A stretch of DNA of 64,000 bases, taken from Sporosarcina sp. GTDB lineage: Bacteria; Bacillota; Bacilli; Bacillales_A; Planococcaceae. The notes below the pieces were generated by a model. It saw only the letters and a list, made by a program, of their open reading frames with translations, did no database searches and was not told the origin of the DNA. Positions 1-64,000 of this stretch are shown piece by piece. The position numbers and the translations under genes are program-made. Position 1 is the first letter of the stretch; each line of letters begins with the position of its first letter. Where the stretch lies: positions 62,001-126,000 of the forward strand of contig JAPFCR010000035.1 in the NCBI GenBank assembly GCA_026169375.1, read 5' to 3'.

Positions 1-660
1 TACATTCGCCTCAAAATGCATCGTGATGGCTTCTCTTCTCACTAAACTCTCAAAAGCTGGCAATATCCACGGTTTCACACTAGGCGAATAATCTGTTCCT
101 CTATAGACAACTGTTACATTGGCACCTGCTCTTTCAAGCTCGAGCGCAGCATCTACCGCCGAGTTTTTCCCGCCTATGACTACAACATTTCGCCTGAAAT
201 AAGGATGGGCTTCTTTAAAGTAATGAGACACATGAGACTGATCTTCTCCTTTTACGCCCATCCAATTCGGATGATCATAATAACCTGTCGCAACCACTAT
301 ATATTTCGCTAGATACTGCTCCTGATCGGTCGTTACTTGGAAATGTTCGTTCACTTTTTCAACTTTCGTGACTCGTTCAAATGCATTCACTTTAAGCTTC
401 TTCATTTTCACAACTTCACGATAATAAACAAGCGCATCATTACGTTTTGGTTTTTCTTTTGCTGTAATAAAAGGAATATCGCCAATCGATAATTTCAAAC
501 TCGAACTAAAAAAAGTTTGGTGTGTTGGATAGTGATAAATTGAATTCACAATATTCCCTTTTTCGATAACAAGAACGTCCATCCCTCTTTTTTGTAGTTC
601 AATGGCGGCAGATAACCCACACGGTCCGCCGCCCACAACAATCACTTCTCTTTTTTGCAT
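1..660 (-). CDS. ypdA: YpdA family bacillithiol-disulfide reductase (partial, 3' end cut by window)
   Basis: Reading leftward from the ATG at 658-660, the frame stays open to the window edge. The N-terminus carries an FAD-binding Rossmann motif GGGPCGLSAA, in which Cys14 matches the conserved cysteine of YpdA enzymes, followed by a segment like YHYPTHQTFFSSS that is typical of the family. A second dinucleotide-binding motif (VVVIGGKNSAVDAALE) follows near residue 165. YpdA reduces oxidised bacillithiol with NADPH in the cytoplasm (family knowledge). An adjacent ATG at 661-663 is an equally possible start; a GGAG lies upstream. It is the last visible gene of the recS-ypbE-ypbG strand run. Confidence 0.85.
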   Translation of the reverse strand, partial: MQKREVIVVGGGPCGLSAAIELQKRGMDVLVIEKGNIVNSIYHYPTHQTFFSSSLKLSIGDIPFITAKEKPKRNDALVYYREVVKMKKLKVNAFERVTKVEKVNEHFQVTTDQEQYLAKYIVVATGYYDHPNWMGVKGEDQSHVSHYFKEAHPYFRRNVVVIGGKNSAVDAALELERAGANVTVVYRGTDYSPSVKPWILPAFESLVRREAITMHFEANV

Positions 661-678
661 CATATTTCGCTCCTTCAA

Positions 679-1452
679 TTACTCATCGGAATAATAAATT
701 GTAATCAGATGGCTTTCCGGATGAGCGCCCAGTCGAAAAGGAATCGACGATGTTCCGTAACCATTAGAGATCAGCTTCCCTCTATTTCCTGACCATTTAA
801 AAAATCCTTTGTCACCAATTCCAAATTTACCAAACCGAATTTGACCGCCGTGTGTATGGCCAGAAAGCATTAAAGTTGGTTTGATAAACTGCTCCGCACG
901 TTTCCATACAATTGGCTGATGACTCACGAATAACACATTTTGGTAACGCTCAATTCGTTCTAATGATTTCTCAAGATTGATCTTTTTAGAAGAAGGATCA
1001 TCTGTCCCGCAAATTCCCCAATCATGATGCGACGGGATAACTTGATTTTCATTATCTAAAATAATTCCATTATGACGCGCCATAATTTCTCGTATAGCTT
1101 CTTCTCCTACTTCACGGTCATTATTTCCCCATACGTAAAAAACTTGGCCGAGTTTACTTAACCGCTCTACATTCTGATCGATTCGTGCTAACGGAACATT
1201 CTTCTCCGCAAGATCTCCGCCAATAATGACAAGATCAATTTCTTGTTTTAACTTCTTCAACAGTCGTTTATCTATTTTTCTTCGATGAATATCTGTAATA
1301 AAAAAAACCGTCATCTTTTTACGTCGGCCACTATGATTGTTCACCTGAATATGATGTTGCTTGACATTTCTTTCTTTCGCAATCCAAAACATTCGTAGTA
1401 AAAGTATTGAACTTAGAAAAAATGTAGCACCTATAATTTTCTTAAACGTGAT
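679..1452 (-). CDS. ypbG: YpbG-like membrane-anchored metallophosphoesterase, probable non-AUG start
   Basis: Calcineurin-like phosphoesterase with the metal-site motifs in order: FFITDIH, GGDLAE, WGNND, VSHQP and LSGHTHGG. The first ATG is at 1390-1392 and has no ribosome site. The frame is open further upstream and encodes FKKIIGATFF plus more hydrophobic residues, the N-terminal membrane anchor expected for YpbG-type proteins of about 255-260 residues. An AGGTGG lies just before two ATC codons (1450-1455) and an ACG (1447-1449), so I set the start at the ATC nearest good spacing, giving about 257 residues. The substrate is unknown. It lies between ypbE and ypdA on the same strand. Confidence 0.75.
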   Translation of the reverse strand: MTFKKIIGATFFLSSILLLRMFWIAKERNVKQHHIQVNNHSGRRKKMTVFFITDIHRRKIDKRLLKKLKQEIDLVIIGGDLAEKNVPLARIDQNVERLSKLGQVFYVWGNNDREVGEEAIREIMARHNGIILDNENQVIPSHHDWGICGTDDPSSKKINLEKSLERIERYQNVLFVSHQPIVWKRAEQFIKPTLMLSGHTHGGQIRFGKFGIGDKGFFKWSGNRGKLISNGYGTSSIPFRLGAHPESHLITIYYSDE

Positions 1453-1518
1453 GATGCGCCACCTTTCATAAGAAATAGGAAAATTTTTCTCCTTTGCCTA
1501 TTGTTCATTATTTGTCAT

Positions 1519-2214
1519 TTATGGAATGACTAATTTCTGTCCAACTGAAATCTCGTTTGAAGATAAACCATTCGCCTGTCTAATCTTATTCACACCGTCT
1601 CCAGTTTGGTAGTAGTTCACTGAAATTCGATATAATGTCTCCCCAGGTGCAACAGTATGTGTTCTTGCCCCCGAATTAGAGTTAGACTGATTTTGATTCT
1701 CATTTTGATTTTTATTCGCTTCTGCTTGTTGCTTTTCTTTTTCCGCTTGTTGTCGTGCTAGTTCTTTTTGACGTGCTTTTTCCTGCTTACGCTCTTCTTC
1801 TTTTTGTCGCTCTATCTCTTTTTGACGTGCTTCTTCTTCCTTCTTTTTCTTTTCTTCTTCAGCGCGCGCTAATTCTTTTTCTTTTTCCTTCTCTTTTGCT
1901 TTTTCTTTCTCTTCTTGATCAGTTAATGTTAGCTCATCATTCGACTTTTCACTCGTTTCGAATTGAATTTCATCCTCATCTGCTTGAGGTGTAATCGGGC
2001 CTTTCGAAAAATTCAAACTAATAAAAACAAATACTAATATCGTAATTGGAATGAGTGTAAAAATAATGAGAAGCACATTTACCAATGAAAAACGAGAACT
2101 TTTTTTACTGGTTTTACTATGCAAGTCTACGCGCGATTGAACTTCTTCACCATCCGGTAAATCAATTTCTTTACGCTGTTCTTCAAGATTTATTTTGTAG
2201 TCATCTTTTTTCAT
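1519..2214 (-). CDS. ypbE: YpbE-like LysM domain membrane protein
   Basis: A 231-residue protein with a cytoplasmic acidic N-terminus, one membrane segment at about residues 44-67 (VNVLLIIFTLIPITILVFVF), then a long Lys/Glu/Gln-rich stretch (about 95-175) predicted as an extended coiled coil, an Asn/Ser linker and a C-terminal LysM domain (about 184-231, beginning THTVAPGETLYRISVNYY). LysM binds peptidoglycan, so the protein probably tethers the membrane to the wall across the rigid linker. B. subtilis YpbE has the same architecture and neighbours (recS, ypbB, fer). Its precise role is unknown. Confidence 0.85.
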   Translation of the reverse strand: MKKDDYKINLEEQRKEIDLPDGEEVQSRVDLHSKTSKKSSRFSLVNVLLIIFTLIPITILVFVFISLNFSKGPITPQADEDEIQFETSEKSNDELTLTDQEEKEKAKEKEKEKELARAEEEKKKKEEEARQKEIERQKEEERKQEKARQKELARQQAEKEKQQAEANKNQNENQNQSNSNSGARTHTVAPGETLYRISVNYYQTGDGVNKIRQANGLSSNEISVGQKLVIP

Positions 2215-2294
2215 ATTAAACTTCTCCTATCACATGAGTGCTTACGTATCTATTATGACGAATTTCGTCGTAAAAGTAAACGAACTTCTCATGC

Positions 2295-3731
2295 TCATCC
2301 TAGAAGTTGCGTCAATCTTTCGGACCAATCACTCCATTTTCTATTACTTTGCTCACGCTTCGCTAAATTAAGCATTCCCGTGTGATTTGGCTGACAGTTT
2401 CCACAACAAATTTCTGGATTCACCTCTAAATTTTCTCCAAAAAAATATAAAATACGCTCTCGTATACAATTTTTTTCTTCTACTAAGCCAATCATCTGTT
2501 TTAATGCCGCCTCTTTTTCAGCACTTTGCTTTTTTATTTGATCAATCGTTTCATCAATCGAAAATCTTTCAAAGTAATAATGTAACATACGCATGCCAGT
2601 TTCACTCAACCCTACTAACTGAGCCGCTTCAAGAATGGATTTCCCCTCAGTTCGTAACCGCCCAAAATAACGAATTTCCTCTTCTTTTGGGGAATCTTCA
2701 TGAATAATAAATTGTGTTTTTCGAATATCCTCTTCCGTGTAAATTAAAGTCGTTGCAGATAATTTTCCATCTCTTCCTGCTCGCCCTACTTCCTGTACGT
2801 AGTTTGCGATTGTAGCTGGAATATGTTCATGGATCACTTGCCGGACATCATCTTTATGAATGCCCATCCCAAATGCATTCGTCGAACAAATCCATTCCAC
2901 ATCTCCATTTAAAAACTGCGCTTGAACAAAAGCACGATCCTCATGTTCCATACCCGCGTGGTAAGAAGTTACACTTTCTCCTTTACTTTTTAATACTTGT
3001 GCTAACTCATCTGCTCTCTTTCTTGAGGCGACGTAAATAATCCCCGGTCCCGTAGATTTTTCTAACCGATTTATGAGCCAATTCGTTTTATCGTCTTCTG
3101 ACTCCATTTTGTTTATCACATAAGATAGATTTGGTCGATCTAATGAGTAAATATGCAATGTAGGGTCATGTAAATTTAAATATCTTGTAATATCTTCAAT
3201 TACTTTTTGATTGGCAGTCGCAGTAAGCGCTAGGATTGACGGATTATGTAACGTTTTTAAAAATTCACTAATTCTCAAGTAATCTGGCCTAAAGTCAAAT
3301 CCCCACTGTGAAATACAATGCGCTTCATCTACAACAACAAATGCAATCTTTATTTGTTGTATTTTATGCGCAACTTTTGAAACTGTTAACATTTCAGGCG
3401 AAATAAAAATAAATTTATAATGATGTAAAGTTGAAAGTATGCGTTCGCGTTCATGATAGGAGTAAGATGAATTCAACGCTACAACTCTTTTTTCACCTTG
3501 TTGCTTTAATGTTGCAACCTGATCTTCCATTAAAGCAACAAGTGGCGAAATAATTAAAACAGTTCCTTCCATTAAATACGCTGGAAGTTGAAAACAAAGT
3601 GACTTTCCGCTTCCTGTCGGTAAAATTGCAATTTGACTTTGCTTTCCTAGAACATCGCGAATAACTGCTTCTTGCCCAAGTCGAAATGAATCAAAACCAA
3701 ATCGTTCTTTTAACGTTCGTTGAAGCCTCAC
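2295..3731 (-). CDS. recS: RecQ-family ATP-dependent DNA helicase RecS
   Basis: Superfamily 2 3'-5' DNA helicase of 478 residues. Visible motifs: Walker A TGSGKS (residues 39-44), DEAH followed by CISQWGFDFRPDY (from 135), ALTATA, and motif VI VGRAGRDG. A Cys cluster near the C-terminus (CIRER...CCGNC) is the RecQ zinc-binding region. There is no C-terminal HRDC domain, which fits the shorter RecS/YocI class rather than full RecQ. The start is GTG at 3729-3731 and overlaps the ypbB stop in a GTGA, indicating translational coupling with ypbB. Confidence 0.92.
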   Translation of the reverse strand: MRLQRTLKERFGFDSFRLGQEAVIRDVLGKQSQIAILPTGSGKSLCFQLPAYLMEGTVLIISPLVALMEDQVATLKQQGEKRVVALNSSYSYHERERILSTLHHYKFIFISPEMLTVSKVAHKIQQIKIAFVVVDEAHCISQWGFDFRPDYLRISEFLKTLHNPSILALTATANQKVIEDITRYLNLHDPTLHIYSLDRPNLSYVINKMESEDDKTNWLINRLEKSTGPGIIYVASRKRADELAQVLKSKGESVTSYHAGMEHEDRAFVQAQFLNGDVEWICSTNAFGMGIHKDDVRQVIHEHIPATIANYVQEVGRAGRDGKLSATTLIYTEEDIRKTQFIIHEDSPKEEEIRYFGRLRTEGKSILEAAQLVGLSETGMRMLHYYFERFSIDETIDQIKKQSAEKEAALKQMIGLVEEKNCIRERILYFFGENLEVNPEICCGNCQPNHTGMLNLAKREQSNRKWSDWSERLTQLLG

Positions 3732-4774
3732 TCACTATTCACTCCTTTCGATGGTACGCTTAAAATAAGACGTAACTGGAAATAAGATAGTTGCGGAAAT
3801 GACTCCTTTAATAGTCGTAATCTTTTTGTTTCGAGCACTTCCGACTTTTTTTGAACTGCCAGACAATCTTCTATTTCGACAAATTTCTCAAATGGAAACT
3901 GTTTATTGTCTAGTGCAATTTCTACAATATGATCTTCAATTGTACTTGCTTTCAATTGCCTAATCATTGCAATTTCTTCTAATGAGCACCCTTGATCAAA
4001 TAAGATCTTCGTACGTCTTGTAGAGTCATTCAAATGATTTTCTACTTTAATTTGATACGCGATACGATTCAATAGTGGATATCGTTCCACTCCTATTATT
4101 GTATTTAAAAGCATATGTAAACTTTCGATATAAGATAGTTTTACATTTAACGGAGAAACAGCTAACTGCTCACCTAACTGCCCCCACGTCCATCCTGTAG
4201 ATTGATACCCTACTAAACGGTGTGTAAAAACACCTTTTTGTTCATCTGTCACCTGACTATCTTCTAAAGCTTCGTACAACTCTTTTTTTAGTTGTGCGGA
4301 AAATGTTGGGTCATGAATTGGATAGTTTCGTAAAAAAACTTTTACAAATTGTTGTACTTCTGGCTCTCTTTGGACCGGCATAAATTGCTTGACGCCTTCT
4401 TTAAAATGAGACAATGTTTGAACAATTAATGAGAGTCTTGCAAAAAATATTTCTTCCCTACCCCTGTAATTCCAACCGTCAAAATGGGAAGTTCGTGCAA
4501 ATTGAACAAGTCTTTTTCCTTCTTCTGTCAAATGTAAAATCGAATGCTCGTCAATCGTGATCAATCGTTTGTGTTCCAACTCTTTAATCGCAGCATCGAA
4601 ATGTGCTTTTGATAGTTTTGGTAGTATACCAAAAAATGGATGCACACCATAATAAGCGACATCTTGCATCATTTGGCCTGATCGTTTCCCGCGCAATAAA
4701 TGAAATCCTGCGTACGGGGTTTTCTCACCACCTAAATGATTAAATAATGAACAAAGTAAAATTGAAAAATCCAT
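3728..4774 (-). CDS. ypbB: YpbB helix-turn-helix protein
   Basis: A 348-residue cytoplasmic protein matching YpbB in length and position, directly upstream of recS and divergent from fer. The C-terminal third holds the helix-turn-helix of the family (around SLEEIAMIRQLKASTIEDHIVEIA). The same HTH module is found at the C-terminus of some full-length RecQ helicases, so YpbB is probably a DNA-binding partner of RecS; this is inference. The start ATG at 4772-4774 follows GAAGGCGAA. It overlaps recS by four bases. Confidence 0.88.
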   Translation of the reverse strand: MDFSILLCSLFNHLGGEKTPYAGFHLLRGKRSGQMMQDVAYYGVHPFFGILPKLSKAHFDAAIKELEHKRLITIDEHSILHLTEEGKRLVQFARTSHFDGWNYRGREEIFFARLSLIVQTLSHFKEGVKQFMPVQREPEVQQFVKVFLRNYPIHDPTFSAQLKKELYEALEDSQVTDEQKGVFTHRLVGYQSTGWTWGQLGEQLAVSPLNVKLSYIESLHMLLNTIIGVERYPLLNRIAYQIKVENHLNDSTRRTKILFDQGCSLEEIAMIRQLKASTIEDHIVEIALDNKQFPFEKFVEIEDCLAVQKKSEVLETKRLRLLKESFPQLSYFQLRLILSVPSKGVNSE

Positions 4775-4812
4775 CTGAGCATATTCGCCTTCTTTCTAAC
4801 GAAGTATTATTA

Positions 4813-4841
4813 TTGAAAACCATTGAAAACAGCATTAGAAT
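4813..4841 (+). promoter_or_regulatory. Sigma-A-type promoter for fer
   Basis: TTGAAA (4813-4818), 17-bp spacer, TAGAAT (4836-4841), about 50 bp upstream of the ferredoxin start. It is close to the consensus at both boxes with ideal spacing. Confidence 0.6.
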
Positions 4842-4890
4842 AAAGAGTGGAAACATTATGCAATGTTTGAAGAAAAGAGGAATGACATAA

Positions 4891-5139
<249 letters not shown>

Positions 5140-5140
5140 T

Positions 5141-5177
5141 AAAAACTGTGCTAGAAAAGGCTAGCACAGTTTTTTTA
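5141..5177 (+). terminator. Rho-independent terminator after fer
   Basis: Inverted repeat AAAAACTGTGCTAG / CTAGCACAGTTTTT with loop AAAAGG, followed by a T run. Its A-rich left flank lets it also serve ribU from the other strand. Confidence 0.9.
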
Positions 5178-5199
5178 TTTATCCCGCATTCACGGAACC

Positions 5200-5778
5200 T
5201 TATTGTAATTCCACTTGTTGTTGATTAATCCATTTATTCATACGACCATAAAGCAAGATTGAAATGACCGCTACGATAATGCCTTTCACGAGGTTAAATG
5301 GTAAAATTCCAAGTACAATCATCGTATAAAGCGCATCTCCTGTTACTGGTGGCATGTTTAAAAAGTATGTGTACATCGGTAAGAATACAAAATAATTAAG
5401 TAAACTCATCCCGATAGCCATCGTTACAGTTCCTGCTACAAAACCACTCACCAATCCTTTTTTATTTTTAAAAGCGTTAAAAACAAAGTAAATTGGGAGG
5501 ATAAATAATAATCCTGTTGCAAAGTTAGCAATTTCTCCTACAGGTACACCAGTCGGACTACCAGTTAAAAACCAATGTAAAATGTTTTTAATTAACTCTA
5601 CAGTAATTCCTGCCACTGGTCCCATAGTCATAATCGCAATCACCGCAGGCACCTCACCAAAATCGAACTTTAAAAAAGCAGGTAAGGCAGGTAACGGAAA
5701 GTTGAATTGCATTAAAATCGTTGCAATACTTCCGAGCATGGCAATTAACACCATTTTTCGTAACTTCTTGTTGTTCAT
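5200..5778 (-). CDS. ribU: Riboflavin ECF transporter S component RibU
   Basis: A 192-residue hydrophobic protein with about six membrane segments, the S (substrate-binding) component of an energy-coupling-factor riboflavin transporter. Family-typical features are FDFGEVPA near residue 39 and GVPVGEIANFATG near 79. It needs the shared EcfA/A'/T module, which is not in this window. AAGGAA precedes the ATG at 5776-5778. The gene is preceded on its strand by an FMN riboswitch and a terminator hairpin, so FMN should repress it. Confidence 0.93.
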   Translation of the reverse strand: MNNKKLRKMVLIAMLGSIATILMQFNFPLPALPAFLKFDFGEVPAVIAIMTMGPVAGITVELIKNILHWFLTGSPTGVPVGEIANFATGLLFILPIYFVFNAFKNKKGLVSGFVAGTVTMAIGMSLLNYFVFLPMYTYFLNMPPVTGDALYTMIVLGILPFNLVKGIIVAVISILLYGRMNKWINQQQVELQ

Positions 5779-5850
5779 TTTCCTTTCTCTCCTATCCGAT
5801 TCACTTCATCATTAAGAGGAAAGGGCGTCCGTCTCATTTATTTTACCCTT

Positions 5851-5888
5851 TAAAAAAATAAAAACCCTAAAGTACATTCACTTTAGGG
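5851..5888 (-). terminator. Terminator hairpin in the ribU leader (riboswitch expression platform)
   Basis: On the minus strand CCCTAAAGT, six-base loop, ACTTTAGGG, then a T-rich tail. It lies between the FMN aptamer and ribU, about 140 nt after the aptamer, and is the likely FMN-dependent transcription stop. Confidence 0.75.
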
Positions 5889-6030
5889 AGTTGTTTTCAG
5901 GCATAAATAAACGTTTGATAACGTTGCAATTTGCTTCGTCATTAAAATTGGCTTATTGTATATATTTCTATACTAAATAAGCGTTTTTTGTCTTATTTTA
6001 AAATAAGACAATCGACGTTCGCGCCTTCAC

Positions 6031-6157
6031 CTTCTCCCATCCAGACTTTACTGTCGGCTCTAGAATCTCACTAGCATCAGCTATTTAGCTCGCGGGCTAA
6101 GAATTTTACAATGTAAAATCATTACCGCCGGTCGGGAATTACACCCTGCCCCGAAGA
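6031..6157 (-). ncRNA. FMN riboswitch (RFN element)
   Basis: The minus strand shows the conserved RFN blocks in order: ATCTTCGGGGCAGGGTG, AATTCCCGACCGGCGGTAAT, a variable arm, AGCCCGCGAGC, then AGAGCCGACAGTAAAGTC and TGGATGGGAGAAGG. These conserved segments bind FMN. It lies in the leader of ribU, upstream of a terminator hairpin, so a transcription-attenuation switch controlling riboflavin uptake is expected. Confidence 0.97.
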
Positions 6158-6188
6158 TGAATCTTTATTAAATTTTTCTTACAATTAA

Positions 6189-6217
6189 ACTATACAATAA
6201 AAAAGTGACTTTGTAAA
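6189..6217 (-). promoter_or_regulatory. Sigma-A promoter of the FMN riboswitch-ribU transcript
   Basis: On the minus strand TTTACA (6212-6217), 17-bp spacer, TATAGT (6189-6194), ending about 30 bp before the first conserved aptamer block. Confidence 0.7.
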
Positions 6218-6230
6218 CTAAATTGTATTA

Positions 6231-6289
6231 AAAAACCCTCAAACTCGTTAGTAGCGATGTGTAGGCGTAAACTAACAGTTGAGGGTTTT
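6231..6289 (-). terminator. Terminator at the end of the res-sigX-rsiX region
   Basis: Arms AAAACCCTCAAACTCGTTAG and CTAACAGTTGAGGGTTTT form a long imperfect stem with A/T flanks on both sides. It lies just past the rsiX stop and upstream of the riboswitch promoter, so it insulates the two units. Confidence 0.8.
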
Positions 6290-6333
6290 GATTAATACGG
6301 AAATACAACTAAACAATAGGCAGATTAACATTT

Positions 6334-7470
6334 TTATTCAAACGAAAAATAAATCGGGTTACTTCCAATCGGTGTAGGAAGTGGCGCAAACAATTCATAA
6401 CGTTCAAAAGTGGATGGTGAAATGTTTTCAAATTGAACACGCATATTAAATTCAGCAGCTGTTAACATAAACCCTTCAATAAGCATGACAGCTTCCTCAC
6501 GGTCCATTGTTCGTAAATCTAATTCTTCATGAAACTGCACATGCGCAACCTTATTTTCAACTGTAATATCATAATGAACATATTCTGGAATGAGCACTTC
6601 GACTTCATCATGCGGTGGTGTTGCCATATTTAATAATGCATCTTTCACCGTTAAACTATCTTGTGTTTCCTTCACTAAATAAGATTGTCCAGTTGAACTG
6701 GTGTATTTATAGAAGGCATTTTTCTCATCTTGTAAATGAATCAACGTGATTGATTCTTCCTCTCTCTCAATTGTCGAGTGCCACTGTTTAAAATCTTTAA
6801 ATGTTTCGCGGATTATTCCTTCATACAACGGATCATTCACATATGACGAGTCATTGATGGCATGATGCGTAATTGTCTCGCCGGAAACTGTAAAACTTCC
6901 ACCATATGGATGATAAGGTGTAAATCCTAATGCTTCTTCTGGAATTTTCGATGCATATTTTTCATACAGTTGCACCGAATTCGGTTTGCCGTTCGGAAAA
7001 TCTACATTCACTTTCTCGATTGGAATAAGAAATGACGTCGGAATCACTTGTTCATTAAACACAAGACCTATTTGAAAAACAAAATATTCGTCTAGTGTCT
7101 CTTGTAACACTGCATAATTGTTCCCGTCACTAAGTGCTGCCTCTTCAGCAAAAGAAGCTGCTCTTTCGATCTCCGCTTCTTCATTCATCATTTTACTTTC
7201 CTGCTCAAAGGAAAAATTTGTCGCTTGTTCAGGTTGGGACGAAATCTTTTTCAGCACGGAAGGAATGAGTAAGCTGATGAAAAAAACGGCTGCAATCGCA
7301 ACTGCGACAGGAATCCAAGAAATTGGTTTTCGTTTCTTTTCTGCTATTTCTTGTAGTCTTTCATCTGCCTTTAAACGTTCTAATATTTCTTCCGCAGAAC
7401 GATTATCCTTCACTCCAGGCATATGTTTGAACGTTGTTTCTATTTCCTTTTCACTCCATTTTTTGGGCAT
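6334..7470 (-). CDS. rsiX: RsiX-like transmembrane anti-sigma factor
   Basis: A 378-residue protein: a cytoplasmic N-terminal domain of about 50 residues, a single membrane segment near residues 52-71 (WIPVAVAIAAVFFISLLI), and a large extracytoplasmic domain. This is the layout of RsiX, which holds SigX inactive. The ATG at 7468-7470 lies inside the end of sigX (20-bp overlap), as expected for a co-translated sigma/anti-sigma pair. It is also the last gene of the res-sigX-rsiX string, as in B. subtilis. The sensor signal is unknown. Confidence 0.85.
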   Translation of the reverse strand: MPKKWSEKEIETTFKHMPGVKDNRSAEEILERLKADERLQEIAEKKRKPISWIPVAVAIAAVFFISLLIPSVLKKISSQPEQATNFSFEQESKMMNEEAEIERAASFAEEAALSDGNNYAVLQETLDEYFVFQIGLVFNEQVIPTSFLIPIEKVNVDFPNGKPNSVQLYEKYASKIPEEALGFTPYHPYGGSFTVSGETITHHAINDSSYVNDPLYEGIIRETFKDFKQWHSTIEREEESITLIHLQDEKNAFYKYTSSTGQSYLVKETQDSLTVKDALLNMATPPHDEVEVLIPEYVHYDITVENKVAHVQFHEELDLRTMDREEAVMLIEGFMLTAAEFNMRVQFENISPSTFERYELFAPLPTPIGSNPIYFSFE

Positions 7471-8002
7471 GATCAGCTTTCCCCCTTTCTACCGGAAAAG
7501 TTGTCAGCTTTCTTCGTAAAGCCTTAATCGCACGATGTTGTGTTGTCTTCACTTTCGATTCAGTCCAATTTAAAATCTCAGCTGTTTCGATAATGGACAA
7601 ATCATGTAAAAAGCGTAAGTGTATGACAAATTTTTGATCTTCCGTACATGTATCTAATGCTTGTAGAAGTTCCTGCATCTGCTCATTTAAAACAGTGAAC
7701 TCATCAGGTGAAGGCGCTTCGCCAACTAATTCACTTTTTTCCCAATCGAAATGATCAGCTGCATGTTTTCTTCGGACTGACTGCTTCCGAAAATAATCAA
7801 TAGCTACATTTTTTGCGATTGAAAAAAGCCATGTCTTCTCGGTACTTTCTCCTTTGAAGTTTTGATAGCTCCTCAGGACTTTGACATACACTTCATGGAC
7901 AAGATCTTCTGCTAGCTCACGGTTTCTTGTTAAATAAATGAGAAACTTAAACACATCATGATGATATTTTTCATACAATTGATGAAATACGGAGTCGTTC
8001 AT
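7451..8002 (-). CDS. sigX: ECF RNA polymerase sigma factor SigX
   Basis: A 183-residue ECF sigma factor with region 2 (FKFLIYLTRNRELAEDLVHE, then TWLFSIAKNVAIDYFRKQ) and region 4 (TEDQKFVIHLRFLHDLSIIE ... WTESKVKTTQHRAIKALR). Its position between resE and rsiX identifies it as SigX, which in B. subtilis controls cell-envelope charge genes and its own operon. A GGGGGG ribosome site precedes the ATG at 8000-8002. A SigX-type promoter directly upstream suggests autoregulation. Confidence 0.92.
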   Translation of the reverse strand: MNDSVFHQLYEKYHHDVFKFLIYLTRNRELAEDLVHEVYVKVLRSYQNFKGESTEKTWLFSIAKNVAIDYFRKQSVRRKHAADHFDWEKSELVGEAPSPDEFTVLNEQMQELLQALDTCTEDQKFVIHLRFLHDLSIIETAEILNWTESKVKTTQHRAIKALRRKLTTFPVERGKADHAQKME

Positions 8003-8026
8003 CTTATCCCCCCGCTCAATAACTTA

Positions 8027-8052
8027 GTCGGCTCAGCACTCTTTACGTTACA
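8027..8052 (-). promoter_or_regulatory. SigX-type autoregulatory promoter of sigX-rsiX
   Basis: On the minus strand TGTAAC (8047-8052), 16-bp spacer, CGAC (8027-8030), matching the ECF SigX consensus TGTAAC/CGWC within one base of spacing. The -35 box includes the resE stop codon (TAA at 8048-8050), and the predicted transcript starts about 20 nt before the sigX ATG. Confidence 0.75.
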
Positions 8053-9823
8053 TTTTTTTAATGGGGAGTGTAACGGTCATAATTGTTCCTTTTTCTTTCC
8101 CCCTTGAAGCGTTAATCATGCCATTATGTGAATCAACAATGTTTTTTGCGATTGAAAGGCCTAATCCTGTTCCACCTTTTACACGCGTTCTCGCTTTATC
8201 GGCTTTATAAAAACGTTCAAAGATAAACTCTAAATCTTCCTCAGGTATGCCAACTCCTGTATCTGTTACTTTTATTTGACAAACATCCCCGTGTCGCTCA
8301 ATCGAAAGCTTGACTTCCCCATTTTCTGGTGTATGGCGAATCGCATTATCGATTAAATTTGTAAAGACTTGCTCAATTCGATCCTTGTCCATTTCCAAAA
8401 TGATTTCTTCTTCCGAATGCTCGAATTGTAAGTCAACTTCAACTTCTCGCGCGATTGGTGTGAATTTATGCACAATTCGATTTAAAAATGGTGTAATGGA
8501 CACATCGTCTTTATAGAGCGTCATATGACCAGACTCCATCCTTGCAAGATCGAGTAAATCTGTCACGAGGCGTCCCATACGGAGTGATTCATCATGAATA
8601 ATTTGGATCATTTCATTTTTTTCTTCTTCACTTTCTGTAACTCCGTCTACAATCGCTTCACTATACCCTTGAAGCATAGAGATTGGTGTGCGTAGTTCAT
8701 GGGATACGTTTGCGATAAAATCCGAGCGAAGTTTGTCAAGTTGATGTTGCGCAGTCATATCTCGTAACACAACCACCGCCCCGCGAATTCGATTGCCACT
8801 ATAAAGCGGACTAATAGAGACATTGTAGAAACGTCCATTTACAGGAAGCTCATCTTCTATTTCCTCTGAGAAAGTAATGGAATGTTCCAACATATGTAAG
8901 ATTTCGGGTGGTAACGGTTCATCTTCCGAATGGTTTGCATCATACCAACTTTTTAAAAGTTTTTCAGCAGGTGGATTGCTTAATAAAATCGTTCCATCTA
9001 TATTAAATGTAATAACCGAGTCTGTCATCGATGTTAAAATGCTAGATAGTTGTTCTTTTTCTTGGCTAATTAATTCAACATGATATTTTAATTGTTTACC
9101 CATTTGGTTAAATGCAGTCGCTAATTGGCCAATTTCATCACTTTGTGAAGCAGCGAGTAATCGTGTATCAAAATTTCCTTTCGCTAATTCATTGGCGGCT
9201 TGTCTCATTTTCCTTAAAGGTGAAGTGATTTTAGTTGATAAGAAAAAGGCGAAGATGGTTGTTAGTACAAAAGCAATAAATGCAGATAGAAAAACGATAT
9301 TCGTTGTACGTTTCGTTGTTGCTTTAATTGATTCTAAACTTTGATAAATATAAACAGTTCCATTTATTCCTGATTCCGCTTGAAATGAATCAGCTAACAC
9401 AATATATTGTTCCATAACACCTTCTTCTGTAATAGAAGGCATCATAATTTCTTTCGCGACAGTGCTCTTCGGTTGTAGATTAGAAAATGCATCATTAAAA
9501 AGGATTTTATTTTCAATTCTTTCTTTATACAAACCTTTATGATAAGAATGCAAAATTTCCCCATTATCATTCGCAATAAAAGCGTTCGTTTCTTCATCTA
9601 ACACATCGTAAATAATGATGGGTGTAAGGGGTTGTCCGTCATGCTCAAGCACAACATTCGCAATCATGGTCGCTTCCCTTCGTAAAGAATCTTCTGCTTG
9701 GTCTCTATGGAAATTCCCTAAAAACTCGAGCAGCAATGCCGTAACAATAAACAAGATAAAAGTGACGAGAAGCAATATGGTTGCCCATAGCTTCCCGACA
9801 ATTGAATTCCATATTTTAATCAT
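8048..9823 (-). CDS. resE: Redox-responsive sensor histidine kinase ResE
   Basis: A 591-residue membrane kinase. Segments in order: TM1 (about 8-33), extracytoplasmic sensor domain, TM2 (about 173-196), HAMP (about 200-250), a PAS domain (about 255-360), HisKA with His375 in NVSHELRTPI, and HATPase with N, G1 (DTGVGIPEED) and G2 (GGTGLGLSIAK) boxes. ResE phosphorylates ResD under oxygen limitation (B. subtilis knowledge). It overlaps resD by ATGA, showing translational coupling. Confidence 0.95.
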   Translation of the reverse strand: MIKIWNSIVGKLWATILLLVTFILFIVTALLLEFLGNFHRDQAEDSLRREATMIANVVLEHDGQPLTPIIIYDVLDEETNAFIANDNGEILHSYHKGLYKERIENKILFNDAFSNLQPKSTVAKEIMMPSITEEGVMEQYIVLADSFQAESGINGTVYIYQSLESIKATTKRTTNIVFLSAFIAFVLTTIFAFFLSTKITSPLRKMRQAANELAKGNFDTRLLAASQSDEIGQLATAFNQMGKQLKYHVELISQEKEQLSSILTSMTDSVITFNIDGTILLSNPPAEKLLKSWYDANHSEDEPLPPEILHMLEHSITFSEEIEDELPVNGRFYNVSISPLYSGNRIRGAVVVLRDMTAQHQLDKLRSDFIANVSHELRTPISMLQGYSEAIVDGVTESEEEKNEMIQIIHDESLRMGRLVTDLLDLARMESGHMTLYKDDVSITPFLNRIVHKFTPIAREVEVDLQFEHSEEEIILEMDKDRIEQVFTNLIDNAIRHTPENGEVKLSIERHGDVCQIKVTDTGVGIPEEDLEFIFERFYKADKARTRVKGGTGLGLSIAKNIVDSHNGMINASRGKEKGTIMTVTLPIKKM

Positions 9824-10536
9824 TCTACTGCCTCAAATTTGTAGCCGACACCCCACACAGTAACAATCATTTTAGCAGAGCTTTCTGAAACACGGCTTAA
9901 TTTTTCACGTAAGCGCTTTACATGTGTATCAACTGTTCGTAAATCACCGAAGAATTCATAATGCCAAACTTCTTTTAACAATTGCTCACGATCAAATACT
10001 TTGTCTGGTGATTTTGCTAAGAAGTAGAGTAGTTCATATTCTTTCGGTGTTAAATTCACCTCTTGCCCTTCTGCCGTTACACGGTGTGCGTCGTGGTCAA
10101 TCGTTAAATTTGGGAATACGACAAGGTCTTTTGATGTTGAATTTTGTCCACTTGATAATGTCGATGATCTCCTTAAAATCGCTTTAATCCGTAACACGAC
10201 TTCACGCGGGCTGAAAGGTTTCACAATATAGTCGTCTGCCCCTGATTCGAATCCTGTTACACGGTCAGACTCTTCACCTTTTGCTGTTAACATAATCACC
10301 GGTGTCATATCTCCTTCTTCGCGGAGTGTAGACAATACTTCCAGGCCATCTTTTTCAGGCATCATTTGGTCGAGTAAAATACAATTATAATCATTCATAT
10401 TCGCCATCTCTAACGCTTCTGCACCATCCGCAGCCTCATCGACCTCATAATTTTCACGGCTTAAATACATTCTTAATAAACGGCGAATACGGTCTTCATC
10501 ATCTACAACTAAAACAGATACTTTCTCTTCCATCAT
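9820..10536 (-). CDS. resD: Response regulator ResD
   Basis: A 238-residue OmpR/PhoB-class regulator: receiver domain with acidic pocket VDDED, phospho-acceptor Asp56 in LLDQMMPEKDG and the conserved Lys in YIVKPFSP, then a winged-helix DNA-binding domain ending in TVWGVGYKFE. It activates resABC, ctaA and anaerobic genes in B. subtilis. Start ATG ATG after AGGGG. Its coding region follows resC after a hairpin, and it probably has its own promoter (TATAAT near 10567-10572 on the minus strand, weak -35). Confidence 0.95.
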   Translation of the reverse strand: MMEEKVSVLVVDDEDRIRRLLRMYLSRENYEVDEAADGAEALEMANMNDYNCILLDQMMPEKDGLEVLSTLREEGDMTPVIMLTAKGEESDRVTGFESGADDYIVKPFSPREVVLRIKAILRRSSTLSSGQNSTSKDLVVFPNLTIDHDAHRVTAEGQEVNLTPKEYELLYFLAKSPDKVFDREQLLKEVWHYEFFGDLRTVDTHVKRLREKLSRVSESSAKMIVTVWGVGYKFEAVE

Positions 10537-10600
10537 CCAGAACCCCTTTCAATCCTTCTTCTTATTATTATACAGTTATTTTCATTTAAAATATACAGAA

Positions 10601-10636
10601 AGACTGTATGGATTGAATGTTCAATCCATACAGTCT
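10601..10636 (-). terminator. Perfect hairpin between resC and resD
   Basis: Arms AGACTGTATGGATTGAA and TTCAATCCATACAGTCT form an uninterrupted stem with a tiny loop, followed on the minus strand by TTTCTGTATATTTT. It probably terminates or processes the resABC message before resDE. Confidence 0.7.
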
Positions 10637-10641
10637 CATGT

Positions 10642-11826
10642 TTATGCGTATGAATGTAATCCCGCAAGTATCATATTCACCGCGATAAAGTTAAACATGA
10701 TTAGAATGAACCCAATCACCATGAGCCATGCAGATTTCTTCCCTTCCCATCCACGTGTTAAACGTAAATGTAAGAATGCTGCATAAAATAACCATGTAAT
10801 AAGTGCCCATACTTCTTTCGGATCCCATCCCCAGAACCTAGACCACGCTTCATGCGCCCAAATCATCGCAAAAATTAGTGCACCTAATGAGAATACAGGG
10901 AAACCAATTAAAACAGCCCGATAGCCAATTTCATCCATTAATTGGAGATTTGCATTTTTCGTTAATGGTTGCAAAACGGCTGCGAGTGGTCTTCTGAAAA
11001 TGAGTCGTAACAATAAGTATATAGCTGTTCCGACAAAGAATGACCATGTTGTTGTTGTTAACTTTTTCGCATCAATAATTGCTGGCATTTCTGCCCAAGG
11101 TGTCATCGCATCTTCAGTTAATGCTTCATATTCGTTCATACCGAAAAGCGGTGGCATATGATAAACAGAACGTTCTAACTGTTCGTTTTTATTCATAAAA
11201 TTGAACTCTGCTTCATAACCGGCAATTCTGAAGCCAGAAGTCGCAATGATAAATCCTAAAAATAAAACAATTGTATAAACAATCACTTCTAACCAAAATC
11301 TTTCACGCGAAGCTTTTTTCACATTTACTTTTTTAAGTAAAAGAATAAAACCAGCAACAGCAGATATCGCTAATATTGCTTCACCAAGAATTGTTGTAAT
11401 AACGTGAACTGCTAACCATTTACTTTTCAGTGCAGGAATAAGCGGTGTCACTTCTGTTGGGAACATTGTTGCATAGCCGATAATGATAATCGCAATCGGT
11501 AATGCAAATAGCCCAAGCGACGGTGTTTTATAAATGAAATAAAGTAAAATAAACGCGGCAATAAGCATCATACCCAATGCAGTAACCGCCTCAAACATGT
11601 TACTTACAGGTGCATAGCCCGATGCCATCCATCTCGTAATAAAAAAGCCTACATGCGTTAGAAAACCAATAATTGTAATGATAATTCCAATTGTTCCCGA
11701 GCGGCTATTTCGATAAGACGCTTGAGATTTCGCTCCCCTTACTGCGCCACCAAAAAACAGTGTCGCAATAATATAAGCGAAGAATGAAACGAGTAATAAA
11801 TTTGAACTTAGTGATACGAGATCCAT
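10642..11826 (-). CDS. resC: Cytochrome c biogenesis protein ResC (CcsA family)
   Basis: A 394-residue polytopic protein of the CcsA/CcmF-like heme-handling family, with the tryptophan-rich WWD-type motif [18 protein letters not shown] near residue 325 and conserved His residues in neighbouring loops. With ResB it forms the system II cytochrome c synthase that moves heme across the membrane and ligates it to apocytochrome. Its ATG overlaps the resB stop by one base (TAATG). Confidence 0.95.
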
Positions 11827-13481
11827 TAGTCAATATCCCCCTCTTCTTCCTCTTTATCCGATTCTTTATCTTCCCGGTCTTCATAGGATGGCAAGCTTGC
11901 ATGCTCTTTCACTTGACCCATCTCTCGCTTTAAAGAATACCAGTTTTTGTTCGTATGGCTGGCAATGAGCATCTCGTTGTTTTCACCTTTTTGAATCCAA
12001 ATTCGACGGTGATTCCAATAGGAGCCTTGCGCAACCCCAATCATAAAGATGATTCCCCCCGCTAATAAAATATAAAGCGTTCGGTCTTTACGAATCGTTA
12101 AACCTGAAATGTTTCGCGTATCTGCGCTGACGAAATTCACTTTATAATCATTTTCATCCGCTTCTACCGTTTGGCGAATCGCAACGAAACTAATTTCTCC
12201 TTCAGGTTTTTCAGGTGTGATCATTTTAAAGAAAAAAGCCGGGTTATTTGGTAATGGAGATTTTGAAGTTGGCTCGCCATTTTCAAAACCAGCATAGTCA
12301 GGATAATAGTCTTTTAATTCAACGATACGGCCGTCTCCTAAATCATATGTACTCTCAGGATTGACTAAATCAACTGTAAACTCGCCTAACGATTGTTCTG
12401 TTTCTTTATCCGTTAATTGGAAATCCATTGATTTTAATTCATCTGTTCGATAATCCATTTGGAAAATACTATAACCATCAAACGTAAGTGGTTCGTTGAC
12501 AATAATTGAATACTCTTTGACTAATGAAATATTATCCGTTTGACCTGGCAAATCCCCTTCTGCTTTCTTGTATAAAGCAACATCCGTTTGGAAGTTTTTA
12601 TCGATCATTGGATTTCGTTCTAATGCCTTTCCGAAAATCTCATCATCTTCGTTTGAATAAACTTCACGTATAAATCCTTTACTTTCAATAAAATATCCGG
12701 GAGCGCCTGGTATTTCAAGTGTATCCCCTTCTCTTAACCACATAGACTCGTCCACATAAAACCCTGGAATGCCTCGTAGCAAGATGGCCCCTAAAAAGAT
12801 GAGTAGACCCGTATGGTTCACATAAGGACCCCATCTTGAAAAACGGTTTTTCTCTGCTAAAATTGCTCCGTCTTCCACTTTCACGTTATAGCGAAGTTGT
12901 TTTAGTTTTTCTTCTGCCTTCTTTAAAGACGCATCTGCATCTTCAACAGGTCCGTCTCCGTACACACGTTGACGTTTTAAAAAAGAAGGGTGTCTTTTCG
13001 TACGTTGTTGCTTTAATGATTTATAAAGTGGAACAACTCTATCAACACTTGCGATTAAAATCGAAGTACCAAGCATTCCAACTAATGTAATAAACCACCA
13101 GCTATTGTACATATCATGGAACCCTAAATTATAATAAATCTTTCCAAAGGTTCCGTATAAACGTTCATAATAAGCAGCAATCTCTGCTTCAGTATTGGCT
13201 GGTACATATAATTTCTGTGGGAAGATTGTCCCGATTGCCGACGTAACTAAGACAGCAATAATAATGCTGACTCCGATTTTAACACTTGAAAAGAAGTTCC
13301 AAATCTTATCTACAATCGTTCTTTGATACGTTTGCGACCTACGAGCAGAACCTTCATAGCGCATGTCTACAGTTTTACTTTTTTTCGCTTCCTCTGTTTG
13401 TGGTCTTCCACAACTTTCACAAAGAACTGTACCGAAGGGATTTTCGTGACCGCATTGGCATTTAATCATGCTTTTGCTCAT
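11826..13481 (-). CDS. resB: Cytochrome c biogenesis protein ResB
   Basis: A 551-residue ResB/Ccs1 family protein. The N-terminus carries a C4 zinc-ribbon-like element ([19 protein letters not shown]) as in other Bacillales ResB proteins, then membrane segments near 75-95, 127-147 and 222-242, a large extracytoplasmic domain, and a last membrane segment near 468-488 followed by an acidic tail. It partners ResC in system II cytochrome c maturation. It starts 14 bp after resA and overlaps resC by one base, forming a tight resABC operon. Confidence 0.94.
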
Positions 13482-13495
13482 ATTTTTCTAGCTCC

Positions 13496-14041
13496 TTACT
13501 CGGGTTGAATGCTTTCCATCGCTTGACGAATTTCTTCTTCATCCATTCCAGTCGTAATAATATCGACAATAATACCATCAGGGTCTATTAAAATAGTCGT
13601 TGGTAATGGAATAACGTTATATGCTCGTAAAATACTTTCATCTTTATCTTGTGCGATTGGAAACGTTAATTTGTATTGGTCTCGAAATGTCTCTGCTTTT
13701 AAACGTGTATCCTTAATATTTAAAGCAAGTATGTGAACGCCTTTCCCTTTAAATTCTTTTGACTGCTTTTCCATAAACGGCATTTCTGTTTTACACGGGC
13801 CACACCAAGAACCCCAAAAGTTTAAAAACACACCTTGCCCTTTATATTCTGAAAGACGATGTTTATTTCCTTCTAAGTCTACTATTTCAAAATCTGGGGC
13901 TTCATCACCGATCGCCAAAACTTTTTCACTCTTCTTCGTTGCAATTGCAAACACAACTGCTGCTAACAATGCTATTAAGACAATTGTTCGAATGACTAAA
14001 CGTCTTTTTCTCTTCTTAGCAAATTGCTCTGCTTTAGTCAT
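13496..14041 (-). CDS. resA: Thiol-disulfide oxidoreductase ResA
   Basis: A 181-residue membrane-anchored thioredoxin-fold protein: N-terminal anchor at about residues 14-34, then an AhpC/TSA-Redoxin domain with the CxxC active site in WGSWCGPCKTEMP (Cys80, Cys83) and the cis-proline region LPTT. ResA reduces the apocytochrome c heme-binding cysteines outside the membrane before heme ligation by ResBC. First gene of resABC. RBS AGGGGG precedes the ATG. Confidence 0.95.
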   Translation of the reverse strand: MTKAEQFAKKRKRRLVIRTIVLIALLAAVVFAIATKKSEKVLAIGDEAPDFEIVDLEGNKHRLSEYKGQGVFLNFWGSWCGPCKTEMPFMEKQSKEFKGKGVHILALNIKDTRLKAETFRDQYKLTFPIAQDKDESILRAYNVIPLPTTILIDPDGIIVDIITTGMDEEEIRQAMESIQPE

Positions 14042-14076
14042 TTTTCAAGCCCCCTACTCATTTGATTCCGTATTTC

Positions 14077-14130
14077 ATTATAACAAAGAATCTCATACAT
14101 GTTTCACGATATATGAAAGAATTGTGAACA
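14077..14130 (-). promoter_or_regulatory. res operon promoter with candidate ResD boxes
   Basis: On the minus strand a clear -10 TATAAT (14077-14082) lacks a good -35, as expected for an activator-dependent promoter. Upstream lie TTGTGAACA (14122-14130, plus orientation) and a second TTCACGAT-like element (14103-14110), both resembling the ResD site TTTGTGAAT. Autoactivation by ResD is known in B. subtilis; its occurrence here is inference. Confidence 0.45.
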
Positions 14131-14143
14131 GAAAGAGTTCCGA

Positions 14144-14875
14144 TTAACCAATCTTTCCTGTTTCTGCTAACACACGCAATTGCTTCACTTCATGAATTGT
14201 TAATGGCCGTGCTTCTCCAGCATTTAAACCACGTGTTGTTAAATTACCGAACTGCTCTCTTTTTAAACTATCTACGGGACATCCAATCGCATCGAACATA
14301 CGTCGAACTTGACGGTTACGCCCTTCATGAATCGTAATTTCAATAATTGCCGCTTTCGCTTTCTGATCGACAGATATTGTTTTAACACGTGCTGGCGCAG
14401 TCATCCCGTCTTCCAGCTTAATTCCTCTTTCGAGTTTTCTTAAATCTTCACGACGAGGAATGCCTTTTGTTTTTGCAATATACGTTTTTTTAATCTCAAA
14501 CTTGGGATGCGTCATTAAATACGCAAACTCTCCATCGTTTGTCATAATGATGATGCCTGACGTGTCATAGTCAAGTCTACCAACAGGGTAAATTCTTTCT
14601 TCAACTTCAGGGAAGAAGTCAACAACTGTTTTTCTTCCCTTTTCATCATTTGCAGTCGAGATTATACCTCTTGGTTTATATAAAAGGTAATAAATTGCTT
14701 CTTCTTTAACAATTTGTACACCCTCTACTTCAATACGATCTGCCAGCGATACTCTCGTTCCAAGTTCTGTTACCGTTTCACCATTTACCTTTACTTTTCC
14801 AGCTACAATGAGGTCTTCTGATTTCCTTCTAGAAGCTACTCCAGCTTGTGCCATTACTTTTTGCAATCTTTCCAT
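14144..14875 (-). CDS. rluB: 23S rRNA pseudouridine synthase RluB
   Basis: A 243-residue RsuA/RluB family enzyme with an N-terminal S4 RNA-binding domain (MERLQKVMAQAGVASRRKSE onward) and catalytic Asp102 in PVGRLDYDTSGI; HEGRNRQVRRMFDAIG is the usual later family motif. It isomerises a uridine in helix 89 of 23S rRNA (family knowledge). It sits upstream of resA on the same strand as in B. subtilis, though a promoter-bearing 102-bp gap separates them. Confidence 0.92.
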   Translation of the reverse strand: MERLQKVMAQAGVASRRKSEDLIVAGKVKVNGETVTELGTRVSLADRIEVEGVQIVKEEAIYYLLYKPRGIISTANDEKGRKTVVDFFPEVEERIYPVGRLDYDTSGIIIMTNDGEFAYLMTHPKFEIKKTYIAKTKGIPRREDLRKLERGIKLEDGMTAPARVKTISVDQKAKAAIIEITIHEGRNRQVRRMFDAIGCPVDSLKREQFGNLTTRGLNAGEARPLTIHEVKQLRVLAETGKIG

Positions 14876-15084
14876 TTTGTCACCCCGTCTATGTACTAGT
14901 GAAAATTATGTCACATTTCACCGCAAATTAAAAGAAGACTGACCCATTTAACATTAGTCTTCTCAATATCGTCACATTTTCTACATCTAAAGCCTTATTT
15001 CTTAAAAGAGTCGAGCAATTTTATTAAATTCTTAACAGGTAAATACTTTAAACCTATTCAGATGCCGCCAAATAAAATTCCCCA

Positions 15085-15127
15085 TAAAAAAGCTAAAGTA
15101 CGCTTTTTACAGCAAATACTTTAGCTT
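15085..15127 (-). terminator. Terminator after the scpAB-dac unit
   Basis: On the minus strand AAGCTAAAGTA, loop, TACTTTAGCTT, then TTTTTA. It closes the dac transcript. The 14876-15168 gap holds this hairpin and no coding sequence that I can support. Confidence 0.8.
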
Positions 15128-15168
15128 CACATATTCATTTCATCGTTTTTCAACCATTTGATTGCTTA

Positions 15169-16161
15169 TCAGTAAACGAGTTCTACATCTGTTGAAAATA
15201 ACGGACGCCCCTCCATATACACAATCCAGCGTCCATTATGCTGGACTTCCCGTGGAATTTGAAAAAGATGCGTCACTTTTTCAGCCTCGCCTTTTTTCAA
15301 TAACAATTGAAGCGGCTGTTGTAACTCGCCTTCAATTCCAGGTAAAAACGAATACAGTCCTTTTTTAGCAACTGTTTCTTTCTTGTAGTCGGAAAAAGCT
15401 TGTTCAGATAAAGAGAGATGCGTTTGCCAATCATTGCCATCATTTAACGTAACAACAATGACTCTTTTATCATCTTTTTCAAAAAAAGTGACGAGCGTTC
15501 GGCCTGCTGCTTTTGTAAATCCAGTTTTCCCAGCGACCGCTGTTTCTGTTGAATGAATAAGTCGATGTTTATTCGACCAATGATATGTTGTTTCATCTAG
15601 TTCAAATGTGTACGTCGGTGTAGATGCAATTTTTTTAAAGTGTTCATTTTGCATCGCGTACCGCATCATTAACGCTGTTTCATAAGCAGTTGATAAATGG
15701 CGGTCATCATGTAAGCCAGATGGATTTGTAAAGACCGTATCTTTCAACCCGTAGTAAAGTGCTTTTTCATTCATTAAATCTATAAATCCTTCTACGGAGC
15801 CACCTGCATATTCCGCTAACGCATACGCTGCATCATTTCCAGAACGAAGCATGAGACCGTATAAAAGACTCTCAACCTCAATAGTCGTTCCTTGTTCTAA
15901 GTAAATTGAAGAGCCTTCACTTGAAGCTGCCGCTGGAGAAATGGTTGTATCTCCAAGTGGCATACCGCTTTCTAACACCGTAAAAGCAGTCCACACTTTC
16001 GTTAAACTAGCGATTGGCAGCGGAACATTTTCATTCGAACCCATTAAGAGTCTTCCTGTATCCGCATCGATTACGGCCCAAGAAGAGTTTGCTGAAACAG
16101 TCTTCCATCCTACTAAGAAAAATAGTGACACGCTTAAAACAAGTATGCTTACTCGCTTCAA
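15169..16161 (-). CDS. D-alanyl-D-alanine carboxypeptidase (DacB/DacF-like PBP)
   Basis: A 330-residue serine-type D,D-carboxypeptidase with a signal peptide (about 1-24, ending TVSA) and the three active-site motifs: S52-L-T-K55, S107-G-N109 and K212-T-G214. It trims the terminal D-Ala of peptidoglycan outside the membrane. The start is TTG at 16159-16161, overlapping the scpB stop (TTGA). In B. subtilis this slot holds dacB (382 residues, spore cortex PBP5*); the protein here is shorter at the C-terminus, and the usual partners spmA and spmB do not follow it. Confidence 0.88.
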   Translation of the reverse strand: MKRVSILVLSVSLFFLVGWKTVSANSSWAVIDADTGRLLMGSNENVPLPIASLTKVWTAFTVLESGMPLGDTTISPAAASSEGSSIYLEQGTTIEVESLLYGLMLRSGNDAAYALAEYAGGSVEGFIDLMNEKALYYGLKDTVFTNPSGLHDDRHLSTAYETALMMRYAMQNEHFKKIASTPTYTFELDETTYHWSNKHRLIHSTETAVAGKTGFTKAAGRTLVTFFEKDDKRVIVVTLNDGNDWQTHLSLSEQAFSDYKKETVAKKGLYSFLPGIEGELQQPLQLLLKKGEAEKVTHLFQIPREVQHNGRWIVYMEGRPLFSTDVELVY

Positions 16162-16769
16162 GATTCGCTTCCTCCTTCGTCTTCATCAAATGCAAATGCT
16201 TCTTGAAACTGTGTCATAAACAAATCATTTTCTCCGTCTTCATTTTCTTCTTCAAATGTTAATCGCGGCAACTCTTTGATTGACTTTAAGCCGAATCGAT
16301 CGAGAAACAAATCTGTTGTACCATATAAAATTGCTCTACCCGCTCCTTCCGAACGACCTTTCTCCATAATAAATCCCCTTGATACAAGTGTATGTAATGG
16401 TCCTTCACTTTTAACACCACGAAGATCATCTATTTCAATGCGCGTAACAGGTTGTTTATATGCGATGATGGCTAATACTTCTAAAGACGCTTTCGTAACT
16501 GTTTGCGGCGTGGGATCTTCAAGTAATCTTTTAATATCATCCGCAAACTCAGCTTTTGTTACGAGGCGATAAGCACCTCCATATATTTTCACTGTAATGC
16601 CTCTTGCTATTTCAGCATCGTACTGAGCCTTCAACCGATCGACCGCTTCACGAATCGTTAATTCATCCTGAGTGGTCAATGCGATTAATTGTTTCATCGT
16701 GAGCCCTTCATCCCCCGCGATAAATAAAAAACTCTCAATCATTCCCATTAGTCGATTGTTACTCTCCAA
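16158..16769 (-). CDS. scpB: Segregation and condensation protein ScpB
   Basis: A 203-residue winged-helix kleisin-interacting protein with the conserved core LEVLAIIAYKQPVTRIEIDD and RGFIMEKGRSEGAGRAILYG. ScpB dimers bind the ScpA kleisin of the SMC condensin. The start is TTG at 16767-16769 (AAGGCGAG upstream), inside the end of scpA (11-bp overlap). The end overlaps the dac start. Confidence 0.95.
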   Translation of the reverse strand: MESNNRLMGMIESFLFIAGDEGLTMKQLIALTTQDELTIREAVDRLKAQYDAEIARGITVKIYGGAYRLVTKAEFADDIKRLLEDPTPQTVTKASLEVLAIIAYKQPVTRIEIDDLRGVKSEGPLHTLVSRGFIMEKGRSEGAGRAILYGTTDLFLDRFGLKSIKELPRLTFEEENEDGENDLFMTQFQEAFAFDEDEGGSES

Positions 16770-17520
16770 CGTTCTCGCCTTCCTTCAAATACAATACCGA
16801 TAAACTTTCAAAATTTGCCTGTTGTTCAACTATGATGGCACCACGTAACATGAGTTCTAGTAAAGACATAAATGTTACAACAAAATCAGTTGTATCTTTT
16901 CCTTCCAATAAGTCACGAAAATCACAGCGTCCTTTATTTCGAACGAGTTTTTCCATAATATGTTCCATCTTTTCACCGACAGATTGCTCGGTTTTTGCTA
17001 TACTTGCGGTAAGCGGTGCACGCAGTCGATTGCGTTCCATCATTTTTTGGAACGCGCCAATTAAATCATACACATTTAAATCCTCTTCCTGGCCAACAGT
17101 TACGATTTCACCATATTGCCCGATGTCTTCCGGTGCTTTCGTAAAATAGTCAGAACGATTTTCTGCGGAGCTTTTCAAACTTTCTGCTGCTTCTTTATAT
17201 TTCCGGTACTCAATAAGCCTAGCGACAAGTTCATCTCGTGGATCATCTTCCAGTTCATAATGGTCATCTTCACTAAAATCATCATTTTCATGAACTGGAA
17301 GCAGCATTTTACTTTTTATTTCAATAAGCGTTGCAGCTAAGACAAGATATTCACTTAATTTGTCTAATTGCAAAACCCGCATCGCATGTAAATGTTCAAT
17401 ATATTGATCAGTTAATTCTGCCATTGGAATATCATAAATGTCGATTTCCAGCCGGTTAATTAAATGAAGCAGTAAATCTAATGGACCTTCAAATACGTCC
17501 AATCGTACTTTGTAAGACAT
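16759..17520 (-). CDS. scpA: Segregation and condensation protein ScpA
   Basis: A 253-residue kleisin with the hallmark N-terminus VFEGPLDLLLHLI and the SMC-binding helices; the C-terminal winged helix ends the protein. It bridges Smc heads and binds ScpB for chromosome condensation and segregation. I take the ATG at 17518-17520, six bases after AGGTGG; a TTG two codons upstream is less well placed. It is divergent from ypuF. Confidence 0.95.
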   Translation of the reverse strand: MSYKVRLDVFEGPLDLLLHLINRLEIDIYDIPMAELTDQYIEHLHAMRVLQLDKLSEYLVLAATLIEIKSKMLLPVHENDDFSEDDHYELEDDPRDELVARLIEYRKYKEAAESLKSSAENRSDYFTKAPEDIGQYGEIVTVGQEEDLNVYDLIGAFQKMMERNRLRAPLTASIAKTEQSVGEKMEHIMEKLVRNKGRCDFRDLLEGKDTTDFVVTFMSLLELMLRGAIIVEQQANFESLSVLYLKEGENVGE

Positions 17521-17559
17521 GCCCAACCACCTATCATAAACAGTAAAGGAGATGATTAG

Positions 17560-18072
17560 ATGAAACCATTACATCATCCATACTTTGTAAGTTTTATTAT
17601 TTATTTTAATCATAATCAAGATTTCTTTGAATGCCACGAAGTACTTGAGGCTTATTGGAAAGATATCCCTAATCGAACGAAAGAACATCCATTAACAGCT
17701 TATATTTTACTGTCTACTGGATTATACCACTGGCGAAGAGAGAATTATATTGGGGCACTGCGCACGCTAAGAAAAGCATCCATCAAAATGGATCAAATGC
17801 TTGAACACCATCCCCATTTTACAAAAGGAATTGATTTTAATTCACTTTATGATTACTTACAAAATAGTATTCAATCTATCGAAGCACGTCAACCATTTAT
17901 TGCTTTTTCCATTCCGATTACTTCTGTAACATTACAACAACGAGTCATTGAACAAGCCCCTGATCTAAAGCTACTTCCGATTAATAGTGATGAAATCATT
18001 CACAAACATTTACTTCGAAACCGTTCTGAGATGATTCGACTTCGAAACGAAAAAAAGAAGGGCAGACGTTAG
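17560..18072 (+). CDS. ypuF: YpuF-like DUF309 protein
   Basis: A 170-residue protein with the DUF309 signature FFECHEVLEAYWK near residue 26 and a following helical region (HPLTAYILLSTGLYHWRREN). The family has a small alpha-helical fold with a conserved His/Glu cluster; no enzymatic activity is established. AGGAG precedes the ATG. It is divergent from scpA and convergent with ribT, overlapping the ribT stop by four bases. Confidence 0.85.
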   Translation: MKPLHHPYFVSFIIYFNHNQDFFECHEVLEAYWKDIPNRTKEHPLTAYILLSTGLYHWRRENYIGALRTLRKASIKMDQMLEHHPHFTKGIDFNSLYDYLQNSIQSIEARQPFIAFSIPITSVTLQQRVIEQAPDLKLLPINSDEIIHKHLLRNRSEMIRLRNEKKKGRR

Positions 18073-18434
18073 TCTTCTGCCCTTCCATCTTCTTGTTGAC
18101 ATCTTTGTAAAAATGCTTCTGTAACAACAGTGCTTTGACATTTTTTATCAGGATAACGTTTTTGAATGGCATCTACCATTTCCTTGCCTATCCCTTCTCC
18201 TCGAAATGATGGATTCAGCGCTAAATCTTTTACAGTATAGGCATCTTCTTCCATTTCAATGCCTAGTAACCCGATAAAATCTTCCCCATCTCTCCAAAGA
18301 TACAATTGTGAAGATTCTTCAGTTTCGTATTTCTGGATTTTCTCTTGTAATTCTTTCACACTTTGCTCTTTTGGCATGTACGAAAGTAGACCCATGGCAA
18401 TTTTCTCATAAGTCTTTTTGTAACGAATAAGCAT
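18069..18434 (-). CDS. ribT: RibT-like GNAT acetyltransferase
   Basis: A 121-residue GNAT-fold protein with the acetyl-CoA-binding loop region LALNPSFRGEGIGKEMVDAI. Its length and position beside ypuF match B. subtilis RibT, whose acceptor substrate is not firmly known. AAAGGA precedes the ATG. It overlaps the 3' end of ypuF on the opposite strand. Confidence 0.85.
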   Translation of the reverse strand: MLIRYKKTYEKIAMGLLSYMPKEQSVKELQEKIQKYETEESSQLYLWRDGEDFIGLLGIEMEEDAYTVKDLALNPSFRGEGIGKEMVDAIQKRYPDKKCQSTVVTEAFLQRCQQEDGRAED

Positions 18435-18551
18435 TAGTATGGATCCTTTCTTTACAAACTCTTCATATTTTCCTGTACTTGGACCTGATTAAATCAATCT
18501 TTCTCTTATATACAGGTCACATGACATATTTTTTCAACTTGAAGTTTGGTT

Positions 18552-18659
18552 TTATGCGCCCGGGCCAAATGACGGAGCGATAAAATACCAGTAAACGCCA
18601 CCCCATATGACTCCCATAACAAGAATCACAATAAATAGGATTATGTTTCTTTTCTTCAC
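18552..18659 (-). CDS. 35-residue single-pass membrane peptide after lysA
   Basis: A 35-codon frame begins with GTG at 18657-18659 overlapping the lysA stop (GTGTGA) and has AGGAG about five bases upstream. The peptide has a basic start (MKKRN), one hydrophobic segment (IILFIVILVMGVIWGGVYWY) and a short FGPGA tail. The strong ribosome site and lack of other coding signal support it. Its function is unknown; small membrane proteins of this kind are common in sporulation and stress loci. Confidence 0.5.
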   Translation of the reverse strand: MKKRNIILFIVILVMGVIWGGVYWYFIAPSFGPGA

Positions 18660-19984
18660 ACTCTATCTCCTCGCTTAACTGTTTGGAATGGGACATCGAG
18701 TCGCGTGAGGTCTTCATACGTTTCCCGACGAATCGCGAGTTGATGGTCGCCATTCTCAACAAAGACGACTGCAGGTCTTGGCAATCGATTATAATTACTC
18801 GCCATTGAATAACTATACGCGCCTGTACAAAATGTTGCAATAATATCTCCTTGTTCTGGTTCAGCAATCGAGGCTTGTTCAATGAGTTTATCGCCGGATT
18901 CGCAACATTTTCCCGCAAGTGTAACAATCGTATGTTGTGGTTCAGTCATTTTGTTGGCAGTGACTGCTGTATATTCTGCATCGTATAAGGCTGGACGTAT
19001 ATTATCTGACATACCGCCGTCTACTGCAACATATGTACGTGTATTTGGGACTTCTTTCATACTTCCAACTTTGTAAAGTGTCGTTCCTGCATCTCCAACT
19101 AATGAACGTCCTGGTTCTATCCAAATTTCTGGCATTGGATACTGGTATTCTCGCGTCATAGATAAGACAACCCTCGCCATCTCCTCCACATACTTTTCTG
19201 GCGCTAGCGGAGTATCTTCTTCTGTATAACGAATGCCAAAACCGCCACCTAAGTTTAATACCGGGCAAATAAAATCATATTGCTCGCGCCAAGCAATCAT
19301 TTTTTCCATGAGTGCTTCTGCGGCGTAGCGAAATGCTGTCGTTTCAAAAATTTGTGAGCCAATATGACAATGCATCCCTAATACTTTCACGTACGGATCG
19401 TTATGTAACTGATAAAAAGCATCATCTGTTTGACCATTTTTTAAATCAAAGCCAAACTTAGAATCTTCTTGTCCTGTCGTAATATAATCATGAGTAGAAG
19501 CTTCAACACCAGGTGTTACACGAATTAATACATTCATCTCTTGCTTTCGTTCATATGCAATTTGCTGAATTAAATCGATTTCTAGAAAATTATCAATCAC
19601 AATACAACCAATTTCTTCGGAAAATGCATAGGTTAATTCCTCGAAACTTTTATTGTTCCCGTGAAAATGAATGCGTTCACGCGGAAAGCCTGCTTGCACT
19701 GCTGTATAAAGTTCTCCGCCAGAAACAACATCAAGCGATAACCCTTCCTCTTTTGCAACTTCATAAATCGCAATCGAAGAAAATGCTTTACTCGCATATG
19801 CAACCTCGGCTTGAATCCCTTCGGCTTGAAACGTTTCTTTAAATGCCCTCGCACGTTTCCTAAACAACTCAATATCATAAACAATAAGCGGAGTTTGATA
19901 CGTATTTACAAGTTCAATACTATCAACTCCGCCAATCACTAAATGCCCTTTTTCATTGACTGACTGCGTTCCATAAAGATGCAT
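18656..19984 (-). CDS. lysA: Diaminopimelate decarboxylase LysA
   Basis: A 442-residue PLP-dependent fold-III decarboxylase converting meso-diaminopimelate to L-lysine. PLP lysine is in YASKAFSS; other signatures are HCHIGSQIFE, GGGFGIRY, EPGRSLVGD and CESGDKL. The ATG at 19982-19984 is preceded by GGGGGAG; longer frames upstream lack a site. It lies downstream of spoVAF, as in B. subtilis. No lysine riboswitch is visible upstream. Confidence 0.96.
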   Translation of the reverse strand: MHLYGTQSVNEKGHLVIGGVDSIELVNTYQTPLIVYDIELFRKRARAFKETFQAEGIQAEVAYASKAFSSIAIYEVAKEEGLSLDVVSGGELYTAVQAGFPRERIHFHGNNKSFEELTYAFSEEIGCIVIDNFLEIDLIQQIAYERKQEMNVLIRVTPGVEASTHDYITTGQEDSKFGFDLKNGQTDDAFYQLHNDPYVKVLGMHCHIGSQIFETTAFRYAAEALMEKMIAWREQYDFICPVLNLGGGFGIRYTEEDTPLAPEKYVEEMARVVLSMTREYQYPMPEIWIEPGRSLVGDAGTTLYKVGSMKEVPNTRTYVAVDGGMSDNIRPALYDAEYTAVTANKMTEPQHTIVTLAGKCCESGDKLIEQASIAEPEQGDIIATFCTGAYSYSMASNYNRLPRPAVVFVENGDHQLAIRRETYEDLTRLDVPFQTVKRGDRV

Positions 19985-20082
19985 AAAAGCTCCCCCTCTT
20001 TTCGATTTCTTGCAACAGCACATACATTCAAAACTTAAAGTTGTTTAAATTTTATCACAAACGAGGGAGAACATGCAAAATT

Positions 20083-21525
20083 CTATTTTAAACGATTACG
20101 ATTTGGTGCATGTGTAATAAACGGACGTGGTGCATCCCTGGTCATTGGGAATCGAATCAACATACGTAACATCGCAGCCGGGAAAAATGGAACAGCCGGC
20201 CATAAATAAGGTACATTCATCGGTTTCAATGTACATAAATAGTAAAAAAGAACTGCAAGTGCTAAGAAAAATCCAGGTGCACCTAAAAGTGCCGTTGCAA
20301 AGAGAATACCAACTCGAAACACTTTTGTTGTAATACTTAATTCATAAGATGGAATTGCGAACGTGAAAATTGCGGTAACGGCCACATACAATACAACTTC
20401 AGGTGTAAATAAACCTACCTGAATCGCAATGTCTCCAATGACAATTGCCGCCACCAAACCCATCGCTGTGGATAACGGGGTCGGTGTATGAATTGCAGCC
20501 ATCCGGAGCACTTCTATCCCTATATCTGCCATCAGCAGTTGGATAAAAAGTGGAATTTCCCCAATATCTTTTGGACCAATATAACTTAAAAAGTCTGGTA
20601 AGTACTGTTGTTCGGTCGCCATTAAATACCAAAAAGGAAGAAGGACTAAGCTAAGTGCCGCACCTAACAATCGAGTCAATCGCACAAACGTCCCGATCAG
20701 TGGTGCTTGCCTATACTCTTCCGCATGTTGCAAATGCCCAAAGATTGTAATCGGTACGAGTATAACAGACGGCGAAGTATCGACCATAATCGCAATATGC
20801 CCTTCTAACAAATGTGCTGCACAGATATCGGGTCGCTCGGTATACCGAACAAATGGCATTGGATGGAATCTTTGTTTAAACAAAAATTCTTCTAATGATT
20901 TATCCGTCATCGTTAACCCGTCATGCACAACTTCTTCAAGTCGTTTTCGAAGATAGTCCAAATGCTCTTCACTTGCCGCCCCTTGAATATAAGAAATAGC
21001 TACATCTGTCTTTCCGTTAACCGTCGTTTGATGCACTTCAAACCGTAAATCCTCCGTCCGCAACCGTCTACGAACAAGCGCCGTATTTTGAATTAATGAT
21101 TCCGTAAATCCGTCCCTAGATCCTCGCACTACCTTCTCTATATCGGGCTCTTCAGGTTGTCTTCCAGGATATTCACGCATATCAACTGTAAAAGCATACC
21201 CGCTTTTCGTAACAAATGCTGGTTGCCCTGTTAAAATCGTCGTCAGCATTTCATCGCGGTCTTGTTGCTCCGTGACAGACTGGAAAGGGAAATACGATAA
21301 AAACCGTTCACTCTCTCCCAAGCCTTCCGCCACTTCATTCCATTGCATCCGTGTTAATAGTGTCAATAAACTTTGATCATCGACTAATCCATTGATATAG
21401 AGAAGTAGAGCGGGCGTATCCCATAAATGAATGACCCGCGCTTCTGCATCAAATGTTTTATCTTTTCCAAAGCATTTATGAAACCAAGCTTCTCCTTCTT
21501 CCATCGACTCGAACAATTTTTCCAT
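20083..21525 (-). CDS. spoVAF: Stage V sporulation protein AF
   Basis: A 480-residue GerA-family membrane protein: N-terminal soluble domain with the GerA-type element DMREYPGRQPEEPDIEKVVR, then about five membrane segments between residues 245 and 450. SpoVAF resembles GerXA subunits and modulates germination; it is not a DPA channel subunit itself. It starts three bases after the sigF stop and precedes lysA. The spoVAA-AE genes normally lying between sigF and spoVAF are absent. Confidence 0.9.
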   Translation of the reverse strand: MEKLFESMEEGEAWFHKCFGKDKTFDAEARVIHLWDTPALLLYINGLVDDQSLLTLLTRMQWNEVAEGLGESERFLSYFPFQSVTEQQDRDEMLTTILTGQPAFVTKSGYAFTVDMREYPGRQPEEPDIEKVVRGSRDGFTESLIQNTALVRRRLRTEDLRFEVHQTTVNGKTDVAISYIQGAASEEHLDYLRKRLEEVVHDGLTMTDKSLEEFLFKQRFHPMPFVRYTERPDICAAHLLEGHIAIMVDTSPSVILVPITIFGHLQHAEEYRQAPLIGTFVRLTRLLGAALSLVLLPFWYLMATEQQYLPDFLSYIGPKDIGEIPLFIQLLMADIGIEVLRMAAIHTPTPLSTAMGLVAAIVIGDIAIQVGLFTPEVVLYVAVTAIFTFAIPSYELSITTKVFRVGILFATALLGAPGFFLALAVLFYYLCTLKPMNVPYLWPAVPFFPAAMLRMLIRFPMTRDAPRPFITHAPNRNRLK

Positions 21526-21528
21526 AAG

Positions 21529-22317
21529 CTAGTTCGTCCTCACTTTTTTTATACTCTCCTCTATATTTTCCCCCATCCATTTCTTTAACTGTGTCAATAT
21601 CTTTTTCTCTAGTCTTGACACTTGTACTTGTGAAATCCCAATTCTTTTTGCAATATCACTTTGCGTATAATCTAAATAATAGCGCATATAAATAATTGTC
21701 TGATCTCGCTTATTTAGTTTCGTGATCACATCTCGAAGTGGAATATGGTTAAACACCTTCTCAGAACGATCGTCTCTTAGTTGATCCATGAGCGTTAAAC
21801 TATCGCCTTCACTTTCATATAATTGTTCATGCAGTGAAGCAGGATCGCGCAGCGCATCTGAAGATAAAATGACATCTTCTATCTTCACATCTAATATTTC
21901 AGCAACCTCTGATAATGTAGGTGTTTGGCCATTTTCCTTTATATAATGATCTGTTGCATGACGAATCTTAAAACTTAACTCGCGAATAGATCGACTCACT
22001 TTCACCATGCCATCGTCTCGTAAAAAACGTTGAATTTCCCCAACAATCATTGGCACTGCATAAGTGGAAAACTTCACATTATACGAAAGGTCAAACTTAT
22101 CAATCGACTTCATTAATCCGATACAACCAATTTGAAATAAATCTTCCGGATCCGCACCGCGAGAAGTAAACCGCTGAACGATCGACCATACAAGGCGCGT
22201 ATTGCCTTCTACCATCATTTTTCGCGCTTCTTGATCGCCTGCTTGTGATTCTTTGATTAATTCCCTCATCTTTTCCTGCGACAATAAAGCATGCTTTTTT
22301 TCAACGGATGCGTCCAT
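21529..22317 (-). CDS. sigF: Forespore sigma factor SigF
   Basis: A 262-residue sigma-70 family factor. Region 2 includes LVWSIVQRFTSRGADPEDLF and KFDLSYNVKFSTYAVPMIVG; region 3 and region 4 follow (DYTQSDIAKRIGISQVQVSR). SigF is the first forespore-specific sigma factor, held by SpoIIAB and released by SpoIIAA. It is the third gene of spoIIAA-spoIIAB-sigF; only three bases separate it from spoIIAB. Confidence 0.97.
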   Translation of the reverse strand: MDASVEKKHALLSQEKMRELIKESQAGDQEARKMMVEGNTRLVWSIVQRFTSRGADPEDLFQIGCIGLMKSIDKFDLSYNVKFSTYAVPMIVGEIQRFLRDDGMVKVSRSIRELSFKIRHATDHYIKENGQTPTLSEVAEILDVKIEDVILSSDALRDPASLHEQLYESEGDSLTLMDQLRDDRSEKVFNHIPLRDVITKLNKRDQTIIYMRYYLDYTQSDIAKRIGISQVQVSRLEKKILTQLKKWMGENIEESIKKVRTN

Positions 22318-22320
22318 AAG

Positions 22321-22767
22321 TCACCCCATTCTGCTCGTTTCCGTTACCGGAGAAAATCGTTTTTCAAATTTGACAACTGTACCCGAGCCGATTGTTGATT
22401 GAACAGATAAATGATCAGAAAAACTTTCCATAATTGTAAAGCCCATTCCCGAACGTTCCATATGTGGAAGCGTTGTGTACATTGGCTCCATCGCCTGTTC
22501 AATATTTTGAATGCCTGCCCCTTCGTCACGCACAGTCATCATTACTTTTTCATCATCCATCGTTGCATGGAGTGTTACGAGGCTTTTCCCGTCGCAATTG
22601 TAGCCATGAATAATTGCATTCGTTACCGCTTCTGAAACAATCGTTTTAAATTCTGATATTTCTTCGATTGTTGGATCGAGCGGCGTAATAAAACAAGTCA
22701 TCGCCATTCTTGCCAACGCTTCGTTCTCTTCAATTGCAACAAATGATAAAGTCATCTCATTTTTCAT
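22321..22767 (-). CDS. spoIIAB: Anti-sigma F factor and serine kinase SpoIIAB
   Basis: A 148-residue GHKL-fold kinase: N box EAVTNAIIHGYN, G1 box VRDEGAGIQN and G2 region ERSGMGFTIM. It binds SigF and phosphorylates SpoIIAA with ATP. The start lies inside the end of spoIIAA (11-bp overlap), consistent with translational coupling and fixed stoichiometry. Confidence 0.97.
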   Translation of the reverse strand: MKNEMTLSFVAIEENEALARMAMTCFITPLDPTIEEISEFKTIVSEAVTNAIIHGYNCDGKSLVTLHATMDDEKVMMTVRDEGAGIQNIEQAMEPMYTTLPHMERSGMGFTIMESFSDHLSVQSTIGSGTVVKFEKRFSPVTETSRMG

Positions 22768-23113
22768 AGAGAACCCCTCCCATTTCCCTCATCACATCTT
22801 CGACCGTACAATGCCTGACATTCTTTTCGAGTCCCGAAAAACTAAAAATCTTTTCCATCGTGACAGATGGATTTAAAATAAATGTTTCGCCTCCAAATGG
22901 CGCCAGGTCTCGCATTCTGCCAAGTATTAAACCAATCCCCGAACTATCCATAAACCCTAAATTCTTTAAATCCCATATAACCGCACGCACTTGCCCTGAA
23001 AAAATAGCAGAAGATAATTGCGTTCGAATTCCGTTCGCCTCGTGATTATCCAATTCCCCGTATAAAGTAACAATTAATAATCCGCTGTCTGTCATCTCAA
23101 TATTCGCCATCAA
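22757..23113 (-). CDS. spoIIAA: Anti-sigma F factor antagonist SpoIIAA
   Basis: A 118-residue STAS-domain protein with the phosphorylation site in NLGFMDSSGIGLILG (Ser57/Ser58). When dephosphorylated by SpoIIE it displaces SigF from SpoIIAB. GGAGGAGG precedes the two ATGs. The 23114-23391 upstream gap contains no gene; I could not fit a convincing sigma-H promoter there, although the operon should be sigma-H dependent. The dacF gene usually found upstream is absent. Confidence 0.96.
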   Translation of the reverse strand: MMANIEMTDSGLLIVTLYGELDNHEANGIRTQLSSAIFSGQVRAVIWDLKNLGFMDSSGIGLILGRMRDLAPFGGETFILNPSVTMEKIFSFSGLEKNVRHCTVEDVMREMGGVLYEK

Positions 23114-23391
23114 AACCCCTCCTCCAGACCACTCTTTCTATATCGCTTTTTCAGAACCTTTTTAGTTGACAAAACTAGTGGATAAACGAAGAAACTTCTT
23201 AACATTCGACAAAATTTACTCCTCTTATGAAGCATGACCATCTTTCGTTTAATTTACACATAGGATTTAAAAGGATTCTATTTTACAATTCTCTTACACC
23301 TAAGAAAAACACTTTAACATTCGTACTTTCCACGGAAAATCATAATTGTGAAATTGATATAAATGAGTAGTTTGAAAGTTTTTAGCCAATC

Positions 23392-23431
23392 AAAAAAACC
23401 CTTCACACTCAACTTCGTGTGAAGGGATTTT
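23392..23431 (-). terminator. Terminator after pdp
   Basis: On the minus strand AATCCCTTCACAC, loop, GTGTGAAGGG and a T7 run. It separates the deoB-pdp unit from the spoIIA operon. Confidence 0.9.
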
Positions 23432-23438
23432 AAACGTA

Positions 23439-24746
23439 TTATTTTGTAATGACATCACCAATTAACGCTGGTGGGGACACTTTTTCTTTTTCAATATGAA
23501 TATGTTCTAATAATAATGCCGTTGATTGGGAGACGTCTTCAGCATTTGCATGAATCGTCGCAAATGTTTCGCCTTTTTCTACGTAATCGCCGACTTTTTT
23601 ATCAAGCATAATCCCTACTGCCAGATCAATTTCATCTTCTTTTGTCGCACGACCTGCACCGAGTAACATCGCTGCAATGCCGATATCATCAGCTTCCATT
23701 TTTGTAATATACCCTGATTTTTCTGCTGCAACAGGAATTTGATACTGCGCTTGTGGAAGTAATGATAAATCTTCAATCACCGCACGATTGCCACCTTGTG
23801 CTTCGATTAAATCACCAAATAATGAAAGCGCTTGACCGTTTTCAATGACTTCTTTTAATAGCTCCCTTGCTTCTTCTAGTGTATCTGCCTTGCCACCAAC
23901 AACGACCATTTGACTACCGAGTGTTAAACAAAGCTCTGTTAAATCTTCTGGTCCTTCACCTTTTAATGTTTCAATTGCTTCTTTCACTTCTAATGCATTT
24001 CCTATCGCATTTCCGAGCGGCTGACTCATATCAGAAATAATCGCCATTGTATTTCGTCCGACTTGTTCGCCAATCGCCACCATTGACTCTGCTAATGCTT
24101 TTGACGCTTCCATCGTTTTCATAAATGCACCGTCACCTGACTTCACATCTAAAACTATTGCATCTGCACCCGCAGCAATTTTCTTACTCATAATCGAACT
24201 TGCGATTAAAGGAATGCTATCAACTGTTGCTGTTACATCGCGTAGCGCGTAAATTTTCTGGTCAGCTGGTGTTAAATTGCCACTTTGGCCGATGACCGCT
24301 AACTTTAAATCATTCACTTGCTTTACAAATTCATCTTTTGATAATTCAATATGAAAACCGTCAAGTGCTTCTAATTTATCGAGCGTGCCACCTGTATGAC
24401 CAAGTCCACGACCACTCATTTTCGCAACAGGAACACCACATGCCGCCACAAGTGGAACAAGAATTAACGTTGTCGTATCGCCAACACCGCCTGTTGAGTG
24501 CTTATCAACTTTACTCCCTTTAATTGCTGACAAATCAATCTGTTCACCTGATTCAACCATCGCCATCGTTAAATGCGCTTGCTCTTCAGGTTCCATCCCT
24601 TTGAAATAAACAGCCATTAAAAATGCACTTGCTTGATAATCTGGAATTGTACCATTCGTATACCCTTCAACAAAAAGCTCAATTTCTTCTTTCGTTAACA
24701 AGCCACCATTACGTTTTTTCTCAATCACATCTACCATACGTGTCAT
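23439..24746 (-). CDS. pdp: Pyrimidine-nucleoside phosphorylase
   Basis: A 435-residue enzyme cleaving uridine, thymidine and deoxyuridine with phosphate. The phosphate/substrate loop [13 protein letters not shown] near residue 82 and [19 protein letters not shown] identify the thymidine/pyrimidine-nucleoside phosphorylase family; the C-terminal domain is complete. It follows deoB by three bases, making a nucleoside salvage unit that releases and isomerises (deoxy)ribose phosphates. Confidence 0.96.
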
Positions 24747-24749
24747 AAT

Positions 24750-25946
24750 TCACTTCACCTTTTCTTCTAATAAATTAAAAAAACTTTCTCCGAATTGAGG
24801 TTTCTTCACATTAAAATTATGCGCAATTGTTGCTCCAACATCTGCAAACGTTTCATTGACCGGCATACTTCCACCTGATGTAAAGGACGGTGAATAAACG
24901 AGCAGTGGTACATATTCTCGTGTATGATCTGTTCCTGGATGGACGGGATCATTTCCGTGGTCTGCTGTAATGATTAATAAATCGTCTTCTTTTAATGCGC
25001 CTAAGATTTCATGTAAACGAACATCGAATTCTTCCAGCGCTGTCCCGTAGCCAATTGGATCACGGCGGTGGCCATATAACGCGTCAAAATCAACAAGATT
25101 TATGAAGCTGAGTCCATGAAAGTCCTGCTTCATCACATTAAGTAACTTGTCGACACCATCCATATTCCCTGTCGTTCGAACAGACTCTGTAATGCCTTCG
25201 CCGTTATAAATGTCTGAGATTTTACCGATTGCAATAACGTCATAATTTGCATCTTGAAGTTCATTCATCACTGTACGTTCAAAAGGTTTTAACGCATAGT
25301 CATGACGATTCGTTGTTCTTGTAAAATTGCCCGGCGTTCCAATAAATGGTCTAGCGATAATACGACCAACGAGATATTCAGGTGCTAATGTCAGTTCACG
25401 TGCAATCTCACAAATCCGATACTGTTCTTCAATTGGAATAATCTCTTCATGCGCTGCGATTTGAAGCACTGGGTCTGCAGATGTATAAACGATTAATGCA
25501 CCTGTTTCCATATGCTCCTCGCCTAGTTCATCGATAATTGCCGTTCCACTTGCTGGCTTATTCCCAATTACTTTTCGTCCTGTACGTTTTTCTAATTCAG
25601 AAATTAACGCTTCAGGGAAACCATTTGGATACACTTTAAATGGTTGATCGATATTGAGTCCCATCAACTCCCAGTGACCCGTCATCGTATCTTTTCCAAC
25701 AGAAGCCTCTTCCATTTTTCCGTATAGGGTAAGGGGCGCATCCGCTTTTTGGACCCCTTCAATTTCTCGAATATTTGAAAGGCCTAATTTTGCCATATTG
25801 GGCATGTGTAATCCTTGCATTTCTTGTGCAATATGTCCTAATGTATCAGCACCTTCATCACCAAATAAATGTGCATCTGGTGCCTCTCCTATCCCAACTG
25901 AATCCAATACAACGAGATGGACTCTTTTAAATGTTTCATTCTTCAT
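24750..25946 (-). CDS. deoB: Phosphopentomutase DeoB
   Basis: A 398-residue alkaline-phosphatase superfamily enzyme interconverting (deoxy)ribose 1- and 5-phosphate with Mn2+. Metal residues are visible in [13 protein letters not shown] and [19 protein letters not shown]; the phosphothreonine is Thr87 in [15 protein letters not shown] precedes the ATG. It is co-transcribed with pdp and probably xerD (17 bp apart). Confidence 0.96.
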
Positions 25947-25963
25947 GTGATAACCTCCTAAAA

Positions 25964-26866
25964 TTAAGCACGCGGGTGGAACTTCGTATACACTTCTTTC
26001 AATCGTGAACGACTGACATGTGTATAAATTTGTGTTGTTGAAATATCAGCATGCCCAAGCATTTCTTGAACAGCCCTTAAATCTGCACCATTTTCAATTA
26101 AATGCGTCGCGAATGAATGACGTAAAATATGTGGTGTTAATTCTTTTTTCAAATTTGCTTCTAACGCATATTTTTTAAGAATTTTCCAACAACCTTGACG
26201 CGTTAATCGCCCCCCACGCATATTGACGAACAAAGCATCGACGGGGGTTCCCACTTTTTGAATAAATTTCCGTCGTGCTTCATTAATATATTCTGTACAC
26301 CCATCAATGGCTTTCTGACCTAGCGGAACAATTCTCTCTTTTCCACCCTTACCAAACACCCGAACAAACCCCATCGTCAAATGAACGTCTTCCATATTAA
26401 GATCAACTAATTCACTCACACGCATACCTGTTCCATATAAAATTTCAAGCAAAGCATAATCTCTTTTCCCTTGCAATTTGGAACGATCAGGTGCAGCAAT
26501 TAAATGATCCACTTCAACCATCGATAAAACATCCGGTAATTTTTGTTCAACTTTCGGCATTTCTAAATGGACTGTTGGATCTCCTGATGCAACCTTTTCA
26601 CGTAGTAAAAATTGATGAAACGAACGAATGGAAGAAATATATCGTGAAATCGTTCGTGTTGACTTGCCAATATCTTTTGTTTCTTGTAAATAATTCAGTA
26701 TTTCATTTCGTGTAATCTCATCAACATGTGCAATTTTTTTCGTTACTAAAAAATCAATATACGCCGTTAAATCTCGTTCATAGGAAGTAATTGTATTTGC
26801 CGCTAACTGCCGCTCTACTTGTAAAAAGTGTAAATAATCTGCTAGCCCTAATCTAACTTCCTTCAC
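25964..26866 (-). CDS. xerD: Site-specific tyrosine recombinase XerD
   Basis: A 300-residue chromosome-dimer resolvase subunit. The N-terminal SAM-like DNA-binding domain is followed by the catalytic domain with Arg in [12 protein letters not shown], the [11 protein letters not shown] box, [14 protein letters not shown] and the nucleophilic Tyr in IYTH. I chose the GTG at 26864-26866, eight bases after a GGGGGG site, instead of the upstream ATG. The neighbourhood fur-xerD-deoB-pdp is as in B. subtilis. Confidence 0.95.
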
Positions 26867-26913
26867 AGATTTCCCCCCCTGAAAATTTTCAACCATTTAT
26901 CTACTCAAATAGC

Positions 26914-26938
26914 AAAAGGGATAGCATGTAGCCATCCC
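26914..26938 (-). terminator. Hairpin after fur
   Basis: On the minus strand GGGATGG, seven-base loop, CTATCCC, then TTTT. Seven base pairs including one G-U; probable terminator between fur and xerD. Confidence 0.5.
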
Positions 26939-26953
26939 CCTCCGTTTTCACAA

Positions 26954-27403
26954 TCAGTTTTCTTCTTTTGATTTACAGTCTTTACAAATTCCGTGAAATG
27001 TGAGCCAATGGTCTTTAATAGTGAATTTCCATCTGCTTTCTACGATTCTTTCCACATCACCGAGGAGATCTTCTTGCACTTCTTCTACCTTCCCACATTC
27101 AATACAAATAAGGTGATGATGGAAATGATCGGCTCCTTCTTTTCGAAGGTCAAAGCGAGCGACCCCATCTCCGAAATTTATTTTATCGACAATCTTTAAT
27201 TCTGTTAATAATTCTAACGTTCGATAGACAGTTGCTAGACCGATGTCTGGTGATTTATCTTTCACAAGTAAAAAGACATCTTCTGCACTTAAGTGGTCCG
27301 CCTCGTGCTCAAGGAGGACCAAAACCGTTGCTTCACGTTGCGGCGTCAATTTATAGCTGGCCGCGTGCAGCTGTTTCTTTATTCGATCGATTCGGCTTTT
27401 CAT
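26954..27403 (-). CDS. fur: Ferric uptake regulator Fur
   Basis: A 149-residue Fur-family repressor: winged helix with LTPQREATVLVLLEHE and IGLATVYRTLELLTE, then metal-binding region DHFHHHLICIECGKVEEV and a second Cys pair near the end (CKDC), typical of structural zinc. Its position next to xerD identifies it as Fur rather than PerR or Zur. GAGGGGGG precedes the ATG. Confidence 0.93.
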   Translation of the reverse strand: MKSRIDRIKKQLHAASYKLTPQREATVLVLLEHEADHLSAEDVFLLVKDKSPDIGLATVYRTLELLTELKIVDKINFGDGVARFDLRKEGADHFHHHLICIECGKVEEVQEDLLGDVERIVESRWKFTIKDHWLTFHGICKDCKSKEEN

Positions 27404-27429
27404 TTAGACGCCCCCCTCAAACTGAGTAC

Positions 27430-27459
27430 ATTATACCAAATAAGCTTTATAGAAAACAA
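27430..27459 (-). promoter_or_regulatory. Sigma-A promoter of fur
   Basis: On the minus strand TTGTTT (27454-27459), 18-bp spacer, TATAAT (27430-27435), about 30 bp before the fur ribosome site. Confidence 0.65.
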
Positions 27460-27484
27460 CTGAAAGGAAACTTGTCCATGTTTT

Positions 27485-28009
27485 TCAATGAATCAATAAA
27501 AAGAATAAGAGATTTTCTACAATTAATAAAATGACGACAAAAACAATGAGTACGACTAACGCTCGGTCATTTCGTTCAGCTTTCCCAACTGTTTTCATAA
27601 AAAACGGCGGAGTGACAATTGAAGCAAAAAGTAAAAAGGAAAAACAAATAAGCAATTGGAATGGAAACCACCAAATCGCATATTCATACATTTTTAATCC
27701 TTGTGCGAGTAAATAAGCGGATGACACGCCAAATAGCACGCATTTTACGGCTGCGATCAAAAGAGGTAAAAAGCGGCTATATGTAAAACGAGAACAAAAA
27801 ATGATGAGCACTAAGAAAAGAATTGGCGTAACCACTGGGAAAAACCAATTCGCTTCATGCCCTTTCACAACCCTTGCGTCGAGTACCATAAAAATTCTTT
27901 CAACCGACTCAACAGAAAGTTCTCGAAATAATAACGTCCCCCCTAAATAACTCACCGCTAACATGATAAACAAATAAGGTAATGTTAGAGAACGAGTCAT
28001 TGACTGCAC
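27485..28009 (-). CDS. spoIIM: SpoIIM-like integral membrane protein
   Basis: A 174-residue protein with about five membrane segments. It occupies the spoIIM slot between nudF and fur. The second half (AAVKCVLFGVSSAYLLAQG ... WWFPFQLLICFSFLLFAS) resembles the SpoIIM segment with PQNLLIVP, but the match is diverged. SpoIIM works with SpoIID and SpoIIP in peptidoglycan remodelling during engulfment. Alternative: an unrelated membrane protein in the same slot. Confidence 0.6.
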   Translation of the reverse strand: MQSMTRSLTLPYLFIMLAVSYLGGTLLFRELSVESVERIFMVLDARVVKGHEANWFFPVVTPILFLVLIIFCSRFTYSRFLPLLIAAVKCVLFGVSSAYLLAQGLKMYEYAIWWFPFQLLICFSFLLFASIVTPPFFMKTVGKAERNDRALVVLIVFVVILLIVENLLFFLLIH

Positions 28010-28054
28010 CTCCTTCTATACATACAGTCTATGCTCGTCCTCGGTAAAATATAT

Positions 28055-28600
28055 TTACTTTTTTAATTCATATTTTGCATACAGGATTGCAAAGGCTGTT
28101 TTCGCATCGTAAATTTCACCCTTTGCAATCATTTCTTCTGCTTCTTCAATTGTAATTTCAAATTGCTCAATAAACTCATCTTCATCCCCATCCGCTGGGT
28201 TTTCAATTGCATATAACTCTTTCGCTACATACAAATGAATAATTTCATCTGCAAAACCAGGTGATGTTGCAAAAGATTGAATATAGGAAACTTCCTTTGC
28301 GCCGTAGCCAGTTTCTTCTTCAAGTTCTCGAATTGCAGTCACTTTCGGGTCTTCATTTGGTTCAATACGGCCTGCTGGAATTTCAATGATCGTTCTTTCT
28401 AATGCTTTTCGGTACTGCTTTACAACGATTATTTTTCCGTCATTTGTAATTGGGAGTAAAGCAACTGCTCCCGGATGCTTGACAATTTCACGTTTCGATT
28501 CATTGCCGTCAGGTAGTAATACATCATCCACTTGTAAGGAAATAATTTTTCCGTCATAGATTGGCTTCGATTGAATAGTTTTTTCTTCATAATTTTTCAT
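28055..28600 (-). CDS. nudF: ADP-ribose pyrophosphatase NudF
   Basis: A 181-residue Nudix hydrolase; the Nudix box begins GRIEPNEDPKVTAIRELEEE and continues TG-YG. The flanking elements (EIVKHPGAVALLPI upstream, SPGFADEIIHLYVA downstream) are typical of ADP-ribose pyrophosphatases of the NudF/YqiE type. It hydrolyses ADP-ribose to AMP and ribose 5-phosphate. It is divergent from yqkF. Confidence 0.93.
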   Translation of the reverse strand: MKNYEEKTIQSKPIYDGKIISLQVDDVLLPDGNESKREIVKHPGAVALLPITNDGKIIVVKQYRKALERTIIEIPAGRIEPNEDPKVTAIRELEEETGYGAKEVSYIQSFATSPGFADEIIHLYVAKELYAIENPADGDEDEFIEQFEITIEEAEEMIAKGEIYDAKTAFAILYAKYELKK

Positions 28601-28688
28601 CGTTCAACGTCCCCTTTAAAATCATTGTCAGTAGCATTTCTTATCTTCTCATTGTACCATGAAATGAAAAGAAGGAGTGTGTACGCCG

Positions 28689-29594
28689 ATGAAGAAAAGA
28701 GAACTCGGGAAAAGTGGCATTTTCGTTTCTGAACTTGGATTTGGTGCAATGTCTTTACCGCTTGATTTGCGTGTTGCCAACAATATTTTCGACGCAGCAC
28801 TTCACGCAGGGATAAACTTTTTCGATACTGCCGATTTATATAACCACGGGGAAAATGAAAAAATGATCGCTTCTTTACTAAAAGGCAGAAGAAATGACAT
28901 TGTACTCGCCACAAAAGTTGGCAATGAATTCCATCCAGATGAAAATGGTTGGACTTGGAATCCGTCTAAAAAACATATCATGGATGCCGTTAAAAAAAGC
29001 CTTCAAAGACTTGGAACTGATTATATCGATTTGTACCAATTACACGGAGGTACGATGGAAGATGAGATAGATGAAACAATTGATGCGTTTGAAAGTTTAA
29101 AAAAGGAAGGACTTATTTTAGAATATGGAATTTCTTCTATACGTCCAACCGTAATCAACCGCTTCCTTGAAAAGAGTAACGCAACTTCTGTCATGATGCA
29201 GTATAGTATCCTTGACCGACGACCCGAAGAATGGTTTTCCATGATCGAACGTGACGGGGCATCTGTCATAACACGTGGAACACTCGCAAAAGGATTGCTA
29301 ACAGGGGAAGGAACAAACGAAGAAAAAGTAAGAAAAGGAGTTGGATTGTACGAACAAAAACAGTTACTTAACACGATTGACTGGTTACAAACACAAACAA
29401 ACGACATTCATGCAGCTGCGATTCAATATATATTAAGCGAAAGGAACGTAGCAACAGCACTCGTCGGGGCTAGTTCCACCCAGCAATTAATCGACTCCGT
29501 AAGTGCTTATCAAAAGGGGTGTTCATACGAAACGATTGAAAAAATTCGGGACCAAACAATGAAACATCAATATAAAGAACACCGACTCAACTAA
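28689..29594 (+). CDS. yqkF: YqkF-like aldo/keto reductase
   Basis: A 301-residue NADPH-dependent aldo/keto reductase barrel. Visible: substrate-pocket Asp/Tyr in FFDTADLYNHGENE, catalytic Lys in VLATKVGNEF, His in DLYQLHGGTMEDE, and the C-terminal NADPH motif region ALVGASSTQQL. I chose the ATG at 28689 (AAGGAG upstream); a GTG four codons earlier is a weaker option. YqkF lies beside nudF in B. subtilis. The physiological substrate is unknown. Confidence 0.88.
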   Translation: MKKRELGKSGIFVSELGFGAMSLPLDLRVANNIFDAALHAGINFFDTADLYNHGENEKMIASLLKGRRNDIVLATKVGNEFHPDENGWTWNPSKKHIMDAVKKSLQRLGTDYIDLYQLHGGTMEDEIDETIDAFESLKKEGLILEYGISSIRPTVINRFLEKSNATSVMMQYSILDRRPEEWFSMIERDGASVITRGTLAKGLLTGEGTNEEKVRKGVGLYEQKQLLNTIDWLQTQTNDIHAAAIQYILSERNVATALVGASSTQQLIDSVSAYQKGCSYETIEKIRDQTMKHQYKEHRLN

Positions 29595-29607
29595 GTCGGT
29601 GTTCTTT
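29574..29607. terminator. Bidirectional terminator between yqkF and the lipoprotein gene
   Basis: AAAGAACACCGACT / AGTCGGTGTTCTTT, six-base loop, within the last codons of yqkF; A and T flanks allow termination in both directions. Confidence 0.85.
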
Positions 29608-29614
29608 ATCGTTC

Positions 29615-30232
29615 TTAACGTGCATCTGGGAAAACATTTCGAACGGCTTCGCCAAATTCTTCAAAAAACCCTTCAATTGGTTCGCCTTCCTGAATTCGTG
29701 TCCCGTATCCTTTCATACGTTCAACAAAATCAGGGTTTAATGAAACATACACATTTTCGACATCCGTTTTTACTTCTCTTACTTTGTCTGAGATCTTATC
29801 TTCCAACTCTTTCGGCAATTCATCCTCACGATTTGTATCGTCCGTATCTCGCTGGTCGTTATCGTTTTTATGATCATTATCCATCACAACCGCAACATAC
29901 GCATTTCGATTTGAAAGAATGACCGTTGCATAATCAACTTCGTCTAATTCAGCAACTTCGTCAGCCGCATCTTCCGCAAGATCGAGTCTTGATTCGCCGT
30001 TATGGTCAATGCCGTTATCCACTGCATCATTATTGGCATTGTTTTGATCCCCGTTTTGATTTCCGTCCTGATCCCGATCTCGGTCCCTTTCGGTTTCAGT
30101 CGTATTCACACCATCATTTTCTGTCGCACGATTATCATCGGCGTCATTTTTGGTTGTATCCTTATTCGTCCCACAAGCAGCAAGCACGACAACGACAAGT
30201 GCAGACATGAGAAGCATCGTAATTTTCTTCAT
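29615..30232 (-). CDS. YhcN/YlaJ-family spore lipoprotein
   Basis: A 205-residue lipoprotein: signal peptide with lipobox VLAAC (Cys20), a long Asn/Asp/Arg-rich disordered linker (about 22-80), then the YhcN/YlaJ domain (ESRLDLAEDAADEVAELDEV, SNRNAYVAV, later EDKISDKVREV and VYVSLNPDFVERM). Members of the family are found in spore membranes and coats and affect germination. AGGGAGG precedes the ATG. Confidence 0.88.
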   Translation of the reverse strand: MKKITMLLMSALVVVVLAACGTNKDTTKNDADDNRATENDGVNTTETERDRDRDQDGNQNGDQNNANNDAVDNGIDHNGESRLDLAEDAADEVAELDEVDYATVILSNRNAYVAVVMDNDHKNDNDQRDTDDTNREDELPKELEDKISDKVREVKTDVENVYVSLNPDFVERMKGYGTRIQEGEPIEGFFEEFGEAVRNVFPDAR

Positions 30233-30298
30233 TTTATTCCTCCCTTATGAATGTCATTTATAGCATGACCCTAAAGAAGGTTTTTATGTACTCATTTT

Positions 30299-31450
30299 TT
30301 AAATGGAAATGAAACCGCCGAACAATGAAATTAACACAAAGCTAACGACACTTACTGAAAACGCCGCCACAAGACCAATTAAAAATGGTTTAAAACCTAA
30401 TCCTTTAAACATTTTTAAATCAGTCGATAAACCAACACTTGCCATTGCAGCACCGAGTAAATACGTTGAACCGAATGAACTAACTTGCGTATAAAACGAT
30501 TCCCAATGACTCGCGCTGAAAAGACCAAATGCCATATTGTTTTTTAGCATCATCATATCGCCCACCGTTCTTAATAAAGCAAAGAGTAAAAAACCAACGA
30601 CAAAGAGTGGAATTAACTTATACCACTTTGGAATCGATTTCTCTGCTTCTCCATTATCATCTGATTGATTTTTAAAAAATAAATAAGAAATAAAAGGAAT
30701 AACAGCAATAATAAATAAATTCCGTGTTAACTTAGTTACCGTTGCGACATCGACCACTTTTTCAATATTGTACATTTGATCATAAATAAGCGCTGCACCT
30801 GTGACTTGCGCTGTATCATGAATCGCTGTTCCCAAAAATAAGCCAGCTTTTACTGGATCTTCCGCAAAAAAGAAATTGGCAATATAAGGGTAAAATAACA
30901 TGCTAATTAAACCAAATATCGTAATATTTGCCACCGCATAAGAAATCTCATCGTCTTTTGCTTTCACGACGGGCGCTGTTGCCATAATCGCTGTTACACC
31001 ACAAATCCCCGTCCCGCAAGCAATTAACGTACCCAAGCGCTTCGATTGGTTCATCTTTTTTGTGAAATATAATGTCACCGCTAAGCCAACGCCAATACAA
31101 CTGACAATGAGTGGAAGTCCCCATGCCCCTAACTTTAATGCTTCCGCTAAACTTAACCTTAAACCGAGTAAAATAATCCCAGCCCTTAATAAGTATTTCA
31201 ACGAAAACTGTACTCCACTTTTAAAAGAATCAGCTAAACCTACTGTATTCCGAATGACAATCCCAATTAAAATGGCGACAAAAATACCTGAAATCGGACT
31301 TGCGCTTCCTGCGGGCAAAACATGCATTGAAATGAGAAATAAACCAAGATAATCTGCAATATAAATTCCGATAAAAATAATCGCAACAGCAAGCATAATG
31401 CCCGGCAAATAAGCAATTATCTCTCGCTGAGTTGCTTTACGCTCTGCCAA
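30299..31450 (-). CDS. YeiH/UPF0324-family putative sulfate/anion exporter
   Basis: A 383-residue polytopic membrane protein with about ten hydrophobic segments and the family motifs SGIFVAILIGIVIRN, LIACGTGICGVTAI and GTAIHDTAQVTGAALIY. The family includes YeiH and TauZ-like proteins linked to sulfonate or sulfate handling, but the substrate here is not proven. I chose the TTG at 31448-31450, with AAGGGG five to seven bases upstream, over the longer ATG start. Confidence 0.82.
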   Translation of the reverse strand: MAERKATQREIIAYLPGIMLAVAIIFIGIYIADYLGLFLISMHVLPAGSASPISGIFVAILIGIVIRNTVGLADSFKSGVQFSLKYLLRAGIILLGLRLSLAEALKLGAWGLPLIVSCIGVGLAVTLYFTKKMNQSKRLGTLIACGTGICGVTAIMATAPVVKAKDDEISYAVANITIFGLISMLFYPYIANFFFAEDPVKAGLFLGTAIHDTAQVTGAALIYDQMYNIEKVVDVATVTKLTRNLFIIAVIPFISYLFFKNQSDDNGEAEKSIPKWYKLIPLFVVGFLLFALLRTVGDMMMLKNNMAFGLFSASHWESFYTQVSSFGSTYLLGAAMASVGLSTDLKMFKGLGFKPFLIGLVAAFSVSVVSFVLISLFGGFISI

Positions 31451-31488
31451 ACAATCCCCTTCTTTCCGATATAATTTAATGAAATGAA

Positions 31489-31529
31489 AAAGTAGAAGAA
31501 GCATCTAGCTTTTCGCTCTTCTACTTTTA
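31489..31529 (-). terminator. Terminator after ilvE
   Basis: On the minus strand AAAAGTAGAAGA, loop, TTCTTCTACTTTTT; placed between ilvE and the YeiH-type gene. Confidence 0.85.
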
Positions 31530-31542
31530 CAGTATACCTTAT

Positions 31543-32616
31543 TTAGTCAAGCTCAATTACCCAGTTAAAAGGATCTTCGACTTCTCCTGTTTGAATCCCT
31601 GTGAGTGTAGCATATAATTTTTCCGACAATTCACCAGTTTTTCCTTCATTGACAACAAACTTTGTATCTTGCCAATTAAACTCGCCAATTGGTGAAATGA
31701 CTGCGGCAGTTCCTGTACCGAATGCTTCTTCTAATGCGCCCGATGCATGAGCTTCTTTAATCTCTTCCATCGAAATTTGACGTTCGACAACCGGAACATC
31801 CCAATGTTTAAGCATCTCAATAATCGATTTTCTCGTAATGCCTTCTAAAATACTGCCATTTAATGCAGGTGTGACAACTTCACCATTAATTTTGAAAAAG
31901 ACGTTCATACTCCCTACTTCTTCTATGTATTTCTTTTCTACACCGTCTAACCAAAGGACTTGTGAATAGCCTTTTTCCGTTGCGATTTCTTGTGCTTTTA
32001 AACTTGCTGCGTAGTTTCCAGCTGTTTTTGCTGTTCCTGTTCCACCCGCAACTGCACGCACATATTCATTTTCAACTAAAATTTTGACCGGTTGAATGCC
32101 TTCTTTATAATAAGAACCAACTGGCGATAAAATGATCATAAAACGATATTTCGTTGAAGGCGCAACCCCTAAATACGGCTCTGTCGCAATAACAAATGGA
32201 CGAATATAAAGTGAAGTTCCTGCCGCTTTAGGAATCCATTCTTTATCAATCGTAAGCAATTGCTTTAATCCTTCTAACGCCATTTCTTCATCAATTTGCG
32301 GCATACAAAGACGCTCGCTTGATTGATTTAGGCGCTTCATATTCTGTTCAGGGCGGAACAAACGAATCTTCCCGTCTTTTGATAAATAAGCTTTCAGTCC
32401 TTCAAAAACCGTTTGCCCGTAGTGAAAAATGATCGCAGCTGGATCTACTTTAAATGGCTCATAAGGCATAATTCGGTGGTCCGTCCACCCTGTTTCTGTT
32501 GAATAGTCTGCAATAAACATATGATCTGTGAAAACCGTTCCAAACTGTAGCTCTTCATCAAGCGGCTTGTCTTTTTTTGTTGTACTTTCTGTAATTTCAA
32601 TTGATTTTACTGTCAT
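31543..32616 (-). CDS. ilvE: Branched-chain amino acid aminotransferase
   Basis: A 357-residue fold-IV PLP enzyme. The PLP lysine is Lys207 in GNYAASLKAQE; IIFHYGQTVFEGLKAY and the GSILEGITRKSII element are typical of the large bacterial BCAT group (YwaA/YbgE type). It interconverts Leu/Ile/Val with their 2-oxo acids. AGGGG precedes the ATG at some distance. It has its own promoter and terminator. Confidence 0.94.
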   Translation of the reverse strand: MTVKSIEITESTTKKDKPLDEELQFGTVFTDHMFIADYSTETGWTDHRIMPYEPFKVDPAAIIFHYGQTVFEGLKAYLSKDGKIRLFRPEQNMKRLNQSSERLCMPQIDEEMALEGLKQLLTIDKEWIPKAAGTSLYIRPFVIATEPYLGVAPSTKYRFMIILSPVGSYYKEGIQPVKILVENEYVRAVAGGTGTAKTAGNYAASLKAQEIATEKGYSQVLWLDGVEKKYIEEVGSMNVFFKINGEVVTPALNGSILEGITRKSIIEMLKHWDVPVVERQISMEEIKEAHASGALEEAFGTGTAAVISPIGEFNWQDTKFVVNEGKTGELSEKLYATLTGIQTGEVEDPFNWVIELD

Positions 32617-32697
32617 CGTACCTACATCCCCTTACATCTATTTTCTATTTCTTCTAAAATCAAAAACACTTTTTCAAGGCAGATGATTTTAATTATT

Positions 32698-32727
32698 AGT
32701 ATACTACAAAATAATCTGAAATAACAA
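32698..32727 (-). promoter_or_regulatory. ilvE promoter with a CodY-like box
   Basis: On the minus strand TTGTTA (32722-32727), 18-bp spacer, TATACT (32698-32703). Between them, at 32710-32724, lies AATAATCTGAAATAA, matching 10 of 15 positions of the CodY consensus AATTTTCWGAAAATT. CodY repression of branched-chain aminotransferase genes is known in B. subtilis; the site here is inference. Confidence 0.45.
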
Positions 32728-32763
32728 TACCATTCGAACAATCTTACATTTCAAAGCAAAGAT

Positions 32764-32793
32764 TAAAAAAGTGAGCACGTGATGTACTCACTC
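32764..32793 (-). terminator. Terminator after the 47-residue gene
   Basis: On the minus strand AGTGAG, 11-base loop, CTCACT then TTTTTT. Confidence 0.65.
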
Positions 32794-32841
32794 TCCTTAA
32801 ATCACTCTTCTGACAATATCTTTTTTTACAATAAAAACTGA

Positions 32842-32985
32842 TTATTTCACGGAATCATCTGCATTTCTTTTATGATTTTTTGCTTTTTTATTTTCACCCA
32901 TTACTTTTAAATCATCGACACTTCGATCGTATCCGTATCCATATTCTTCTCGGTCTTTTTCACTCGTCCTTTTCTTCTTACTCAT
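32842..32985 (-). CDS. 47-residue basic protein, unknown
   Basis: A small, highly charged protein (MSKKKRTSEKDREEYGYGYD at the N-terminus) without hydrophobic segments. A strong AGGAGG lies eight to nine bases before the ATG at 32983-32985, and a terminator follows, so it appears to be a real single gene. Composition and size are reminiscent of small spore or nucleic-acid-associated proteins, but I do not recognise a family. Confidence 0.6.
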   Translation of the reverse strand: MSKKKRTSEKDREEYGYGYDRSVDDLKVMGENKKAKNHKRNADDSVK

Positions 32986-33111
32986 TTTCAAACACCTCCT
33001 GGTTGTAATTTGCACTGTTTCCTTCTCGTTATACAAAATTTCATTTCAGTTTACGAATGCTTTATACTTTCGTACACTGTATGTAATGACATGAATGGGA
33101 GATGATGATGA

Positions 33112-33666
33112 ATGACTTTAGAAAAGTGGTTTCAAAAAGGGTTAACAAGCGAACAATATATGAAAACATTAGCTAAACATAAAGATGGTTTCCATCATAT
33201 TTACAACAACTTCACAATTCCAAACGATGAACAATTTCTTGAAAACTTAAAAGAAAAGCAAGTGCGAGCAGTGATTCTCGCTGAACCTTGGTGCGGGCAT
33301 TGTATGTTAGACATTCCAATTTTACTTCGTATCGCAGAAAAAACAACCATGCCAGTAAGATTTTTATTACGAGATGAAAACTTAAAATTAATGGATCAAT
33401 ACTTAACCAATGGCAAGTCAAGAACAATTCCAATCATGATTTTCATCGATGAAAATGGCCAAGAAATTGCAAAATGGGGGCCAATTGCTGATCATGTTAA
33501 GCAATTTGTTGATCAACATAAAAAAGATTTACCTGAAAAAGACGCAACTGATTATGAAGAGAAATTTAAAGCATTGATTAAAATAACAGGGAAAGAATTC
33601 CGTGAAAATGAAGACATTTGGAAGGGCGTTTATGAAAGCATAAAAGAAGAATTACAAACGATTTAA
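33112..33666 (+). CDS. Thioredoxin-family protein
   Basis: A 184-residue soluble thioredoxin-fold protein with an active-site-like CxxC in LAEPWCGHCMLDIP (about residues 61-64) and the cis-Pro region SRTIPIMIFIDENGQE. The long N-terminal helical extension (to residue 45) and C-terminal helices distinguish it from classical TrxA. It probably reduces disulfides in the cytoplasm; partners are unknown. It has its own terminator and no operon partner. Confidence 0.8.
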   Translation: MTLEKWFQKGLTSEQYMKTLAKHKDGFHHIYNNFTIPNDEQFLENLKEKQVRAVILAEPWCGHCMLDIPILLRIAEKTTMPVRFLLRDENLKLMDQYLTNGKSRTIPIMIFIDENGQEIAKWGPIADHVKQFVDQHKKDLPEKDATDYEEKFKALIKITGKEFRENEDIWKGVYESIKEELQTI

Positions 33667-33672
33667 TTGCGT

Positions 33673-33725
33673 AAAAAAGAGTATCGAAATTTTCATGAAG
33701 ATGCATGAATTTCCGATACTCTTTT
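33673..33725. terminator. Bidirectional terminator
   Basis: AAAAGAGTATCG / CGATACTCTTTT with an AT-rich interior, between two convergent genes (thioredoxin-like and FAD oxidoreductase). Confidence 0.85.
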
Positions 33726-33727
33726 CT

Positions 33728-34840
33728 TTATTCCCCAACGATTTGTTCAATTGTATAGGGTGATAAGTCAATCTTTACTTCTTCACCAAGCGCTAACTTC
33801 GCAAGTTGTTCACCTAAATACGGGCCAACGGTTAATCCTGATGAGCCTAAACCATTTGCCAGGAGTAATCCCGTCGTCTCCGGAACTTCTCCAATGACTG
33901 GCATAAAATTCGGAGTAAAGGGTCTAAATCCGACACGTGCTTCTTTAAACGTTGCTTCTTTCAAGCGAGGTGCGATGGCTAATGCTTTATCGAAAATTTC
34001 ATGCAAGCCACCTACCGTCACATTTAAATCGTCTTTATGATCTTCATAAGTGGCGCCGACAACAATTTCACCTTGGTCGAATGCAAGCATATACTGATTA
34101 TTTGGCGGCATTACAACAGGCCAATTCGATGTATCTTCCTCTACTTGTAAATGCGCAATTTGTGCTTTTTGACCGCCAATTTGTAATTGAATGCCGAGTG
34201 GTTCGACAAGATTTGCTGCCCATGCTCCTGCTGCAACGATGACTGTATCAGCCTTAATTTTTTCTTCTCCGACTTTGACACCTGTTACAGCTCTTCCTTC
34301 AGCGAGTAAAGAAGCTGAGTCTTCAATAAACGTGGCACCGTGCTTTTTCGCTCCGCTGATTAACGCATCACGAAGCGCCCGCCCGTCTACACGCGCGGCA
34401 CCAGATACGTGAACAGAACGAAACTTTTCATCAAGGAGTGGAACTTGCCCGTTTGTTTCCTCTTCATCTAATTGACGGATTGTCCCGATTTCACTTGCAT
34501 CCACTCGTCTTTTCGTTGCACGTTCTTCCATTCCATCTAACTTTTTAGCTTCTGTATGTAAACTAATCGCGCCTACTTTTTTGTACCCAGTTTCATGTTC
34601 GCCGTCTTCTTCCAACATTTTAATGAGCGATTCGTAGGAAGCTGCTCCGTTTTTGGCTAATGTATACCACGCTTGATTTCTACGTTGAGATAGCCACGGA
34701 CATATAATGCCTGCGGCTGCTTCTGTCGCCTGTCCTTCATCTTTTCGGTCTACAACTGTCACCGATGCACCCTTTTTAGCTAAATGGTACGCAGTGGATG
34801 CGCCGAGTATCCCAGCCCCAACGACAATCACTTTCTTCAT
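33728..34840 (-). CDS. FAD-dependent D-amino acid/glycine oxidase-family oxidoreductase
   Basis: A 370-residue DAO-superfamily protein. The FAD Rossmann motif is VVGAGILGASTAYHLAKKGA at the N-terminus, followed by EAAAGIICPWLSQRRNQAWY; the C-terminal LLANGLGSSGLTVGPYLGEQ closes the FAD-binding fold. Likely substrates are D-amino acids or N-alkyl glycines, but none can be assigned from sequence. It starts 18 bp after the kinase gene 34859-35686, so the two may be co-transcribed. Confidence 0.85.
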   Translation of the reverse strand: MKKVIVVGAGILGASTAYHLAKKGASVTVVDRKDEGQATEAAAGIICPWLSQRRNQAWYTLAKNGAASYESLIKMLEEDGEHETGYKKVGAISLHTEAKKLDGMEERATKRRVDASEIGTIRQLDEEETNGQVPLLDEKFRSVHVSGAARVDGRALRDALISGAKKHGATFIEDSASLLAEGRAVTGVKVGEEKIKADTVIVAAGAWAANLVEPLGIQLQIGGQKAQIAHLQVEEDTSNWPVVMPPNNQYMLAFDQGEIVVGATYEDHKDDLNVTVGGLHEIFDKALAIAPRLKEATFKEARVGFRPFTPNFMPVIGEVPETTGLLLANGLGSSGLTVGPYLGEQLAKLALGEEVKIDLSPYTIEQIVGE

Positions 34841-34858
34841 ATTTCATCACCTATATCC

Positions 34859-35686
34859 TTACACTTCTTCAATCCATACTTTACATTCCGTTTCGTCAAA
34901 CTTTCGATAAGCCGCATGATACGTGGGCCCAACGCCTTGAATAAAACCAAACGCATGACGAATTGCAGCGGTAATAAATTTCTTTGCAAACTCAACCGCT
35001 TCTGGAACAGTATCTCCTTTTGCAAGTCTTGCCGCAATCGCTGCGGAATATGTACATCCTGCACCATTCGTATGAATCGTATCAATACGCGGAGCTTCTA
35101 ACATATAAAATTTCTCTCCGTCGTAAAGTACGTCTACCGCTGGACCATCTAACCTGCCCCCTTTAACAAGAATATATTTCGGGCCTAACTTATGTAAATC
35201 TTTCGCGGCTTGTTTCAATTCTTCAACTGTCGTTAATTCTTCAATGCCGAGTAACTGTGCTGCTTCTGGCATATTTGGTGTAATAATCGTTGCAAGTGGA
35301 AGTAGCTTCTTCTTCATACATTCAATCGCATCTTCTTTTAATAAAACAGAGCCCACTTTTCCAATCATCACTGGATCGACAACAACTTTTTCAACCCCAG
35401 ATTCTTTAATCCATTCAGCTGTTTTCGTAATAATTTCCGCTGTAAATAACATTCCTGTTTTAATCACATCTGCACCAATATCACGTAAAGCTGTATGTAC
35501 TTGTGCTTCAATCGCATCAATAGGTTGTGGAAAAACACCTTCTCCTGTTCTTGGATTACGCGCGACAATTGCTGTAATCGCCGTTGTTCCAAACACACCT
35601 AACTCTTGAAATGTTTTTAAATCAGCTTGAATCCCAGCCCCGCCCCTTGCAGCAGAACCAGCAATCGATAAAGCACGATACATCAT
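34859..35686 (-). CDS. pdxK: Pyridoxine/hydroxymethylpyrimidine kinase (PdxK/ThiD family)
   Basis: A 275-residue ribokinase-fold kinase closely resembling B. subtilis PdxK (ThiD-like). GGAGIQADLKTFQE is at the N-terminus and the anion-hole/catalytic motif is TNGAGCTYSAAI. It should phosphorylate vitamin B6 vitamers and/or HMP. Unusual: the usual GSDxSGG is GSAARGG, so an Asp/Ser pair near the substrate pocket is replaced. The start ATG (35684-35686) lies eight bases after GGGGG. Confidence 0.85.
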   Translation of the reverse strand: MMYRALSIAGSAARGGAGIQADLKTFQELGVFGTTAITAIVARNPRTGEGVFPQPIDAIEAQVHTALRDIGADVIKTGMLFTAEIITKTAEWIKESGVEKVVVDPVMIGKVGSVLLKEDAIECMKKKLLPLATIITPNMPEAAQLLGIEELTTVEELKQAAKDLHKLGPKYILVKGGRLDGPAVDVLYDGEKFYMLEAPRIDTIHTNGAGCTYSAAIAARLAKGDTVPEAVEFAKKFITAAIRHAFGFIQGVGPTYHAAYRKFDETECKVWIEEV

Positions 35687-35767
35687 GTATAACGCCCCCA
35701 TTTTTTATTGAACTGTAACAAAAACAATACTAACTTTCATTATAAACGAACCTGACAAAATTAAAAC

Positions 35768-35806
35768 AAAAAATCCAAATGACCATGATGAATCACTTGG
35801 ATTTTT
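35768..35806 (-). terminator. Terminator after the YtpP-like thioredoxin gene
   Basis: On the minus strand AAATCCAAGTGA, loop, TCATTTGGATTT with one G-U pair, then T-rich sequence. Confidence 0.75.
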
Positions 35807-35816
35807 GCTTGTATCT

Positions 35817-36134
35817 TTAGTCTGCTAGGCCGTTTAAGAAATCTTCAATTTCATTTTGTGTCTTCCGGTCTTTACTAACAAAACGTCCAACCTCTTTCCC
35901 AGAATGAAACGCAATAAAACTTGGAATTCCGAAAATATCCATTTCGCTACATAGGTCGATAAATTCATCACGATCAACAGAAATGAATGTATACTCCGGA
36001 TAATCGACTTCAATACGCGGTAAAATCGGCTCGATCACTGTGCAATCTGGACACCAGTCTGCTGTAAACATAAAAACCGTTCTTTCTTCACTTTTTAGCT
36101 GTTCAAATTGTTCTATTGATTGTAATTTCTCCAC
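35817..36134 (-). CDS. ytpP: YtpP-like thioredoxin
   Basis: A protein of about 105 residues with thioredoxin fold and active site FTADWCPDCTVIEP (CPDC), then FGIPSFIAFHSGKE with the cis-proline. YtpP-type thioredoxins act in thiol homeostasis and have been linked to de-bacillithiolation. I favour the GTG at 36132-36134, 11 bases after AGGGAG; a GTG at 36144-36146 abuts the ribosome site and is less likely. Confidence 0.82.
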   Translation of the reverse strand: MEKLQSIEQFEQLKSEERTVFMFTADWCPDCTVIEPILPRIEVDYPEYTFISVDRDEFIDLCSEMDIFGIPSFIAFHSGKEVGRFVSKDRKTQNEIEDFLNGLAD

Positions 36135-36224
36135 TCGCTTCAACACTCCCTAAAGTTCCTATACTTATTATGTTCTAGGTATCTTTCATTATTTAAGTAG
36201 GTTTCACTTTCCAACCTATATTCA

Positions 36225-36686
36225 TTATTCTAATGCATTTAAAGCAAATATTGTACCCGCATGTGTACCTTCATGCCAAGATAAAAATTGAACCATTCCA
36301 TCCATTGAACGAATCGTCATAATATCATCACCTATTACAAGTGGTTCATTTGCATCTTGAGTCATTTTATCTTCAATAAACGGGATAACCCAATCCAATT
36401 GTTCACGTAATGCCGTTAAGATTTCTTCGCCAGTCGGCATATTTTCTGGCCATTTCTTCGGATCTGTCCCATCATCAAATAATTCAATCCACTCTGGGTT
36501 TCTAACCTCATAAGACGGAATACTTTTTTGGAGGAAAGTTTCTACAATGACAAAAATATGCCCAGCATGCCATAAAATATTATTGTTAAATCCTGCTGGT
36601 TGAAAAGTCCACTTTGAATCTTTCACTCTTTTCACACGACTAATTGTATGCATACGTGCTAAACGTAATTGTTCGATTGTTTCGAT
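36225..36686 (-). CDS. DinB-superfamily protein, probable non-AUG start
   Basis: A four-helix-bundle DinB-like protein with metal-binding histidines visible in NNNILWHAGHIFVI and FLSWHEGTHAGTI. The first ATG (36651-36653) lies without a ribosome site inside what looks like helix 1. Upstream in frame the sequence ETIEQLRLAR continues the helix to an ATC (36684-36686), preceded by GAGGAGAGG at ideal spacing. I therefore place the start at this ATC (about 153 residues); an ATT two codons earlier is the other option. Function unknown; DinB-fold proteins include thiol-dependent enzymes and many stress proteins. Confidence 0.72.
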   Translation of the reverse strand: METIEQLRLARMHTISRVKRVKDSKWTFQPAGFNNNILWHAGHIFVIVETFLQKSIPSYEVRNPEWIELFDDGTDPKKWPENMPTGEEILTALREQLDWVIPFIEDKMTQDANEPLVIGDDIMTIRSMDGMVQFLSWHEGTHAGTIFALNALE

Positions 36687-36823
36687 TGAAATCCTCTCCT
36701 CTAACTATATATTTATTACTACTGTATATGATTTCCGCTCATTTTTGAAATTAACGGACTTGAACAAAGCGGTTTCTCTCCCGTATGATACACTTAATAT
36801 CTATTGATTTGGAGCTGAGCCAT

Positions 36824-37729
36824 GTGGATTTATTTTTCATTATTTTACCTGTTTTAATTATTTTCTCAATTGGCTTTATTGGCCAAAAGTTAATTGGCTT
36901 TGACATTAAATCGATTTCGACCGCTGCACTCTATTTAATGTCTCCGTTTCTAGCTTTCCGAACATTTTACACGAATCCATTAACGATGGATTATGTGTAC
37001 ATCATCGGTTTTAGTCTTATTTTAACTGTCGTTTTATTTATCATCGTTTGGCTAACGAGCGTTTTTATGAAAGCGACAAAACCACAATTTTCCGCAATGA
37101 TTTTAGGCGGCGTTTTTATGAATAGTGGAAACTACGGTGCACCGGTTGTGTTATTTGCCTTTGGGGCAGTAGGATTTGATTATGCAGTGATTATGATGGT
37201 ATTTCAGTCTCTATTAATGAATACGATCGGTATTTTTTTCGCTTCTTTAGGCGGGGAAGAAAAAGCTACATTACAACAATCTTTCCAACGTGTCATTCGA
37301 ATGCCGCTTATTTATGCAGCCATTTTAGGACTTGTTTTTCAGGCTGTCTCATTTACCATTCCAAAACCGTTAATGGAAGGGATCAGCTTAGTTGCGGATG
37401 CTTCTATTCCAACAGTGATGCTTGTACTTGGGATGCAACTCGCTGCCATTAGCCGAAAGAAAGTTGCTTATCGTTATGTAACAGCCGTCACGGTCATTCG
37501 TATGGTTGCTTCTCCAGTAATTGCGGCAATTATTTTATCTTTCATGCCCGTGAATGATTTACTACGATCTGTCATTATTTTACAATCGGCGATGCCAGCT
37601 GCTGCAAATACGACGATGTTCGCGCTACAATTTGGGACAGAACCAGATTTGGTCTCGTTCACGACATTTATCACGACACTCATTAGTATCATCACCATTC
37701 CAATCGTTTTATTCTTTTTAGGTGCTTAA
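36824..37729 (+). CDS. AEC-family transporter
   Basis: A 301-residue protein with about ten membrane segments of the auxin efflux carrier/malate permease family, with the internal element ILGGVFMNSGNYGAPVVLFA and its repeat-half counterpart SAMPAAANTTMFALQFG. Members export or import organic anions. I chose the GTG at 36824, nine bases after TTGGAG; the ATG 13 codons upstream has no site. The following two small genes may be co-transcribed. Confidence 0.85.
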   Translation: MDLFFIILPVLIIFSIGFIGQKLIGFDIKSISTAALYLMSPFLAFRTFYTNPLTMDYVYIIGFSLILTVVLFIIVWLTSVFMKATKPQFSAMILGGVFMNSGNYGAPVVLFAFGAVGFDYAVIMMVFQSLLMNTIGIFFASLGGEEKATLQQSFQRVIRMPLIYAAILGLVFQAVSFTIPKPLMEGISLVADASIPTVMLVLGMQLAAISRKKVAYRYVTAVTVIRMVASPVIAAIILSFMPVNDLLRSVIILQSAMPAAANTTMFALQFGTEPDLVSFTTFITTLISIITIPIVLFFLGA

Positions 37730-37829
37730 CTTATCACCGCCGGCGGCTTAACGATTGTTATTTTGAATTTGGATGATTGCAGAAGTGGCGATTTGGGTAA
37801 AGAATACACAGGGGAAGGAATTGATAAGA

Positions 37830-38024
37830 ATGGAGAACTCAATTTTTTGGCCGAAAAATTTTATTCCTGTTTATTTTATTGTTGCTCTCTTTAGTTTTCT
37901 GCTCTTTAATCAGTATATCGAAGCGGATATAAGCATGACTGTATTAATCATTCTACCTGTGATTGGCGTAGGCATAGCGAGTATCTTTTACAATACTATA
38001 AGAAACCAATCAGAGACAAAGTAG
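37830..38024 (+). CDS. 64-residue two-TM membrane protein, unknown
   Basis: A small protein beginning MENSIFWPKNFIPVYFI with two hydrophobic segments (about 10-30 and 35-55) and a short polar tail. GGAAGGAA lies about ten bases before the ATG. No family recognised. It sits between the AEC transporter and another tiny membrane protein. Confidence 0.55.
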   Translation: MENSIFWPKNFIPVYFIVALFSFLLFNQYIEADISMTVLIILPVIGVGIASIFYNTIRNQSETK

Positions 38025-38038
38025 GTGGGATGAGTTAA

Positions 38039-38194
38039 ATGAATGTTCATGTTTATAAATGGGGGTTTATTTCCGTATTAGTTGTAATTGGGATTCTACA
38101 GTTCTTTGACTTGCCTGATGCATTAAATTACATTGGTTTAGTCATTGCAATTTTTTTTGCGGTGATGTTTTTCCGTTTGAAATTTAAAAAATAA
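38039..38194 (+). CDS. 51-residue two-TM membrane protein, unknown
   Basis: A frame of 51 codons begins MNVHVYKWGFISVLVVIG and contains two hydrophobic helices joined by a short loop (FFDLPDALNYIG), ending in a basic tail (FRLKFKK). AGGTGG lies about ten bases before the ATG, which is 14 bases after the stop of the 64-residue gene, so the two are probably co-translated. No family recognised. Confidence 0.5.
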   Translation: MNVHVYKWGFISVLVVIGILQFFDLPDALNYIGLVIAIFFAVMFFRLKFKK

Positions 38195-38309
38195 AAACAA
38201 GGCAATACTGGCTTTGTCATAACCGACTGAATGCAGATGTTTTTCTTTCGGTTTCGCTTTCCTTTTTGCTATAGTAGAAAGGTAAATAATATGAATGAGG
38301 AGTTTTATA

Positions 38310-39026
38310 ATGCAAAAATTACAAGGTAAAACAGCCATTATTACAGGTGCAGGTCGTGGAATTGGACGGGCGACGGCGATTGCTTTTGCAAAAGAAGGCA
38401 TTCATCTCGGCTTAATTGGAAGAACAATTGAAAACTTAGAAAAAGTGGCTGAAGAACTTGCGGAATATGACGTTGACGTTACGATTGCAGCTGCTGACGT
38501 TTCAAACAATGATTCCGTAATTTCAGCAGTCGAACAGATTAAATCTGAACGCGGTGCCATTGATATTTTAATTAACAATGCCGGAATTGGTAAATTTGGG
38601 AAGTTTTTAGAACTGTCTCCTGAAGAATTCAAAGGCATGATCGACATCAACTTAATGGGTGCGTATTATGTCACAAGAGCTGTTCTTCCTGGTATGGTTG
38701 AAAAAAATTCAGGTGATATTATTAATATTTCTTCCACAGCTGGCGAAAGAGGCGGCCCTGTAACAGCAGCTTATAGTGCGTCTAAATTTGGGCTCATTGG
38801 ACTTTCTGAATCACTGATGCAAGAAGTTCGAAAGCATAATATCCGCGTTACAGCGCTCACACCAAGTACCGTAGCGACTGATTTAGCATTCGCTGAAAAC
38901 TTAACAGACGGCAACCCTGACAATGTGATGCAGCCAGAAGATTTAGCAGAATTAATGGTCGCACAATTAAAACTAAATCCACGTGTTTTTGTAAAATCAG
39001 CAGGATTATGGTCGACAAATCCTTAA
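38310..39026 (+). CDS. Short-chain dehydrogenase/reductase (FabG-like)
   Basis: A 238-residue classical SDR: cofactor motif [12 protein letters not shown] (NADP-type), NNAG, catalytic Ser in [10 protein letters not shown] and YSASK. Often named 3-ketoacyl-ACP reductase in related genomes, but it is not next to fatty-acid synthesis genes and its substrate is uncertain. AGGAG precedes the ATG. It is a single gene with a terminator. Confidence 0.85.
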
Positions 39027-39037
39027 TTTCAAATACG

Positions 39038-39080
39038 AAAAAGCTCCTATTTAGCGTCATGCTTTATAGTGAGCTTTTTT
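39038..39080 (+). terminator. Terminator after the SDR gene
   Basis: AAAAAGCTC and GAGCTTTTTT flank an AT-rich loop. Confidence 0.7.
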
Positions 39081-39273
39081 AATTTGTAAAACGACAAGTA
39101 TTCAATGGTCATTGATTTTCTCCCTTACTCTTTTCAACCTCATCCTTTTTTCTGTCTCTTAAGTTGATTCACTCAATTATTCTACCTTAGTAAACACTTG
39201 GAATTCATACTTAGCTAGATGTGACAATATCATGATAGAACTACTTAAATCTTCAGACAAGAAAGGGATGAAA

Positions 39274-40563
39274 ATGGAAGATAAGATGGAGAAAAGGTAT
39301 TTAAATCGAGTGTTAATTGCAAGTCTTGTTGGAAGTTCTATTGAATGGTTTGATTACTTTCTATATGGAACAGTGGCAGCACTTGTATTTAACCAAATAT
39401 TTTTCGTAACGGATGATCCGACAGTTGGTTTAATGCTTGCTTACGCTTCGTTTGCATTGGCATTTTTCATTCGGCCATTTGGCGGTATTATTTTCAGTCA
39501 TATTGGCGACCGGATTGGCCGTAAGAAAACGTTAGTTATTACTTTGAGTATCATGGGACTGGCGACGTTCGGAATGGGATTACTCCCAACATATCAAGCG
39601 ATTGGAATTTGGGCACCCATTTTACTCATTACATTAAGACTCGTCCAAGGATTAGGAATTGGCGGAGAATGGGGCGGGGCTTTATTGTTAGCTGTTGAAT
39701 ATGCACCACCTGAGAAACGTGGTTTATTTGGAAGTATTCCACAAATGGGCATTACAATCGGAATGATGCTCGGTACATTCGCTCTTTCCATAATGACACT
39801 TTTACCAGAAGGTTCTTTCATGACTTGGGGTTGGCGTGTTCCTTTCATTTTAAGTGCCCTACTCGTTATTTTTGGGCTATGGATTCGTAAAGGAATTGAT
39901 GAAACACCATCATTTAAAGAAGTACAAGCAAAAGGTGAAATTCCAAAAGTCCCTCTCGTTACTACTTTAAGAACACACTGGCGAGAAGTACTTATTGCGA
40001 TTGGCGCCAAGGTTGTTGAAACGGCACCTTTTTATATTTTCGGCACATTTGTCGTTTCTTATGCAACAACCTATTTAGACTTTTCAAATACTGCTGTACT
40101 GAATTCGGTAATGGTTGCAACAATTATTACTACACTATTAATCCCAGTAATGGGACGACTTTCTGATAAAGTCGGTCGAAAACCCTTGTACGTATATGGA
40201 TCCCTTGGCATGATTTTATATGCTTTTCCATACTTTTGGCTTCTTAAACAAGGATCTGTAGCATTATTAACGATTGCAACAATCATTGGACTTGGCATTA
40301 TTTGGGCTCCGATTACCGCAGTACTCGGAACTATGTTTTCTGAGATTTTCTCAGCAGAAGTTCGCTATACAGGTATTTCACTAGGCTATCAAATTGGTGC
40401 AGCTGTAGCTGGTGGAACAGCACCACTCGTTGCTACTGCTTTACTTGCAAACTTCAATAATTCGTATGTTCCTGTCGCACTTTATATTATCTTCACATCA
40501 TTGATTTCATTAATCGCGATTTGGACTGTTAAAGACCGTCAAGGCCAAAAACTAGATATGTAA
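39274..40563 (+). CDS. MHS-family metabolite/H+ symporter (MFS)
   Basis: A 429-residue 12-TM transporter. The N-terminus ASLVGSSIEWFDYFLYGT and the loop GDRIGRKKTLVITLSIMG are typical of the metabolite:H+ symporter family (ProP, ShiA, KgtP). It likely imports a carboxylate, betaine or amino-acid derivative. I chose the ATG at 39274, eight bases after AAAGGG. It lies 19 bp upstream of an ornithine cyclodeaminase-like gene and probably supplies its substrate. Confidence 0.88.
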   Translation: MEDKMEKRYLNRVLIASLVGSSIEWFDYFLYGTVAALVFNQIFFVTDDPTVGLMLAYASFALAFFIRPFGGIIFSHIGDRIGRKKTLVITLSIMGLATFGMGLLPTYQAIGIWAPILLITLRLVQGLGIGGEWGGALLLAVEYAPPEKRGLFGSIPQMGITIGMMLGTFALSIMTLLPEGSFMTWGWRVPFILSALLVIFGLWIRKGIDETPSFKEVQAKGEIPKVPLVTTLRTHWREVLIAIGAKVVETAPFYIFGTFVVSYATTYLDFSNTAVLNSVMVATIITTLLIPVMGRLSDKVGRKPLYVYGSLGMILYAFPYFWLLKQGSVALLTIATIIGLGIIWAPITAVLGTMFSEIFSAEVRYTGISLGYQIGAAVAGGTAPLVATALLANFNNSYVPVALYIIFTSLISLIAIWTVKDRQGQKLDM

Positions 40564-40582
40564 ATTTTCAGGAGGGCTAACT

Positions 40583-41572
40583 ATGTTAATCATTAACGAA
40601 GCAGAAATTCAGTCAATTTATGGTATAAAAGATGCTCTAGTAGATGTAGAAAGAATTTTAAAAGCAAAAGCACATCATCAAATTGATAATCCTAATCGGA
40701 CTGTCATCGAATTTCCTGAACGAAGCGCATCTTCCCTTTATATGCCTAGTGCTGATTTAGTAGATGACATTGCAACAATGAAAGCAGTGACAATTTTCCC
40801 TGAAAACCCAGAAATTGGTAAACCTACGACACAAGGTGTTATTCTTATTACAGACGCTAGAAATGGTGAGCATTTAGCATTAATAAACGGTTCTTATTTA
40901 ACACGTTTACGAACCGGTGCACTAAGTGGACTTGCAACTGATCAATTAGCAAGAAAAGATTCAGAGACACTTACTGTAATTGGTACCGGCAGAATGGCTT
41001 TTGAACAAGTATTAGGTGTATTAGCTGTTCGTTCAATTAAAAGAATGTTACTTGTGAATCCAACAAAAGCAAAAGCAGAACAATTTAAAGAGAAGCTACG
41101 TCTATTTGGCATTGATGAAGAAATTGAATTTGAAATTATTCGCGATGTTTCAAATGCAGTACGGCAAGCTGACATTATTTGCTGTAGTACCCGGGCAAAT
41201 GAACCTGTTTTTGATGGAAATGTTATTCAGCCAGGAACACATGTGAACGGGGTCGGTTCTTATTTACCACATATGCGAGAAGTCGATTTTGAATTTATTC
41301 AGCGAGCCAGTAAAATTGTGGTCGATGATTTAGAAGGCATTAAAGAGGAAGCTGGAGAACTTATTCATGCGAATGAACAACCAAATTGGAGCTTTGATTA
41401 TCTTCATGGTGAACTAAAAGCACTTACTACAAATCAAATTGAAGGTAGAAACAATCCAGAGGAAGTTACATTTTTTAAATGTGTGGGTGCTGCATATTTT
41501 GATTTAGCTGTTGCAAAAGGAGTTTATCAAAAAGCAACTGAATTAGGAGTTGGCACTCAAGTTGATTTATAA
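40583..41572 (+). CDS. Ornithine cyclodeaminase/mu-crystallin-family protein
   Basis: A 329-residue NAD(P)-binding protein with the Rossmann motif TVIGTGRMAFEQVLG near residue 133 and the substrate-side element NGSYLTRLRTGALSG (Arg and Lys positions). Family members are ornithine cyclodeaminases, alanine dehydrogenases and imine reductases; the reaction here cannot be fixed. CAGGAGG precedes the ATG. It is paired with the MHS symporter in a two-gene operon. Confidence 0.88.
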   Translation: MLIINEAEIQSIYGIKDALVDVERILKAKAHHQIDNPNRTVIEFPERSASSLYMPSADLVDDIATMKAVTIFPENPEIGKPTTQGVILITDARNGEHLALINGSYLTRLRTGALSGLATDQLARKDSETLTVIGTGRMAFEQVLGVLAVRSIKRMLLVNPTKAKAEQFKEKLRLFGIDEEIEFEIIRDVSNAVRQADIICCSTRANEPVFDGNVIQPGTHVNGVGSYLPHMREVDFEFIQRASKIVVDDLEGIKEEAGELIHANEQPNWSFDYLHGELKALTTNQIEGRNNPEEVTFFKCVGAAYFDLAVAKGVYQKATELGVGTQVDL

Positions 41573-41620
41573 TTAATACCAGCAAGAGCATGGTCTATAT
41601 ATCTTAATGTACAATAATGA

Positions 41621-41663
41621 AAAACCGAGACAAAACTTGAAATAAAGCTTGTCTCGGAATTTT
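41621..41663. terminator. Bidirectional terminator
   Basis: AAAACCGAGACAA / TTGTCTCGGAATTTT between the convergent cyclodeaminase-like and Bcr/CflA genes. Confidence 0.85.
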
Positions 41664-41703
41664 CATAACGTAATCTGTTTTTAAAACAACTACCCAACGG
41701 CTA

Positions 41704-42906
41704 TTAACTTTCTACTGGCTCTTTTTGAATTAATGTAAAGAACACGATGACACCAATGAGCGCTGTTGAGAATAAAATGGCACCCATTGGAACTGCAGAT
41801 GCTTCGTTAATGCCTGCAAGTGGTGAAAAGAAAGCACCTAATAATAAAGAGATCATGCCTAAAATCGCACTTGCACTTCCAGCACGATGCCCTTGCTTGG
41901 CCATCCCAAGCGTAAATGTACTTGTAATAATCATACCAATCGTAATCATATAAACAAAAATTGAAATGACAAGTGATGCGAGAGGTCCTTCAATTATCGT
42001 CATGATTAATAAGACAGACGTTGCAATTAAAGCAACAATCACTGCAATTTTAAGCAAGTTTTTCTCCGTAATGATTCCACTAAAACGACCAATTATATAA
42101 CTTCCCGAAATAATCGCTAGCCCGTTAATACCGAACAAAATACTAAATGTTTGCGGTGAAACACCGTAAATATCTTGGTAAACAAAAGGCGTTCCCGATA
42201 CATATGCAAAACTTCCACCGTGAACAAATCCAACAACAAGTGCATAACCGATAAACGACCGATCTTTCATCAAACTCCCCATCGTCTTCAGCGAAGCACC
42301 AATCGAACTCGGCTGACGCTTCTCGACTGGCAAAGTCTCTTTTAACTTCCAACCAGCAATCACGACAATAAAAAAACCAATAAAAGCTAAAGCATAAAAA
42401 ATACTTCTCCAATTTGTAAATTCAAAAGATAATATCGCACCCCCTGCAATCGGTGCAAGCATCGGTGCAACTGCGTTAATGACCATTAATAACGCAAAAA
42501 ACTTCGTTAATGCTTTCCCGTCAAATACATCTCTTACAACAGTACGTGAAAGAACAACACCACCTGAAGCGGTAAAACCTTGTAAAAATCTCGCAGCAAT
42601 TAATACTGTAATATTTGGTGCCAAAGCACATAAAATTGACGCCAAAACAAAAAGAAATAGCGAGATTAATAAAGGTTTTCTTCTCCCTTTAGCATCACTA
42701 ATCGGGCCAATGACCAACTGACCAAGTGCAAGGCCAAGCAAGCAAGCCGTTAAACTTGTCTGTACAAGCGTCGCGCTCGTTTTTAAATCATGTGTAATGC
42801 CTGGAAAACTCGGTAAATACATATCAATATTAAGCGGTCCTAGGAATGCTAATAAGCCGAGCAGTAAAGCAAGTCCCAAGCGCGTCTTTCCGGTTGGATT
42901 CTGCAA
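41704..42906 (-). CDS. Bcr/CflA-family multidrug efflux MFS transporter
   Basis: A 400-residue 12-TM drug:H+ antiporter. Characteristic are the N-terminal LAFLGPLNIDMYLPSFPGI, loop GPISDAKGRRKPLL and the motif C region ARFLQGFTASGGVVLSRTVV. Members export bicyclomycin, sulfonamides or cysteine. Start ATG at 42904-42906. Single gene. The 42907-43086 gap holds no further gene on this strand. Confidence 0.9.
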   Translation of the reverse strand: MQNPTGKTRLGLALLLGLLAFLGPLNIDMYLPSFPGITHDLKTSATLVQTSLTACLLGLALGQLVIGPISDAKGRRKPLLISLFLFVLASILCALAPNITVLIAARFLQGFTASGGVVLSRTVVRDVFDGKALTKFFALLMVINAVAPMLAPIAGGAILSFEFTNWRSIFYALAFIGFFIVVIAGWKLKETLPVEKRQPSSIGASLKTMGSLMKDRSFIGYALVVGFVHGGSFAYVSGTPFVYQDIYGVSPQTFSILFGINGLAIISGSYIIGRFSGIITEKNLLKIAVIVALIATSVLLIMTIIEGPLASLVISIFVYMITIGMIITSTFTLGMAKQGHRAGSASAILGMISLLLGAFFSPLAGINEASAVPMGAILFSTALIGVIVFFTLIQKEPVES

Positions 42907-43086
42907 AGCAGTTCCTTCTTTTTCTAATAAAATAAGTCATCACTCCTAACTTTTCTATTCTAAGCATTTTAGAGTCGTTTGTTAAGGATTTTGAGGTATA
43001 CAAAAATAATATTCTTTCCCACTACAATAACCTGAAAATTAAATGTATAGTGATGATTAGACGTTCAATGATAAGGACTGATTCTT

Positions 43087-43227
43087 ATGAAAAAAACCAT
43101 TTGGATTCCAATCATTGTTTTCTGCATGATTAGCTTACGTCATCACCAAAAAATCCATGATGTCAAAATTATCTACCGCTACTTGGGCATTCCAATGAAT
43201 ATGAAAGTTTCCACAACTAATCTCTAA
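43087..43227 (+). CDS. 46-residue possible secreted or membrane peptide
   Basis: A small frame begins MKKTIWIPIIVFCMIS, a short signal-like hydrophobic N-terminus with a Cys at 13, then a basic, His-rich remainder (SLRHHQKIHDVK and on). AAGGA lies nine bases before the ATG and a strong terminator follows directly, which supports expression. No family recognised. Confidence 0.42.
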   Translation: MKKTIWIPIIVFCMISLRHHQKIHDVKIIYRYLGIPMNMKVSTTNL

Positions 43228-43234
43228 CATGCAC

Positions 43235-43270
43235 AAAAAATGTGACTGCCATTATTGACAGTCACATTTT
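43235..43270. terminator. Bidirectional terminator
   Basis: AAAATGTGACTG / CAGTCACATTTT with A and T tracts on both sides; shared by the small peptide gene and the YdjM-like gene. Confidence 0.85.
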
Positions 43271-43750
43271 CTACAAGTAAAAACCAAGCGCTTGAAAACC
43301 AAAGTAAAAAGAAAGTAAAGCGAGTAAACTAAAGACAAGAGACTCCACTTTACTTCCTGTTCTTGTCGTGACTGGAAAACGTACAGTTAAACGAACTGGG
43401 AAAAATAATTTAATACCATTTTTCGTTGCCATGTCTAACAAATAATGGCTCACCATTCCAACGATCACACCCGTTTTAATCACATCACTTGAAATCACCG
43501 CATTCATCAGCACACTTACAATGAGTAAAAAAAGCAAACTATGGGTGAATGTACGATGCCCAAATACTGTATTAATTATTTTTGATAAAATTGGTAATCG
43601 TTTTCCAATTCTACTTCCACTATGACAAATATCAGGTAACAAAGCCCCAACAATTCCTGCTCCCACCATCACCATCGGACTTTCACCCGAAAATTGAGCA
43701 TAAGCAAGACTGGCTGCAATACCCCCTACAATATGTGTGTTCCCTGTCAA
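43271..43750 (-). CDS. YdjM-like DUF457 membrane-bound metal-dependent hydrolase
   Basis: A 159-residue membrane protein of the LexA-regulated YdjM type: metal-binding motifs NTHIVGGIAAS (His), GALLPDICHSGSRIGKR (Asp/His), HRTFTHSLLF and HYLLDMATKNGI. It has about four membrane segments. I chose the TTG at 43748-43750, six bases after AAGGAGAG; longer in-frame starts lack a site. Substrate unknown. Confidence 0.82.
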   Translation of the reverse strand: MTGNTHIVGGIAASLAYAQFSGESPMVMVGAGIVGALLPDICHSGSRIGKRLPILSKIINTVFGHRTFTHSLLFLLIVSVLMNAVISSDVIKTGVIVGMVSHYLLDMATKNGIKLFFPVRLTVRFPVTTRTGSKVESLVFSLLALLSFYFGFQALGFYL

Positions 43751-43900
43751 AACTTTCTCTCCTTCAATACACTTCACTGCATTCACTAAAAATTATAGTT
43801 CAATATCTAATTGAATCATACGTTCGGTTTCATTGCAATAAATTTTACAGTTCAGATAACCTGATTATATAAGGAGAAGCCGTCAAATAAATTTAATGTC

Positions 43901-43940
43901 AAAAAATCCCGTAACGAGATTTTACTCATTTACGGGATTT
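43901..43940 (-). terminator. Terminator after the DUF420 gene
   Basis: On the minus strand AAATCCCGTAA, loop, TTACGGGATTTTTT. Confidence 0.85.
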
Positions 43941-43952
43941 GTATACGTGTGA

Positions 43953-44504
43953 TTAATAATAAGGCGAAATTAAAATATAAACAAGAACGCCTGTTAAACT
44001 AACATATAACCAAATTGGCATTGTCCAACGTGCAATTTTACGATGGCGATCATTTTCCATATTCCACGCACGGGCCACACTCGTTAAAACAAGCGGAACA
44101 ATCGCCGCTGCAAGAACAATATGTGTGATTAAAATAAAGTAATAAAATCCTGCAATGAACCCTTCCCCGCCAAATGGAGTAGATGGTGCTAAAAAGTGGA
44201 AAGTCACATACGACACTAAAAATAGTGAAGTCGATCCCAATGCCGCATAGATAAAACGACGATGAACAGTGATATTTTTCTTTAAAATAGCGACCAACGC
44301 ACAAACTAAAAAGACAAATGTAAAACTATTAAAGATCGCATTCATAAGCGGTAAAATCGTAACATCAAATGCATCAAAATCTTCATAACCGGGCATGCCT
44401 GCCAAGACACCAATCGCGCCAATTAAAATAATCGAAATAATGATAATCGCTGGTTTATAATTTCGTTTTTGGAAATTTGCGCTCGTATTTTCTACTTTAT
44501 TCAT
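43953..44504 (-). CDS. DUF420 (YozB/CtaM-like) membrane protein
   Basis: A 183-residue protein with about five membrane segments and conserved His residues (VHRRFIYAALGS, YVTFHFLA, ILITHIVLAA, RHRKIARWTMPIWLYVS). DUF420 proteins include YozB and staphylococcal CtaM, which assist assembly of terminal heme-copper oxidases. I chose the ATG at 44502-44504 with GGAG upstream. It is not next to oxidase genes here. Confidence 0.82.
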   Translation of the reverse strand: MNKVENTSANFQKRNYKPAIIIISIILIGAIGVLAGMPGYEDFDAFDVTILPLMNAIFNSFTFVFLVCALVAILKKNITVHRRFIYAALGSTSLFLVSYVTFHFLAPSTPFGGEGFIAGFYYFILITHIVLAAAIVPLVLTSVARAWNMENDRHRKIARWTMPIWLYVSLTGVLVYILISPYY

Positions 44505-44703
44505 TTTATATTCACTCCGATATTCGATTCTCTCTAAACATATTACCACACACCTTCCAGACAAACTATGTAAATGTAGTCTTTTTGCATCCATCCGATT
44601 CAGATATGACAATTTTATGGATATGTGACTCCCAATATCCCCCTGAATAAAAACAAGAAAATCGTTCATCTTAAAGTTATATCCAGTAAAGGAGGTTTTT
44701 CCA

Positions 44704-44874
44704 ATCGGAAGAGATGATCATAAAGGAAAAAGTAATCAATCTAATTCTTTACCACAAACACCGAAAAATCAAATTCTCCAACCAGGTCAGATGAAAACAG
44801 AATTTGCGAAAGAATTTACAGCACAACCTAAAACAAAACCCCAACAAAATAAAAGAAAGAAAACGAATGACTAA
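44704..44874 (+). CDS. YfhD-like small protein, probable ATC start
   Basis: A 56-codon frame with a perfect AAAGGAGG eight bases before an ATC codon and no ATG, GTG or TTG at that position. Read from the ATC the protein begins (M)GRDDHKGKSNQSN, then LPQTPKN and EFAKEFTAQ, and ends in a basic tail (KRKKTND). The MGR start and LPQTPKN/EFxxE elements match my recollection of the YfhD family of small Bacillus proteins. The first in-frame ATG (44791) would remove half of the protein. The polysaccharide deacetylase-like gene follows after 14 bases. Confidence 0.6.
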   Translation: MGRDDHKGKSNQSNSLPQTPKNQILQPGQMKTEFAKEFTAQPKTKPQQNKRKKTND

Positions 44875-44888
44875 CTCGGGTGGACAAA

Positions 44889-45827
44889 ATGAAAAAGATT
44901 TTCTTCATCATAAGTGTTGCATTGTTTATATTTGTTCTCGGAATAACCACGCCAACATCACCCATTCCTACAACTTCACAGATTCCGGTCGATTTTGAAA
45001 AAGAAAGTTTATTACAACAAATTCAAACATACGCGGAGGAAAACAATCGTCCTTCAGTTGATGCAAAAATTGATCGTGTATGGAAATTAGTCCCCGGATA
45101 TAACGGACTGGAAGTGAATATTGAAGAGAGCTATTTAAATATGTGGCCACATGAAAATTTCAATGAGAATTTACTTATTTTCAATGAAATTTCTCCAGAA
45201 GTGCATTTAGCTGATTTACCACCTTCCCCTATTTATAAAGGGAATCCAAAAAAGCCTATGGTCACATTTTTAATAAATGTCGCGTGGGGCAATGAATTTA
45301 TTTCGCCTATTTTAGAGACATTAAAAAAACATGATGTACACGCAACTTTTTTCTTTGATGGGAGTTGGGTAAAAAAGAATCCTGATTTAGCGCAAACGAT
45401 TGATGCAGGAAATCATGAAATTGGTAACCATGCTTATAGCCATCCAGATTTGAAAAATTATTCTCGAAAACAAACAATAGAAGAGCTACAAAAGACAAAT
45501 GACGTCATTGAAGAAACAATAAACCGTACACCAAAATGGTTTGCACCCCCGAGTGGCAGTTTCACAGAGGAAACTGTGAAAATCGCCCGAGAACTTGAAA
45601 TGTATACGATTTTATGGACAGTCGATACAATTGATTGGCGAAATCCTAACACATCGGAAATGGTAAACCGCGTTGTGTCGGAAGTCCATCCAGGTGCAAT
45701 GATTTTAATGCATCCTACAAAACCAACTGCCGAGGGACTTGACCAAATGATTCAAGAAATAAAAGAAAAAGGATATGAACTCGGAACAGTTTCTGACATG
45801 ATGAACGAAAAACGCATTCGAAAATAA
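44889..45827 (+). CDS. YlxY-like polysaccharide deacetylase-family protein
   Basis: A 312-residue secreted protein: signal or anchor (about 1-22) and NodB-homology domain from about residue 120. Motif 2 (GNHAYSHPD), motif 3 (FAPPSGSF), motif 4 (DTIDW) and motif 5 (LMHP) are present. Motif 1, normally TFDDG, is TFLINVAWGNE, so the catalytic and metal-binding Asp pair is missing, as in YlxY-type sporulation proteins. It may bind rather than deacetylate glycan. Start ATG 44889 after GGTGG. Confidence 0.83.
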   Translation: MKKIFFIISVALFIFVLGITTPTSPIPTTSQIPVDFEKESLLQQIQTYAEENNRPSVDAKIDRVWKLVPGYNGLEVNIEESYLNMWPHENFNENLLIFNEISPEVHLADLPPSPIYKGNPKKPMVTFLINVAWGNEFISPILETLKKHDVHATFFFDGSWVKKNPDLAQTIDAGNHEIGNHAYSHPDLKNYSRKQTIEELQKTNDVIEETINRTPKWFAPPSGSFTEETVKIARELEMYTILWTVDTIDWRNPNTSEMVNRVVSEVHPGAMILMHPTKPTAEGLDQMIQEIKEKGYELGTVSDMMNEKRIRK

Positions 45828-45830
45828 GAT

Positions 45831-45872
45831 AAGGCTGCCTGTGAAAAATCCTTACTTTTCACTGACAGCCTT
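45831..45872. terminator. Bidirectional terminator
   Basis: AAGGCTG..TGTGAAAA and TTTTCAC..CAGCCTT pair with small internal bulges, between the convergent YlxY-like and YusW-like genes. Confidence 0.75.
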
Positions 45873-45890
45873 AATCACTTCTACGCATTT

Positions 45891-46331
45891 TTACTTTGAC
45901 ATCATCAATTCTTTTGTATCATGTCCTTTAAATGTCACCGTCAACTTCATCGTTTGATAGTCAATGACTTCAAAAGCTTTCGATGTTTCTTTCACCATAT
46001 CTTCATCATCCATATCTGCGTTTAAGTCCAATTCTTTAAAGATTGGATCGAGCTTATCCATCGCTTCATCACCATGTAAATAAACGTCATCAATTTTACT
46101 TTCATAAACCGCTTCTGTTTTATCCGTTTTTTCATCGTACCTACTGACGAGCGCTTCTTTCATCTCTGTCGTATCAAACGTCACATTAAACATTGTAAAC
46201 CCATATTCCTCACCAAGCGATTTCGCGTCCTCATCTTCTTTCTCCGTCACAAGACTTCGATTTGTACAGGCAAGAAGCAAAATACTTGTTAAAAGTAAAA
46301 GTACAGCCAGTTGAAGGTTTTTTTTATTCAA
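45891..46331 (-). CDS. YusW-like lipoprotein
   Basis: A 146-residue lipoprotein with signal peptide and lipobox LLLAC (Cys22). The mature part resembles the YusW-like domain: FTMFNVTF, YESKIDDVYLHGDEAMDKLD and AFEVIDYQTMKLTVTF. Function of the family is unknown. It lies alone between a terminator and the broken exonuclease gene. Confidence 0.7.
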   Translation of the reverse strand: MNKKNLQLAVLLLLTSILLLACTNRSLVTEKEDEDAKSLGEEYGFTMFNVTFDTTEMKEALVSRYDEKTDKTEAVYESKIDDVYLHGDEAMDKLDPIFKELDLNADMDDEDMVKETSKAFEVIDYQTMKLTVTFKGHDTKELMMSK

Positions 46332-46419
46332 CGAAATCCCTACTTTCTTAACAGTTAGCCTTAGGTTAACCGAAAGTAAGAAAAGCTATACCAAAATTTT
46401 CTTGGTTACGATAACCGAT

Positions 46420-47177
46420 TTATTCGAAATTAACTTCTAACGCAACCGGACAATGATCACTGCCCATGACCTCCGTATGAATCGAAGCACTTTCTAGGAA
46501 TGGCGTTAATCTTTCTGATGTAATAAAATAATCGATCCGCCATCCGATATTCCTTTCACGCACTTTATTCATATACGACCACCAAGAATAGGCTCCTTCT
46601 TTTTCCGGATAGAAATAACGAAAAGCATCTACAAATCCAGCATTTAAAAGCTTCGTCATTTTACCTCGCTCTTCTTCGGTGAAACCTGAATTTCCACGAT
46701 TTGATTTTGCATTACGAAGATCAATTGCTTCATGGGCAACATTCAAATCTCCACAGTAAATGACCGGTTTCTTTTCATCTAACTCATTCAGATAGATATA
46801 CATCTCCTCTTCCCACTGAAGTCGATAAGGTAGTCTTGCCAATGTACGCTGAGCATTTGGTGTATATACATTGACGAAATAAAACTCTGCAAACTCCAAT
46901 GTAATAATCCGACCTTCTTCTTCTAATTCCTTATCCCCCACACCATAATGTACAGTTAAAGGTTTTTCTTTTGTAAAAATAGCCGTACCTGAATATCCTT
47001 TTTTCACAGCATAATTCCAATACTGGTAATACCCTTCTATCTCTAAATCGATTTGTCCTTCTTGTAGTTTAATTTCCTGCACTGCAAAAATATCAGCATT
47101 TACTTTATGGAAATAATCCAAAACCCTTTACGCACACAGGCACGTAAACCATTAACATTCCATGAAATGAATTTCAA
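46420..47177 (-). pseudogene. exoA: Exodeoxyribonuclease III (ExoA), single-base frameshift near the N-terminus
   Basis: The main frame from 47121 down encodes an ExoIII/APE1-type AP endonuclease lacking its start: LDYFHKVNADIFAVQEIKLQ, YCGDLNVAHEAIDL, SNRGNSGFTEEERG, WRIDYFITSERL, GSDHCPV. Upstream in another frame the missing beginning is present, KFISWNVNGLRACVRKGF, starting at TTG 47175-47177 (or the ATGs at 47181-47186) after AAAGGAG. One base is missing in the A run at 47120-47123 (T run on the coding strand). This is either a real inactivating frameshift or a homopolymer sequencing error. Repaired length is about 252 residues, normal for the family. Confidence 0.88.
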
Positions 47178-47252
47178 AATCATCATCTCCTTTTTCCTTT
47201 TCGATAAGCATAACAAATTTCCTATAGCTTTCTCTCTTATATTTTCACAAAA

Positions 47253-47283
47253 GAAAAAAGCAACCTCTCCCAATTAGGTTACT
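47253..47283 (-). terminator. Terminator after the 670-residue HTH protein gene
   Basis: On the minus strand GTAACCT, nine-base loop, AGGTTGC (one G-U pair), then TTTTTT. Confidence 0.7.
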
Positions 47284-47314
47284 TTATTGAACTATTCAAT
47301 TTAAAAACAACGCC

Positions 47315-49321
47315 TCATTCCATCCACGCATTCATCCGGCGATATAAAGAGGTTGAAGGAGTTGATCCTCCTCTTTCGATATTACTCAAATAAGAGGTTG
47401 AAATATCTAATTCATGAGAAACATTTTGTAAAGTAAGGCCTAATTTCAATCTTTTTCTTCTAAATTCCTCCCCTATGTCTGCATCAATTTTATCTGTTTG
47501 TGCTAATAAAGGGGGCTTTTTTTGATTGCCACTCGATTTTTTTCTTTCTAATGGTTGATAGTATTTCCTAATATCATCAGGCGGCGCAATAATAATTGTT
47601 GCGTCTTGCCAAATTCTGAACCACCCTCTTTTCAGCATATTGTCTTCATCCCATTGATCGTATTGCCAGAAGGTAATGACGCCTTCTTCTAGTAAAACAT
47701 CTAATGCTTTTTCTAGTCGCTCGCGAATGCGCGACGGAGTTTGGGATTGACGCTGAACATCAATCTTTTCTAATAATGTACTTATTTTATGAGGTTGAAG
47801 ATAACTTCCTTTGCGCGCTTGTGTTCTCCAGCGCCAACTTAAATAGCGAATTAGTTTTTTCTCCCATTTTCTTTGATACGGGTTATACTCAATCGCTTGT
47901 TTAGGTAATAACTTCACTTGTCTACCCGAACCACTTAAAAAAGGTTCAAACACTTTTCCCATAGTAAAGACAAACCGTTCTGGTATTTCAGCATCGTTGA
48001 ATCGATATTCATTCCCTTTTAAATCTTTAAAATGAAGCGCTCGTCCCTTCATTGATTTTTTCATTCGTTTTCCTTTTTCGTATACAACAACATCTTCCAT
48101 TTCAATCCATAAATCTTGCAAAATTGACAACGCTTTCAAAACTTGTTGTCGTTGTTTTGTTTCATATCCTCCTCTTCTACCACTCCCTCCTAACTTTGGC
48201 TTTAAACCACGAAGGTTTAATAAATCATCAAATTGAATTTCTATACCATCTTGAATCATTGTCGATTTCGCCAAATAAATATGGCATAACGCATCGAAAA
48301 TATCTACATCTAATTCCGACAATATTTCAACTTGTTGCCAAATTTGGCTTAGCCATGTAGACGTTAATCTACTTTCCTCATCCAATTTTAATTGCACAGT
48401 TCCTTTTAACAAATTATTAACGATTTTCGCTTTAGGCCATTGATACTCATCGTATCGCTTAAACACTTGATTCGACAGCGTTTCGATGATAGATTGATAA
48501 ATCACATTGCTCATCACGAGTAAATTTCGGTTTTTCACAAGCGATTCAAACTGTTGTTGTTTTTCAGTTTGTCCACTCATTCCTAACAAGTCCGCGATAT
48601 ATGCGATGGATCCTTTTTCTACATCCGACGTGATTATCACCTCAGAAATCCACTTTTCTATATAAGAATTGACAAGGCGTGTAAATTCATTCATAAAACG
48701 GTCATTTTCAGAGAAGTTTTTGTTCATTTTTTGAAAGAAAAGTTGATTTAATTCCTTTTGATTGATTGTACGTAAATGTTCATATTCAAATACTTGAATC
48801 ATTTCATCAATCACATAGTGGGATAAATATTTTTTAAACCAATCATTAAATTTTTCCCAAGCTTTTTCATCAAGTATTCGTGTGTTTTGATGTAACATCG
48901 ATTCGTATTTATGAAATAATTTATTTAATAAATCCCATTTTAATTTGGTCTTATTTTTCAATATAGGGACTAAGTAATTTTCATACTCACTAAAGAATTT
49001 AGCGACCATAAACTCTGTAATCCTTAGTAACATTTCGTTTCTCGCTCGCATCCTTAGTTTATAAAACAATTCAACATTCTCTTCGTAAGCATGCTGCCAG
49101 ACAATAAATGTTTCAGAATTAACCCTTGGAAAAACATGATTATGATTTACTTTTTCCTTTAATTTTTTTGTTGGAAATTCAATTAAATATTGATAGTCAA
49201 AACGATTTGGCTGCCGATCATATAGTATAATAACTTGGAAATCAGTAATTTTATCGACTAATATTTCTAAGTTGTTTTCTTTACTACTAACCTCATTTGA
49301 AAGGATGCCATAATCTGTCAA
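47315..49321 (-). CDS. Large protein with C-terminal XRE helix-turn-helix and Rep-like core
   Basis: A protein of about 668 residues. The C-terminal 55 residues form a Cro/C1-type HTH (FRRKRLKLGLTLQNVSHELD, then ISTSYLSNIERGG). The middle holds a basic, winged-helix-like region (KQRQQVLKALSILQDLWIEM; NPYQRKWEKKLIRYLSWRWR; SYLQPHKISTLLEKI) reminiscent of plasmid replication initiators. The N-terminal half is helical with no recognised domain. I favour the TTG at 49319-49321 (seven bases after GGGGG) over the ATG two codons upstream. It could be a plasmid or phage remnant, or a chromosomal DNA-binding regulator. Confidence 0.6.
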   Translation of the reverse strand: MTDYGILSNEVSSKENNLEILVDKITDFQVIILYDRQPNRFDYQYLIEFPTKKLKEKVNHNHVFPRVNSETFIVWQHAYEENVELFYKLRMRARNEMLLRITEFMVAKFFSEYENYLVPILKNKTKLKWDLLNKLFHKYESMLHQNTRILDEKAWEKFNDWFKKYLSHYVIDEMIQVFEYEHLRTINQKELNQLFFQKMNKNFSENDRFMNEFTRLVNSYIEKWISEVIITSDVEKGSIAYIADLLGMSGQTEKQQQFESLVKNRNLLVMSNVIYQSIIETLSNQVFKRYDEYQWPKAKIVNNLLKGTVQLKLDEESRLTSTWLSQIWQQVEILSELDVDIFDALCHIYLAKSTMIQDGIEIQFDDLLNLRGLKPKLGGSGRRGGYETKQRQQVLKALSILQDLWIEMEDVVVYEKGKRMKKSMKGRALHFKDLKGNEYRFNDAEIPERFVFTMGKVFEPFLSGSGRQVKLLPKQAIEYNPYQRKWEKKLIRYLSWRWRTQARKGSYLQPHKISTLLEKIDVQRQSQTPSRIRERLEKALDVLLEEGVITFWQYDQWDEDNMLKRGWFRIWQDATIIIAPPDDIRKYYQPLERKKSSGNQKKPPLLAQTDKIDADIGEEFRRKRLKLGLTLQNVSHELDISTSYLSNIERGGSTPSTSLYRRMNAWME

Positions 49322-49421
49322 ACTCATTCCCCCTTAATACTCTATTGAAAATATCGTAACATACGATATAGAATTTTACCATGCCACACTTCACTCAATT
49401 GCAAATATTTAAACACTTCAC

Positions 49422-49470
49422 AAAAAGCTATCGCAAAGTCTATTTTATAGAAACTTTACAATAGCTTTTA
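49422..49470 (-). terminator. Terminator after the DHA2-type MFS gene
   Basis: On the minus strand AAAAGCTAT and ATAGCTTTTT form the base of a long imperfect stem, followed by T residues. Confidence 0.7.
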
Positions 49471-49491
49471 TTTTAGACTATCCTAAATCTT

Positions 49492-50931
49492 TTATCTGAT
49501 TTCCTCTTTTTCTAGCGGAGGAGGAACGGCTGATTTACTCAATAACTCATCGTCTTTATGAATCCCTGGGATTGTGCGTGGAATCAGCGGTAAAAATAAC
49601 AACGCAATGACGATTAACCCCATAATTACCCAAGACGTCTTCGCCATTGCTTGCACGTTATTTCCACTTACACTGAAAATATTAAAGGCAACGAGTGCAA
49701 AGGAAGCCCCCATTCTTTGTGCAATGTTTTCAATGACTGTATTTGTAAATGTAACGACGTTAATTCGCTCTGTTGCGGCTTTAGATACAACAATTCCTTT
49801 AATCGCAGGTGTTTGAAATCCAGATCCGATTCCAATCAAACTCATCGATATAAATAAATAAGAAAATGTCGTTTCTATATGCACAAATGATAACATAATA
49901 ATCCCGATTGAAAACATTGAAATTCCTGTCCCAATAATGACGCGAGCTGAAAAATACTTTAAAACTCTTCCACTAAAATAAGCAGCTAAAGACGTCCCTA
50001 AGAAAATCGCCATCTGCAGAAACCCAACAACAGTTGCAGATTTTCCTTGAACGTTTTGCACAAAGAAAGTGAGTAAATACATGACTCCTGAATAGCCCAA
50101 AAAGATAAATACAGCAATCGTTGTAGGCACCCAAAAGTTTCGGTTACCAACATACTCAATATCTAATAGTGGTTCGGCTTTCTTTTTCTCTACAAATACC
50201 AATGAAATTAAAGCGATGATGAAAATAATAAGCGAAGGAATCCACATCCCGGATTGCACACCAAACCCATTAATAAATGTCGGGATTGTCAATAAGCCGA
50301 CTAACAATACGATGACAAAAAACAAGCCTGCTACATCTAGTTTTTGTCGCTTCTCTATTTTAACTTGCGGCACAAAAGAAAATAAAAGAATTGCAATCAC
50401 ACCGAGTATTGAAGTAAATACAAAACTTCCTTGCCAGTTAATCGTATCAACAATTGAACCGCTAATTACTGGTCCAAATAAGGCGCCGATTGTTGAAAAC
50501 GCCATAAACGTTCCAATTCCTTTTCCTCTTTGCGTACCTTTCATAAACTTTCCTGCATAGGCAACGCCAGAAGGAGCGATTGCAGCACCCGAAATCCCTT
50601 TAAAAAATAAACCGAGTACCAATACCCAAAATGAAAAAGATAAGGCAACTAATAGTGAACCAATCACCATAAAAATACCACCGATAATAATGACTAGTTT
50701 TAATCCAAAAGAATCACCAATCCAACCTAGTAATGGTTGAAAACCCGTTAATCCGACCGCTAATCCTAATTGCATCCAAACTGCATAACCTGGTGTCAAA
50801 TTAAATTCTTGTAACATATGCGGATAAGCCGGTAGATGTGTTGCTAAACTTAACATAATAAAAAAGGCACCAAAGCAAATAAAATAAAAACCCCGGTTCA
50901 CCGAATTGTCTTCAATTTCAACTGTGTTCAT
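49492..50931 (-). CDS. DHA2-like MFS transporter (about 14 TM)
   Basis: A 479-residue major facilitator protein with about 14 hydrophobic segments. Loop GWIGDSFGLKLVIIIGG and the motif-C-like ISGAAIAPSGVAYAGKFM place it among DHA2-type drug/aromatic-compound transporters. It lies immediately downstream of the acyl-CoA operon on the same strand, separated by a hairpin at 50997-51070. A role in uptake of the operon's substrate is possible but unproven. Confidence 0.85.
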   Translation of the reverse strand: MNTVEIEDNSVNRGFYFICFGAFFIMLSLATHLPAYPHMLQEFNLTPGYAVWMQLGLAVGLTGFQPLLGWIGDSFGLKLVIIIGGIFMVIGSLLVALSFSFWVLVLGLFFKGISGAAIAPSGVAYAGKFMKGTQRGKGIGTFMAFSTIGALFGPVISGSIVDTINWQGSFVFTSILGVIAILLFSFVPQVKIEKRQKLDVAGLFFVIVLLVGLLTIPTFINGFGVQSGMWIPSLIIFIIALISLVFVEKKKAEPLLDIEYVGNRNFWVPTTIAVFIFLGYSGVMYLLTFFVQNVQGKSATVVGFLQMAIFLGTSLAAYFSGRVLKYFSARVIIGTGISMFSIGIIMLSFVHIETTFSYLFISMSLIGIGSGFQTPAIKGIVVSKAATERINVVTFTNTVIENIAQRMGASFALVAFNIFSVSGNNVQAMAKTSWVIMGLIVIALLFLPLIPRTIPGIHKDDELLSKSAVPPPLEKEEIR

Positions 50932-50996
50932 CGCGTACCCTCCTTAGTTTATCATCATTAGTTTTCTAGTTTTGTCACATTATTTTAAAGGGAAAG

Positions 50997-51070
50997 AAGA
51001 CCCGCATAATGAATTTATAAACTTCACATATAACGTGAGATCGCTTACAACATTCCTTTATGCAGGTCTT
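50997..51070 (-). terminator. Long-loop hairpin after the ALDH gene
   Basis: Arms AAGACC(C)GCATAA and TTATGC(A)GGTCTT bracket about 50 bases that contain a second small inverted repeat (TCAC...GTGA). It probably ends the acyl-CoA operon, but the loop is long and the T tract poor. Confidence 0.4.
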
Positions 51071-51084
51071 TATCTATTTATCTT

Positions 51085-52575
51085 TTATTCATTAACATTC
51101 ATCACACAAGCTTTTTCATATGTGTAATCTAAAATGGAGTCCGATCCATACCCACTTTCTTTCACACCGCTAAATGGTAAGTCTACACCCACCATTCCAT
51201 ACGTATTTACCCAGACATTTCCTGCTTCGAGTCGATCCACTAAACGATGTGCTTTTCCTAAATCTTTTGTCCACACACCCGCTGCGAGGCCGAAGTTCGT
51301 ATCATTCGCAATTTGAATCGCTTCCTCTTCTGTCTCAAATGGAATCGCTACAGCGACAGGACCAAAAACTTCTTCCTTGCAAATTTTCTGATCCATATTC
51401 TCAGCTTTTATCAATGTCGGCTCTACCCAATAACCATTCGCGTATTCCGGCTGTTCCGGTAACAACACTTTCCCGCCGTATTTACCGCCAAAGACAATTT
51501 CACCACCATCTTGAGTGGTTTCATCAATATAAGAACAAACTCGCTTATATTGTGCTTCATTCGCAATTGGGCCCATTGTATTCGTCGTATTTAATGTATC
51601 TCCAAACTTCACGTACGCTTTATCAGTCATATATTGCTTTACACGTTCAGTCACTTCGTCATAGATGGAACGCTGAATAAGAATTCTTGAACCCGCAACG
51701 CAAATTTGTCCTGCGTTACGTGTATAAATCCCATTCATGACACCTTGCACTGCTTGCTCAATATCGGCATCTGCAAAGACAATATTTGGAGACTTTCCGC
51801 CTAATTCAAATACCAAGGACTTCGGTGAATGTGCTGTTGCTTTTGTAATGATTTCAGCAGTCGCTTTTGAGCCTGTTAAACTCACTTTATTCACTTCTTT
51901 ATGGCCAACTAAATAATTACCAATGTCTTTTCCTGTACCAGAAATGACATTGAGCACACCCGGAGGCAATACTTGTGCTAGCAACTCACCATATCGTAAT
52001 GAGCCAACCGCAGCATGTTCTGATGGTTTAATAATGACTGTGTTTCCACCCGCTAGGGCATAAGCAGCTTTCATCGTAAATGTGAAGAGCGGCGCATTCC
52101 AAGGTAAAATACCAACGACAACACCGTACGGTTTTCGCATTGTAAAACCAAAGTTTCCACCGCCTATTTGAACCGTTCTACCTTGCCCACCTAAAAGGGC
52201 AGCTGCACCTGCTGCATCGTACCAAATTTGCTTTAAGACGACTGCCAAATAACGATACTCGTCGATCACCCAACCATTGTTTTTCGTTTCTAATGTTAAG
52301 AGTTCTTCGGCGTGTTCTGAAATCATATCTCCAATTTCACGCAAATAATCGCCACGAGTGCGGGCGGGTAAACTAGACCAGCCTGCAAATGCTTTTCGTG
52401 CAGACTGAATCACTTGTTCCGCATCTTCTTCTTTACTTAATGGGATTTTCGCCCAAGCTTCACCAGTGGCAGGATTAATACTACGAGCCATTTCTCCTTC
52501 TTGTGGTTTACAAGTTTCTCCGTTTACAACATTAAAGTATTCTTTTAGTTGACATGACTCATTAACTTTTTGCAT
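51085..52575 (-). CDS. Aldehyde dehydrogenase
   Basis: A 496-residue NAD(P)-dependent aldehyde dehydrogenase: oxyanion Asn in ILPWNAPLF, catalytic Glu in VFELGGKSPN and Cys in NAGQICVAGSR. It is the last gene of the acyl-CoA operon, with its start (ATG 52573-52575, after GGAGG) overlapping the upstream acyl-CoA dehydrogenase gene by 31 bp. I infer that it oxidises an aldehyde released by the retro-aldolase step encoded in the same operon. Substrate unknown. Confidence 0.93.
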   Translation of the reverse strand: MQKVNESCQLKEYFNVVNGETCKPQEGEMARSINPATGEAWAKIPLSKEEDAEQVIQSARKAFAGWSSLPARTRGDYLREIGDMISEHAEELLTLETKNNGWVIDEYRYLAVVLKQIWYDAAGAAALLGGQGRTVQIGGGNFGFTMRKPYGVVVGILPWNAPLFTFTMKAAYALAGGNTVIIKPSEHAAVGSLRYGELLAQVLPPGVLNVISGTGKDIGNYLVGHKEVNKVSLTGSKATAEIITKATAHSPKSLVFELGGKSPNIVFADADIEQAVQGVMNGIYTRNAGQICVAGSRILIQRSIYDEVTERVKQYMTDKAYVKFGDTLNTTNTMGPIANEAQYKRVCSYIDETTQDGGEIVFGGKYGGKVLLPEQPEYANGYWVEPTLIKAENMDQKICKEEVFGPVAVAIPFETEEEAIQIANDTNFGLAAGVWTKDLGKAHRLVDRLEAGNVWVNTYGMVGVDLPFSGVKESGYGSDSILDYTYEKACVMNVNE

Positions 52576-53726
52576 GCCTTTCCTCCTTCCTGTAACCAAC
52601 CTAATGAGTCGGCTACTTGTTCTTGATAATAAGCGGTAGAACCTAAATATTGCTGGTAATAATGTGCACGTTTTAAATATAAATGACAGTCAATTTCTTC
52701 CGTAAAACCAATCCCACCATGTATTTGAATATTATGCGAAGCGGCCTCTATAAATTTTTCAGTCGCCGTAAAGCGAGCGCTATAGATGGTTGCTTCTCGG
52801 TCGGCTTCTTCCGTTTCCAATACCCAATTGGCATAATAACTTAAAGAGCGAGCAATTTCTAAGTTCACTTTCATATCAACAATGTTATGTTTAATCGCTT
52901 GGAAACGACCAATCGGCTGTCCAAACTGTTCTCGAATCTTTGCATATTCTGTTGCCATATTCACAACACTCTCCATCGCGCCTACTAAATAAGAACTGAG
53001 TGCAGCATTGAAATACAATAATCCTTCTTGAAAAGTGCCCCATCCCTTATTTAATTCCCCTAAAACTTGCCCTTCTTTTATTTCCAGTTGGTTAAACGAA
53101 ATTTGTACTACATGTTTTGCTTCATCAAAAGAGGCTTGCTTTTCGATTGTCAGCTCATCTGCAGCATCGATTAGTACTAAAGATAAACCATCTTCTTGCT
53201 CTTCTAGTTTTGTTCGCACTAATATTAAAAACGTATCCGCTAACTCTCCTTCAGGTACTAGCGTTTTTGTTCCGTTTAATACGTACCCATTCTCTTTGCT
53301 TTCCAAAGAGCATTGAATGCCTTGCGGTGAAAAGTCGTGGAACGGCTCCAACACAGCCAGAGAAATAGATTTTTCTCCTGTCGCTATTTTAGATAAATAC
53401 TTCTCTTTTTGTGTTTTCGTCCCATATTTTTTAATGAGTGGAACAGCAAGTGCAGCTGTCTCTAAAAACAAGCCAGGGATAAGTGAACGGCCTAATTCTT
53501 CAAATGTCGGAACAAGATCTAGTGCTTCTAAATCTAATCCCCCGTATTCTTCTGGAATATTAATCGCCGTACATCCAAGTTCTGCGAGTGTATTATATAA
53601 TTTCTTTAAATTTTCTGGTTGATGATCAATCATTTCGCGCGCAATCTTCGTACCTCCGAAACCATCTAACATTTTCCGAATATGTCCCCGAAACATCTCT
53701 TGCTCTTCTGTCAATGAAAAGTCCAT
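52545..53726 (-). CDS. Acyl-CoA dehydrogenase, second subunit type (FadE28/ChsE1-like)
   Basis: A 393-residue acyl-CoA dehydrogenase fold protein (MDFSLTEEQEMFRGHIRKML; AIKHNIVDMKVNLEIARSLS; IQIHGGIGFTEEIDCHLYLK). It lacks the MCAD-type YEGT catalytic motif and resembles the auxiliary subunit of heteromeric steroid-type dehydrogenases. It follows the other ACAD gene after a 107-bp gap holding a perfect hairpin. I infer an alpha2beta2 complex of the two products, as in ChsE1-ChsE2. Confidence 0.88.
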   Translation of the reverse strand: MDFSLTEEQEMFRGHIRKMLDGFGGTKIAREMIDHQPENLKKLYNTLAELGCTAINIPEEYGGLDLEALDLVPTFEELGRSLIPGLFLETAALAVPLIKKYGTKTQKEKYLSKIATGEKSISLAVLEPFHDFSPQGIQCSLESKENGYVLNGTKTLVPEGELADTFLILVRTKLEEQEDGLSLVLIDAADELTIEKQASFDEAKHVVQISFNQLEIKEGQVLGELNKGWGTFQEGLLYFNAALSSYLVGAMESVVNMATEYAKIREQFGQPIGRFQAIKHNIVDMKVNLEIARSLSYYANWVLETEEADREATIYSARFTATEKFIEAASHNIQIHGGIGFTEEIDCHLYLKRAHYYQQYLGSTAYYQEQVADSLGWLQEGGKACKKLMSHVN

Positions 53727-53776
53727 TTTCTTCCCTCCACTTTCTACTCTATATTTCCACTACTTAAACCATGCAG

Positions 53777-53813
53777 TTTATTCAGTAGGAGCTTCAATCT
53801 CCTACTGAATAAA
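53777..53813 (-). other. Perfect intercistronic hairpin between two acyl-CoA dehydrogenase genes
   Basis: Arms of 15 bp (TTTATTCAGTAGGAG and CTCCTACTGAATAAA) with a seven-base loop, no T tract on either side. It lies inside the operon, so mRNA processing, stabilisation or partial termination is more likely than full termination. Confidence 0.8.
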
Positions 53814-53833
53814 GAATAGACAAAATGTTTAAT

Positions 53834-55030
53834 TTAACGTCCCATATCTTTCGGTAATCCTAGCACTCTCTCACCAATTGTATTGCGCTGAACTTCACTC
53901 GTTCCCCCGCCAATTGTTTGCCCAAATGAAGCTAAAAATAAATTTTGCCATTTTGTATCCTGCGGGGCACTTTCTTTCCATAAAACTCCTTGATGTCCTT
54001 GGATTTCCAGTGCAAAAGCAGACAGTTCCTTCGTTAGCTCACTCACAACTAACTTATCAATCGAGCTTTCTGGGCCAGGATGTCCATTTTTAATGGTTGT
54101 TGTTAAATTTCGGTAATAATTTAATAACGATCCGCGAACACGAGCGTAGAAGCTCGCTAACTTTTGTCTGATTTCAGGTTTTTTAATTAACGGTTGACCG
54201 TTTATTTTATACTGTTGTGTTAATTCGACGGTTTCATTAAACTGTTGCTCTAAACTAAATAATTCAGCACCAATTCCTGTTCTTTCATGTAACATTAAAG
54301 CGATTAGGACACGCCATCCATTATCTACTTCGCCTACAATATCTGAGTCATGGGCGGTCGCGTCTGTTAAATACACTTCATTAAAATCTTTTCGTCCATC
54401 CATTTGAACAATCGGTAAAGTCTCTACTCCCGGTTGATCCATATCTACTAAAAATACAGTAATGCCGCGATGCTTCTTCTCAGGATGTGTACTCGTTCTC
54501 GTGAGGATGAAACATTTATCTGCCACATGACCAAAACTAGTCCATACTTTTTGTCCGGTAATTTTCCAGTTTTCTCCGTCCTTCAACGCACGCGTTTTAA
54601 TCGCTGTTAAATCCGATCCTGCATTTGGCTCAGAATACCCTTGGCACCAAACTTCCTCACCTGTTAATATTTTCTTTAAATATTTTTCTTTTTGCTCTTC
54701 TGTACCGATATCAATTAACGTAGGGCCAACCATGTGAATCCCAATATAGTTAATGAGAGGAGGTGCTTTTACTTTTACCATTTCTTGATGGTAAATAATT
54801 TCTTCCATCAAAGTCGCATCTCGTCCACCATATTTTTTAGGCCATGCGATTGCGGCCCATCCGCCTTCATAGAGTTGCCTTTGCCAGTCTCTTAAAAAAC
54901 GAGAGTACTCTTCTAAGTCTTCTGGCAAGTCTCTTTTCCCTTTAAGCCATCCTTCTGGAAGATTGTTTTCTAACCACGTACGCAGTTCTTTTCTAAATTT
55001 CTCTTCTTTTTTCGTGAAAGAAAAATCCAT
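53834..55030 (-). CDS. Acyl-CoA dehydrogenase (FadE29/ChsE2-like)
   Basis: A 398-residue FAD-dependent acyl-CoA dehydrogenase. FAD-binding elements QGYSEPNAGSDLTAIKTRAL and ITGQKVWTSFGHVADKCFIL are clear; the C-terminus is IGGGTSEVQRNTIGERVLGL, with Gly where the MCAD-type catalytic Glu stands, and a candidate alternative acid in LMLHERTGIGAEL. This pattern fits the actinobacterial FadE29-type subunit. It probably pairs with the product of 52545-53726 to desaturate a branched or cyclic acyl-CoA. Confidence 0.9.
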   Translation of the reverse strand: MDFSFTKKEEKFRKELRTWLENNLPEGWLKGKRDLPEDLEEYSRFLRDWQRQLYEGGWAAIAWPKKYGGRDATLMEEIIYHQEMVKVKAPPLINYIGIHMVGPTLIDIGTEEQKEKYLKKILTGEEVWCQGYSEPNAGSDLTAIKTRALKDGENWKITGQKVWTSFGHVADKCFILTRTSTHPEKKHRGITVFLVDMDQPGVETLPIVQMDGRKDFNEVYLTDATAHDSDIVGEVDNGWRVLIALMLHERTGIGAELFSLEQQFNETVELTQQYKINGQPLIKKPEIRQKLASFYARVRGSLLNYYRNLTTTIKNGHPGPESSIDKLVVSELTKELSAFALEIQGHQGVLWKESAPQDTKWQNLFLASFGQTIGGGTSEVQRNTIGERVLGLPKDMGR

Positions 55031-55061
55031 TCATCTTCATCCCTTTCTACGTCTATTGCTA

Positions 55062-55484
55062 TCAGTCGTTAATCGGCGTCCATTGTGGAAGTGCTCTTTC
55101 ATCTGTAATATCTTCCCAAATCATTTGGACAGGCATGCCAATTTGAATATCATTTATGTCACAATTTAAGACATTACACATAATTTTAACTTCAGGTACT
55201 TTCTCTAATTGCGCTTGTGCAATAATCGTTGGAAGATCATCTTGGAAACCTGGTAAAAATGGACGGTAACTAATAATATAAGAATAAATTTGCGCTTTCA
55301 CATCATTACCCAAGTTTTCCCAGACTACATTTTCACTTCCACAACGCGCACAACTAGGTCCTGGGGGATGTGCGTATGTGTTACAATCATTGCATTTTTG
55401 TAGTGCAAGCCGATGCTCGTCTGCTGCGTTCCAATAAGCTTTATTATCTTGATCTTTTAATGGAATTGGTTTTTGATAAGTCAT
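55062..55484 (-). CDS. Zn-ribbon/OB-fold DUF35 protein (ChsH2 C-terminal domain-like)
   Basis: A 140-residue protein with an N-terminal helix, a zinc ribbon (LQKCNDCNTYAHPPGPSCAR then CGSE) and a C-terminal OB fold. DUF35 proteins bind thiolase-superfamily partners; the DUF35 domain of ChsH2 is needed for activity of the Ltp2 retro-aldolase in steroid degraders. It ends 32 bases before the ACAD gene and starts ten bases after the thiolase-like gene, so it is almost certainly its partner. Confidence 0.9.
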   Translation of the reverse strand: MTYQKPIPLKDQDNKAYWNAADEHRLALQKCNDCNTYAHPPGPSCARCGSENVVWENLGNDVKAQIYSYIISYRPFLPGFQDDLPTIIAQAQLEKVPEVKIMCNVLNCDINDIQIGMPVQMIWEDITDERALPQWTPIND

Positions 55485-55494
55485 CTTAGCCCTC

Positions 55495-56655
55495 CTAGTT
55501 TCTTAAAATCATTGCACCTGCTAAATCCGGTCCACTCCAGCCAGTACAAATCCCAATCTCACAAGCTTCAACTTGGCGATTCGTATCTTTATATTCATGA
55601 CGAAGTTGTCTAACAATTTCAATTGTGTTATTCATCCCGTGCGTATAACCTTCTGCCAACATGCCACCTGCTGTATTCGTCGGGAGTTGCCCACCTATAT
55701 TTAGATTTCCTTCTGCAACAAAATCGCCTACCTCACCACGCGGGGCAAGTCCATAAGCCTCTAATTGGCGAAGCACGACCCAACTAAAACAGTCATAAAT
55801 CGCCGCAACTTGAACATCTTCTGGTTTTATACCAGCATTTTGATAGAGTTCTTTTCCAACATAATCAGCAGCGACTTGGTCCACATCATTCCAATAATGG
55901 GCGTGTGGATGACATTGCCTTAAAGACATCCCCATAATATAAACTGGTTTTGACTGACAATCTTTTGCACGTTCAGCTGACGTAACAATAATCGCATTTC
56001 CTTCATCGAGTTCTAAACAAGAATCGTGAATATTAAATGGATAACTAATATCTGGCGTTTCAAGATAACTTTCCATCGTTAAAGGTTTCCCATGTAAAAA
56101 TGCTTTCGGGTTACGCTGGGCATGCTCATAAAAGCTTAAACAAACATGACCTAAATGTTCTTTCGTAATCTCTCTTTCATGCATATGTCGTGTAGCGAAC
56201 ATGCCAAACCATTGGGATGGACTCGCTGAACCATACGGAATAATGAAACTCCCACCAGGAAGTGCTGTTTGTAGCATGTCGGGATCGTATCCTCGTCCAA
56301 CTCGCTGACCAGAACTTCCATTCATAGAACGGTAAATTAAAACCGTATTTAACATACCTGCTTCAATTAAGGCGATCGCATCACCGATTAACATTTCCGT
56401 ACTACTTCCGCCGCCTAAAATGTCTTTTACATACTTAGGCCTTACACCTAAATACGTTGCCAGCTGATGCGAAGTACATGAATCGTTTTCGTTATAACTC
56501 ATAACGCCATCAATGTCTGTCGCTTCTAATCCCGCATCTTTAAGCGCTGCTCTTGAAGCATCTAATGCCAAATGAAGGGGTGTTGTCCCTGAATTTCTTG
56601 ACCGTTCACTTTCCCCAACCCCGACGATGGCATAGCGGTTATTGATCTTCCCCAT
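55495..56655 (-). CDS. Thiolase-superfamily protein, Ltp2-like probable retro-aldolase
   Basis: A 386-residue SCP-x/thiolase-fold protein, the same length as mycobacterial Ltp2 (Rv3540c). At the place of the usual nucleophilic cysteine it reads KDILGGGSSTEMLIGDA, with no Cys, so normal thiolysis is unlikely. Other family elements: VAAIYDCFSWVVLRQLE, LNIGGQLPTNTAGGMLAEG and GICTGWSGPDLAG. Ltp2 cleaves a tertiary beta-hydroxyacyl-CoA to a ketone plus propionyl-CoA with the DUF35 domain. I infer the same chemistry here on an unknown substrate. Confidence 0.85.
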   Translation of the reverse strand: MGKINNRYAIVGVGESERSRNSGTTPLHLALDASRAALKDAGLEATDIDGVMSYNENDSCTSHQLATYLGVRPKYVKDILGGGSSTEMLIGDAIALIEAGMLNTVLIYRSMNGSSGQRVGRGYDPDMLQTALPGGSFIIPYGSASPSQWFGMFATRHMHEREITKEHLGHVCLSFYEHAQRNPKAFLHGKPLTMESYLETPDISYPFNIHDSCLELDEGNAIIVTSAERAKDCQSKPVYIMGMSLRQCHPHAHYWNDVDQVAADYVGKELYQNAGIKPEDVQVAAIYDCFSWVVLRQLEAYGLAPRGEVGDFVAEGNLNIGGQLPTNTAGGMLAEGYTHGMNNTIEIVRQLRHEYKDTNRQVEACEIGICTGWSGPDLAGAMILRN

Positions 56656-56686
56656 AAATGATTCCTCCTATTTCCCTTATTTCCGT

Positions 56687-57112
56687 TTACGCTAACTCTA
56701 AAGTCGCACTTCCCGATCCAACGATTTCCCCTGATTGTTTCTCTGCCGTTAACGTTAAAGCAAGGTAATTCTTTTCATTTTCTTCATATTTTCGTTCTAC
56801 AATTCCTGAGCATTTTATTTCATCGCCTGGAAATGTCATCTTTCCAAAACGCATTTTGAAATTAACGACTTTCGCTTGTTGGGTTGCGATGTTCATGACA
56901 TACTCGCCTAAAAACCCCATCACGAGCATCCCATGCGCAATAACCCCATCCATTCCTATCTTCTGAGCAAATGCATCATCTAAATGGAGCGGGTTAAAAT
57001 CTCCTGAAGCACCTGCATATTGTGCAAGTTGCACTTTTGTAATGGGCGGCTTTACCATCGGCTCTAATTTTTGATTCGTAGTTAATTTTGTTAAAGTCAT
57101 TTCTTTAATCAC
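56687..57112 (-). CDS. MaoC-like enoyl-CoA hydratase (catalytic hotdog, ChsH1-like)
   Basis: A hotdog-fold protein of about 141 residues with the R-hydratase catalytic pair in YAGASGDFNPLHLDD (Asp38, His43) followed by DGVIAHGMLVMGFLGE. It hydrates a 2-enoyl-CoA. I chose the GTG at 57110-57112, seven bases after GGAGG. It should pair with the non-catalytic hotdog protein 57136-57579, as ChsH1 does with the MaoC part of ChsH2. Confidence 0.88.
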   Translation of the reverse strand: MIKEMTLTKLTTNQKLEPMVKPPITKVQLAQYAGASGDFNPLHLDDAFAQKIGMDGVIAHGMLVMGFLGEYVMNIATQQAKVVNFKMRFGKMTFPGDEIKCSGIVERKYEENEKNYLALTLTAEKQSGEIVGSGSATLELA

Positions 57113-57135
57113 TACGCTTCCTCCTAACAACTTTA

Positions 57136-57579
57136 CTAGTCTACTAATGGTCGATAAATAATATTCATCCGACTCACACAGACCAATTCGCCTTCTTCGT
57201 CTTTCATTTCTGTATCTAGTACTAAAAACTGCATCTTCCCACTTTTTCCTTCACGATCATATAAATCGCTTACTTTCATTTGACACAGTAAGCGGTCTCC
57301 CGGTCGAATTGGTTGATAATAAATAAATTCTTGCTCGCCGTGAAGCATTCGCCTGTGATCGAGTTCTAAAGGAAGTTCCACATCTCCTTCATTCATTGCT
57401 ACTGGAAATGTCGGCGGAACAATCACTCCTTCATAAGCTGATGCTTCTGCATATTTTTCATCTTTGTACAGTAAGTTCTCGTCTCCAATTGCCGTACTAA
57501 ACTGGCGAACATGACGATTTTCTACTTCAAATATATACGGCTCACTTGTTAAACCAATTACGCTTTTATTTAAATCCAT
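57136..57579 (-). CDS. MaoC_dehydratas_N-type hotdog protein (non-catalytic partner)
   Basis: A 147-residue hotdog protein of the FAS1 dehydratase-N/MaoC_dehydrat_N type (YIFEVENRHVRQFSTAIGDE; AYEGVIVPPTFPVAM; YYQPIRPGDRLLCQMKVSDL). It lacks the Asp-x4-His catalytic pair of its neighbour, so it is probably the structural half of a hetero-hydratase. In actinobacterial ChsH2 this domain is fused to DUF35; here the two parts are separate genes in one operon. Confidence 0.85.
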   Translation of the reverse strand: MDLNKSVIGLTSEPYIFEVENRHVRQFSTAIGDENLLYKDEKYAEASAYEGVIVPPTFPVAMNEGDVELPLELDHRRMLHGEQEFIYYQPIRPGDRLLCQMKVSDLYDREGKSGKMQFLVLDTEMKDEEGELVCVSRMNIIYRPLVD

Positions 57580-57598
57580 GATGCATCCCCCCTTTCAA

Positions 57599-59749
57599 TC
57601 ATTTCGTGATAATTAATGCATCTGCTGCTGTTACACCATTTTCATAGACAATCAAAGGATTAATATCAATTTCTTTTATATCATCTCGATAGTCTTGAAC
57701 GAGTGTTGAGACTTTAAGTAACACATCAATAATGGCTTCTTGATCTACTGGCTTTTTATTTCGCACACCTTTTAATAATTCATGCCCTGTTAATTCTTCC
57801 ATCATTTTGAGCGCGTCTTCTCTTGTGATAGGCGCTACTCTAAATGACACATCTTTAAATACTTCAACAAAAACGCCACCAAGTCCAAACATAATAACCG
57901 GGCCAAATGTTGGGTCAGTTGTAACACCAACAATCACTTCAATTCCTTCAGGAAGCATCTCCTGTACTGAAACACCGTGAATATTTGCTTCCGGGCAATG
58001 TTTTTTTGCACTTTCATAAATTTCTTGAAAAGCTTTTTTAACTTCCTCATCACTTGCTATATTTAATCGAATCCCATTCACTTCTGTTTTATGCGGAATA
58101 TCAGGCGAATCGATTTTTAATACAACTGGATAGCCGATTTCATTTGCAAGTTGGACAGCTTTTTCTTCAGTATCGGCAACTCCATGCTTCGTTGTATGAA
58201 TGCCATACTCTGCTAATACTTCACTAGATTGTGATTCACTAAGTGTTCGGTTTTCAGGTAATAAATGACGAATATTTTTCGTGATCTTTACATTTTGCTT
58301 TGGCTGTGCTTTTTCCTTCTTTGCTTTCCGGTAAGCCTCACTATAATCAACAAGCTTTGCCAGTCCGCGAATTGGATTTAAATCTCCAGTAATGACAGGA
58401 ATACCATGGTCTTCTAAATACTGTGTGCCCTTTGGAATAGACATTCCTTCTAGCGGGAATGTTGTGACAAAGATAAATTTGTCAGACTCTTGACAAATCC
58501 TCACAAACTCTTGTAGTGACGGTGTATTTTCGTCCCAATTCATTGGAAATTCAGTGAAAATTATGGTATCTGTTTCAGGATCATTCGCCAATATTTTTAG
58601 TGGTTCTAAAAACAGTTCTGGGTTCGTAATTGCGGCCGCCGCTGTTAAATCAATTGGGTTTACAGCACTCGCATAATTTGGGATGTTTTTCTTAATTGCT
58701 TTTTGTATTTGCTCATTTAAAACGTGAATATTTAACCCATAAGATGCACAGCGGTCAGCTTCATTAATCCCTCTTCCACCAGAACTTGTGACAATTGCGG
58801 TATTTCTGCCTGCTGGTAATTTTCCTGATGAAAATAATTTAGAAAAGGAAATAATATCGTCATAGTCATCTGCGCGCACAATGCCAGTTTGTTTAAAAAA
58901 TCCATCATAAATATTATCTGCGCCCGCTAATGAACCTGTATGAGAAGCAGCTGCTCGACTCCCTGCACTACTGCGTCCAGATTTCATAATGACAATCGGT
59001 TTATTAATTTCTAGCGCGTAATTGGCAAGTTCCCGTAATTTTTCTGGGTTCTTCTCTCCTTCTAAATAGCCACTGGCAACTTTTGTTTTCGAATCATGTA
59101 ACATATATTCAATAACATCCGTAAAGGCGACATCGACTTCATTGCCAACGCTCACAAAATAATTAAATGTTAATCCTCGCTGGGCTGCGGCAATATAAGT
59201 TAACACACCAAATGCACCACTCTGCGTAACAAAGCCAACTTCACGCCTTTTTCCTAATGGAATATTCGTCAATCCAGGTGAAAATGTTCCCATTAACCCA
59301 TTTGTTGTATTCAATAAACCTACACAGTTCGGTCCGACAATTCGAATATTGTATTGATCTGCAATTTTTTTCAAACGATTTTGCGCTTCGATTCCTTCTG
59401 ATCCAATTTCTGAATAACCTGAAGCGAAAATAATCGCTGCTTTAACCCCATTTTTTGCACTTTCTATTAAACAATTTTCCACATGATTGATGCCTATACA
59501 TAAAATGACTAAATCAACTTCTTTTGGCACATCTTCAATCGTTTTATAACAAGTCAAACCAGCAATTTTTTTAGATGTTGGATTAATTGGATAAATATCT
59601 CCTTCAAACCCTCCGTCTAATAATGCTTTTAGTTGTAAATAACCAATTTTATTCGTATTTTCTGAGGCACCATAAACTGCAATCGTACGTGGATGGAATA
59701 AACGATTTAACGCTAAATTCGAAAAACGCATTTCATTCATAATTTTCAT
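57599..59749 (-). CDS. ADP-forming acyl-CoA synthetase (fused alpha-beta)
   Basis: A 716-residue NDP-forming acyl-CoA synthetase: CoA-binding Rossmann domain (HPRTIAVYGASENTNKIGYL), succinyl-CoA-ligase-like domains with active-site His in AAASHTGSLAGADN, and a C-terminal ATP-grasp domain (YPVVLKIDSPDIPHKTEVNG; DPTFGPVIMFGLGGVFVEV). It activates an acid with ATP and CoA. The superfamily includes acetate, pimelate and feruloyl-CoA synthetases. ATG 59747-59749 after GAGGTG. First gene of the operon, so it likely activates the pathway's entry substrate. Confidence 0.92.
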   Translation of the reverse strand: MKIMNEMRFSNLALNRLFHPRTIAVYGASENTNKIGYLQLKALLDGGFEGDIYPINPTSKKIAGLTCYKTIEDVPKEVDLVILCIGINHVENCLIESAKNGVKAAIIFASGYSEIGSEGIEAQNRLKKIADQYNIRIVGPNCVGLLNTTNGLMGTFSPGLTNIPLGKRREVGFVTQSGAFGVLTYIAAAQRGLTFNYFVSVGNEVDVAFTDVIEYMLHDSKTKVASGYLEGEKNPEKLRELANYALEINKPIVIMKSGRSSAGSRAAASHTGSLAGADNIYDGFFKQTGIVRADDYDDIISFSKLFSSGKLPAGRNTAIVTSSGGRGINEADRCASYGLNIHVLNEQIQKAIKKNIPNYASAVNPIDLTAAAAITNPELFLEPLKILANDPETDTIIFTEFPMNWDENTPSLQEFVRICQESDKFIFVTTFPLEGMSIPKGTQYLEDHGIPVITGDLNPIRGLAKLVDYSEAYRKAKKEKAQPKQNVKITKNIRHLLPENRTLSESQSSEVLAEYGIHTTKHGVADTEEKAVQLANEIGYPVVLKIDSPDIPHKTEVNGIRLNIASDEEVKKAFQEIYESAKKHCPEANIHGVSVQEMLPEGIEVIVGVTTDPTFGPVIMFGLGGVFVEVFKDVSFRVAPITREDALKMMEELTGHELLKGVRNKKPVDQEAIIDVLLKVSTLVQDYRDDIKEIDINPLIVYENGVTAADALIITK

Positions 59750-59781
59750 CGGTCCGTCACCTCTCTGGTTTATTGAAATCC

Positions 59782-59804
59782 ATTTGATAAACATCCTATC
59801 AAAT
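59782..59804. promoter_or_regulatory. Operator-like palindrome before the acyl-CoA operon
   Basis: ATTTGATA, seven bases, TATCAAAT: a perfect 8-bp inverted repeat about 30 bp upstream of the first gene's start. It is the size of a TetR/GntR-type operator. No other copy was noticed in the window and no such regulator gene is adjacent. Confidence 0.5.
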
Positions 59805-59860
59805 CGATTTTTTCTACTAGAATTTCTTTTGTTGTTTAAGTTATTAATCTTATTAGATAG

Positions 59861-59898
59861 AAAAAAATCCTAGACATACGTAAGAACGTTTGCTAGGA
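59861..59898 (-). terminator. Terminator upstream of the acyl-CoA operon
   Basis: On the minus strand TCCTAG-CA-A-ACGT, loop TCTT, ACGT-A-TG-T-CTAGGA then TTTTTTT. It lies about 110 bp before the first operon gene on the same strand and does not follow any recognisable gene. It is either a stray terminator or part of an attenuating leader. The rest of the 59750-60045 gap shows no gene. Confidence 0.65.
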
Positions 59899-60045
59899 AT
59901 GGCTTCAAAAGATTTTATTTTTTTAAGCAATAAACTTAACCCCGACTTTCTAACAAGATAACCTCGACAAAGATGAAAGATAAACGCTTTTACTAAAAAG
60001 ACGGTTTTGAAATGATTTATCCTCCATGTATTTTCTTTATAATCA

Positions 60046-60088
60046 GAAAAAATCTTTTCTACATTAAATATAGAAAAGATTTTTCATT
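60046..60088. terminator. Terminator after the DUF697 GTPase gene
   Basis: AAAAAATCTTTTCTA / TAGAAAAGATTTTTC with a nine-base loop; symmetrical enough to act in both directions. Confidence 0.85.
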
Positions 60089-60123
60089 TAACGTCTTATT
60101 CCAAAAGAAATTGACTCGTATTA

Positions 60124-61143
60124 TCAATCAATTTTCTTTTTCTTCTTCTCTTTCTTCAAAAACATTTCATAAATTGGCTTTAAGGAATCTGCATTTAGAT
60201 CGATATTATTTTCATGAGCATATTTCACAGCATGTCCAAGTGCGATTGTCATTGCGCCGGCGACACTCGCACCCGCGACCATGCCTGCACCTGGGACGAA
60301 TTTTACAATTTGACGGAAAATCGTTTTTCCTATGTTTCCGACGACTGTCGCGATAATGAGCTCTCTCGCATTATCTTTAGAAATAGGTTTCCCGTACAAT
60401 GTTGAAAGTCGAAGCATCAGCCCAACTTGAAGACCTGTGAGTGGTACAAAATCTGATCCTGGAATAGGAGATGCCCCGATTGCTGCGGCAGAACCACCGG
60501 CCGCGAGGATCCATCTATTCGCAGTCGCAGATTTATTTTTCATATTTTTTCCCATCAAAACGTCCTTTTTTTTAACCTCTAACACTTTAAGGATTTCATC
60601 TTGAAGCATGTCCATGTTTTCACCAGTACGAGATGCGATTGGGGTTACAGGATATGCATAATTGGTATGATCTTGGACGTACTTTACTAAATTTGGAATA
60701 TCATCTGCTGCGTCAATTTTGTTTAACACGAGCACAATTTCTTTATTCACTTTACTAATTTTCTTTAATGAAGCAAGTTCTGTCTCTGATAACACTGTTC
60801 CCGCCGCATTTAAAAAGAATAAAATAATATCTGCTTCTTTATAAAATTTATGCGTTTCATCTGAATGTTCACGGACAATATCATCGAGTCCTGGTGTATC
60901 AACAAAAACAATATTTTCTTTATAAATATACTTCTTAATTTCTACTGTTTCCCCAGGCTTGGCACCGACTTCTGCTACAGGCTCTCCCATTAATTTGTTA
61001 ATCGTAGAAGACTTCCCTGCGTTTATATCACCAATCATTGCAATTAATATTTCTTGCTCGAGTTGTTCACTGATTTCTTCAGACTTCTCATCAAATAAAC
61101 GACTGAATTCTTCATCAGATATAATTTTTTCTTCATGATTCAT
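60124..61143 (-). CDS. Dynamin/Era-like GTPase with DUF697 domain
   Basis: A 339-residue protein: GTPase domain with G1 GDINAGKSS (38-46), G3 DTPGLDD (from 82) and G4 NKID, then a DUF697 (YcjF-like) hydrophobic helical region (about 210-310, GASPIPGSDFVPLTGLQVGL, VPGAGMVAGASVAGAMT) and a very basic tail (KKEKKKKKID). The family is thought to act at membranes under stress; no defined role. It stands alone between terminators. Confidence 0.87.
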   Translation of the reverse strand: MNHEEKIISDEEFSRLFDEKSEEISEQLEQEILIAMIGDINAGKSSTINKLMGEPVAEVGAKPGETVEIKKYIYKENIVFVDTPGLDDIVREHSDETHKFYKEADIILFFLNAAGTVLSETELASLKKISKVNKEIVLVLNKIDAADDIPNLVKYVQDHTNYAYPVTPIASRTGENMDMLQDEILKVLEVKKKDVLMGKNMKNKSATANRWILAAGGSAAAIGASPIPGSDFVPLTGLQVGLMLRLSTLYGKPISKDNARELIIATVVGNIGKTIFRQIVKFVPGAGMVAGASVAGAMTIALGHAVKYAHENNIDLNADSLKPIYEMFLKKEKKKKKID

Positions 61144-61468
61144 TTTATTTCCCGCCTTTCGGACTATTTAGTTTATATTACTGGTCAAATGACCATATTT
61201 TCAATTAAAATTTAATCAGATTCCCTATTATGATTTTCTCAATTTAGCGAACTAAAATCAAGAATAGCTTCCTAATAAGTTTCGTGAAATCAAAATCTAT
61301 TTGTCGAAAAAGGATAAATCCGAATGATTTTGCTTATTATTTCATTAATCGTATTGCATTTTCAAACATCGAATGCTAATCTAACACAATACATAAAAAC
61401 ACAATATTTAGAAAAGGGGGAGGTGCGAGACTTTTCAACCTAATAAAAGATACTCGTGCGCAAGTGAA

Positions 61469-62217
61469 TTGAAAAAAGAAATATCATTTGGACTTTCACT
61501 CGTTCCACTTATTACATTAATCGGTGCGGCCATGCTATCGAGTTTTTATTGGAAAGCTGGTATGCATATCCCACTACTGATCGGCGTGATTAGTGCGGCT
61601 GTGATTGCAAACTTTAGTGGTTGGTCCTGGGATGATATCCAAAAAATGCTTGTCAACGGGGTTTCACGAGCATTACCAGCTATTTTTATAATGGGTTTTC
61701 AATTGAATCAGGGATTGAAGCTGTTGATTCTCTTTTAAAGCACGGTGGACTCGTTTCCATGCTTCGGACAATTGGCTTACTCATCATTGCCACTGCACTT
61801 GGTGGCATTTTGGAAGAAACAGGTTCTTTTGAAGTGTTAACGAGAAGTATGATGAAAAAAGTTCAATCAACAGGGGTGCTCATTAGCTCTACAATCGCTT
61901 CAACATTTATCATTGCATTCGCAAGTGGCGCACAATTTTTAGCGATTATTTTACCGGCACGAACATTTGTAGAAAAGTATAAGTCGATGAACATTGATAC
62001 AAAAAATCTTTCTCGTTGTGTAGAAGCTGCAGGGACCGTTGGCATTAACTTAGTCCCGTGGAGTGTTCCTGTTGTTTTTGTCGTTGGGACACTAGGGGTT
62101 AGCTTTGCAGAATTTGTGCCGTATGCATTCTTTATCTTTCTCGTTCCGCTTATGAATATACTATTTGGCTATACTAGATGGACCATTACGAAAAAACAGT
62201 ATTCTTCAAAGGAGTGA
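61469..62217 (+). pseudogene. NhaC-family Na+/H+ antiporter, internally deleted and frameshifted
   Basis: The first frame (61469-61738) encodes the N-terminal part (PLITLIGAAMLSSFYWKAGM ... VSRALPAIFIMG), then shifts out of frame. The second frame resumes with FSIESGIEAVDSLLKHGG from about 61693 and continues through GGILEETGSFEVLTRSMMKK to the end at 62217. NhaC proteins are about 450-480 residues; here only about 245 remain, so roughly 170-200 central residues are deleted at the junction near 61690-61695. AAGGGGGAGG lies upstream, with no clean start codon. Non-functional as read. Confidence 0.85.
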
Positions 62218-62225
62218 CTTTACAT

Positions 62226-63092
62226 ATGACAGAAGTAATCTTGAACGTCTTAGGCACCGCGCAAGATGCAGGACTTCCACATCCGAATTGCTTTTGTGAA
62301 AATTGTTTAGAAGCTATTGAAAATCTGGGTTTCAAACGACTTGCAGCATCCCTTGCAATTGTCTTACCTGAAACAAACAGTTGGCACTTAATTGATGCGA
62401 CTCCAGATTTAAAAGAACAAATGATGAATTTACAAATGAAGTACAAGATGCAAGGTCAATTAATGGAAACTATTTTTTTAACACATGCGCATCTTGGTCA
62501 TTACCCTGGGCTTTTATTTTTGGGACGTGAAGCGATTGGGGCCAAAAACATTCCCCTATTCGCAGGAAGTCAAATGCAAAATCTATTAAAAAAACAAGCA
62601 CCTTGGCATTTATTAACAGATCTTGAAAACATTAAATTACAACAACTCAATGATGGACAAACCGTTAACTTAGCGTCTGCTGTATCCATTACGCCGATTG
62701 AAGTCCTACACCGGAACGAGTTCTCCGAAACATTTGGCTTTTGGATTCAAGGACCGAATAAAAAAGTACTATACATTCCAGATATTGATCAATGGACTGA
62801 ATGGAATCAAGATATTTACGATGTTTGTCAAAAAGCTGATATTTGCTTACTTGATAGTACGTTTTATTCAACAGATGACCTTGAAAAAATCGGACGAAGT
62901 TACGGGGAAATTCCGCACCCATTAATGACAGAAACAATGGAACGATTGCAAGATTTAACAGGACAAACTGATATTTATTTTACTCATTTAAATCATTCAA
63001 ACCCAACCCTCAACTCGAACCGTATTATTCGAGAGAAGATTGAAGCGAAAGGCTTTTATATCGCTGAAGAAATGATGACATTTACGCTATAG
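62226..63092 (+). CDS. PqqB-like metallo-beta-lactamase-fold protein
   Basis: A 289-residue MBL-fold protein of the PqqB type: VLGTAQDAGLPHPNCFCENC with a zinc-binding CxCxxC, the modified metal motif FLTHAHLGHYPG (HxHxGH instead of HxHxDH) and YFTHLNHSNPTLN. In PQQ producers PqqB oxidises the precursor tyrosine; no pqqA, C, D or E is nearby, so another small-molecule role is likely. I chose the ATG at 62226 (AAAGGAG upstream), just after the nhaC remnant. Confidence 0.82.
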   Translation: MTEVILNVLGTAQDAGLPHPNCFCENCLEAIENLGFKRLAASLAIVLPETNSWHLIDATPDLKEQMMNLQMKYKMQGQLMETIFLTHAHLGHYPGLLFLGREAIGAKNIPLFAGSQMQNLLKKQAPWHLLTDLENIKLQQLNDGQTVNLASAVSITPIEVLHRNEFSETFGFWIQGPNKKVLYIPDIDQWTEWNQDIYDVCQKADICLLDSTFYSTDDLEKIGRSYGEIPHPLMTETMERLQDLTGQTDIYFTHLNHSNPTLNSNRIIREKIEAKGFYIAEEMMTFTL

Positions 63093-63096
63093 ACGT

Positions 63097-63139
63097 AAAA
63101 AGGAGTCAATTTACTCATTCGAGTGAAGTGACTCCTTTT
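63097..63139 (+). terminator. Terminator after the PqqB-like gene
   Basis: AAAAGGAGTCA / TGACTCCTTTT with a 20-base loop. Confidence 0.75.
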
Positions 63140-63219
63140 CATTTACATATAAAATTTTCATAATTTTGTATAAAGTGCAACCATTTATCCCCATCCTCTA
63201 GCGATGAGGAGGGTACACA

Positions 63220-63555
63220 ATGGCAACAATAAGACTTTTTCCAACAGAAAATAAACTGTTTAAACTTTCATTATGCCTTACATTTCTAGCGATTTTGGAT
63301 ACATTTTTCACTCATTACGGCATTCAATACGAACATATTGAGGAAGCAAATCCGGTGATGAAAACGGTTTACGAGAACAGTGTTTTCTTATTTTTTTCGA
63401 TTAAAATTGCACTTCCTTTCCTTTTACTTATATTCTCTATAAAAATCACACCAAAACGATATTTTTATGTACTCATCAGTTCGGCCGTATTTCTTTACTC
63501 TGTTACGTTATGTTTGCATATCGTTTGGATTGCACTTGCATTCAATATCATTTAA
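63220..63555 (+). CDS. DUF5658 membrane protein
   Basis: A 111-residue protein with three hydrophobic segments. The N-terminal LAILDTFFTHYGIQ and EEANPVMKTVYE match the DUF5658 pattern of an Asp in TM1 followed by an EANP motif. Function unknown. GAGGAGG precedes the ATG; a terminator follows. Confidence 0.78.
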   Translation: MATIRLFPTENKLFKLSLCLTFLAILDTFFTHYGIQYEHIEEANPVMKTVYENSVFLFFSIKIALPFLLLIFSIKITPKRYFYVLISSAVFLYSVTLCLHIVWIALAFNII

Positions 63556-63566
63556 AAAAATGATAT

Positions 63567-63599
63567 AAAAGGAGCCAATCGAGTAAATGGGCTCCTTTT
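63567..63599. terminator. Terminator between the DUF5658 and S24-like genes
   Basis: AAAAGGAGCC / GGCTCCTTTT with a 13-base loop; works for both convergent genes. Confidence 0.85.
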
Positions 63600-63612
63600 G
63601 TATCTATTTATT

Positions 63613-64000
63613 TTACAGTGACGTCGTTAACCAAATCGCTTTCCCTTTAATGACAACATCTTCTTTAGGAAAAACTTGATCATCAATACTAGCATTTTCA
63701 CTTACTAATGAAATTTGATCATTGCTGCAATAAACCTTCTTCAAAATCGCATCTTCCCCGTTCACACAAACTGCTGCAATATCTCCATTTTCAACTTCCG
63801 ATTGCAAACGAATTAACACTTTGCTGCCAGGTCGAATGCCTACATTAACCATGCTACTCATATTCACTTCTAACCAAACATGGGTACCGTCACTAAGTAA
63901 TCGTTTTTCTGTTGGACATTGCGTAAATACATTTTCTGTAGAGTAGGTCTGATTTTCTAAAGTTAATTTAGATACAACGGGCAGTAAAATAAAATCTTCC
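63613..64000 (-). CDS. S24/LexA-type peptidase-domain regulator (partial, 5' end beyond window)
   Basis: The frame is open from the right window edge to the stop at 63613 (about 128 residues visible). It matches the C-terminal S24 domain of phage-repressor/LexA-like proteins: the Ser-bearing segment VNMSSMVNVGIRPGSKVLIR, then VENGDIAAVCVNGEDAILKK with the catalytic Lys, and a final beta strand region. The N-terminal part, expected to hold an HTH domain, lies outside the window, so the true start is not visible. Confidence 0.75.
   Translation of the reverse strand, partial: EDFILLPVVSKLTLENQTYSTENVFTQCPTEKRLLSDGTHVWLEVNMSSMVNVGIRPGSKVLIRLQSEVENGDIAAVCVNGEDAILKKVYCSNDQISLVSENASIDDQVFPKEDVVIKGKAIWLTTSL

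Follow-up and report, generated by a model that had tools for sequence, protein, structure and literature searches.

A conserved gene module of the retro-aldolase kind in Bacilli, predicted to shorten carboxylic acids

An eight-gene block from Sporosarcina sp. carries a real and conserved module, which resembles known retro-aldolase modules. We observed its gene content, its conservation, its residue patterns and the tree position of its thiolase-fold protein, and the module is probably catabolic, shortening a carboxylic acid by retro-aldol cleavage at the point where beta-oxidation would use a thiolase. The igr-type module (ChsE1-ChsE2/ChsH1-ChsH2/Ltp2) is described in the cited part of PMC12502768 from actinobacteria and as ORF40-44 of Comamonas testosteroni. 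Among the matches listed in the CC-licensed PubMed Central literature there was no report of the module in Bacilli.

The window, i.e. the whole analysed stretch of 64,000 nucleotides (positions 62,001 to 126,000 of contig JAPFCR010000035.1), was subjected to an ORF check, which found all eight ORFs of the block tightly spaced on the minus strand, and to Pfam/NCBIfam domain searches, which assigned their product classes; both agree with an earlier note, made from the sequence alone, that had listed eight closely packed genes including a ligase and an aldehyde dehydrogenase (ALDH). The genes, from upstream to downstream and with two further neighbors, are:

57599..59749, minus strand: ADP-forming acyl-CoA ligase; its domains are CoA-binding, Succ-CoA ligase-like and ATP-grasp, and the open reading frame continues to 59794
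57136..57579, minus strand: MaoCA, HadA-like hotdog subunit; catalytic His absent, Tyr38 instead
56687..57130, minus strand: MaoCB, HadB-like hotdog hydratase with an Asp44/His49 dyad
55495..56655, minus strand: predicted thiolase-fold retro-aldolase with Tyr287-Asp288-Cys289 and Tyr337, in which Gly83 occupies the site of the thiolase nucleophile
55062..55484, minus strand: stand-alone DUF35 partner (zf-ChsH2/OB_ChsH2_C) with a Cys4 zinc finger, C31-x2-C34-x10-C45-x2-C48
53834..55030, minus strand: ACAD1, acyl-CoA dehydrogenase subunit that carries Glu249 and, of the FAD site, the middle-domain half
52545..53726, minus strand: ACAD2, the partner of ACAD1, which carries the other FAD half-site (Arg265/Gln276/HGG336) and has Glu at neither usual place
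51085..52599, minus strand: ALDH, overlapping ACAD2 and expected to oxidise a released aldehyde
49492..50931, minus strand: MFS transporter, whose cluster recurs at related loci
47315..49327, minus strand: 670-aa protein with a C-terminal HTH, likely a regulator, whose family recurs at related loci

The intergenic gaps from the ligase through ACAD2 are 19, 5, 31, 10, 31 and 107 nt, and the frames of ALDH and ACAD2 share 55 nt, or 31 nt with the first internal ATG of ALDH as the start. The ligase start at 59749, the one given in the earlier note, is preceded by a sequence that by eye resembles a ribosome-binding site, GAGAGGTGA. Promoter-like and terminator-like sites were no more frequent than in shuffled sequence.

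The tblastn searches found the six core genes (two MaoC, thiolase-fold, DUF35 and two ACADs) in 44/44 named Bacillota loci, distributed over many genera of Bacilli, with order and single strand kept in 43 of them, so the arrangement is beyond chance. The exception is Lysinibacillus odysseyi (L079), where the MaoC pair sits behind ACAD2; Viridibacillus arvi (L066) has interruptions in both the ligase and ACAD1. Counts out of 45 refer to these 44 loci plus the window; 18 further orthologous loci, from some of the same genomes, were kept out, and the annotation of neighbors at related loci is that of representatives of recurring clusters. The ORF caller, which sometimes picks an antisense ORF, recovered all six core genes in 42/45 loci, missing some in L067, L087 and L092, where tblastn finds all six. 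An additional 86-aa ORF between DUF35 and ACAD1 in L095 was taken as spurious. In four distant relatives (L091 and L096-L098) the thiolase and DUF35 genes are still paired; in addition L091 has a ligase (37%) and L098 has ACAD-like matches (23% and 28%). The six-gene set is absent from the DNA examined, and they were rejected as a source of clues to the substrate.

The thiolase-fold protein reported TcLtp2 as its top PDB match (6ok1_A, 9.6e-71), and the DUF35 protein the DUF35 chain of the same Ltp2-ChsH2 crystal (6ok1_B, 1e-21), as expected from the earlier assignment of a retro-aldolase-type thiolase fold with a DUF35 partner. Where 6esq and 7yvy have the nucleophilic Cys, Gly83 or its equivalent is found in 45/45 Bacillota rows; the description of the protein as "Cys-less" is correct for this nucleophile, but not for Cys289, which lies inside an invariant YDC[FY] motif (45/45 rows; 27 F, 18 Y). 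TcLtp2 and the loci L117-L120 have YDHF instead. Tyr337 (45/45) is at the position of TcLtp2 Tyr344, and the protein of the window has tyrosines at both TcLtp2 catalytic positions. Tyr287, Cys289 and Tyr337 together match Tyr294/Tyr344 of TcLtp2 and, with Cys289 at the place of the catalytic cysteine, Tyr302/Cys304 of CtSal, the positions given in the cited part of PMC12329534, and this correspondence, with the Gly at the nucleophile site, argues for a retro-aldolase. Since both Cys289 and Tyr337 are candidates for the catalytic acid, the sequence does not allow a choice between them. The Cys4 zinc finger of the DUF35 protein (C31/C34/C45/C48) is kept in 45/45 rows.

A tree was calculated from 54 of the 89 aligned rows (among them 11 of the 45 Bacillota rows, and without L115). 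The thiolase-fold rows split from the Cys-thiolases (support 100/98); the eleven Bacillota rows form a fork of their own (99/97, rising to 100/100 once the betaproteobacterial L091 joins), the five YDHF (Ltp2) rows a separate one (100/100), and the Sal rows another (100/100), which contains no Bacillota module rows. As judged from these alignments, the Bacillota protein is a clade of its own, distinct from the Ltp2 and Sal groups and from true thiolases. A genuine thiolase was rejected on account of the lost nucleophile and the tree position, and the grouping with Claisen thiolases that the earlier note had named as counter-evidence was not obtained.

The sequence signatures of ACAD1 and ACAD2 are complementary halves of the FAD site with one catalytic Glu, as in ChsE-type pairs, whereas three other ACADs in the same genome have both half-sites and the C-terminal Glu. 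By E-value, the top PDB matches of ACAD2 are ordinary ACADs (1.6e-38), and the ChsE-type partners rank lower (6wy8_A, 5.8e-22; 4x28_D, 8e-22). Despite this ranking, homotetrameric enzymes of the MCAD/IVD type, the other counter-evidence named in the earlier note, were rejected on the half-site pattern, which supports a predicted ChsE-like heteromeric pair with a split active site, in keeping with the proposed likeness of the two dissimilar ACADs to FadE28/FadE29.

Of the two hotdog proteins, MaoCB has the Asp44/His49 dyad in 42/42 aligned rows, and in MaoCA Tyr38 replaces the catalytic His in 41/42. MaoCB matched HadB chains with E-values of 1.1e-27 to 2.1e-26, compared with 0.0013-0.0018 for chains of the ChsH1-ChsH2 complex; for MaoCA the values were 4e-12 (HadA) and 3e-6 (ChsH1-ChsH2), and in its fold search HadA chains occupied ranks 1-8, with a ChsH1-ChsH2 chain only 18th. 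By these scores the hydratases resemble HadA/HadB more than ChsH1/ChsH2. HadA/HadB is a biosynthetic pair acting in long-chain metabolism, and this kinship makes the direction of the pathway less certain.

With the igr module, which trims the side chain of cholesterol in mycobacteria, the Bacilli module shares a predicted heteromeric ACAD pair, a MaoC pair with one dead subunit and a thiolase-fold aldolase predicted to be DUF35-bound, in a single cluster. The one-to-one correspondence with igr claimed in the earlier note does not hold, however: the equivalent of ChsH2 is split into separate MaoC and DUF35 genes, the hydratases are HadA/HadB-like, the aldolase has YDC[FY] rather than YDHF and falls outside the Ltp2 clade, and the operon includes a ligase and an ALDH, with no P450 adjacent. 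The split form of ChsH2 was also found beside a YDHF aldolase in L117. CtSal-CtShy, as described in the cited parts of PMC12329534 and PMC11321319, has in common the Tyr-Asp-Cys catalytic motif, a DUF35 partner and an expected aldehyde product; it differs in having Gln352 in place of Tyr337 and a C3H1 instead of a C4 zinc finger, while the Bacilli module has two MaoC subunits and an aldolase outside the Sal clade. In Mycolicibacterium Atf1-ChsH4, compared by its description in the cited part of PMC10398937, a stand-alone DUF35 protein is likewise next to a Sal-like aldolase, but in that operon the described companions are a reductase and a regulator instead of two hydratase subunits. Finally, HadA-HadB, a (3R)-hydroxyacyl-ACP dehydratase, is the nearest solved kin of MaoCA and MaoCB, which in contrast belong to a CoA-ligase/aldolase operon and presumably hydrate enoyl-CoA.

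Analysis of the neighborhood revealed a CoA ligase in 43/45 loci. Two unrelated types occur: 30 loci have an ADP-forming ligase (including the interrupted one in L066) and 14 an AMP-forming one, and L066 alone has both. The AMP-forming ligases were rejected as a guide to the substrate, their best scores being to generic long-chain families, none above its own cut-off. An ALDH with at least 50% identity to that of the window and on the operon strand is present in 34/45 loci, in 32 directly behind ACAD2 or the AMP ligase and in L062 and L094 ~5 kb further on; none of this identity was found in the other 11, which include L078, a contig of 7.6 kb. In these cases the gene may lie elsewhere, or the product may be something other than an aldehyde. 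ETF alpha/beta genes occur in 9/45 loci. No recognisable 3-hydroxyacyl-CoA dehydrogenase gene lies inside the core; SDR genes, potential 3-hydroxyacyl-CoA oxidisers, were found outside it in 8/45 loci. The MFS cluster of the window recurs in 23/45 loci (any of three MFS clusters in 29/45), and the transporter is perhaps part of the operon unit. The family of the 670-aa protein is present in 32/45 loci, and its fold search gave a good match for the HTH part only.

The catabolic reading also draws on the confinement of the catalytic dyad to MaoCB, the complementary ACAD half-sites, and the ligase, ALDH and ETF genes. We infer the following reactions and complexes. The ligase would convert the acid to acyl-CoA, which an ACAD1-ACAD2 heterotetramer would oxidise to 2-enoyl-CoA, passing electrons to ETF. 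A MaoCA-MaoCB heterodimer would then add water; catalysis would fall to MaoCB, and MaoCA would accommodate a bulky or long tail. The thiolase-fold/DUF35 complex would cleave the 3-hydroxyacyl-CoA, with Tyr287 as the base and Cys289 and/or Tyr337 as the acid, into acetyl-CoA (propionyl-CoA with an alpha-methyl substrate) and a carbonyl compound. If the latter is an aldehyde, ALDH would oxidise it to give the shortened acid, and the MFS protein may import the starting acid or export the product. The paired non-catalytic subunits suggest a bulky or long acid as the substrate, and the presence of ALDH suggests a secondary 3-hydroxyl, i.e. an aldehyde product.

Co-occurrence of eight families was compared between 37 module-bearing and 22 module-free genomes; the latter belong to genera that also have module-bearing species, and some of the 37 come from genera for which the set has no module-free genome. 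None of the eight was enriched in module-bearing genomes, and the assignment of a substrate by this approach was rejected. Isocitrate lyase exceeded its cut-off in 33/37 and 20/22 genomes (in G007, one of the 20, the only match is weak and to a paralogue). It was missing from four module-bearing genomes (G116, G152, G157, G190), and all four belong to the five in which KshA_C, a steroid-ring hydroxylase domain, matched marginally.

A branched, cyclic aliphatic or isoprenoid acid (alpha- or beta-methyl, or of the cyclohexyl-acetic type), with a 3-hydroxy intermediate that is not normally oxidisable or thiolysable, is a possible substrate, which we put forward tentatively. Retro-aldol chemistry would bypass the 3-ketoacyl step, HadA/HadB-like hydratases fit long chains, none of the tested ring-cleavage families is associated with the module, and the module is spread over many Bacilli genera; however, a beta-methyl substrate would yield a ketone, for which ALDH is unneeded.

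It is unlikely that the module removes a steroid or bile-acid side chain in the manner of igr or Sal/Shy, clipping a C3 or C5 chain from a sterol-derived acid with the rings degraded elsewhere or exported by the MFS protein. The closest characterised kin of the aldolase, DUF35 protein and ACAD1 are indeed steroid side-chain enzymes, ALDH suits a Sal-type aldehyde product, and the genome of the window has a single P450 match (63 bits), on a different contig from the module. The aldolase is nonetheless outside the Ltp2 and Sal clades and the hydratases are HadA/HadB-like; P450 is not enriched (16/37 versus 12/22), and KshA_C, found above cut-off in 5/37 versus 1/22 genomes (5 and 3 at E <=0.001), gave only part-length, marginal matches of 22-31 bits, none of them in the genome of the window. 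As had been noted earlier, the annotated genes of the window include no CYP125 or steroid-ring gene, and its contig has no P450.

Shortening of an aryl-propanoid, in which a cinnamate/phenylpropionate-type acid would give acetyl-CoA and an aryl aldehyde and then an aryl acid, is rather improbable. Retro-aldol cleavage of 3-hydroxy-3-aryl-propanoyl-CoA is favourable and an ALDH is at hand for the aldehyde, but the five aromatic families are not enriched (LigB 0/37 versus 2/22, Ring_hydroxyl_A 6/37 versus 4/22, intradiol dioxygenase 6/37 versus 7/22, PaaA_PaaC 4/37 versus 6/22, and BoxB 0/37 versus 0/22, with no control genome above cut-off either), and none of the five is present in the genome of the window. 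Biosynthetic use, with aldol condensation, dehydration and reduction building a branched acid, would agree with the HadA/HadB-like look of the hydratases and is very improbable given the ligase (43/45), ALDH (34/45) and ETF (9/45) genes, which indicate oxidation.

Returning to catabolic retro-aldol cleavage, we consider the case evenly balanced for a broader proposal: a non-steroid acid-shortening route in Bacilli, with a third type of aldolase that combines the Sal-type Cys with the Ltp2-type Tyr, a hydratase of the HadA/HadB type taken over from long-chain metabolism, and a fixed core of six genes surrounded by ligase and regulator cassettes that can be exchanged. The thiolase-fold retro-aldolases of the cited papers, as far as the cited parts describe them, come from Actinobacteria and Proteobacteria and were characterised with steroid side chains as substrates, and homology alone is insufficient for calling such clusters steroid genes. 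A self-contained, conserved version in easily grown Bacilli would extend this chemistry beyond steroids and would offer a simple host for finding the substrate, and the aldolase would supply a natural active site uniting both known catalytic solutions.

The operon recognised in the earlier note is real and unusual. On the minus strand it encodes, in this order, a ligase, MaoCA, MaoCB, a thiolase-fold protein (the putative retro-aldolase), a DUF35 protein, two acyl-CoA dehydrogenases (ACAD1 and ACAD2) and an ALDH; genes for an MFS transporter and an HTH protein of 670 aa follow. The first seven genes are separated by 5-107 nt, and ACAD2 is overlapped by the ALDH gene. A promoter/terminator scan of the window revealed no excess over shuffled sequences (33 vs a mean of 40.6 and 11 vs a mean of 9.1, respectively) and thus did not help to define the transcript. 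Inspection by eye revealed a hairpin followed by a T run on the minus strand, ~110 nt ahead of the ligase start, which could mark where an upstream transcript ends or act as a leader attenuator. An ORF of the Na+/H+ antiporter family, perhaps a truncated gene to judge from its profile match, was also found. The features are:

47315-49327, minus strand, 670-aa protein with a C-terminal XRE-type HTH (HTH670)
51085-59749, minus strand, the operon containing the six-gene core (MaoCA to ACAD2)
59860-59900, minus strand, hairpin and T run
61759-62217, Na+/H+ antiporter family ORF, profile match confined to the last part (160-303 of 303)

The closest solved structures to the thiolase-fold protein are TcLtp2 (6ok1_A, 9.6e-71), 4u4e and CtSal (9myr_A). 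According to an excerpt of PMC12329534, TcLtp2 uses Tyr294 of the YDHF motif as the base and Tyr344 as the acid, CtSal relies on Tyr302 and Cys304 of its YDCY motif and carries Gln352 at the place of Tyr344, and thiolases possess a nucleophilic Cys. All 45 aligned Bacillota rows (44 named loci and the window) exhibit a YDC motif, followed by Phe in 27 and Tyr in 18, as well as Tyr337 at the place of TcLtp2 Tyr344. Hence the second Tyr is common to the module and Ltp2, but YDHF is replaced by YDC[FY]; conversely, the Cys of YDC is common to CtSal, in which Gln352 corresponds to Tyr337. The presence of both YDC Cys and Tyr337 unites both known candidate acids in one thiolase-fold protein. In a tree of 54 rows, the eleven Bacillota module rows form one fork (support 99/97, rising to 100/100 once the betaproteobacterial MAG L091 joins), five YDHF rows form a separate fork (100/100) and seven Sal-like rows a third (100/100). 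Module rows, L091 and rows from Rokubacteria, Acidimicrobiales and Myxococcota MAGs make up one group (100/99), within which the next split has weak support (84/41); this group and the Ltp2 group are united in a wider fork (100/97). All three aldolase forks split from the Cys-thiolases with support of 100/98, and Gly occupies the nucleophile position in 45/45 rows, which confirms the earlier view of this protein as distinct from Cys-thiolases.

ACAD1 carries the middle-domain motif (YSEPxAGSD, WTS) and lacks the Arg/Gln/HGG half, and its Glu249 aligns with the NHER-motif Glu of 4x28_A and 6wy8_B. ACAD2 exhibits the reverse pattern, with the Arg/Gln/HGG half present, the middle-domain motif absent and no Glu at either usual place. 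The half-sites are divided likewise between the two proteins of the igr-like pair in Novosphingobium (L119), and also in L118 and L124; in one catalytic-type row, L119_4271, the Arg265 column holds Arg, but xQFG does not follow it. In contrast, the window's genome encodes three further ACADs that possess both halves (with HGG, FGG or HGA) as well as a C-terminal Glu. The pattern of the ACAD1-ACAD2 pair is that of an alpha2-beta2 enzyme, and from the sequences we infer such an assembly.

Among the hydratase subunits, MaoCB retains an Asp/His dyad in 42/42 rows and MaoCA has Tyr in place of His in 41 of 42, the same catalytic/non-catalytic division as that described for ChsH1 and ChsH2 in an excerpt of PMC11321319. 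The profiles are however much nearer to HadB (MaoCB: 1e-27 vs 1e-3 for the ChsH1-ChsH2 chains) and HadA (MaoCA: 4e-12 vs 3e-6), and when MaoCA was modelled with AlphaFold (mean pLDDT 84.8), HadA chains took fold ranks 1-8 and a chain of the ChsH1-ChsH2 complex rank 18. Thus, the layout is alike, but orthology to ChsH1-ChsH2 is unsupported. The DUF35 protein best matches the DUF35 chain crystallised with Ltp2 (1e-21) and has a C4 zinc finger (spacing x2-x10-x2), unlike the C3H1 finger of Shy.

Identity with the bile-acid Sal system is ruled out by Tyr337 instead of Gln, the C4 finger and the position outside the Sal-like fork. Nor is it the actinobacterial igr module, to which the earlier note had matched the six central genes one to one: the motif is not YDHF, the aldolase lies outside the YDHF fork and the hydratases are nearer to HadA/HadB. 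We nonetheless regard retro-aldol cleavage as the probable mechanism of the module. Among its relatives, two further genomes of the same genus (L049 and L050) contain a second, paralogous six-gene set, which by eye adjoins CaiB-type CoA transferases; its aldolase (37-39% identical, motif YDAF) branches as the sister group of the Ltp2 clade (98/93). Proteins from two other families of the phylum (L111, L112, L113 and L116) share 42-44% identity with CtSal, carry YDCY and Gln, and cluster with Sal at 100/100; they are predicted to be Sal-like aldolases in Bacillota. In one species, Vibrio alfacsensis, a Sal/Shy-like pair and an igr-like set were both found on plasmids (L118, L121), with ETF genes close to the igr-like set. 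The YDHF aldolase encoded on a Rhodococcus rhodochrous plasmid (L117) shares 68% identity with TcLtp2 and is accompanied by MaoC, MaoC and DUF35 as separate genes, indicating that the ChsH2 split is not limited to Bacilli.

Thiolase-fold matches were found in 49 of 200 genomes of the family (E up to 1e-30), 37 of which, the window's included, are at least 70% identical; in 9/398 genomes of the class (1e-100), every one in the window's family; and in 11/398 genomes of the phylum (1e-40), at most 36% identical except for the window's own. The scan of named genomes yielded 49 loci, i.e. 44 from Bacillota (Sporosarcina, Virgibacillus, Oceanobacillus, Neobacillus, Peribacillus, Kurthia, Lysinibacillus, Planococcus, Solibacillus, Caryophanon and others) and five from MAGs of other phyla. 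By tblastn, all 44 Bacillota loci contain the six core genes and 43 keep their order, the sole exception being L079, with the MaoC pair relocated behind ACAD2. In Viridibacillus arvi (L066), interruptions affect both the ADP-type ligase and ACAD1, and the regulator is preceded by an AMP-forming ligase; this may reflect a decaying module or sequencing errors. In the available DNA around the MAG loci, thiolase-DUF35 pairs are kept and the six-gene set was not found. Among the matches listed from the open-licence literature, we found no earlier report of the module in Bacilli.

Across the 45 loci, an ADP-forming ligase occurs in 30 (counting the interrupted one) and an AMP-forming ligase in 14, with both in L066 only. 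HTH670 is found in 32/45 and a PucR-type GAF regulator in 11/45: every one of the 29 loci whose ADP ligase is unbroken has HTH670 and lacks PucR, and of the 14 AMP ligase loci ten have PucR, three HTH670 (L061, L066, L073) and one neither. MFS proteins (three clusters) are encoded in 29/45 loci, ETF alpha and beta in 9/45, and SDR genes, outside the core, in 8/45. In 34/45 loci the operon strand also encodes an ALDH that shares at least 50% identity with that of the window; it directly follows ACAD2 or the AMP ligase in 32 of these and lies ~5 kb further on in two. Pfam HTH_3 was detected in 23/25 HTH670 members, with no confident Pfam match for the long N-terminal part; in the structure model (mean pLDDT 78.5) the best fold matches are confined to the HTH, apart from a weak one to the replication initiator RepE54 (E 0.6, ~250 columns). 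HTH670 is perhaps an undescribed regulator family linked to the module. As the core is fed by two kinds of activating enzyme, there is good evidence that its substrate is an acyl-CoA derived from a free acid.

The nature of this acid was approached by co-occurrence in 59 genomes, 37 with the module and 22 without. KshA_C was above the cut-off in 5/37 vs 1/22 (5/37 vs 3/22 at E up to 0.001), with part-length matches only (22-31 bits). The corresponding counts were 0/37 vs 2/22 for LigB, 6/37 vs 4/22 for Ring_hydroxyl_A, 6/37 vs 7/22 for intradiol dioxygenase, 4/37 vs 6/22 for PaaA_PaaC, 0/37 vs 0/22 for BoxB (control genomes likewise had none above the cut-off), 16/37 vs 12/22 for P450 and 33/37 vs 20/22 for isocitrate lyase (one of the 20 being a weak paralogue match only). 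Four module-bearing genomes without an isocitrate lyase match (G116, G152, G157, G190) are also four of the five with a marginal KshA_C (Rieske) match. In the window's genome (90% complete) no match to any of the six ring families (KshA_C to BoxB) was found, and the single P450 match lies on a different contig. These counts weaken the case for full steroid or aromatic degradation via the routes tested, and leave branched, cyclic or isoprenoid acids as candidate substrates, or else the harvesting of a side chain with export of the remainder.
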